Shown here piece after piece: positions 1 through 34,403 of a DNA stretch of 34,403 bases (the first letter of the stretch is position 1; each line of letters begins with the position of its first letter). The position numbers and the translations under genes were made by a program. A model generated the notes under the pieces. The model searched no databases, had not been told where the DNA came from, and saw only the letters and a program-made list of their open reading frames with translations. This DNA is from Desulfobulbaceae bacterium (GTDB taxonomy: Bacteria > Desulfobacterota > Desulfobulbia > Desulfobulbales > Desulfobulbaceae), in contig WGCP01000066.1 of NCBI GenBank assembly GCA_015493715.1, positions 1 through 34,403 on the forward strand, written 5' to 3'.

Positions 1-190
1 ACTGATAATTGACCTGAATACCCTTGTTTGCCCGGCTGAACTGTTTGAACCAGGTAGTATAAATGGGAGCGGGAAAACTTGCCCCGGACCCGGTCAACCT
101 GATCTGGTCAGCGGCCATTGCCGCGCCGCTCCAAAGAAATGCCGCCGCCACGACCGAGGCTGTGGTTTTTACAAAAATTCCCTTCTTCAT
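1..190 (-). CDS. pstS: Phosphate ABC transporter substrate-binding protein PstS, N-terminal part (truncated by window edge)
   Basis: Manual translation from ATG at 190: MKKGIFVKTTASVVAAAFLWSGAAMAADQIRLTGSGASFPAPIYTTWFKQFSRANKGIQVNYQ; signal peptide followed by the PstS-type LTGSGASFPAPIY motif. Confidence 0.88.
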   Translation of the reverse strand, partial: MKKGIFVKTTASVVAAAFLWSGAAMAADQIRLTGSGASFPAPIYTTWFKQFSRANKGIQVNYQ

Positions 191-270
191 TACTGCCTCC
201 AAAAATGATGTGATTGTAATCCATCCAAAAAATGGATGAGTGAATACCTTGAAAACAACCCACTAATACC

Positions 271-292
271 GTGACAGTGTTTAGATAGTGTT
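271..292 (-). promoter_or_regulatory. Possible PhoB box (11-bp-period direct repeat) upstream of pstS
   Basis: Minus strand AACACTATCTAAACACTGTCAC: AACACT repeated with 11-bp period and containing CTGTCA, about 80 bp upstream of the pstS ATG. Confidence 0.4.
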
Positions 293-453
293 AGGGAAAT
301 ATTATAATATGGTTAAAAAAGAAGATGAAAAATTGAACGCCACATGCTGATGATGGGCGCAGAGCGCCAAACGTTCTGCGCTATTTTCGAATAAAGGGGC
401 TGGAATGAATACAAAAAAGGACGAAGATGAGGTGCTGGTGAACGATTACCCAA

Positions 454-483
454 AAGCCACTGCCCGCAGGCGGACAGTGGCTT
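454..483 (-). terminator. Probable terminator hairpin downstream of fliW
   Basis: Minus strand AAGCCACTG-tccgcctgcggg-CAGTGGCTTTTG, perfect 9-bp stem just past the fliW stop. Confidence 0.65.
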
Positions 484-506
484 TGACAAGGGGGAAGGGC
501 GGGGTC

Positions 507-941
507 TTATTTTGCCGGTTCTACCTGGGGCAGGGGTGTTTTGGTGTCGAAACGGCTGTCTTCGATAATCCCCTGCAGGGCCTTGTTGGTTTGAGGCGAA
601 TATAAAATTGGTCCGGCCAGGTTAAGGGTGATCTCCTTTTCCGGTGAAATGGAGACTATGGTCAGGACGAAATAGTCATCCTTGGGTCCGATACCCAACC
701 TTTTCCGTTCCCCGTCATCGGCTTTCACCTGGTAATCAAAGAAAAAGTTGGTCGGATCGGTGACGACAACGGCAAAATCAGGATCATCCACACTCTGAAT
801 CCAGAACAGCGGCCCTTCCTTTTTATTGGGCATGACAATAAAGTTATGCAGATCCTCAAGGCCGATGAGACCCTCTGGAAAGGAAATGACATTGGATGGA
901 TCGTATTCAACTTCACCAAAGCGCGTCATAATTTTTTTCAT
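507..941 (-). CDS. fliW: Flagellar assembly factor FliW
   Basis: 144 aa; TRFGEVEYDPSNVISFPEGLIGLEDLHNFIV is typical FliW; overlaps the end of csrA (ATGA-type overlap). Confidence 0.95.
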   Translation of the reverse strand: MKKIMTRFGEVEYDPSNVISFPEGLIGLEDLHNFIVMPNKKEGPLFWIQSVDDPDFAVVVTDPTNFFFDYQVKADDGERKRLGIGPKDDYFVLTIVSISPEKEITLNLAGPILYSPQTNKALQGIIEDSRFDTKTPLPQVEPAK

Positions 942-1180
942 TTTTTCACCGTCCTGGTCGCAAGATTAGCGCTTAATGCATCAAGATCATCGAGGCTCCA
1001 GTTCGTCGCCTCGACATTTTCCTGTTTAATTCGATCAAAAACTTCCTGCCGGTAGATCTTCGTCTCCCGAGGGGCATCAATACCAATACGAATGCCGCCG
1101 CCCTTGATTTCAATAATTTTAATGGAGATGGAATCACCGATGATTATGCCTTCACCGGCTTTTCTGGTCAGAACCAGCAT
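938..1180 (-). CDS. csrA: Carbon storage regulator / translational repressor CsrA
   Basis: MLVLTRKAGEGIIIGDSISIKIIEIKGGGIRIGIDAPRETKIYRQEV is the canonical CsrA fold sequence. Confidence 0.98.
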   Translation of the reverse strand: MLVLTRKAGEGIIIGDSISIKIIEIKGGGIRIGIDAPRETKIYRQEVFDRIKQENVEATNWSLDDLDALSANLATRTVKK

Positions 1181-1409
1181 AATATGCTCCGCGTAAGTGT
1201 CGATATTGTGGTGCAGTCAGGAATTAGCCCGTCTGAACTGATGAGCAATGCGGGTTAGGGTCCCGGGAATGTTCAGTCCCTCAGCAATGCTGCTATTCTT
1301 AATAAGTATCTCGCACCAGGAATAAAAAGGCAAGGTTTTTTAATAGATCCGGTCGGTTGTCGAACAAATCGGCATGGCTGGCCCTGATTTTCAGATTACT
1401 GCCGTAATA

Positions 1410-1477
1410 GATAAGCGCAGACTTCGGATAAGCGCAGACTTCGGATAAGCGCAGACTTCGGATAAGTGCAGACTTCG
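1410..1477 (+). repeat. 17-bp tandem repeat, 4 copies (GATAAGCGCAGACTTCG)
   Basis: gataagcgcagacttcg x3 then gataagtgcagacttcg, directly adjacent. Confidence 0.95.
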
Positions 1478-1547
1478 AACAATAAAAAGAGCCTGACATA
1501 ATAACGCACCACAGGGTATTTTCGGAAAATATAAGGGAAAAACACAA

Positions 1548-2522
1548 TTACATATAGTCGAGTATGGAGAGTTTTGACACCTTGCTTGTTACGCTTAAGG
1601 CCGCCTGAAAGGCGGTTTCCTGCTGGACGATATTGTTGAAGGACTCGATGGCATCGGCATCTTCATAACGGGAGAGTATCTGCTTTAAGTCTATACGAAC
1701 GCCCTCTTGGTGATGCATGGCAGTCTCGACCCTTGATGCACGGTTCCCCATCTGTGAGCGTAGTCTCCTTGTCTGGTCCGAGGCGCCGTCAATATTCTTT
1801 ATACTGGTCTGCAGCGCCGTCGGATCATTTGACCGTACTGCCTCTTCTGCGCGTGTCAGCACGGAGAACACATCATACCTTCCGGGTTCTACACTGTTGT
1901 TGGGCGGCGGATTTTGGTTCCAGGTGGTAGTACCGAAAAATAGATCATTACCAGTGAGATCAACCTGCAGATTTTCACCCGGCGTGATTTCGAGTTTGGT
2001 TGCGTTCCCATCGCCATGGTACAGGTAAGGCCAGGTCGTGTGGTCATTGGCGTCATAGAGAGCCGGATCATAAGCCGGATTTTTCTCAAAGGGTTTTGTT
2101 GCCTCTTCATAGCCTGCGAAAATATATTTGCCGTCCACTCTGGCATTGGCGGTATCAAAAAGTTCCTGCCGCAGGTTGACGATCTCATCGGCCAGTACGG
2201 ATCGGTCTTCATTATTCAATGAGCCGTTGACCACATTGACGGAAATTTCTTTGACTCGCTGCATGATATTTTCCACATGCTCGAGATGACCGTCGGCAGC
2301 CTGCATCTTATCAAGAGCCTGCCCCATGGTTTCCATGTAACGATCCACATTGGAGAGTTGTTTGCGGGTGTTTAAAACCGGGCGTATGGCGGCCGGATTG
2401 TCCGAGGGCCGGTTGAGCTTTTTCCCGGTTGCTCCGATTTTACGGAGTTCCTCAAGCTGCAGATTCAGATCATTGAGCCTGGAGCCAAGCATGCGGTAGG
2501 TGGTTCCCTGTGTAGCTTTCAT
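1548..2522 (-). CDS. flgL: Flagellar hook-associated protein 3 FlgL
   Basis: Flagellin-like N and C termini (TYRMLGSRLNDLNLQLEELRKIGATGKKLNRPSDNPAA... / FQAALSVTSKVSKLSILDYM). Confidence 0.95.
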   Translation of the reverse strand: MKATQGTTYRMLGSRLNDLNLQLEELRKIGATGKKLNRPSDNPAAIRPVLNTRKQLSNVDRYMETMGQALDKMQAADGHLEHVENIMQRVKEISVNVVNGSLNNEDRSVLADEIVNLRQELFDTANARVDGKYIFAGYEEATKPFEKNPAYDPALYDANDHTTWPYLYHGDGNATKLEITPGENLQVDLTGNDLFFGTTTWNQNPPPNNSVEPGRYDVFSVLTRAEEAVRSNDPTALQTSIKNIDGASDQTRRLRSQMGNRASRVETAMHHQEGVRIDLKQILSRYEDADAIESFNNIVQQETAFQAALSVTSKVSKLSILDYM

Positions 2523-2525
2523 CGC

Positions 2526-3938
2526 TTACCTCTTCAGTTGCAACAGCGAGTTCATCATTTCATCAATGGTGGAGAGAAATTTTGCCGACGATTCAAAGCC
2601 GCGCTGATATTGGACCAGGTCAACCATTTCTTCTTCAAGTGACACGCCGGCAAAACCGTCACGCAGATTGTGGAGCTGAACGCTGGCATCCTTGGCCCCG
2701 CCCAGGGCCATTTTATTGCGACTGGCCTCAATGCCGACGGTCGAGACAATTTGACTGAAAAAATTATCAAAGGTATCGTTGGTACCGCTTATCTTGTAGG
2801 TGGTTTCAAGCGAGGCGATGGCAAGGGCGTTTTCATTGTCACCGGGAGCGGCTGTATCTTCGCCCGCAGCTGCCAGATAGCGTGCATCCGGTAGCGCCAC
2901 CTTTATGTGTCTGCTTGGCGGCGTGCCGGGTGGCAGGGCCGTGAGATCATCAAAAAAAAGCTGGCCGGTAGCCGGGTTGCCGGTGGCGGGATCCGTATAC
3001 CAGCCATTGGTATGAACGTCATTGACCGCCTTGGTGATTTCCACGGCGAGTGTGTCGAGATTTCCGCGCAGACCGGTAATAAAACCATCCCTGATATCAA
3101 ACATGCCCTTCATCTCTCCACCCAGTTCCTGGGGATCGACATCTTTGACATTGCCGCCGATGGTAATCTGCAGATTGACGTCGGTGCCGTTGGTCACAAT
3201 GGAGAGCGGCATGGCCTGATTCCCCTGGACAAGGGGTGTGCCGCCGGGCAATTGTACGGCCAGCATGCCGCGGTTGTCGGTATACGATTGAATACCGAGG
3301 CTTTTTGAGAGGTTCTCCACGATGAGGTCGCGTTGATCACGGGCGGCGTTGGCGGACTGACCGTTAATCTCAATCTGGTATATGCGATCATTGAGTTTGG
3401 CAACCTCGGAAACCTGTTCGTTGAGATTGCCTATCTTGGAAACAATATTGTTGTTGATATTGTTGCGGACGGTTTCAAGCTCATTGTAGGTGTCGGCAAA
3501 GGCGTCGCCCATGAGCTGACCCCGCTGCATGACCATGTCTCGCTCGACCTGACCGCTGGGATTGGTGGTCAGTTGCTGCCATGCGTCGAAAAAATCATTG
3601 ATACTTGAGGCAAGATTGTCATCGGAAACATTGAATATCCGTTCTAACTCGCTCAGAGGTGTTGATTTTCCGCTCTCTTCACCCAGGGCGATGGATTTTT
3701 CCTGCAGTTGGCGATTAATGAATACATTATGTTCACGGCTGACATCTGAAACCGTAACTCCCTGGCCGACAAAGAAATCTCCGAAGTTGACCGCCGGGAT
3801 CTGTGTCAGCTCGGCCCGCTGCCTGGAATATCCTTCGGTGTTGACGTTGGCAATATTATTACCGACAATCTCGATGGATTTCTGGTTGGTCATCAGGCTT
3901 GTTTTGCCTGCATTCAGCGCTGTGAGAAGTCCGCTCAT
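2526..3938 (-). CDS. flgK: Flagellar hook-associated protein 1 FlgK
   Basis: MSGLLTALNAGKTSLMTNQKSIEIVGNNIANVNTEGYSRQRAEL; C-terminal VDLVQYQRGFESSAKFLSTIDEMMNSLLQL. Confidence 0.97.
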   Translation of the reverse strand: MSGLLTALNAGKTSLMTNQKSIEIVGNNIANVNTEGYSRQRAELTQIPAVNFGDFFVGQGVTVSDVSREHNVFINRQLQEKSIALGEESGKSTPLSELERIFNVSDDNLASSINDFFDAWQQLTTNPSGQVERDMVMQRGQLMGDAFADTYNELETVRNNINNNIVSKIGNLNEQVSEVAKLNDRIYQIEINGQSANAARDQRDLIVENLSKSLGIQSYTDNRGMLAVQLPGGTPLVQGNQAMPLSIVTNGTDVNLQITIGGNVKDVDPQELGGEMKGMFDIRDGFITGLRGNLDTLAVEITKAVNDVHTNGWYTDPATGNPATGQLFFDDLTALPPGTPPSRHIKVALPDARYLAAAGEDTAAPGDNENALAIASLETTYKISGTNDTFDNFFSQIVSTVGIEASRNKMALGGAKDASVQLHNLRDGFAGVSLEEEMVDLVQYQRGFESSAKFLSTIDEMMNSLLQLKR

Positions 3939-4077
3939 AGAATCCGTCCGGATTTTTTATTTTTCTATCGTCTGATATATGGAATCGGACGATATGGGGA
4001 AAGTTCCAATGTGCAGGGCGGTTAGAGACGAGAGTAATGTCTATCGATTCCGTGTTGCGTTCACCCGTACGTATTTC

Positions 4078-4105
4078 TTATCGGAGAAACAGGAGAAAAA
4101 ATTTA
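4078..4105 (-). promoter_or_regulatory. Sigma-28 (FliA)-like promoter for flgKL
   Basis: Minus strand TAAATTTT-N12-TCCGATAA, close to the FliA consensus TAAAGTTT-N11-GCCGATAA; about 140 bp upstream of flgK. Confidence 0.65.
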
Positions 4106-4163
4106 GTGGAAAAAAGGAAAAGAATTGGGGGCAGTGTGGAGGAGAGAGAAAAAAATGGTGCGG

Positions 4164-4517
4164 TTAGATCCTGCCGGAGAGCAGGCGGCCATTGACACAG
4201 TTGTTGTTGGTGGCTCCATACTGGCTGTAGGTCGTCGGCACGGAGGTTCGACCAAAAAATTCCATAGTGTCCTGGATCCAGTTCAGGGTTGCTTTAAACA
4301 GATAGGCGTTGCGCAGATTTTCCTGTTGGATCGCTTTTGCCAGATGCCGGTCATCGGGATGCAGATTGTCAATGGTCCCTATCACCTGCAGCAGGGCCTC
4401 TTTCTGTTCCCGATCTTTTGTCATGGATTCAAGGTCAAGCGCCTTGGCATGTTCACGCTCGGAAAGAATAGTTGCATGCAACTGCTGCAGAAGATCCTGC
4501 ACGGATTCCCTGGTCAT
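4164..4517 (-). CDS. flgN: FlgN-like flagellar export chaperone
   Basis: 117 aa, helical, between flgM and flgK; SEREHAKALDLESMTKDREQKEALLQVIGTID pattern typical of FlgN. Confidence 0.75.
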   Translation of the reverse strand: MTRESVQDLLQQLHATILSEREHAKALDLESMTKDREQKEALLQVIGTIDNLHPDDRHLAKAIQQENLRNAYLFKATLNWIQDTMEFFGRTSVPTTYSQYGATNNNCVNGRLLSGRI

Positions 4518-4519
4518 GA

Positions 4520-4810
4520 TTATCCCTCTTCGACCAGAAACTTGAGCAGACTGGAGGCCACTTTGTTCAGATCCGGCTCGTAGGAACCGTTGGCGACCTG
4601 CTCTTTTAATTCCTGAACCCTGGCGGCACGGCCTGTTTCTCCGGTTGCAGAGGCTGATTTCGTTCCATGCGCCCCCTGCAGAGCTGATGAGAAGGAAGCC
4701 GCTTCCGTTCCCTCGGCTTTGTTTGATTTTTGCGCCTCTCCGGGACGACTGATTTTTCCATTGGGTCCAATCGGACCAAATCCGCGAACTCCAAAAAATT
4801 CAACTGTCAT
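4520..4810 (-). CDS. flgM: Anti-sigma-28 factor FlgM
   Basis: C-terminal ARVQELKEQVANGSYEPDLNKVASSLLKFLVEEG matches the FlgM sigma-binding region; start assigned to the MTVEFF Met of the 4520..4819 ORF. Confidence 0.85.
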   Translation of the reverse strand: MTVEFFGVRGFGPIGPNGKISRPGEAQKSNKAEGTEAASFSSALQGAHGTKSASATGETGRAARVQELKEQVANGSYEPDLNKVASSLLKFLVEEG

Positions 4811-4834
4811 AACGATCACCCTGTAATAAAAATA

Positions 4835-5404
4835 TCATGCTGCTTTTGTTGATTCGGATACCCATTTGTCCAGTTTTTCCATAACTGCGTCATAGGTGTC
4901 ATATGAGATATCCGGCAGCTTGCCGTCAAAGGCTTTTAAAGCTTCTTGAAAACCTTTGTCCACACCTTTCTTAATAGCATCAATTCGGCTCGAATCGCCG
5001 CCGGCTATGCCGATGGCCAGCTTAACAATTCTGTCTGATGTTTTATCGACGCCGAAATATCCATCATCGCTGGTGAGATCTTTTGCCTCTTGCGGAGTAA
5101 CGGTGCTGATGTCTATTTTGCCGTTCTCCGTCGTAACCGTGGTTTCAATTCCCTGTTCTTTCAACAGGTTGGCGACCAGACCCTGTAGCATGTCATACTT
5201 CGCGCCCTCACCTGAATTTAAGCTCATTGAAGCGGAGTAGGTGAGCGGAGCCTCGGAATCTCCGTATAAGGTAATCCTGTCCTGCATGTCGTCTTTTTTG
5301 GTGTTTTCAGGGATTACGGAAAAATTTGCCTTTTCCTCCTGAAAATTTTCCAGGACATGCAATGGGGATTGCGCATGCGGATTGTTCTTGATGTTTTCGA
5401 TCAT
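4835..5404 (-). CDS. Uncharacterised protein in flagellar late-gene context
   Basis: MIENIKNNPHAQSPLHVLENF...; minus-strand AAGGAGG Shine-Dalgarno just before the ATG at 5404 and a sigma-28-like promoter upstream; no family recognised with certainty. Confidence 0.75.
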   Translation of the reverse strand: MIENIKNNPHAQSPLHVLENFQEEKANFSVIPENTKKDDMQDRITLYGDSEAPLTYSASMSLNSGEGAKYDMLQGLVANLLKEQGIETTVTTENGKIDISTVTPQEAKDLTSDDGYFGVDKTSDRIVKLAIGIAGGDSSRIDAIKKGVDKGFQEALKAFDGKLPDISYDTYDAVMEKLDKWVSESTKAA

Positions 5405-5479
5405 TTCCGGCCTCCTTGCTGGATTTGCGAAGCATCCTTGCCTCACGTTTACCGGAAATTCTTCTTCCGGTTACCATGA

Positions 5480-5507
5480 TTATCGGCGGGACGGAAAGAA
5501 AACTTTA
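5480..5507 (-). promoter_or_regulatory. Strong sigma-28 (FliA)-like promoter
   Basis: Minus strand TAAAGTTT-TCTTTCCGTCCC-GCCGATAA: exact -35 and -10 boxes with 12-nt spacer. Confidence 0.85.
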
Positions 5508-5516
5508 CCTGTTTTT

Positions 5517-5840
5517 TTATTTTTTTTCGGAATCGGAAAGATATTTTTCCATTTGACGATACATCTGGTCGGCAAGGCCCATACTCTGCTTTGTTGAAAT
5601 CTGGTTGGCAATCTCGGCATCAAACATATCCTGATAGATTGCATGGGCATTGTCTTTCTTGAACAATCCACCATCCGGGAGGGTTTTACGCATGGATTTA
5701 AACATGGATTGTATAAAGATGGCTTCGAACTGGCGGCAGGATTTTTTTAGAGAGGCCCGGTCTTTGTTCAGCTTTTTTGTAGTGTTCGGAGCGGCCGGGC
5801 CTGTGGGGGGGATGAGAGAGAGCTTGTCCAGTGGTTTCAT
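5517..5840 (-). CDS. flgJ: FlgJ-type rod-binding protein (no muramidase domain)
   Basis: LKKSCRQFEAIFIQSMFKSMRKTLPDGGLFKKDNAHAIYQDMFDAEIANQIS = rod-binding domain. Confidence 0.9.
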   Translation of the reverse strand: MKPLDKLSLIPPTGPAAPNTTKKLNKDRASLKKSCRQFEAIFIQSMFKSMRKTLPDGGLFKKDNAHAIYQDMFDAEIANQISTKQSMGLADQMYRQMEKYLSDSEKK

Positions 5841-5854
5841 GAAATAGGTATCGG

Positions 5855-6976
5855 TTAAATGACACGGAGTTCGGCATGCAGGGCCCCTGCTGCCTTGATG
5901 GCCTGAAAGATGGCGATCAGGTCTCTGGGCGTGGCACCGATGGCGTTGAGTGCCTTGGCAATCTCACCGATGCTTACGCCCATATGCAGGACAACCAGGT
6001 TGCCCTCATCTTCGGTGACATCAATCTTTGTCGTCGGAGCGGCCACGGTTTGACCGGCGGCCAGGGGATTGGGCTGGGAGACATCCAGGCCCTCTGAAAT
6101 AACCAGATTCAGGTTGCCGTGGGAAATTGCGACGGTGGCAATGCGGACATCCTGCCCCATGACAATGGTGCCGGTTCGTTCATTAACCACGATACGGGCC
6201 GGTGAATCAGCTTGTACATCAAGATTTTCCAAGTCAGCGACAAATCCGACCACATTCCCTTTATACTTGAGGGGCATTAGGACCTTAACGGTTCCACCGT
6301 CGGGCGAATGAGCGGTATTGGGTCCGAACCTGCTGTTAATGGCCTCGGTCATCCGGGCAGCGGTGGTGAAATCGGGTTCTTTAAGTTCATAGAGCAGGTC
6401 ACCGCTTGGCGGCAGCTTCCAGCCGACGGCTCGTTCCACGATGGCGCCGTTTGCTATACGGCCTGCAGTGGGGAAATTTTTCTGCACTTTTGCCGTCTTA
6501 CCGCCGAATGCGATGGAACCGACGGCAAGGGGTCCCTGGGCGACTGCATAGGTCCTGCCGTCCGGTCCCTTGAGGGGAGTCATAAGCAGGGTGCCGCCGG
6601 AAAGACTGTCTGCGTCACCCATGGTGGAGACCTGGACATCCAGACGAGAACCGGGCCGGGCAAAGGGTGGCAGGTTGGCCGTCACCATGACGGCGGCCAC
6701 GTTGTCTGTTTTCATCTGCCTGAAGACATCGGGCGTAATCGACATGCCCAGTCTTTTCACCAGATTGATCAGAGCCTGCCTGGTAAAGACGGATTTCTTG
6801 ATATCATCACCGGTGCCGTTTAAACCCATGACCAGGCCATACCCTAATAACTGGTTATCACGCACGCCCTCAATGGCGGCAAGATCTTTAATTCGTGCGC
6901 CCTGGGCCGTGCCGACCAGGATGAGCAACAGGCCTAGGCAGCAGGTAAAGCTGATGAGAAAATTTAGTTTTTTCAT
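5855..6976 (-). CDS. flgI: Flagellar P-ring protein FlgI
   Basis: RIKDLAAIEGVRDNQLLGYGLVMGLNGTGDDIKKSVFTRQAL...; start set at MKKLNFLIS (signal peptide) of the 5855..7042 ORF. Confidence 0.96.
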   Translation of the reverse strand: MKKLNFLISFTCCLGLLLILVGTAQGARIKDLAAIEGVRDNQLLGYGLVMGLNGTGDDIKKSVFTRQALINLVKRLGMSITPDVFRQMKTDNVAAVMVTANLPPFARPGSRLDVQVSTMGDADSLSGGTLLMTPLKGPDGRTYAVAQGPLAVGSIAFGGKTAKVQKNFPTAGRIANGAIVERAVGWKLPPSGDLLYELKEPDFTTAARMTEAINSRFGPNTAHSPDGGTVKVLMPLKYKGNVVGFVADLENLDVQADSPARIVVNERTGTIVMGQDVRIATVAISHGNLNLVISEGLDVSQPNPLAAGQTVAAPTTKIDVTEDEGNLVVLHMGVSIGEIAKALNAIGATPRDLIAIFQAIKAAGALHAELRVI

Positions 6977-7025
6977 GCCGAAAAACCGTGCAGTGATTGT
7001 AGAGACAAAATTTATTAAGTGCACT

Positions 7026-7436
7026 TCAACTATTACCACCAACAGAGCGCCATCCTATTTCCTTTCTAATACGTGCAATTTGTTGGATGAACTTATCATT
7101 CGACCTCTCTGTGGCAATTCTTTTTGGGCTTTGGCCTGCCCAACGATATATCTGCTCAATTGAACCATGCCCGCGCTTTAGAGCTTTTGCCAACAAGCAC
7201 ACCGATTCAGTGTTGGCTGGCATATTTAGGACAAGCCTAAGTTCGGAATCCGTCCATGGCTGGCCCTTATTGGCAGGACGGTCGTTTTTTTCTTTTTCAA
7301 TTTTAATTGATTCATTTTTTATTAGCGATAATTTCTCGTCCCAACTTACACCCTCAACGGGCGTTGATAAAAGAGCACAAATCTTTTCTTGGAACTCCCT
7401 TTTCTTCATTTTCGCCCTCATGCAGATTTTATTCAC
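7026..7436 (-). CDS. Hypothetical protein, possible Myb/HTH-like DNA-binding protein, inserted between flgH and flgI
   Basis: GQPWTDSELRLVLNMPANTESVCLLAKALKRGHGSIEQIYRWAGQ...IARIRKEIGWRS; not a flagellar family; more AT-rich than its neighbours. Actual start may be an internal Met. Confidence 0.7.
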   Translation of the reverse strand: MNKICMRAKMKKREFQEKICALLSTPVEGVSWDEKLSLIKNESIKIEKEKNDRPANKGQPWTDSELRLVLNMPANTESVCLLAKALKRGHGSIEQIYRWAGQSPKRIATERSNDKFIQQIARIRKEIGWRSVGGNS

Positions 7437-7491
7437 TTAACTTTTTTTATGTTTTTATGGTCAGCCAATTTGGTCCAGGCTTGCTGGTTCA

Positions 7492-8220
7492 TTAAAACGG
7501 CCATACCCGGTCAACGATCCGAGTCAGCCAGCCGGGCCGTTGTTTGTCTGATATAACGCCCTTGCCGGTATAGGCAATCTGTGCATTGAGGATTTTACTC
7601 GAATCAATTTCATTGGCGGCGCTGATATCAAAGGGACGGATTATGCCCGTCAGGTAAATAATCTGGTTTTCATTGTTGACCACCACGGATTTTCCACCGC
7701 GAATTTTCATGTTACCGTTGGGATATATCTTGATAACCTGGGTGGTTAAAGTGGCCAGCAGGTCTTCCTTGCGGGTTGTTTTTCCGCTTCCCTTGAAGTT
7801 ATTTTTGAAATTGGCCTCAATCAGATTAGATGGATCAAGGTTGGGATTATTTTTAACAATTGTTTTCTCAAGTCCGAAAAAGGTCGGAATTCCGGCCTTG
7901 ATTCCCGTATCCCGGTCCGTCTGGGTGGAGGCTTCTTTGGAGGCGCTGGCCTTCTCCTGGATAACGACCGTGACGATATCACCCACATGATGGGCCCGGA
8001 GATCGGCGATCCAGTTGCCTTCATCCCCAGTGAACAGGGAACCGGGGGAGATGGGTTTGCTGTGGACGACCACGGGCGCTTCCAGTGGCTCGGGCACCTG
8101 CATGACGGTTGTTTTTTTCTGGGTGCATCCCGAAGAAAGAGCGACAAGGATAACTATTGTGGCGAGGAATCCGAAAAATGATTTCCTGGACATTAACGAT
8201 AGAGATACGTGCTGGTTCAT
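7492..8220 (-). CDS. flgH: Flagellar L-ring lipoprotein FlgH
   Basis: Lipobox LSSGC; SLFTGDEGNWIADLRAHHVGDIVTVVIQEKASASKEAST...; start set at MNQHV of the 7492..8256 ORF. Confidence 0.95.
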   Translation of the reverse strand: MNQHVSLSLMSRKSFFGFLATIVILVALSSGCTQKKTTVMQVPEPLEAPVVVHSKPISPGSLFTGDEGNWIADLRAHHVGDIVTVVIQEKASASKEASTQTDRDTGIKAGIPTFFGLEKTIVKNNPNLDPSNLIEANFKNNFKGSGKTTRKEDLLATLTTQVIKIYPNGNMKIRGGKSVVVNNENQIIYLTGIIRPFDISAANEIDSSKILNAQIAYTGKGVISDKQRPGWLTRIVDRVWPF

Positions 8221-8221
8221 A

Positions 8222-9175
8222 TCAAAACTCCACGGAAACGACGCCGGGTGCATCAACTTTGCAGTAGACCAGTTTGGAGGAACTGATGTTTTTTACCCGA
8301 ATGAAATCACCGGGCCGGCCGTCCATGGTTGCAATACCTTTTGTGGATATCCGTAAAGGCCCTCTGCTGGCGATAATTTCGACCGGTTCACCCTTTTTGA
8401 TGACCGGCGGCGGTGCCACATTCATGGTATCAAGCGGTTTGCCGGCGCGAATAGTGCGTTTTGCCTGCATCCCGACGACCCGGTCCATGGAAAAGTAAGG
8501 CGCGTCAAGCTTGCTGATGTCCTGGCGGATCATTTCCACCTGGTCTGGAGTAATGATGGATCCCCTGCGGACGTTGACCGCTGCGGTTGCAACCGAGGCC
8601 AGGGCTTCAAGTTTACCGCGAACAGTACAGTTTTTGACGGTCCTGCCGTCAACTGCAAAGAGGATGTTGAAACTTGAACTGCCGATTATCGTTGGCTTGG
8701 AGGGTCGTACGGTATAGGTTATTTTTCCGGTGGGCAGGATTATGTTCCCCGGTGTCCGGACCGAAGTGAATCGTATTTCGGCATCGGGCAGGCTTTGCAG
8801 ACGGCGGCCGATAAATTCAGCGACAATCCGTTTCATTCGCTCTTTGGTGATGACCTGTCCCTTTCTGGTCACCTCTATTGATTTGGTGCCGCTCCAAGTG
8901 ATATCAGCAGTATTTTTGTCATAGCGCATCATCTCGATAATCGAGGATGCCTTGATGGTGCGGCTCTTGCCCGGATTAGGGGAAGCGGTAATACGTTCAG
9001 CGGCCAGGGTCTCTTCTTCGCTGCCTTCCGGAGTGATGGAGGCGATATCGCCAAGATGAACAAATGGTGCGGATACCAGCGCCTTTTCGTGTAGCTCTAC
9101 CCTGATGGCAAATGCCTGTGACCCGAGGAACAGCAGGGACAGGACAAGGGCATGGATGAACAATGTTTTTTTCAT
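8222..9175 (-). CDS. flgA: Flagellar P-ring chaperone FlgA
   Basis: C-terminal SAF domain: VNVRRGSIITPDQVEMIRQDISKLDAPYFSMDRVVGMQAKRTIRAGKPL. Confidence 0.93.
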   Translation of the reverse strand: MKKTLFIHALVLSLLFLGSQAFAIRVELHEKALVSAPFVHLGDIASITPEGSEEETLAAERITASPNPGKSRTIKASSIIEMMRYDKNTADITWSGTKSIEVTRKGQVITKERMKRIVAEFIGRRLQSLPDAEIRFTSVRTPGNIILPTGKITYTVRPSKPTIIGSSSFNILFAVDGRTVKNCTVRGKLEALASVATAAVNVRRGSIITPDQVEMIRQDISKLDAPYFSMDRVVGMQAKRTIRAGKPLDTMNVAPPPVIKKGEPVEIIASRGPLRISTKGIATMDGRPGDFIRVKNISSSKLVYCKVDAPGVVSVEF

Positions 9176-9178
9176 ATT

Positions 9179-9964
9179 TTAGACCATGTTGACCACTGTA
9201 CTCATCATTTCGTCCGAGGTTGATACTGCCTTGGAGTTGATCTCAAAGGCCCTCTGAGCGGTGATCATACGGGCTATTTCCCCGACAAGATTGACGTTGG
9301 ACTGTTCAAGAAAACCCTGCTGCAGGGTGCCGTATCCATCACTGCCCGGCGTGCCGATAGTGGCGGTGCCCGAGGCCTCGGTCTCTCGAAAAAGGTTACG
9401 GCCGATGGAAAGGAGACCGGCATCATTGACAAAGGTGGCCAGGTCGATATTTCCAAGCTCCGTTGATTGGGTATCATCACCAAGAAGTGCGCTGACGACT
9501 CCGGTGGCGCTGATGGTCACCTCGCGTGCGTTTTCAGGGATGGTGATAGCGGGAACGATCGGATTGCCTTCCGGGGTGACCAGTCGGCCTGTACCGTCAC
9601 GATTCAGATTGCCTGCCCTGGTGTAGGCGGTATTGCCGTCGGGGAGATCGACCTGGAAAAATCCCGCTCCCTCGATGGCAACGTCAAATTCATTGGAGGT
9701 CTCAACTATATCGCCTTCCGTAAAGACCTTGGTGACGGCCGCCGGGCGGACACCAAGGCCGACTTGAATGCCCGAGGGCGACTGGGTGCCGGCATCTGAG
9801 GTCGGCGCCCCGGGAACCTGGACCTGTTGATAGATTAAATCCTGAAAGGAGGTAACGCTTTTTTTGAAACCTGTGGTTGAAACGTTGGCCAGGTTATTGG
9901 CAATAACGTCCATGTTCAGGTTCTGTCCCCTCATACCGGTGGTTGCGGTCCATAAAGATCTCAT
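9179..9964 (-). CDS. flgG: Flagellar distal rod protein FlgG
   Basis: MRSLWTATTGMRGQNLNMDVIANNLANVSTTGFKKSVTSFQDLIYQ; 261 aa. Confidence 0.97.
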   Translation of the reverse strand: MRSLWTATTGMRGQNLNMDVIANNLANVSTTGFKKSVTSFQDLIYQQVQVPGAPTSDAGTQSPSGIQVGLGVRPAAVTKVFTEGDIVETSNEFDVAIEGAGFFQVDLPDGNTAYTRAGNLNRDGTGRLVTPEGNPIVPAITIPENAREVTISATGVVSALLGDDTQSTELGNIDLATFVNDAGLLSIGRNLFRETEASGTATIGTPGSDGYGTLQQGFLEQSNVNLVGEIARMITAQRAFEINSKAVSTSDEMMSTVVNMV

Positions 9965-10030
9965 TACTGCTCTCCTGGTTGCTGCCCTTGTTATCAGAAA
10001 ATAGCCCGTGTAGTCATGTCGTTTCAGGCT

Positions 10031-10059
10031 ATTCTCATTGTTCGAAGTCTAGGCTTATC
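10031..10059 (-). repeat. Dispersed repeat copy (GATAAGCSYAGACTTCGAACAATG family)
   Basis: Minus strand GATAAGCCTAGACTTCGAACAATGAGAAT; flanks also match the 1366-1500 and 24395-24425 copies. Confidence 0.75.
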
Positions 10060-10121
10060 TGTTGTGGCTGTGGCCTGAAAATCCGGTCCAGCCATGCTGG
10101 TTTATGCATAGAAAGAAAAGA

Positions 10122-10859
10122 TTAACCGACTGTGCCAAGTTCATTTTGACGTTCACTTAAGTTGGAATAATTTTTTTCTATTTTGAGGCAGGCGTCAAAT
10201 CGACGCTGTGTATTGATCATCATGGTCATCTCTTCGACCATGTTGATATTTGATCCTTCGAGGTTTCCCTGAATAATCGCGGCGGAATCAATGGTTTGTG
10301 ACGTTGCACCCTTTTGCAACGTGTACAGACTGTTGCCGGTCTTTTCCAGTTTGGCCCGGTCCGATACCGCAAAAACCTGTAATTTTTGGCCGCTTGGGAT
10401 ATTGTCCAGAGAGATGTTGCCTGATTCATCAATGTGGATTTTTTTCCCCTGGGCTCCTGCAAGCTGTATGGGCTGGCTGGAACCATCTAATACGTCGAAA
10501 TTATCAGCTGTTTTCAGCAGGCCGTTGTTGTCGACATAAAAGCTGCCGTTGCGGGTGAAAAAAGTTTTACCGTTGCCGCGAATTTTGAAGAAACCTTTGC
10601 CGGAAATAGCAACGTCCAGGTCACGGCCGGTCTCCCGGAGAGGACCCTGGGAAAAATCAACCCCTATTTTGCGGATTTTGCTGTAATTGATTCCCCGACC
10701 ATTAGCCATCTGTTGACTGCCCTTGAGCAGGGACTCAAAGCTGATCCGGTCTTTTTTAAAACCGGTGGTGTCGATATTGGCCATGTTATTGGAAATATTG
10801 GCCATGGCCTGTTCCCTGGAAACGGCTCCGCTTAACGCGCTGTATTTTCCTGATACCAT
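10122..10859 (-). CDS. flgF: Flagellar proximal rod protein FlgF
   Basis: MVSGKYSALSGAVSREQAMANISNNMANIDTTGFKKDRISFESLL; upstream of flgG. Confidence 0.92.
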   Translation of the reverse strand: MVSGKYSALSGAVSREQAMANISNNMANIDTTGFKKDRISFESLLKGSQQMANGRGINYSKIRKIGVDFSQGPLRETGRDLDVAISGKGFFKIRGNGKTFFTRNGSFYVDNNGLLKTADNFDVLDGSSQPIQLAGAQGKKIHIDESGNISLDNIPSGQKLQVFAVSDRAKLEKTGNSLYTLQKGATSQTIDSAAIIQGNLEGSNINMVEEMTMMINTQRRFDACLKIEKNYSNLSERQNELGTVG

Positions 10860-10983
10860 GTTTTTTTATGTTTTTTCGTTTGTCATTGTCGAGAACGAAG
10901 GATGTGTATCCATATCTTCCTTCGACATCTTTGGTTGTTTTCTTTATTGAAAACCTCAATGTACTGAAAAATAACAAGATCCC

Positions 10984-11147
10984 TAAGGGGCTGTACCAAA
11001 ATAAGTGTAACAATTTTGCGCTGAAATTTTGTTCATTTTCAAGGCGCGTCATGAGTTGCATAGTCTCTTCTATTCAGCTCTTTACGCAACGTAGAAAATG
11101 GGCAAAGGGCAAGCAGGATGTTACAGTTATTTTTGTACAGACCCTTA
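10984..11147. repeat. Long imperfect palindrome (about 164 bp), MITE-like
   Basis: Left arm TAAGGGGCTGTACCAAAATAAGTGTAACA; reverse complement of right arm TAAGGGTCTGTACAAAAATAACTGTAACA. Confidence 0.85.
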
Positions 11148-11552
11148 ACATCCCTCCTTGCGGGAGATAAAGGACAACGTGGCCAGTTGCCCTGCCTCGG
11201 CCAGGGAGATGCCCAGGACTTCTGAAATCTCGTCCGTGCTCATTCCCCTGGCAACAAGACTTGCAAAAAATTTATATTTTTCAGGGACACTGCCTGCTTT
11301 TCCCGCCTGCAACTCAAGCCGTGGTTGCTGGAATTTGCCGGCGATAGCCGCATTTCTCAGAGAGTCTGCAAATGCCGGCGTCTCTCTAATACCTTCATTA
11401 TCGTTTAAGGCGGATTCAACCTTTCGATACAAGGTCTTGATTTTTTCCTGCTCCAGCATTTTTCTGCGTCGCAGGGTGAGAAAGCAGCCGGTGGCGGCAA
11501 GCATACAAAGACCGGGAAAAAAAATAATAAGTGTCTGGGTAGCGTGTGTCAT
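11145..11552 (-). CDS. Small single-TM protein with C-terminal HTH-like segment, flagellar-locus hypothetical (DUF2802/DUF6115-like)
   Basis: N-terminal TM then coil; C-term KYKFFASLVARGMSTDEISEVLGISLAEAGQLATL; located after fliA. Confidence 0.7.
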   Translation of the reverse strand: MTHATQTLIIFFPGLCMLAATGCFLTLRRRKMLEQEKIKTLYRKVESALNDNEGIRETPAFADSLRNAAIAGKFQQPRLELQAGKAGSVPEKYKFFASLVARGMSTDEISEVLGISLAEAGQLATLSFISRKEGC

Positions 11553-11575
11553 GATCCTGGTTTTTATTGTCCGTA

Positions 11576-11614
11576 GATAAGCGAGCCCGAAGTCTTCACT
11601 ACGTTACGCTTATC
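11576..11614. repeat. Inverted repeat carrying the GATAAGCG/AGACTTCG motif family
   Basis: GATAAGCG...CGCTTATC flanks; minus strand GATAAGCG-(11)-AGACTTCG. Confidence 0.6.
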
Positions 11615-11668
11615 TGCGAGACTTTGTGGGCGGGTTCCTGCGGTTTTTTGGGTTGCGGGTATTACGTC

Positions 11669-12406
11669 TTATTCGTCATACAGTTCATTGTTGATTAACT
11701 TGACCCGCAGTTTTATCAGCGCCTGACTATGCAGCTGTGAGACCCGGCCCTCGGTGACGCCTATGACCTCGGCAATCTCTTTCTGGGTCAGCTCCTCATA
11801 GTAATACAGGGCGATCACAAGCTTTTCTTTCTTGGACAGCTCTTCCAGGACATCGGCCATCAGGGCCGTCATCTCCTGGGATTCGATCAGGTCCAATGGC
11901 GTCGGTCCACCATCCTGGACAAGATTGTCAAGAAAGCTCCGGCCCTCCTCGGAATGGTCCAGGGTTTCATTGAGACTGACGCAACCGAGGTGGGAAACCT
12001 TTGCCAGGGTCTCATGGTATTGGTCCAGTGACATATCCATGGCCTCCGCCATCTCCTCTTCATCGGGAGAACGGCCGAGTTTTCGCTCCAGTCTGAGCAT
12101 GGTCTGGCTCAGTTGAGAGTGCTTTTCCCTGAGTGACCTGGAAAACCAGTCAAGCTTACGCATTTCGTCAAAGATGGCCCCTCTGATCCGATATTCGGCA
12201 AAAGTCTTAAATTTTGCGCCTTTAGTTGGGTCATATTTATTGGCGGCATCAATTAACCCCTCCATGGCGGCGCTGGTCATATCATCCTTGGTCATAAAGG
12301 AAGGCACCTGCGGGACCATGCGTTGAACAACAATATCAACAAGGGGCATATGCTCCCGTATCAACTGCGAGCGATCATCAAGTGGCGGCACGGATGAATA
12401 AACCAT
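11669..12406 (-). CDS. fliA: RNA polymerase sigma-28 factor FliA
   Basis: REHMPLVDIVVQRMVP...KYDPTKGAKFKTFAEYRIRGAIFDEMRKLDWFSRSLR; region 4 ELTQKEIAEVIGVTEGRVSQLHSQAL. Confidence 0.97.
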   Translation of the reverse strand: MVYSSVPPLDDRSQLIREHMPLVDIVVQRMVPQVPSFMTKDDMTSAAMEGLIDAANKYDPTKGAKFKTFAEYRIRGAIFDEMRKLDWFSRSLREKHSQLSQTMLRLERKLGRSPDEEEMAEAMDMSLDQYHETLAKVSHLGCVSLNETLDHSEEGRSFLDNLVQDGGPTPLDLIESQEMTALMADVLEELSKKEKLVIALYYYEELTQKEIAEVIGVTEGRVSQLHSQALIKLRVKLINNELYDE

Positions 12407-12467
12407 GGCTCAATAAATGGTCCCAAGTGCGTTATTATTGATTTTCAGTGTTCCAATTTTCATGCTG

Positions 12468-13385
12468 CTATCCTTTGTTGCCGAAATCCAGCAGCCGTTT
12501 CCAGAAAAACTGGATTGATCCTTTTGCTTCCATATTTCGCGGTTCCTGCAGCATGGTTCCGGCGAGGGCCTCAAAGGCGGCACTGGTTTTTGAATCGGGA
12601 AAGAGTTGCACCATGACCTGCTGCTTGCGGATCGCATCGATCATCTGTTTGTCCCTCGGGATGGATCCCATGTAATCGATGGAAATATCGAGATATCTAT
12701 TGGCAACCATGGTGAGTTTACGATAGACGTCAAGGGCCTCCTCCTCGTTTTTAATGAAGTTGACAATCAGGTTGAATTGTTTTTCGTGATACTGGTTGGA
12801 GAGTAATTTCATCAGGGCGTAGGCATCAGTAATCGCCGTTGGTTCCGGTGTGGTCACCACCAGGATTTCATGGGCGGCCGTGGTAAAATAGGTCACATTC
12901 TCCGAAATGCCCGCCTCTGTGTCGATGAGAACGAAGTCAAAGTCATTGTGCATGGAATCAAGCGCTTCAAGCAGGCGCATTTTTTGCTGTGAGTCCAAAC
13001 GGGTGAAACGCTGTACTCCGGATCCTGCAGGAAGAATATTGATGCCCATGGGCCCTTTAACCAGGATTGACCGCAGGTCACAATCACCGGCAAAAAAATG
13101 ATTCAGATTATGGCTGGGCGCCAGTCCAAAGACCACGTCAATGTTGGCCAGACCGAGATCGGCATCAAGAATCAGCACCCGTTTGCCCATTTTTGCCAGC
13201 AGGACGGCGACATTGGCAACCACGGCGGTCTTGCCGACGCCGCCTTTGCCGCTGGTAATGGAAAAGACACGGGTGGCGGAACCGTTTGCCCTTTTTGCCG
13301 TCTGTCGGGCCTGCGTCATTGTTCGCAGGGTCCCCGCCTGATCCCGTGGACGAATATCCTGGTCAACCATTGTTTTTTGGTCCAT
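12468..13385 (-). CDS. flhG: MinD-like flagellar number regulator FlhG (FleN)
   Basis: SGKGGVGKTAVVANVAVLLAKMGKRVLILDADLGLANIDVVFGL. Confidence 0.96.
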   Translation of the reverse strand: MDQKTMVDQDIRPRDQAGTLRTMTQARQTAKRANGSATRVFSITSGKGGVGKTAVVANVAVLLAKMGKRVLILDADLGLANIDVVFGLAPSHNLNHFFAGDCDLRSILVKGPMGINILPAGSGVQRFTRLDSQQKMRLLEALDSMHNDFDFVLIDTEAGISENVTYFTTAAHEILVVTTPEPTAITDAYALMKLLSNQYHEKQFNLIVNFIKNEEEALDVYRKLTMVANRYLDISIDYMGSIPRDKQMIDAIRKQQVMVQLFPDSKTSAAFEALAGTMLQEPRNMEAKGSIQFFWKRLLDFGNKG

Positions 13386-14646
13386 GAGGGTTCATAATAA
13401 GTTCTGCCAGTATTTCAGGGGTAGCGGCGACAATATCCTCGGGTACGCGTTGCCCGTTAGTCAGATAGGATATCGGCGTATCCTTGCTGTAGTGGATGTT
13501 CAATAACACCCCCAGCAACCGGCATTCGTCGACCTTGCTGAAAATAAAATTGCTGATCGGCAGGCAGGAAAATTGCTGAATTATAGTCTCCAGTTCAAGC
13601 TCCCTGTTGGTTGCCGACAGCAGCAGGTGATTTTCAAGACCGTATTCGGGTTTGAGGAAGGTACGCATATCCTGAATTTCCATGGCATTGCCGGGGCTTC
13701 GTCCGGCGGTGTCGATGAGGATAAGGTCACAATCGCTGTGCCTGGCAAGCGCTGCCGCCATGTCCGTCGGCTTAATGACCACCTCCACCGGCAGGTTCAT
13801 GATCTCTCCATATACCTTGAGCTGCTCCACGGCGGCTATCCGGTACGTGTCAATGGTGATCAGGGCGACCTTACCGCCGAATCGTTTCAGGTAACCGGCG
13901 GCTAATTTGGCGATTGTCGTTGTCTTACCGACGCCGGTGGGACCAATCAGGCTTATTCTTTTCTGGTGGACGAGTTTTTTGTCAAGGGGGTGGGTCACGG
14001 TAAAGAGCTTGCCGATGGCCTCGGTCAGGTTTCCCTGCAATGTGTGCTGACTGCCGCCTGCCTGCGGTCCGATGACATCGCTTGTAAAACGCGCGACAAG
14101 ACCGGCCACCTGATGATTCAGGCCTCGGGACAACAGCAGGCGGATAACCGGATCTTCCGATGCATTTGCGGTCTGGGCGGAATATTCAGGCTCAACATAG
14201 GCTGGAGCTACTGGTGAAGAATCAAGACCGCCGATCCGGTGCGACAGGCTGTCGATAATGGAGCGCAGCTCGCTGATCTCATGGGAAAGGGCGGTCGGGT
14301 CTGGCCCGGCATCGGTTCCCCGGACACCGGAGAAGCCGGGAGAAACCTTTTCCCTTTGCCGGTGTTCGTCCAGCCCGAGATTTTGATAGGTAAGGGGCTC
14401 GTTGGGTTGCCCCTGAACCGGAGAGGAAGAGGAACTATTATGCAGGGGACAGGATGGTTCATTCCCTTTTTCAGGCCAGGCGGAATCTATGGCGGCCGTA
14501 ATTTCAAGCACGGGTTTGCCGAGCATCCCCAGCTTGCCCCCGCGCAGAGTTCTGGTCGAGAGAATGAGGGCATCCGGCCCTAAATCCCTCTTGACCATTT
14601 TCAAGCCACTGGTCATATCTTTGGCTTCGAAGACCTTAACTTGCAT
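13363..14646 (-). CDS. flhF: SRP-like GTPase FlhF
   Basis: MQVKVFEAKDMTSGLKMVKRDLGPDALILSTRTLR; LIGPTGVGKTTTIAKLAAGYL; DTAGRSPGN. Confidence 0.97.
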   Translation of the reverse strand: MQVKVFEAKDMTSGLKMVKRDLGPDALILSTRTLRGGKLGMLGKPVLEITAAIDSAWPEKGNEPSCPLHNSSSSSPVQGQPNEPLTYQNLGLDEHRQREKVSPGFSGVRGTDAGPDPTALSHEISELRSIIDSLSHRIGGLDSSPVAPAYVEPEYSAQTANASEDPVIRLLLSRGLNHQVAGLVARFTSDVIGPQAGGSQHTLQGNLTEAIGKLFTVTHPLDKKLVHQKRISLIGPTGVGKTTTIAKLAAGYLKRFGGKVALITIDTYRIAAVEQLKVYGEIMNLPVEVVIKPTDMAAALARHSDCDLILIDTAGRSPGNAMEIQDMRTFLKPEYGLENHLLLSATNRELELETIIQQFSCLPISNFIFSKVDECRLLGVLLNIHYSKDTPISYLTNGQRVPEDIVAATPEILAELIMNPHGPKNNG

Positions 14647-16744
14647 TGATGGTTACCGTTCCGATGGATTTTATTTTTATGTTGGCAGTGATCTCATTAT
14701 GGGAAAGAACCGCCATACTTGGAAAATAGCGTTCGGTCAGACGGCGCACATGGGGTCGTATCTGTGGCGTAACTAACAGAACCGGTTGCTGGGCACCTGC
14801 AAATCCTGCGACAAGGCTGCTCAGGCTGTCCAATATTTTCTGGGCGACTTGTGGATCCAGGGCCAGATAGCTGCCGCTCTCCCGATGCTGGATGGAGTTT
14901 TGAATGGTCTCCTCCACGGATCTGTCCAGGGTGATGACCGGTATGGTGCCGTCCGGCTGTATATAGGCTGAAGAGATGGACCGGGACAGGGCATGGCGGA
15001 TGTATTCAGTCAGTACGTCGGTGTCTTGGGTCATGGGCGCATAGTCGGCCATGGTTTCCAGGATGGTGCGCAGGTCACGGATGGAAACACCTTCCCGCAA
15101 TAGGTTTTGCAGGACCCGCATGATAGTGCCGACATTGAGTACGTTGGGCACTAGTTCCTCAACCAGTTTGGGATAGGAGCGGGCCAGATTGTCGATGAGG
15201 TCCTGGGTTTCCTGCCTGCCCAGGAGTTCATGCGCATGCTGCTTGATGATCTCGCTGATATGGGTGGCCATGACGGTGGTACAGTCAACAACGGTATAAC
15301 CTGCGATCTGGGCCTGCTCGCGCCGATCCTCGGTCACCCAGATGGCCGGCAGGCCGAATGCCGGTTCTTCGGTGGGAATTCCCTTGATGGTTTCGGTTAC
15401 CGTGCCGGGGTCCATGGCCATGTAATAGCCGGGCATCATTTCCGCCGTTGCGATCTGGACGCCTTTCAGGCTGATAACATATTGATTCGGACTGAGTTGC
15501 AGATTATCCTTGATATGAATGGGAGGTACGATGAAGCCGCTGCTGAGGGCAAATTGTTTCCGAATGGACTGGATGCGGGTCAGCAGTTCTCCATCCTGAC
15601 CGGCGTCGACAAAGGGAATAAGGCCGTAGCCGACTTCAAGTTCCAGCAGATCGACATTGAGGAGCTGTTCATAATCTTCTTCCGGAGCAGTCACCGGTTC
15701 CGGCTGCTCAATGAGACTCTCTTCGGCGGCCTTTTCCCGGTCGGTTCGGTCTATTCTGTAGGCGACAAAGCAAAGTGCAGCCGACAGAATGAGAAAGGGA
15801 ATTACCGGTAGACCTGGTATCAGAGCAAAGAGGAGCAGGATGCCGGCAACGATCCACAGGGCCTTGCTGTATCTGAGGAACTGTTTCTTTATTTCATCAC
15901 CGAAACTCTCCTTGCCGCCGGAACGGGTAACCAGCATACCGGCTGCCGTGGAAATAATCAGGGCCGGCAACTGGCCGACCAAACCGTCACCAATGGTGAG
16001 GATGGTGTAATTCTGGGCGGCCTCGGACATGGGCATGCCCTTTTGCATGACGCCTATGACAAAACCAGCTCCGATGTTGATAAGAGTTATGATGATACCG
16101 GCAATAGCATCGCCGCGAACAAATTTGGAAGCACCGTCCATGGCCCCGTGAAAGGTTGCCTCGTCGGAAATCGCCTCTCGCCGTTTTCGTGCCTCGGCCT
16201 CATCAATCAATCCGGCATTCAGGTCGGCATCTATGGCCATCTGTTTACCCGGCATTGCATCCAGGGTGAAACGAGCGGCAACCTCGGCAATACGTCCGGC
16301 GCCCTTGGTGATAACGATGAAGTTGATGATGACCAGGATAATAAAGATAACCATGCCGACAACATAGGATCCACCGACCACGAATTGGCCGAATGCCTCG
16401 ATGACGGATCCGGCCGCGTTCATGCCCTCGTTTCCATGCAGGAGGATCAGCCGGGTGGAGGCAACATTGAGCGATAGGCGAAACAGGGTGGTTGCCAGCA
16501 GCAGGGAAGGGAAGATAGAAAATTCGACGGCTTTTTCCGTGTACAGGCTGATAACCAGAATCAGGATGGCCAAGGTGATATTGAGCGCCAGACAGAGATC
16601 AAGGATCATGGGCGGCAGGGGGATGATCATCAGCAGCAGAATGCCGATGACGCCGAATGATGCCCATATATCACTGCGGGTGGCCAGGTCCTTCCAGTCT
16701 ATCCGGCTGAGCAGCGGTTGTGTCTGTGTCGTTGTTGTTTCCAT
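14636..16744 (-). CDS. flhA: Flagellar export apparatus protein FlhA
   Basis: 702 aa; FPSLLLATTLFRLSLNVASTRLIL, FTLDAMPGKQMAIDADLNAGLIDEAEARKRR. Confidence 0.98.
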   Translation of the reverse strand: METTTTQTQPLLSRIDWKDLATRSDIWASFGVIGILLLMIIPLPPMILDLCLALNITLAILILVISLYTEKAVEFSIFPSLLLATTLFRLSLNVASTRLILLHGNEGMNAAGSVIEAFGQFVVGGSYVVGMVIFIILVIINFIVITKGAGRIAEVAARFTLDAMPGKQMAIDADLNAGLIDEAEARKRREAISDEATFHGAMDGASKFVRGDAIAGIIITLINIGAGFVIGVMQKGMPMSEAAQNYTILTIGDGLVGQLPALIISTAAGMLVTRSGGKESFGDEIKKQFLRYSKALWIVAGILLLFALIPGLPVIPFLILSAALCFVAYRIDRTDREKAAEESLIEQPEPVTAPEEDYEQLLNVDLLELEVGYGLIPFVDAGQDGELLTRIQSIRKQFALSSGFIVPPIHIKDNLQLSPNQYVISLKGVQIATAEMMPGYYMAMDPGTVTETIKGIPTEEPAFGLPAIWVTEDRREQAQIAGYTVVDCTTVMATHISEIIKQHAHELLGRQETQDLIDNLARSYPKLVEELVPNVLNVGTIMRVLQNLLREGVSIRDLRTILETMADYAPMTQDTDVLTEYIRHALSRSISSAYIQPDGTIPVITLDRSVEETIQNSIQHRESGSYLALDPQVAQKILDSLSSLVAGFAGAQQPVLLVTPQIRPHVRRLTERYFPSMAVLSHNEITANIKIKSIGTVTINAS

Positions 16745-16765
16745 GCCTTGTCATACATCCTGCAA

Positions 16766-17845
16766 TCAGGAGGGCGTAATCCGAGTTCCCTTGAGTGAGT
16801 AAACATAGGCCAGTATTTCCGCTACCGCCCGAAACAGTTCTTCGGGTATGGACTGGCCCAGCTCAACCTTTGAATGCAATAATCTTGCCACGGGTGGATT
16901 TTCAACCAGGGGAATATCATGCTCACGGGCAATCTCGCGAATTCTTGCCGCCACCATGTGCTGTCCTTTTGCCAGAACAACAGGTGCATCCATGGAGTTG
17001 TTATCATACTTGACGGCAACTGCCACCCGGGTCGGATTGGTGATGACCACGTCGGCATCCGGCACCGCCGCCATCATGCGACTGCGTGCCATCTCCTGCT
17101 GGATGGCACGGATTTTTGACTTGATGTGCGGATCACCATCGGAGTCCTTAAGTTCTTCCTTTTGTTCCTGTTTGGTCATCTTCATCTTTTCTTCCATTTC
17201 CCAGCGCACAAAGCCGTAATCCAAGGCGGCCAGGAAGATCATTATTCCCGCGACCTTCATCATGATAAGGGTCGATGTTCTGCCTAAGAAATGAAGAAAC
17301 TGCTGCAGGGGCATCTCTACCAGCACAAGAGCATCGTCAAATTCACCCTGGACGGTACGGAATGCAATCCAGGCAACAAGCAGAACCTTGAGTAATGATT
17401 TTATAATTTCAACAAGTGATCGTTTGGAAATAAACCGACCCATGCCCTTGATCGGATCAAGTTTGCTCATATCCGGAACAAGCGGCTGGCCGGTGAACAG
17501 CCAGCCGATCTGCAGGACCGTGGCTAAAAAACCGGTGATAAATGCCACAACAAAGAGGGGCAGCATGAGCAAGGCCAGGTTCTTGAACAGGAAGAGGGTC
17601 AACTGCATGAGGACCGGTGGAGTGATCGGATACTGGCAGCATCTGCTCCATACGGAGATGAGCAGCTGGGTGAGGTCGCGCCAGAAATAGGGGGTATAAA
17701 ACATCCAGAAGGCGAGCAGGACGGTAAACATGGCGGCAGTCTGTACCTCTTTGCTCTGTGCAACCTGGCCTTTTTTCCGAAAATCGGCCCGTCGTTTCGC
17801 CGACGCTTCTTCGGTGCGTTCGCCGCTGGGAGTATCTTCCGCCAT
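16766..17845 (-). CDS. flhB: Flagellar export switch protein FlhB
   Basis: GERTEEASAKRRADFRKKGQVAQSKEV; C-terminal VVITNPTRVAVAVKYD (variant of NPTH). Confidence 0.97.
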   Translation of the reverse strand: MAEDTPSGERTEEASAKRRADFRKKGQVAQSKEVQTAAMFTVLLAFWMFYTPYFWRDLTQLLISVWSRCCQYPITPPVLMQLTLFLFKNLALLMLPLFVVAFITGFLATVLQIGWLFTGQPLVPDMSKLDPIKGMGRFISKRSLVEIIKSLLKVLLVAWIAFRTVQGEFDDALVLVEMPLQQFLHFLGRTSTLIMMKVAGIMIFLAALDYGFVRWEMEEKMKMTKQEQKEELKDSDGDPHIKSKIRAIQQEMARSRMMAAVPDADVVITNPTRVAVAVKYDNNSMDAPVVLAKGQHMVAARIREIAREHDIPLVENPPVARLLHSKVELGQSIPEELFRAVAEILAYVYSLKGTRITPS

Positions 17846-17902
17846 AATTTACCAGGTGACAATTCTCTGACCAGGACGATTCCACCGACCATGGTCATTG
17901 GT

Positions 17903-18082
17903 TAACCCGCATATTTCACAAGCGATCTACTGCAAGGCCTGAAAATACCATGCCTGCTGTGTCACAGCGCCAAAAGGGTTCCTCGAAATATTTCAATATG
18001 TCTGTGGCCCTTTTTGCGCTGTTCCTTGCATCCATGGCATTTTCGGGCCTTTCGCGACGACCTTTGTGAAATATGCGGGTTA
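17903..18082. repeat. Long imperfect palindrome (about 180 bp), MITE-like
   Basis: Outer arms TAACCCGCATATTTCACAA / TTGTGAAATATGCGGGTTA perfect; inner arms partially complementary around GAAATATTTC. Confidence 0.92.
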
Positions 18083-18209
18083 CAAAGTGAGTAGGATAAC
18101 CTGGAGATGCAAGTCATAGACCTGTTTGCAAGGATGGACGTTTTTGGGTGTAAAACAGGTAAAGGCCACCTGAAGATGATGAGAAGTATTGCAGGAGCTG
18201 CCGAAGGAA

Positions 18210-18986
18210 TCAGAGCATCCGGAAGAAGCGGTAAAAGTTTGCCCCCATGGTGTCAAATTCCCGACTCAACATGAAGGGCAGGATATGCAGGGTCAGGCCG
18301 ATAACAAGCAGGGAGATACCGATGTTCATGGGAAAGGAGAGCAGAAAGACATTGAGCTGGGGAAAGACCCGGGCCAGGATACCCAGCACCAGGTTGGAGA
18401 TTAGGAGCAGGGCCAGTACCGGCGCGCTGAGGGTGACCGAAAGAAGAAACATATGGCCTGCCAGGTTCATGAGCAGGGGGACTGCCTGCCCTGAGAGATT
18501 TAGTGTGCCGGGTGGCAGGAGGATATATGAGTCGACGATAACCTTGAAAAAGATATGGTGGAGGTTGAGAGCCAGAAAGATCAAGATGGCGATAATGTTG
18601 GAAAATTGACTCATGATGGACAACTGTTGGGTTGTCTGTGGGTCAAAAATATTGGCGGCGGCAAAGCCCATCTGATAGCCGATTATAGTGCCGCCGAAGC
18701 TGACGGCGGTAAAGATGAGCCGGGAAACCAGGCCAAGCAGCAGGCCGATCAGTACTTCGTTCACCATGACAAGGGAAAATTGAATGAGTGAAAAATGAAT
18801 TTGCGGGGTGTATTTTGTCATCAGCGGAAAGAGCAGCAGGGCGGTGGTAAAGGCAAGTCCGACTCTGACCTGGGGAGGGGCCTGGCGGCTGTTGATCACC
18901 GGGATTGCAGCCAGAATGGCAATGACCCGGGAGAAGCAGAGGAGGAAGGTCTGGAATTGTTCAATGGGAACAAGTTGAATATCCAC
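18210..18986 (-). CDS. fliR: Flagellar export apparatus protein FliR
   Basis: FSRVIAILAAIPVINSRQAPPQVRVGLAFTTALLLFP; multi-TM, 258 aa. Confidence 0.96.
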   Translation of the reverse strand: MDIQLVPIEQFQTFLLCFSRVIAILAAIPVINSRQAPPQVRVGLAFTTALLLFPLMTKYTPQIHFSLIQFSLVMVNEVLIGLLLGLVSRLIFTAVSFGGTIIGYQMGFAAANIFDPQTTQQLSIMSQFSNIIAILIFLALNLHHIFFKVIVDSYILLPPGTLNLSGQAVPLLMNLAGHMFLLSVTLSAPVLALLLISNLVLGILARVFPQLNVFLLSFPMNIGISLLVIGLTLHILPFMLSREFDTMGANFYRFFRML

Positions 18987-19010
18987 GGCAATTCGCGTTC
19001 AGGCAGGATA

Positions 19011-19280
19011 TCAGCGGCCGATGGTGGCGATGGAAGATATGATGCCGGTTGAAAAGGTGATCAGCAGGTTCATCAGCCAGGGTCCGAAAATCAGCAGGGT
19101 GACAAAGACGACCACGATCTTTGGAATAAATGTCATGGTCTGTTCATTAATCTGGGTGGCGGCCTGAAAAATACTGATAATCAGACCGATGGCCATGGCG
19201 GCAATGAGCATGGGCGCGGAGCCGAGTAAAACGGTTTCCACGGCCTTCCTGCCGATATGAACAACATCTTCGGGTGTCAT
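19011..19280 (-). CDS. fliQ: Flagellar export apparatus protein FliQ
   Basis: MTPEDVVHIGRKAVETVLLGSAPMLIAAMAIGLIISIFQAATQINEQTMTFIPKI. Confidence 0.97.
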   Translation of the reverse strand: MTPEDVVHIGRKAVETVLLGSAPMLIAAMAIGLIISIFQAATQINEQTMTFIPKIVVVFVTLLIFGPWLMNLLITFSTGIISSIATIGR

Positions 19281-19326
19281 GGGTCTACGGCCTCAGTGTT
19301 CATGGTTTTAGGATCATTCAAGTCCT

Positions 19327-19471
19327 GATGGCGTCGTAAAAACTTCGATCTACTGCGTCGTGTGTTCCGGGGCGATTCACAACATACTACCTGTATAGTT
19401 GAGACCCGCCCGGGAACACTATTCCTCGGAGTCTTCGCTTACCTGTATATCTATGTTTTTACTTAGCCATC
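19327..19471. repeat. Long imperfect palindrome (about 145 bp), MITE-like
   Basis: Left GATGGCGTCGTAAAAACTTCGATCTAC...GTGTTCC; reverse complement of right GATGGCTAAGTAAAAACATAGATATAC...GTGTTCC. Confidence 0.85.
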
Positions 19472-19568
19472 TCTGAAAAAATTGGACTTTTTACGAGTTC
19501 AGCAATTTCTGCATTTCCATCAAAAAAACGGCAATTGTATGTCCTGTCCGTTTTTCCGTAGGGGCCAC

Positions 19569-20306
19569 CTATCCAAAGCTTTTCATCAGGGAACCGACGA
19601 CCAGATGCCAGCCGTCAACCAGGACAAAAAGCAGCAGTTTAAAGGGCAGGGATATGATGATAGGTGGCAGCATCATCATGCCCATGGACATCAACACCGA
19701 GGCCACGATCATGTCGATAACCAGGAAGGGGATGTAGATCATAAATCCCATCTGAAAGGCCAGCTTCAGCTCAGAGAGCATAAAAGCTGGAATAAGGATC
19801 GTGGTTGAGATATCCTTGCGGTCGGCCGGTTGTTTTTCCTTGGTAATGTCAATCAGCAGCTGCAGCTCATTTTCCTGGACCTGGGAGAACATGAACTCCC
19901 GCATGGCCCCGATAGTGTTGTCCAGGGCGACTTTCTGGGTGATTTTTTTGTTCATGTAGGGCTGCAGGGCCGTGTCGTTGATCTTGTTGAAGACCGGTGA
20001 CATAACAAAAAAGGTCAAAAACAGCGACAGTCCGATAATGATCTGGTTTGGCGGCATGTTCTGGGTACCCATAGCCTGGCGGACAAATCCCAGGACAATG
20101 ACGATCCGGGTAAAGGCCGTGGTCATCAGCAGGATGGCCGGTGCAATGGAGAGGATGGTGAGGACGAACAGCACCTGCAGTGCCGTGGAGACCTCCTGTG
20201 GTCCCGCCGCCTCTTTGATACCGAAGGTCACGGTGGGTAGAGAGATGGCGTGGGCCACGGCCGGCAGGAAGAGTAGCGGCAAAATGATAAAAAATGCACG
20301 TTTCAT
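19569..20306 (-). CDS. fliP: Flagellar export apparatus protein FliP
   Basis: LTILSIAPAILLMTTAFTRIVIVLGFVRQAMGTQNMPPNQIIIGLSLFLTFFVMSPV. Confidence 0.98.
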   Translation of the reverse strand: MKRAFFIILPLLFLPAVAHAISLPTVTFGIKEAAGPQEVSTALQVLFVLTILSIAPAILLMTTAFTRIVIVLGFVRQAMGTQNMPPNQIIIGLSLFLTFFVMSPVFNKINDTALQPYMNKKITQKVALDNTIGAMREFMFSQVQENELQLLIDITKEKQPADRKDISTTILIPAFMLSELKLAFQMGFMIYIPFLVIDMIVASVLMSMGMMMLPPIIISLPFKLLLFVLVDGWHLVVGSLMKSFG

Positions 20307-20707
20307 TGTTCTTGTTGTTCATGCAGCATGGCCGCAAAATCCGGACTACCCGTACTTGTGTTCCGGTCCATTTTTTTGTCCGTAAGATCGGCCAGCAGGC
20401 TGATGCGACCGGAACCGATGCCCAGGAGAAGCCGTTTTCCCTCCACCTCCACCAGTGCCAGTGTTGTTTTCGGCATGATATGTCGAAGTTCGACCAGGTT
20501 GATTTTGCCGGTGCCGCGCTTGCCGATGCCGAACCGTTTTCTGGTCAAGGCATAAAGAACCAGGATAATGCCGATGACCACAAGCAGCGCCCATATTGTC
20601 TGCAGAAAGGCGGAGCCCATGGTGACGGGTGGCGTTGTTGCGGCAAGGGCAGGGGAGGAAACAGCGGCAAGCACCGGTATGCCGATGATGAATACCCGGG
20701 AGGACAT
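20303..20707 (-). CDS. fliO: Flagellar protein FliO
   Basis: Small TM protein between fliN and fliP; VEGKRLLLGIGSGRISLLADL. Confidence 0.85.
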   Translation of the reverse strand: MSSRVFIIGIPVLAAVSSPALAATTPPVTMGSAFLQTIWALLVVIGIILVLYALTRKRFGIGKRGTGKINLVELRHIMPKTTLALVEVEGKRLLLGIGSGRISLLADLTDKKMDRNTSTGSPDFAAMLHEQQEQ

Positions 20708-20714
20708 GGGAGCC

Positions 20715-21107
20715 TTACCCGAGCCTGGCGATGCGGTCCGACTGGCTGACGACCTCGGTCAATTTGATGCCGAATTTATCACCGACTTTGACGGCCTCGC
20801 CCCTGGCGATAAGCCGGGAGTTGACATACAGATCCAAAGGGTCCCCGGAAAATTTATCCAGCTCGACCACGTAGCCCTCGCCCATCTGCAGCAGATCTTT
20901 GAGCAGAATACGGGCACGGCCCACTTCCACCGAGATTTGAAGAGGCACATCAAAGAGAAATTCAAGGTCCCTGCAGTTATCCTGATGTTCCTGAGTCTGC
21001 ATCGCTTTTGGTTGCGGGGCACTGGTTTCCTCAAGAAGTTCCGCTGTTTCCTCGGGCTGCAGGGTATCGCCGCTGTTAACGGGTTCGGAAGTTTCACTGG
21101 TTTCCAT
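20715..21107 (-). CDS. fliN: Flagellar switch protein FliN
   Basis: FLFDVPLQISVEVGRARILLKDLLQMGEGYVVELDKFSGDPLDLYVNSRLIARGEAVKVGDKFGIKLTEV. Confidence 0.96.
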   Translation of the reverse strand: METSETSEPVNSGDTLQPEETAELLEETSAPQPKAMQTQEHQDNCRDLEFLFDVPLQISVEVGRARILLKDLLQMGEGYVVELDKFSGDPLDLYVNSRLIARGEAVKVGDKFGIKLTEVVSQSDRIARLG

Positions 21108-22140
21108 ACTGTTCTCCTCTCGTGTTGCTCAGGGACCCGGTAATGTGAAAGGCCTGCTTGCCGTCGCGTTCACCGGGCACGGCGGAAAATTTTCGTTTGT
21201 CTTCAACGAGTATATCTAAGGGACGGTCGGGGTCATAGCCCAGATCAATGACGTCGCCTTCCTTGAGGTTGATTATTTCCCGAATACTCAGGGAAAGAGA
21301 GCCGGATCGTGCCGTCAGCAGAAAGGGCATCTCCAGGGCTTCCTTTGCAAAGGTCGTGCCCCATGTATAGGAGGCATGCGTAACGGAGACGATTTCCTTG
21401 AATTTTTCCCGGATCGGTTCCAGGGTGAGGTAGGGAATAATCATGCGCAGTTTCCCTGCCTGCTCGCTTCCGGCCCTGATCTGGAACGTCCCGACCAGCA
21501 CCTCTGTTTCGGCGTCGACGATATTGACCAGACGAAAGTTGTTTTCCGCTTTGATCAGGGACGGCTTTATGGCAGCCACCGGTGCCATGGCCTTGCTCAA
21601 ATCCGTGCAGATACCGGTCATGGTGGTCTTAAGGACGTTGATTTCAATCGGGGTCAGATGACGATCAAGCGCCAGCAGTTCATTGGCGTGCGAAGAACCG
21701 AGCATAATTTCCAGCAGGGTGAAAGCCAATAGGTTATCAAAGTGAAACAGACAGCCGTACTTGAGCGGATCGGTTGAATAAATGCCGATGGCACCTTTGT
21801 TGTTCAAATCCATCAGGCTGTTTTGGAAATTGCTGGTGATGATTTCCTCACGTTCCACCTGAAAAGTCCGCTGCAGGGTATTAGTTAGGGAGGTACTGAA
21901 ATTGCGGGCGAATATGTCAAGGATGATATCCAGATTGGGGATACGCATCTCGCCGCTGGTTTCATCTCGGTTATACAACCCAAAGAGATCAACTTCTTTG
22001 GCAATACGGGGGATCCCGTGCCCGGGACCGCGATCATCAATGGCATCAACATTGATGGCGCCGCCCTTGATCGCTGAGAGGAGATCAGCTATTTCTTCTT
22101 TGCTGAGAATCGGTTCCACAATGATCCTATTGCACGACAA
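21094..22140 (-). CDS. fliM: Flagellar switch protein FliM
   Basis: LSKEEIADLLSAIKGG...; DLFGLYNRDETSGEMRIPNLDIILDIFARNFSTSL. Confidence 0.96.
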   Translation of the reverse strand: MSCNRIIVEPILSKEEIADLLSAIKGGAINVDAIDDRGPGHGIPRIAKEVDLFGLYNRDETSGEMRIPNLDIILDIFARNFSTSLTNTLQRTFQVEREEIITSNFQNSLMDLNNKGAIGIYSTDPLKYGCLFHFDNLLAFTLLEIMLGSSHANELLALDRHLTPIEINVLKTTMTGICTDLSKAMAPVAAIKPSLIKAENNFRLVNIVDAETEVLVGTFQIRAGSEQAGKLRMIIPYLTLEPIREKFKEIVSVTHASYTWGTTFAKEALEMPFLLTARSGSLSLSIREIINLKEGDVIDLGYDPDRPLDILVEDKRKFSAVPGERDGKQAFHITGSLSNTRGEQYGNQ

Positions 22141-22645
22141 AGTCAGTCAGATAGACATGCCTGACCCGACCGGTTCTTAAAAAAGAATTGATTTTACTCT
22201 TTATTTCGGCTTTGAGCTGTTTCTTGCCCTGCAGATCCTGGACCTCTTCAAAGGTTTTGTTGCCGATCAGGAGTAATATTGCGTCCCTGATTTGAGGCAT
22301 TCGTTTGTTAACTTCTTCCTGCGCTGCCTCATCACTGAGCTCAAGGGTCAGCGATGCCTTGACGTAATGGGTGCTGTCCTTACTGATAATGTTGACGATA
22401 AATTGTTTTATATCCACCATTGGGCCGATGTCCGCCTCCTCTTTTGCGGGTGGCTGAACCATCTCGACCTGTTCGTTTTTCGGTTTTTCTTCCTCCGGCG
22501 GCTTTTTCAGGAACAGGAAGTAAACCGCCGCACCGGCACCGGCAAGTAGGATAACTGCAGCCACAATGATGATGATCAGCTTTTTTTTGCCGCCACCACC
22601 TTCCTCGGGCTGGACATCCTTGCCTTTATCTTTTTCTTTTGCCAT
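22127..22645 (-). CDS. fliL: Flagellar basal body-associated protein FliL
   Basis: N-terminal TM; DIKQFIVNIISKDSTHYVKASLTLELSDEAAQEEVNKRMPQIRDAILLLIGNKTFEEV. Confidence 0.94.
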   Translation of the reverse strand: MAKEKDKGKDVQPEEGGGGKKKLIIIIVAAVILLAGAGAAVYFLFLKKPPEEEKPKNEQVEMVQPPAKEEADIGPMVDIKQFIVNIISKDSTHYVKASLTLELSDEAAQEEVNKRMPQIRDAILLLIGNKTFEEVQDLQGKKQLKAEIKSKINSFLRTGRVRHVYLTDFVVQ

Positions 22646-22668
22646 AAAATACTCCCGTATTGTTGCCG

Positions 22669-23415
22669 TTAAAAGGGAATGGGGGGGTGCTGTTGTCGTG
22701 CCTGCGACGGTATTTTATTACTTCGCAGAACAAAGTCGACCCGTCTGTTCTTTGTCTTGTTTTCCGCCGTCGTGTTGGGCGCGACCGGTCTGGTGGCGCC
22801 GTAGCCGACGGCTGACATCCTGTCCATGGCAAAGAGTCGGCCTCGATGGTAAAAGCGCATGACCGAAACGGCCCTGGCCACGGAAATATCCCAATTGGAC
22901 ATATGCGAGTTTTTGACGGGCGTGTTGTCGGTGTGCCCTTCAATGCGCATAAGCATGGGCAGTGGCCGGACGATATCGGCAATTTTTCGCAGGAGAGGAT
23001 AGCTTGCCGGGTTGAGCCGGGTTTGGCCGGGTTCAAACAGTACCGAGTCATGGATGCGCAGGATGATGGTATCCTTGTCCTTCCGTAACAGGGTCACCTC
23101 GTCGCTTACCTTATTGAGTTGCAGGTCGGTTTTGATGCGTTTGTAATATTTACTGACTGTCTCCTGGGGGATTGGGCTGAATTTGGCCTTGGGAGGAGAG
23201 GGAATGATCGGCAGACTGTACCGTTTTTCTGCGGCGGTGGTGTTCCAGCCGAATGCGTCTTTGATGGAGGTCTTGGCCTGGACGAATTTTACCGGATCGG
23301 TGCTGGCCATGGAGAGTAAAAGAACAAAGAAGGTCAGCAGCAGGGTCACCAAGTCACTGAATGTGGTCATCCACATCGGGGCGCCGGCCGGGCATTCCGG
23401 TTCCTGTTCAGCCAT
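22669..23415 (-). CDS. motB: Flagellar stator protein MotB (OmpA-like C-terminus)
   Basis: PMWMTTFSDLVTLLLTFFVLLLSM; MRIEGHTDNTPVKNSHMSNWDISVARAVSVMRF. Confidence 0.95.
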   Translation of the reverse strand: MAEQEPECPAGAPMWMTTFSDLVTLLLTFFVLLLSMASTDPVKFVQAKTSIKDAFGWNTTAAEKRYSLPIIPSPPKAKFSPIPQETVSKYYKRIKTDLQLNKVSDEVTLLRKDKDTIILRIHDSVLFEPGQTRLNPASYPLLRKIADIVRPLPMLMRIEGHTDNTPVKNSHMSNWDISVARAVSVMRFYHRGRLFAMDRMSAVGYGATRPVAPNTTAENKTKNRRVDFVLRSNKIPSQARQQHPPIPF

Positions 23416-23426
23416 TGTCGGACTCC

Positions 23427-24194
23427 CTATTTGTTAAAAACCGATTCACGGAGTTTCGGGGCTATAAAGGCGTGCAGCTTCTGCTCCATGACCCGTGGAT
23501 TTTCACCGGAGAGAATGGAACCCATTCCCTCGACAATAATCGTTTTCTGAAGCAGTTCGGTCTTGGAGCGGGTTTTCAGTTTGCCGGCAATGGGAAGAAA
23601 AATGATGTTGGCAAGGACCGCGCCATAAAAGGTCGTCAGCAGGGCAACGGCCATGGCCGGACCGATGGAAGAGGGATCGCTCATATTCTGGAGCATTTGC
23701 ACCAGACCGATCAGGGTGCCGACCATCCCCATGGCCGGGGAAATGGCGCCCAGAGACTCAAAAATGGAGACTCCCAGGGAATGACGCTGGGCAATATAGT
23801 CGATTTCCGTGTTGAGCATGGCTTTGAGGTCTTCAGGCTCCTGCCCATCCACAGCCATTTGCAGGGCTTTGACCAGAAAGGTGTCTTCTATGGAATCAAT
23901 GGAACCCTGTAGGGAGAGAATGCCTTCCTTGCGAGCTTTATTGGCAAATTCCATGAGCTCCCCAAGTAGGTCATTGGTATTAGTTTCTTTAAAAAGAAAG
24001 GCCTTTTTGGCGATATTGACGGCACTGAGAACATCGCCGAGGGGAAAGTTAACCAGGGCGACTCCGGCCGTACCGCCAAAAACGATGAGCACGGACGGAA
24101 TATCGATAAAGATACTGAGGGAGCCGCCCTGCAGGATGGCCATGAGCATCAGGCCAAATGAGGCAACCAACCCTATAATTGTTGCAAGATCCAC
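23427..24194 (-). CDS. motA: Flagellar stator protein MotA (PomA-like)
   Basis: MDLATIIGLVASFGLMLMAILQGGSLSIFIDIPSVLIVFGGTAGVALVNFPL; GTG start. Confidence 0.95.
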   Translation of the reverse strand: MDLATIIGLVASFGLMLMAILQGGSLSIFIDIPSVLIVFGGTAGVALVNFPLGDVLSAVNIAKKAFLFKETNTNDLLGELMEFANKARKEGILSLQGSIDSIEDTFLVKALQMAVDGQEPEDLKAMLNTEIDYIAQRHSLGVSIFESLGAISPAMGMVGTLIGLVQMLQNMSDPSSIGPAMAVALLTTFYGAVLANIIFLPIAGKLKTRSKTELLQKTIIVEGMGSILSGENPRVMEQKLHAFIAPKLRESVFNK

Positions 24195-24399
24195 GTGATG
24201 AGCCTGTTGTCAGGTGTCGTTTGAAAATGAAAAATAAATATCAAAAAGAGTTCAAAAAAAATCAAAAAATATCACTTTATTCCTTCGCAGTGTACATGCT
24301 GTAATGGTGCCCTGTCAAAAAGATATTTGCAAGTTAAATGCCGGATATTTTTTTATTGTGCAGCTCGGGTGTGATACCCCGCCTCAAGGAGGCACAACC

Positions 24400-24420
24400 G
24401 ATAGGCGCAGACTTTGAACG
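24400..24420 (+). repeat. Dispersed repeat copy (GATAAGCGCAGACTTCGAAC family)
   Basis: GATAGGCGCAGACTTTGAACG, preceded by CACAACC and followed by ATGAAAACAG as in the 10031 copy. Confidence 0.7.
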
Positions 24421-24497
24421 ATGAAAACAGAAATTTTGGACTGGACAGTCGGCGGGTCTAAGGCGGGCTTTGCACGTAACCTAAACAAGATGGTACA

Positions 24498-24566
24498 TTC
24501 ACGGTTACGCCGTTTCCGCCAAGGATGGCGATTTCGCTGAGTTGGTAGGAACGGCTTAACCGTGAA
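24498..24566. repeat. Strong 69-nt hairpin in motA-flgE gap
   Basis: TTCACGGTTACGCCGTTTCC ... GGAACGGCTTAACCGTGAA, about 19-bp near-perfect stem with internal GCCAAGGATGGC hairpin. Confidence 0.85.
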
Positions 24567-24595
24567 TACTATCAGGACTATTCTGATGCCTGTTA

Positions 24596-24635
24596 GCAAA
24601 AAAAAGCCGTTTTGCCTGAGACGGCAAAACGGCTT
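24596..24635 (-). terminator. Rho-independent terminator downstream of flgE
   Basis: Minus strand AAGCCGTTTTGCC-gtctca-GGCAAAACGGCTTTTTTTT, perfect 13-bp stem plus U tract, about 25 bp after the flgE stop. Confidence 0.95.
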
Positions 24636-24658
24636 CGAGACAAAATTCTGACTTTTAT

Positions 24659-25939
24659 CTAACGTTTCAGGTTAATCAACTCGCCTAACAGTTCATCAAC
24701 CGTAGAAATTATTTTTGAGTTGGCCTGAAAACCACGCTGGGCGGTAATCATTTTGACGAATTCTTGCCCCATGTCCACATTGGATTGTTCCAGAGAATTG
24801 GTAAAAATTTTCCCAAGTTCCGGACCAGGTAATCCGACCCGGGCGGACCCTGAATCCGTTGTTGCCGTATACAGGTTGGAACCGGCCAATTCTAATCCAT
24901 TGGGATTTTTAAACTTGCCCAAGACCAAGGTGGCAATATTGACCTGAGTACCGTTTGAATAAGAGGCAACGGCCGTGCCGTCACTGTTGATGGCAACGTT
25001 TGTCAAGTTGCCTGCCCCGAATCCGTCCTGATTCTGGCCTATTACCTTGGATTCACTGTCAAACTGGGTGCAGTCAAACTTGAGAGCCACGGTCTGGCTC
25101 GCTTCTGATCCATTTCCCCATCCGGGGTTTATGGTAATATCTTGAGTTACCGGATCCGGTTTGCCGTCGCCATCCGTATCGGGCAGATTACCATCGGTAC
25201 CAAAGGTAAGGTCAGGTCCGTTCCCTGTTTGCAGGGCACCGGTAGCATCTTCATAGCTGTAGGCGGTTGTCCATTTATTGGTAGTCGCATCCTCAAGCCG
25301 CCAGTAGACGGACAACAGATGGGGGTCGCCCAAGGTATCAAAAACCTGGGACGAGGCCTGTAGATTATATGTGGTTCTGTCAGTCGGGTCGATGGCACCG
25401 GCGCCAAGCTCGGGAGCGCTGGCATCAAGGTTGGTTGTAAAGGTCATCTCTGTGGTTTTTTTAGCCTCGACCAAGCCGGTGTTCTTGACCTGGATGTCTG
25501 CCGGATCTCCGGGTGCAAGCTCGCCTGTTGCCGCATCATACAGCTTGCCCTGGACCCGGAAGCCCTCGGGATTGACCAGGTAACCGTCTTCGTTAAACCT
25601 GAAAGCACCGGCCCTGGTATAGAGCGGAGTGTCATTGCCGGGTTCCTTGACGATGAAAAAACCATCACCCTCAATGGCGACATCGGTATCGGAAGCGGTG
25701 GTTTCAAAAGTTCCTTGAGAAAAAACATTGTCAATGGTGGATAAACCGACACCGCGGCCGACCTGGGCCGTACCGCCGGATCCGAAGACCGTGCTGGAGA
25801 GCAGGTCGGAAAAAACCGTTCGTGCTCCTTTGAAACCGATGGTATTTGTATTGGCCAGGTTGTTTCCTATAACACTCATGGCCTGGGAGTTGGTGTTGAG
25901 TCCACTAACTCCGCTAAACATAGCACTTTGGATGCCCAT
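24659..25939 (-). CDS. flgE: Flagellar hook protein FlgE
   Basis: MGIQSAMFSGVSGLNTNSQAMSVIGNNLANTNTIGFKGARTVFSDLL; C-term EFVKMITAQRGFQANSKIISTVDELLGELINLKR. Confidence 0.97.
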   Translation of the reverse strand: MGIQSAMFSGVSGLNTNSQAMSVIGNNLANTNTIGFKGARTVFSDLLSSTVFGSGGTAQVGRGVGLSTIDNVFSQGTFETTASDTDVAIEGDGFFIVKEPGNDTPLYTRAGAFRFNEDGYLVNPEGFRVQGKLYDAATGELAPGDPADIQVKNTGLVEAKKTTEMTFTTNLDASAPELGAGAIDPTDRTTYNLQASSQVFDTLGDPHLLSVYWRLEDATTNKWTTAYSYEDATGALQTGNGPDLTFGTDGNLPDTDGDGKPDPVTQDITINPGWGNGSEASQTVALKFDCTQFDSESKVIGQNQDGFGAGNLTNVAINSDGTAVASYSNGTQVNIATLVLGKFKNPNGLELAGSNLYTATTDSGSARVGLPGPELGKIFTNSLEQSNVDMGQEFVKMITAQRGFQANSKIISTVDELLGELINLKR

Positions 25940-26015
25940 GGCAATCTCCTGCGTGGTTCTTTGATAGATTTCAGAATATTAATGATACGATGAACAACAC
26001 TTCATCAAAGATGAA

Positions 26016-26885
26016 TTATCCGCCATTCACTGTGTCTGCCGCATCCTGTACCGTCTGGACGGTAGAAACGGCCTCGCCGACTATCCCCGCGCCATCCGTT
26101 GCACCTGAGACATTTTCTTCGCTATTTTCAGTATCGGTTGTTTGGCTGTCATTCTTTAGGCCGCTTTCCGAAGAATTTGCTTCATAGACTCCATGGATGT
26201 CCGTCATGGAAAATTCACCCACATCCGTTATCAAGACTGCGCCGCCGTCACCAAGGTCCACTCCGGTCACGTCAGCCCTGACCAGGGGAGAAACACCGAC
26301 GGTTTCACCTTCGGCGTTGCCTTGGGATTCAGTAACAATTGAGTACTTACCTGCGGGCAGGTGCTTTCCGTTTTCATCAACACCCGACCAGGTGATGGAA
26401 TGAGTACCGGTAGAGAGTTCCGTCGCGTTCAGGGTCGCTACTCGCTGACCGGCTGAATTTTGGATGTGAAACTGTATTTCGGAGGCTGTGCCATCAACTT
26501 GATAGCCGATCTCGGCCGTGCCTTCACCAAGCTGGAAAGAAGAACCCTGTACCTTTACCTCTTTACCAATCATGGAAAGGGCGGAGAGTCTATCGGAATT
26601 ATTCTGACTTTGGGCCAGTTTATCCATGGAGTCATTGAGATTAAAGAGTTGCTCCAATTGGCTGTAGTTGGCCAATTGGGCGGTGAATTCGGTCGGGTCC
26701 GATGGATTGAGCGGATCCTGGTTCTGGAGTTGCGCCACCAGCAGTGTCAGAAAGTCATCTTGACCCAGGGTTTGTTTTTTATTGTCCGCTTTCTTGTCAC
26801 CTGTATCGGTTGCAGTTTTAGCCGCAGCCTTTGCCGACTGATCTGCAGCGGTATAGCCCTGTGATATTCCTGGTACATAAGTCAT
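26016..26885 (-). CDS. flgD: Flagellar hook cap/assembly protein FlgD
   Basis: LGQDDFLTLLVAQLQNQDPLNPSDPTEFTAQLANYSQLEQLFNLN. Confidence 0.96.
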   Translation of the reverse strand: MTYVPGISQGYTAADQSAKAAAKTATDTGDKKADNKKQTLGQDDFLTLLVAQLQNQDPLNPSDPTEFTAQLANYSQLEQLFNLNDSMDKLAQSQNNSDRLSALSMIGKEVKVQGSSFQLGEGTAEIGYQVDGTASEIQFHIQNSAGQRVATLNATELSTGTHSITWSGVDENGKHLPAGKYSIVTESQGNAEGETVGVSPLVRADVTGVDLGDGGAVLITDVGEFSMTDIHGVYEANSSESGLKNDSQTTDTENSEENVSGATDGAGIVGEAVSTVQTVQDAADTVNGG

Positions 26886-26897
26886 GTTCGCACTCCC

Positions 26898-28433
26898 TTA
26901 GATGTGCACGCTTAAATTTTGGTTAGGATCAACGGAAAGGGGACTTTCCTGGTCTTCCTCCGGGAGAGAAAAACTCATCCTATTGGTATTTGACCGGCCG
27001 GGATTCTCGAATTGTCGTCGGTTAAACTGTTCCTGGAACAGTTGACTGTTGCCGCCGCCATCGGTTGTAACACTGACCTGCATGTGTGCAAGGTTCATTC
27101 CCTGTTGTTGCAGAACCTCACGGAGCCTGGGCAGGTTGCGCTCAAGGATATCCTGGACCTGTGGATTCTGGGCGGTTATGTGGGCCTTTATATTGTCCTG
27201 TTTTACTTTTATTTCCATCCGCAATTCACCAAGCTCGGCCGGATGAAGCCGCATGGTTATGGTTCCGGTTTCCAGGCTTCGATTGACGGCAAAATGGCCT
27301 GTCACCTGGTCGATAATCTGAGAATGCGGAATTTCAACGCCGGAAGGTAAGTGCAGGGAAAGTGAGCCCGGGTTGTCCAACCCGGATACCCGGCCTGCCT
27401 GCGTGCTCGTCTGGTCAAGAGAGAAGACCAGCGGCACATCCGGCCCGGCCTGGTTGACCGGTGTCTGCAAATCCGGAGTAAGCACGGAGTTTTTAGCCGG
27501 CCCCTGATCACTTTGTCCGGGTTTCTGCTCATTTCCGGGTGAGGTCTCCGCATCCGTTATCGTTTTGACTCCAGGTAAATTTGAATGAATAAAATTGGAG
27601 TTTGCATCCTGTGGCGTACCCGGTGCTTCCAACCCGGTACCAGGGGTACCATGAGCCCGAGCAGTTGATTGATCACCGACCGGGGTTACCTGTGTCTGCA
27701 CAGCCTGGGCGGTGAGGGTCATGCCGGATGTTTCCTGTTTTACCTGGGAAAATTTACCGTTTTTACCCTGGTCTACTCCAGTCGTGTAGCTGAATTGCGC
27801 CTGCCAGTGCTCAACAACGATGGACTCCTGTTGTGTCCCGGTCTGTGCCTGTTGGGCAGAGGTGTGGGCGGATGTATTGTCCTGCTCACCTGTGACTTTG
27901 CCTAAAACTGCGGCTACTATAGATTTCTTATCCTGGACAGGTGGGGTTACTCCACCATTTTGTATCGATATGGAATCCTCAACCTTCAGGATTATCGGTG
28001 CATCATCACCTGCTGATATCGGCTCTCCAATTGTGATGCCCGGGCCGGTCTCCGCTGACTGGTGAACAAGATGCGAATTGCGGAGTACCTGTTGCAGCAG
28101 GTCTTTGTCGCTTCCATCAACCTGTTCATCCTCTTTTTTCCCGCTATCGGAATGGACGGTATGTGCCGCCTGATCGGAATCAGGTTTTCCCACCTTGTCG
28201 GTCTGTGCGGCTTTCTCTCCCGAGGTATTATGTTCGCCGGTTATTTTTTTTGCTGAGTCGTTAGCGTTATCACCGGTCTTTTTTGTTGCATGCTCAGGTT
28301 TATCAGCATGCCTGCGTGCATCATTGAGGTGTTTGCTGAAATGATCGCCCTGAGCTGTTTGACGTGTTGCCGGTGGTTCGGCAGGTGGTGCAGCCGGTTG
28401 AAGAGCAACTGGTATGGCTTGCATTGCTTGCAT
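26898..28433 (-). CDS. fliK: Flagellar hook-length control protein FliK
   Basis: Low-complexity polar N-terminus; C-term TITMRLHPAELGELRMEIKVKQDNIKAHITAQNPQVQDILERNLPRLREVLQQQGMNLAHMQV. Confidence 0.94.
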   Translation of the reverse strand: MQAMQAIPVALQPAAPPAEPPATRQTAQGDHFSKHLNDARRHADKPEHATKKTGDNANDSAKKITGEHNTSGEKAAQTDKVGKPDSDQAAHTVHSDSGKKEDEQVDGSDKDLLQQVLRNSHLVHQSAETGPGITIGEPISAGDDAPIILKVEDSISIQNGGVTPPVQDKKSIVAAVLGKVTGEQDNTSAHTSAQQAQTGTQQESIVVEHWQAQFSYTTGVDQGKNGKFSQVKQETSGMTLTAQAVQTQVTPVGDQSTARAHGTPGTGLEAPGTPQDANSNFIHSNLPGVKTITDAETSPGNEQKPGQSDQGPAKNSVLTPDLQTPVNQAGPDVPLVFSLDQTSTQAGRVSGLDNPGSLSLHLPSGVEIPHSQIIDQVTGHFAVNRSLETGTITMRLHPAELGELRMEIKVKQDNIKAHITAQNPQVQDILERNLPRLREVLQQQGMNLAHMQVSVTTDGGGNSQLFQEQFNRRQFENPGRSNTNRMSFSLPEEDQESPLSVDPNQNLSVHI

Positions 28434-28497
28434 CGGTGAATCCTTTGTGAAAAACGTTTTTTAAATTCTTTTGCCTGTCGAACTCAAAAAGTTTCTC

Positions 28498-29031
28498 TCA
28501 TTTGAGAGAGGAAAAGGCAGTGGTAAGTTGGGCTGCCTTGTCCCGGTTCATATTGTTGAGTATCTTTGCCGCTGCCTTGGTTTTCATGTCCGCAAGAAGG
28601 CTGACGGCTAACTTCCGGTCAAGAGTGCTGATGATCCCTGCTGCCTTGTCCGGGGACATTTTCGCGTACATTTTACTGAGATCACGTATTCTTTGTTGTT
28701 CGCGTGCATCTTTCTGAACAAGGAGTTTTTTGATTTTCAGCCTGGTTGTTTCAAGCTGGTCAAGTTTCTTATCGACCTCGGACTCCAATCTCTTTAGTTC
28801 CTTTTTCCTGTTTGCCAGTTCTTGACGCTCTTTCAGTATATTTTGGCGTTCATTTTGCAAAGCCTGCAAGACCCTGCGTTGTTCAACCGAGGAAAACGGC
28901 GGTTCGCCAGGCGTATTTTGTGCGGGCTTTGCCTGAACTGTTTTGTCGCCGCTGTCTTTGTTGTCGGCGCCATGGACAATGACAGGCAAACAGGGAAGCA
29001 GAAATACAAAGGCAAGGATAAGGCGTTTCAT
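28498..29031 (-). CDS. MotE-like flagellar chaperone (MgtE N-domain-like)
   Basis: Signal/TM, coiled coil, then KMYAKMSPDKAAGIISTLDRKLAVSLLADMKTKAAAKILNNMNRDKAAQLT; between fliJ and fliK. Confidence 0.8.
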   Translation of the reverse strand: MKRLILAFVFLLPCLPVIVHGADNKDSGDKTVQAKPAQNTPGEPPFSSVEQRRVLQALQNERQNILKERQELANRKKELKRLESEVDKKLDQLETTRLKIKKLLVQKDAREQQRIRDLSKMYAKMSPDKAAGIISTLDRKLAVSLLADMKTKAAAKILNNMNRDKAAQLTTAFSSLK

Positions 29032-29095
29032 TTTTTGACGTTTGTTGCGGTTTCTGTTGTGTTGTTCATGATTTGTTACCAGGGATTTATTCTAA

Positions 29096-29530
29096 TCACC
29101 GGCGGCCGTGTCGTAACACTGCGATCTCGTCGAGCATGGCGGCTTCCTGTCGTTCTCTAAACTGTTTATAGGCAAGATTTTGCTTTTCCTTGAGTTTCTC
29201 CAGTCCCTTTTTTTCCTGACCGGCATGGAGCAGACGCCTGCGTCTACGTGCAACTTCTTTCTGCTGTCGGACCAGCTTTTCCTGCAGTTCCAGCAAGTTT
29301 TCCTGTTCAAGAAGAATCCTGTTTTCATAGAGAAGCAACCGGTCAACCGTTGTGCCTTCCCTCTTTTCACCTTCAAGGTTTGCATGCAGGTCTGTTACGA
29401 CCTGTTTTGCATCTTCCACTTGCCGGCTGATTTCGGTTTCTTTTTTGCGGCTGATAAAGAGTTTTTGTCTGGCCTCATCCTCAAGCTGCTTGCGGTAGCG
29501 CAGGACCGGTTCCATGGAAAACGGTTTCAT
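29096..29530 (-). CDS. fliJ: Flagellar export protein FliJ
   Basis: 144-aa coiled-coil protein immediately after fliI; FSMEPVLRYRKQLEDEARQKLF. Confidence 0.88.
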   Translation of the reverse strand: MKPFSMEPVLRYRKQLEDEARQKLFISRKKETEISRQVEDAKQVVTDLHANLEGEKREGTTVDRLLLYENRILLEQENLLELQEKLVRQQKEVARRRRRLLHAGQEKKGLEKLKEKQNLAYKQFRERQEAAMLDEIAVLRHGRR

Positions 29531-30912
29531 GCATCAGGCTCATCGGGTTGCGGACTTTTTCTCCGTTCGACATTTCGTCGTCCCGGATGCCTGCGATCAC
29601 GGCCCTTGCGGTCACTGACCAGGACACCCAAATCGCGGATGGTATTTTCAAGAGATGCGGATTCGCTAAATCCCTGGCAGAGAAAGGTATTGATGGCATC
29701 AATTTTGGAAATGGCATAATCAATTTTTTTGTTGCTGCCCGCAGCATAAGCCCCGATATTGATCAGATCTTCCGATTCTCGGTACACGGCCATCACACTT
29801 CTGGCTTTGCCGGCAAGTTCCATATGGCGCGGACTTACGATATCGCGCATAACGCGGCTGGTAGACATCATGACGTCGATGGCGGGATAATGGTTTTTTG
29901 TCGCAATATCACGGGAAAGGACGATATGACCATCAAGGATTGAGCGGACGGAATCAGCAACCGGCTCAGTGAGGTCGTCGCCGTCGACCAGGACGGTATA
30001 CAGGCCGGTAATGGACCCCTTACCCTCAAAGTTTCCCGCCCGTTCAAGGAGTTTTGGTAGAGTGGCGAAAACCGAAGGCGTGTATCCCTTGGTGGTCGGC
30101 GGCTCGCCCACGGCAAGACCTATTTCCCGCATGGCCATGGCAAAGCGGGTCACGGAATCCATCATCAGCAGGACATCTTTTCCCTGGTTACTGAAGTATT
30201 CCGCTATAGCGGTGGCGACAAAGGCCCCACGCATGCGCAACAGCGGTGACTGGTCCGAGGTAACGACCACGATAATGGAACGTTTGAGCCCCTCCTTACC
30301 GAGATCGCGTTCAATAAATTCGCGTACCTCGCGTCCCCGCTCACCAATCAGGGCAATGACGTTGATGTCTGCCTTGGCGTACTTGGCCATCATACCCAAA
30401 AGAACGCTTTTCCCGACCCCGGACCCGGCCATGATGCCCATCCTCTGACCGGTACCGCAGGTGAGCAGGGCATTAATGGCACGAATGCCCAGGTCAAGAG
30501 GATTCTCGATTTTCTGACGCTGCATCGGACTCGGCGGCAGGCTGTAGAGCGGGGTTGTCGCTTCCAGGTGCAGAGGTGGACCCTCGTCCAGGACCTGTTC
30601 CATGCCGTCGATGACCCGGCCTAACAGACCGTCGCCGACCTGGATGGAGGCGCTTTCCTTGATAACGCGGATGAGGCTGCCTGGTCCAAGTCCCCGCAAT
30701 TCGCCAAGGGGCATCAACAGGGCCTGATCATTGTTGTAACCGACAATTTCAGCAGGGACCGGCGGCCCCGGCTCAAGAGGGTTGATTTCACAAAGCGATC
30801 CTATCGATGAGTGTGGGCAATATCCCTCAACCACCAGGCCGACGATACGGCGGACCTTGCCATAGACCCTGGGCGTGATCAGTCGATTAAGGGCATCCGG
30901 ACTGATAATCAT
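29527..30912 (-). CDS. fliI: Flagellum-specific ATPase FliI
   Basis: MGIMAGSGVGKSVLLGMMAKYAKADINVIALIGERGREVREF. Confidence 0.98.
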   Translation of the reverse strand: MIISPDALNRLITPRVYGKVRRIVGLVVEGYCPHSSIGSLCEINPLEPGPPVPAEIVGYNNDQALLMPLGELRGLGPGSLIRVIKESASIQVGDGLLGRVIDGMEQVLDEGPPLHLEATTPLYSLPPSPMQRQKIENPLDLGIRAINALLTCGTGQRMGIMAGSGVGKSVLLGMMAKYAKADINVIALIGERGREVREFIERDLGKEGLKRSIIVVVTSDQSPLLRMRGAFVATAIAEYFSNQGKDVLLMMDSVTRFAMAMREIGLAVGEPPTTKGYTPSVFATLPKLLERAGNFEGKGSITGLYTVLVDGDDLTEPVADSVRSILDGHIVLSRDIATKNHYPAIDVMMSTSRVMRDIVSPRHMELAGKARSVMAVYRESEDLINIGAYAAGSNKKIDYAISKIDAINTFLCQGFSESASLENTIRDLGVLVSDRKGRDRRHPGRRNVERRKSPQPDEPDA

Positions 30913-31688
30913 TGCTCCTCGACGTGATTTGCATTATCGGCATCACTTGGGGACGGGTTGTCGCTATTTGTGCTTTTTTCTTCAAGAAATTCCCGCGCCG
31001 TTTCCAGTTGCGCCTCGATGGTGGCATCAACGGTGCATATATCGGAATCAAGCCTGCAGCCGCCGCGAAGAATTTCCGGATCGGTTTTCAATATGATATG
31101 GTTGAGCTGCTGCACTGAGGCGATAAGCTCGGGAACCATCTTTTCAACGGATGCCAGATCATTGGGATTGAGCCAGATATCATACTCATTATTTTTCATG
31201 GCCAGTTCAATGGCCTTTTTGAGCGTGTTGGCGATCACATCTCTGCCGGTTGCGACTTCCCGGCCGATTATTTTTCTGCTGAGGGCGATGACCAGATTGA
31301 TCATATCGACACGACTCCGCTCAAGAAGCTCTTCGTGCAGGTTGTCCACATCGGCGCAGGCCCGGGTAAATGCCTCTATTGTCTGCCGCAGCTCGGATTG
31401 TTGCGTCTGTTCGGTTTCCTTGTTTCCCTGCAGAGCATCCTGCTTGCCCTGTTCATAGGCCTCGGCTCTGATAGCATCAATGTCGGGCAGGGGCGGCTGC
31501 GGCGAGGGCGGGGTTGTTGCTGCGGCCGGCGGGGATTGTCCGGCCGATTCCGAAGCCTGGTGTTGTTCAGTCGGCTTCGGCATCGTCTTTTGGTTCTTTT
31601 TCTCTGATGAATCCGGCTCAATCTTTGCGCTGACCAGGGAAACCGGGGTAAATGACGGGTCGTCCTTGAAAATATTAGACGAGCTCAT
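30909..31688 (-). CDS. fliH: Flagellar assembly protein FliH
   Basis: C-term VIALSRKIIGREVATGRDVIANTLKKAIELA... WLNPNDLASVEKMVPEL; start set at MSSSNIF, overlapping the fliG stop. Confidence 0.9.
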   Translation of the reverse strand: MSSSNIFKDDPSFTPVSLVSAKIEPDSSEKKNQKTMPKPTEQHQASESAGQSPPAAATTPPSPQPPLPDIDAIRAEAYEQGKQDALQGNKETEQTQQSELRQTIEAFTRACADVDNLHEELLERSRVDMINLVIALSRKIIGREVATGRDVIANTLKKAIELAMKNNEYDIWLNPNDLASVEKMVPELIASVQQLNHIILKTDPEILRGGCRLDSDICTVDATIEAQLETAREFLEEKSTNSDNPSPSDADNANHVEEQ

Positions 31689-32688
31689 CTCCGCCTCCCT
31701 TGCCGAGAACCAGTTTGCCCTCTTCCTCAAGCTTCATGGCTATCTTGACAATGGTCTGCTGCATGGCCTCAACCTCGGAGAGACGGACCGGGCCCAGGGC
31801 CTCGAGGTCATCACGGATCATATCGGCAGCTCTGGCTGACATATTGGAAAATATTTTTTCCTTGAGCTCATCGGATGCCGTCTTCAAGGCCAGTGTCAAT
31901 GAATCGTTATTGACCTCGCGCAGGATCATCTGCAGAGAACGTCCATCCACGGCGGCAAGATCATCAAAGGTAAACATCTGTTTGCGGATCTCTTCCACCA
32001 TGTCCGGATCGACCTCTTCCAGGTTATCCAGGATATCCGCATCCAGATTGTTTTCCATGTTGTCCAGAATCTCGACCACCTTGGGAATGCCGCCGATCTG
32101 TCGTTGATCCTGGGAACCGACCACGACGCCGATTTCACGGTGCAGGGCGTCTTCGATCCGGTCGATAACGCCTGGGGAAACACTGTCGATAGTGGCGATT
32201 CGATAGATGACGTCGGCCTGCATATCTTCGGGCAGGTGACTGATAATGGCGCTGGAATGATTAGGCGTCTGGGTGGAAAGGACCAGGGCAACGGTCTGCG
32301 GGTGTTCTCGTTCAAGCAAACCGGCGACCATGCCCGGCTGCATTTTGGCAATTGTTTCCAATGGGCGGGTTTCCGTGCCTGTGATAAACTGTTTCATCAG
32401 GCTTTTGACCCGTTCCTCGTCACCGGTTCCGGCAATGGTTTTTTTGGCAAAGTCCTGCCCCTTGATGACCAGACCCGCCTGGGCCTCGGCGGACAGTTCA
32501 AATTCGGAAAGAACCGCGATTTTTACGTCCTCGGGGATATGGTCGATTTCCGCCATGGCCCTGGTGATGCGGAAGATCTCCTCATCGGTCATCTCCCGCA
32601 TGACCTTGGCGGCTGTTTCCTCACCAAGACACATCAACAGAATGGCTGCTCTCCGGATACCGTCATGTTTATCTTTTTGCTGTGCCAT
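31675..32688 (-). CDS. fliG: Flagellar motor switch protein FliG
   Basis: RRAAILLMCLGEETAAKVMREMTDEEIFRITRAMAEIDHIP; EREHPQTVALVLSTQ. Confidence 0.97.
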   Translation of the reverse strand: MAQQKDKHDGIRRAAILLMCLGEETAAKVMREMTDEEIFRITRAMAEIDHIPEDVKIAVLSEFELSAEAQAGLVIKGQDFAKKTIAGTGDEERVKSLMKQFITGTETRPLETIAKMQPGMVAGLLEREHPQTVALVLSTQTPNHSSAIISHLPEDMQADVIYRIATIDSVSPGVIDRIEDALHREIGVVVGSQDQRQIGGIPKVVEILDNMENNLDADILDNLEEVDPDMVEEIRKQMFTFDDLAAVDGRSLQMILREVNNDSLTLALKTASDELKEKIFSNMSARAADMIRDDLEALGPVRLSEVEAMQQTIVKIAMKLEEEGKLVLGKGGGDELV

Positions 32689-32697
32689 GGGACGGTA

Positions 32698-34308
32698 TTA
32701 TCCTTTATCGTGGATCCAGTTTTTGAGAATATGGGCGGCAAAAACCGGGTTGGTCTGAATGGCTTCGCGGACCCGCATAAGGGGATCTCGCATCATGGTC
32801 TCGAGTTCTTTCTTTTCTTCCGCTTGTTTGGCTTCTTTTTGCTCTTCCTGCAGCTGTTGTACGGTTTTGTAATGCTGGGTGACATCTTCGCGCAGGGTCT
32901 TGAGGATCGGTCTGATCATGAGGAAATACACCATCAGGGCGCCGAGAAAAATGACACCGTAACGAATGATCGGCATGTATTGATAGAGAATGTTTTCACT
33001 TACTGATTCCACCTCACCGCTGATTTCCGGTTCGGTAAAGGGCATGGAGGTGATTTCTATTTTGTCACCACGGGCCTGCTCCAGGCCGAGGGCCGAGGCG
33101 ATCATTGTTTTCAGGGAGTCCAGTTCTTTCTTTGTCCGGGGAACGGTTTTTTTCGGTTCTTTTTTGGTTGCCGGAATAATCTTGTCGGCAACAAGAACGG
33201 ACACTGAAATGTGTTTCACCGTCCCCACCGGGTTCACGGTCTTGGAGACGACCTTGCTGATTTCATAGTTGGTCGTCTTCTGCAGGCTGCTGGAGGGTGG
33301 TGTCGCCCCGGCGGCTGTCGAACTTCCCGGTCCCTGCAGGTTTGACTGGACTCCGGGCACTCCGCCCACGATTTGTGAACCTGATTTTTCTTCGTTAATT
33401 TGTTCGCTACGGATTACCGGCTCTTCTGGATCAAAGGTTTCTTCGGTCTTCTCAAATCGGGCAAAATCAAGGGCTGCCGTTACCCGGACCATGGCATTTT
33501 TTGGACCAAGGGCAGTATCAAGCAGGGACTGGGCGCGTGCCTCCATATTTTTTTCAACCTGAATCTGGTACTCAAGCATATCAGGAGACATGGAGCCCAA
33601 TATGCCTTTATCACCGGTTTTGGTCAACACGTTGCCGTTCTGATCGATAATGGTGACTTGTTCGGGGTCAAGTCCTTCCACTGAACCGGACACCAGATAG
33701 ATGATACCCTGGATTTGGGATTCACTTAAGCGTAGTCCCGGCCTGAGATTAAGGATTACCGAGGCGGTTGCCGGTTGCTGCTGGTTTTTGAAAAGTCTTT
33801 TTTCCGGCAGGGCCAGGTGGACGCGTGCGGATTGAACGGGATTGAGCGAGGCAATGGTACGGGCAAGTTCTCCCTGTAAGGCCCGAGTAAAGTTGACCTT
33901 CTGCACAAAGTCGGTCAAGGCAAAAGACTGCTTGTCAAAAATTTCAAAACCGATGCCGCCGCCCCGGGGAAGACCGGCGGAAGCCAGCTGCAGACGCACC
34001 TCATGAACATCGCTTACCGGCACCCGGATGTTTTTTCCGTTATTGGTTAACTTGTAGGGTGTATTATTCCCCTTGAGCCACTCGATGATGGACGCGGCGT
34101 CTCCTTCATCAAGATTGGCATATAAGAGTTGGTAATCGGCGGTTCTGGCCTGGATGATGATAAAGGCAAACAGGCCCACCGAGATAAGGGTGACGGCCAG
34201 CAAGGCGAGCTTGCGTGACGTGGGCCATTCGCGCATTCGGGCGGCGAGAACCTGAAATCCGTTTTTGGGACCTTCCGCCTCAGGCGTTGGGGTGCTTTGC
34301 TCAGCCAT
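32698..34308 (-). CDS. fliF: Flagellar MS-ring protein FliF
   Basis: YQLLYANLDEGDAASIIEWLKGNNTPYKLTNNGKNIRVPVSDVHEVRLQLASAGLPRGGGIGFEIFDKQSFALTDFVQKVNFTRALQGELARTI. Confidence 0.98.
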   Translation of the reverse strand: MAEQSTPTPEAEGPKNGFQVLAARMREWPTSRKLALLAVTLISVGLFAFIIIQARTADYQLLYANLDEGDAASIIEWLKGNNTPYKLTNNGKNIRVPVSDVHEVRLQLASAGLPRGGGIGFEIFDKQSFALTDFVQKVNFTRALQGELARTIASLNPVQSARVHLALPEKRLFKNQQQPATASVILNLRPGLRLSESQIQGIIYLVSGSVEGLDPEQVTIIDQNGNVLTKTGDKGILGSMSPDMLEYQIQVEKNMEARAQSLLDTALGPKNAMVRVTAALDFARFEKTEETFDPEEPVIRSEQINEEKSGSQIVGGVPGVQSNLQGPGSSTAAGATPPSSSLQKTTNYEISKVVSKTVNPVGTVKHISVSVLVADKIIPATKKEPKKTVPRTKKELDSLKTMIASALGLEQARGDKIEITSMPFTEPEISGEVESVSENILYQYMPIIRYGVIFLGALMVYFLMIRPILKTLREDVTQHYKTVQQLQEEQKEAKQAEEKKELETMMRDPLMRVREAIQTNPVFAAHILKNWIHDKG

Positions 34309-34360
34309 TGTTTACCGGAGTTTTTTTATTCATTGTGTTTGAATCGATGATTATTACAAT

Positions 34361-34403
34361 GTTCAAACGCTTAAATGTTCAAACGCTTAAACGTTCAAAC
34401 GCT
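34361..34403. repeat. 16-bp tandem repeat (GTTCAAACGCTTAAAY), at least 2.7 copies, continues past window edge
   Basis: gttcaaacgcttaaat gttcaaacgcttaaac gttcaaacgct. Confidence 0.9.

Follow-up and report, generated by a model that had tools for sequence, protein, structure and literature searches.

The flagellar ring genes flgH and flgI usually lie next to each other, and an open reading frame (ORF) that separates them raises the question of where it came from and whether it serves the flagellum. Such an ORF occurs in a Desulfobulbaceae bacterium (assembly GCA_015493715.1), within a 34,403-nucleotide stretch of contig WGCP01000066.1 that was analyzed as a whole and is here called the window. 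The original prediction, made from the letters of the sequence, described a co-directional, AT-richer ORF for a small basic, Myb/HTH-like protein, and proposed either a horizontally acquired passenger gene or a new regulator co-transcribed with the ring genes.

The gene between flgH and flgI

The predicted ORF was present at 7026 to 7436 on the minus strand, flanked by matches to PF02107 and PF02119 and on the same strand as flgH and flgI. The gene order on this strand is flgF, flgG, flgA, flgH, the inserted gene, flgI and later flg genes. The features of the locus are as follows.

7492 to 8220, minus strand: flgH (L-ring), the upstream neighbor (PF02107, E 1e-57)
7472 to 7489, minus strand: AACCAGCAAGCCTGGACC, a decayed repeat end of 18 nt with 2 mismatches, separating the flgH stop from the presumed cassette edge
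7435 to 7441, minus strand: GTTAAGT, a GTTRRRY integron-type core (R'-like) at the 5' edge of the presumed cassette, with an inverted partner past the stop
7410 to 7436, minus strand: GTG-start extension of the ORF, probably untranslated, with no support from homologs
7026 to 7409, minus strand: coding sequence of the inserted gene, 127 amino acids, with an ATG start from which homologs align and, just 5' of it, a GAGG that is a possible ribosome-binding site
7014 to 7020, minus strand: ACTTAAT, an R''-like partner (6 of 7 positions; expected ACTTAAC) at the 3' edge of the presumed cassette, shortly after the stop
5855 to 6976, minus strand: flgI (P-ring), the downstream neighbor (PF02119, E 5.5e-140)

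Alignment of the window protein with four homologs (43 to 65% amino acid identity) contained 27 invariant columns, and codon differences among the homologs amounted to 56 to 68% at position 3, compared with 19 to 36% at position 2. Because divergence sits mainly at codon position 3, the window ORF is a real gene whose protein is under constraint. Since the homologs align from MKK at position 7409, the start most likely lies at the ATG there and not at the GTG at 7436; the predicted ORF exists but probably starts later, with the nine codons that begin at the GTG probably left untranslated. The gene is indeed AT-richer than its surroundings, with a GC content of 42.5% versus 46 to 56% in the neighboring flg genes and a third-position GC content of 39% versus 54 to 63%. 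No promoter or terminator match was found within the insert, and co-transcription with the flg operon is plausible from the arrangement of the genes.

To place the insertion, 96 genomes were compared (the organism's own and 95 of its genus, family and order), and only the organism's own carried the inserted gene. Among the seven genomes of the genus in which flgI was found, own included, one has the gene. The distance from flgH to flgI is 518 nt in the window, whereas it is 34 to 61 nt in five of the six congeners (G001 and G003 to G006), whose junction is empty; the spacing in the window is unusual for the genus. In the sixth congener (G002) the distance is 279 nt and is filled by a non-coding repeat. 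The window and its two closest congeners (92 to 93% FlgI identity) have in common the final ~28 nt of host spacer, TGTCTCT.CAATCACTGC.CGG, and because these congeners share that stretch, the insert of ~470 nt can be placed between it and the flgH stop. As expected of a mobile cassette, the gene forms a discrete unit, and its site is empty in five congeners. Judged from these comparisons, the locus is a lineage-specific insertion between flgH and flgI. In another genus (G022, locus L017), the flgH-flgI spacer of ~200 nt contains a hairpin of great predicted strength (-106 kcal/mol for the RNA), which is another insertion into this spacer.

Relatives of the gene and the predicted protein

Searches of ~1,350 genomes by protein or profile yielded one clear further relative (genome G179, copy L007) besides the copies already known; among these genomes the family is rare. 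Identity to the window protein was 65% for the Arsukibacterium copy, 48% for the copy in G179, which belongs to the same phylum as the window, 45 to 46% for three Pasteurella multocida records and 43% for Acutalibacter. No DNA match was found in Escherichia coli genomes. Weak search matches at three loci (L008, L067 and L068) lay over unrelated genes or in a stop-containing frame and were discarded, as was the idea of a phage gene, for which there was no match among phage records or viral contigs.

The relatives occupy a variety of settings. The Pasteurella copy lies between hisF and hisIE, where the gap is 426 nt versus 26 to 65 nt in eight other gammaproteobacterial loci; in the nearest relative (L069) the gap of ~140 nt is too short for the gene. 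The G179 copy lies between an amidohydrolase gene and a gene for a FAD-binding subunit, which are adjacent, without the inserted gene, in a family-mate (G107). Both copies have the orientation of their host operon. The Acutalibacter copy follows a PHP + SLFN_AlbA_2 (PHP/Schlafen-type) gene, and the Arsukibacterium copy sits amid small co-directional ORFs. The neighborhood check named in the original prediction found no flagellar locus around the Pasteurella, G179, Acutalibacter or Arsukibacterium copies. Two Pasteurella records (CP084164.1 and NZ_CP113523.1) are labeled as plasmids of 260 to 275 kb with his genes, leuS and rsmA; they look like chromosome fragments carrying a plasmid label. With absence from 95 relatives, empty sites in congeners, and relatives in other classes and phyla, the prediction of a horizontally acquired passenger was well supported, and it is nearly certain that the window gene was acquired laterally in one way or another.

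The window protein has a pI of 9.7, as its description as basic had implied, and four of the five family members are basic; the peptide segments quoted in the prediction were correct. Two AlphaFold models agreed on seven helices with moderate confidence (mean pLDDT 73 and 76). The conserved region comprises helices at 54 to 62, 67 to 76 and 84 to 91 (block pLDDT 73 to 88), had no significant fold match, and carries the central core 'KGxPWxDxxL...RGxGSIEQIxRWA'. As in Myb/SANT or homeodomain-type HTH proteins, W-T-D-x-E-L opens helix 1, the third helix contains Arg/Trp, and the modeled core is three-helical. However, no HTH, Myb or SANT model in Pfam or NCBIfam was matched significantly (the best PHROG match had E 0.038), nor was the sequence of any PDB structure, and fold comparison against PDB and BFVD gave no significant match. 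The Myb/HTH-like assignment fits the order of the modeled helices but, finding no counterpart in the family and structure searches, is still a guess.

No Pfam or PADLOC family was found for the window protein, and NCBIfam gave nothing significant. One member resembles DUF2385 (PF09539) over a short stretch near 'F.RGY' (E 2.7e-4, below the curated cut-off), whereas no member passes that cut-off and the window protein has no match at all; matches to DUF2385, PDC-M62A and PHROG were weak and taken as chance. The models thus predict an all-helical protein with a three-helix, HTH-like core, which is probably an HTH-type nucleic-acid-binding module; because no family or fold search reached significance, nucleic-acid binding is a favored guess and not a result. 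On sequence grounds, the copies form a small protein family, so far undescribed, whose core is strictly conserved and which is present in at least three phyla.

Integron-like core sites, integrases and a dispersed repeat

The flanks of the window gene carry a pair of integron-like core sites, GTTAAGTG and CACTTAAt, with one mismatch. GTTAAGTG lies ~32 nt 5' of the ATG and CACTTAAT lies right past the stop; TTAAGTG is complementary to CACTTAA over seven bases, and the terminal C of AAC is altered. Random flank pairs passed this looser, one-mismatch test at a rate of 2.6e-4, a figure to be read knowing that the test was picked after the window sequence had been seen. At L007 the pair is exact: GTTAGGC precedes the start by 9 nt, GCCTAAC follows the stop by 10 nt, and the R' core is identical to that of the aadA5 cassette, the positive control for the core-pair test. 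Among 305 ORFs of the fetched loci only L007 passed the exact test, against a pass rate of 4.7e-5 for randomly paired flanks. No core-site pair was found at the Pasteurella and Acutalibacter copies.

The flanks of the window copy and of L007 contain no complete attC (R''-L''-L'-R' with a foldable bottom strand), and a pattern finder for complete attC sites returned no convincing site at the flank of any copy; an attC-like stretch in Arsukibacterium folds weakly (z -1.3). Because no complete attC remains, a cassette origin is only probable and not proven. A fresh cassette insertion should leave an attC; therefore, its later loss must be assumed for both the window copy and L007.

Integrases were scored with the IntI model TIGR02249 (curated cut-off 265 bits). 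The organism's own genome encodes two IntI-type integrases (382 and 414 bits), G179 has one above the cut-off and the Arsukibacterium genome (G475) has two, so that three of the four host genomes searched carry IntI-type genes; none was above the cut-off in the Acutalibacter genome or in 14 control genomes. In Arsukibacterium, a second tyrosine recombinase gene adjoins intI, followed by an apparent IS91-type transposase gene (L054, ~8016 to 10000). The organism's own genome also contains an integron whose cassette-like ORFs lie upstream of intI and share its orientation (L051, 1 to 2466, contig C134). These small ORFs are flanked by complementary cores, GTTCTGTG/CACAGAAC and GTTATGC/GCATAAC, which by themselves are not far above shuffled background. 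The cores of its attC-like sites, GTTCTGT and GTTATGC, deviate from GTTRRRY.

A dispersed, genus-specific repeat with the hairpin end AACCAGCATGGCTGGACC and no ORF also marks the locus. Copies lie in the window (from 10102 down to ~9990, minus strand) and at L015 2644, L052 2743 and L059 2509, 2758 and 9506, which places the repeat between flagellar genes and on two contigs that carry integrases. A perfect repeat end stands in the flgF-flgG spacer (10085 to 10102), and the 18-nt stretch at 7472 to 7489, right behind the flgH stop, matches the hairpin end with two changes. Because repeat ends and copies occur in the flgH-flgI spacer, DNA has entered this spacer on more than one occasion in the genus. 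Some of the insert upstream of the gene is similar to another repeat, so the insertion history was not a single event; the decayed end accounts for part of the non-cassette insert.

Origin of the insert and its meaning

We consider it somewhat more probable than an even chance that the window gene is a cassette-derived, promoterless passenger that entered off-target, is carried by the flg transcript and has no dedicated flagellar role. The gene would have started as an integron cassette between GTTRRRY and RYYYAAC core sites. We infer that IntI then inserted it off-target into the flgH-flgI spacer; its attC is assumed to have been lost after insertion, and its expression would come from riding on the flg operon transcript. 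The route is a known one, since IntI can act off-target at GNT/GTTRRRY sites (PMC10127599) and, as cited in PMC12444791, attG sites allow cassettes into many genomic loci. Like such cassettes, the window gene is small, promoterless, AT-shifted and co-directional with its host unit, its genome encodes IntI, and its GTTRRRY ... RYYYAAC bounds are near-exact (exact in L007); unlike them, the window copy and L007 have no complete attC downstream. The window protein also resembles uncharacterized cassette proteins (for example, the set in PMC3548836), which are short, novel, without a family and laterally mobile, but it has no significant solved-structure match and lies outside any proven attC array here.

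A clearly less probable alternative is that illegitimate recombination, or joint arrival with the genus-specific hairpin repeat (REP/MITE-like), brought in the passenger, and that the resemblance to core sites in the window is a coincidence. The absence of a complete attC fits this route, as do the decayed repeat end (AACCAGCAaGcCTGGACC) immediately past flgH and the repeat copy that G002 carries in the same spacer. However, the flgI side of the insert has no second repeat end, repeat copies elsewhere lack such a gene, and the exact core sites of L007 would be left unexplained. Less probable again, and in our view unlikely, is a distinct one-gene mobile unit: a single-gene family without its own promoter that repeatedly enters the spacers of conserved operons, in the host direction and across distant phyla, and that may be a former cassette fixed by loss of attC.

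That the gene is a recruited HTH regulator, expressed along with the ring genes from within the flg operon and now controlling genes of the flagellum or others, is very unlikely. Its orientation, the basic protein and the HTH-compatible helix order would suit such a role, but the gene is confined to one of the seven genus genomes with flgI, its relatives never lie in flagellar loci and there is no HTH family match; absence from relatives and the non-flagellar loci of homologs thus spoke against the regulator offered by the original prediction as a flagellar function. Least likely is an anti-phage or selfish accessory cargo protein that brings a benefit unrelated to the flagellum. The gene preceding the Acutalibacter copy matches a defense model (Ppl, E 2e-9), and a macro-domain gene and two large genes that as a pair look McrBC-like are close to the Arsukibacterium copy; however, the sole defense-family match of the protein itself is weak, partial and limited to one member (E 0.0027), and the remaining contexts are metabolic or flagellar operons. 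A flagellar accessory gene was rejected on distribution, the gene being absent from the 95 relatives and not conserved in flagellar clusters.

If the cassette origin is true, this locus would be a natural example in which integron cargo left its array and settled in a core operon, a process that so far has been known mainly from experiments and plasmids. The small protein family with its strictly conserved core is ready for structural work. A flagellar function does not necessarily follow from the presence of an additional gene between flgH and flgI.
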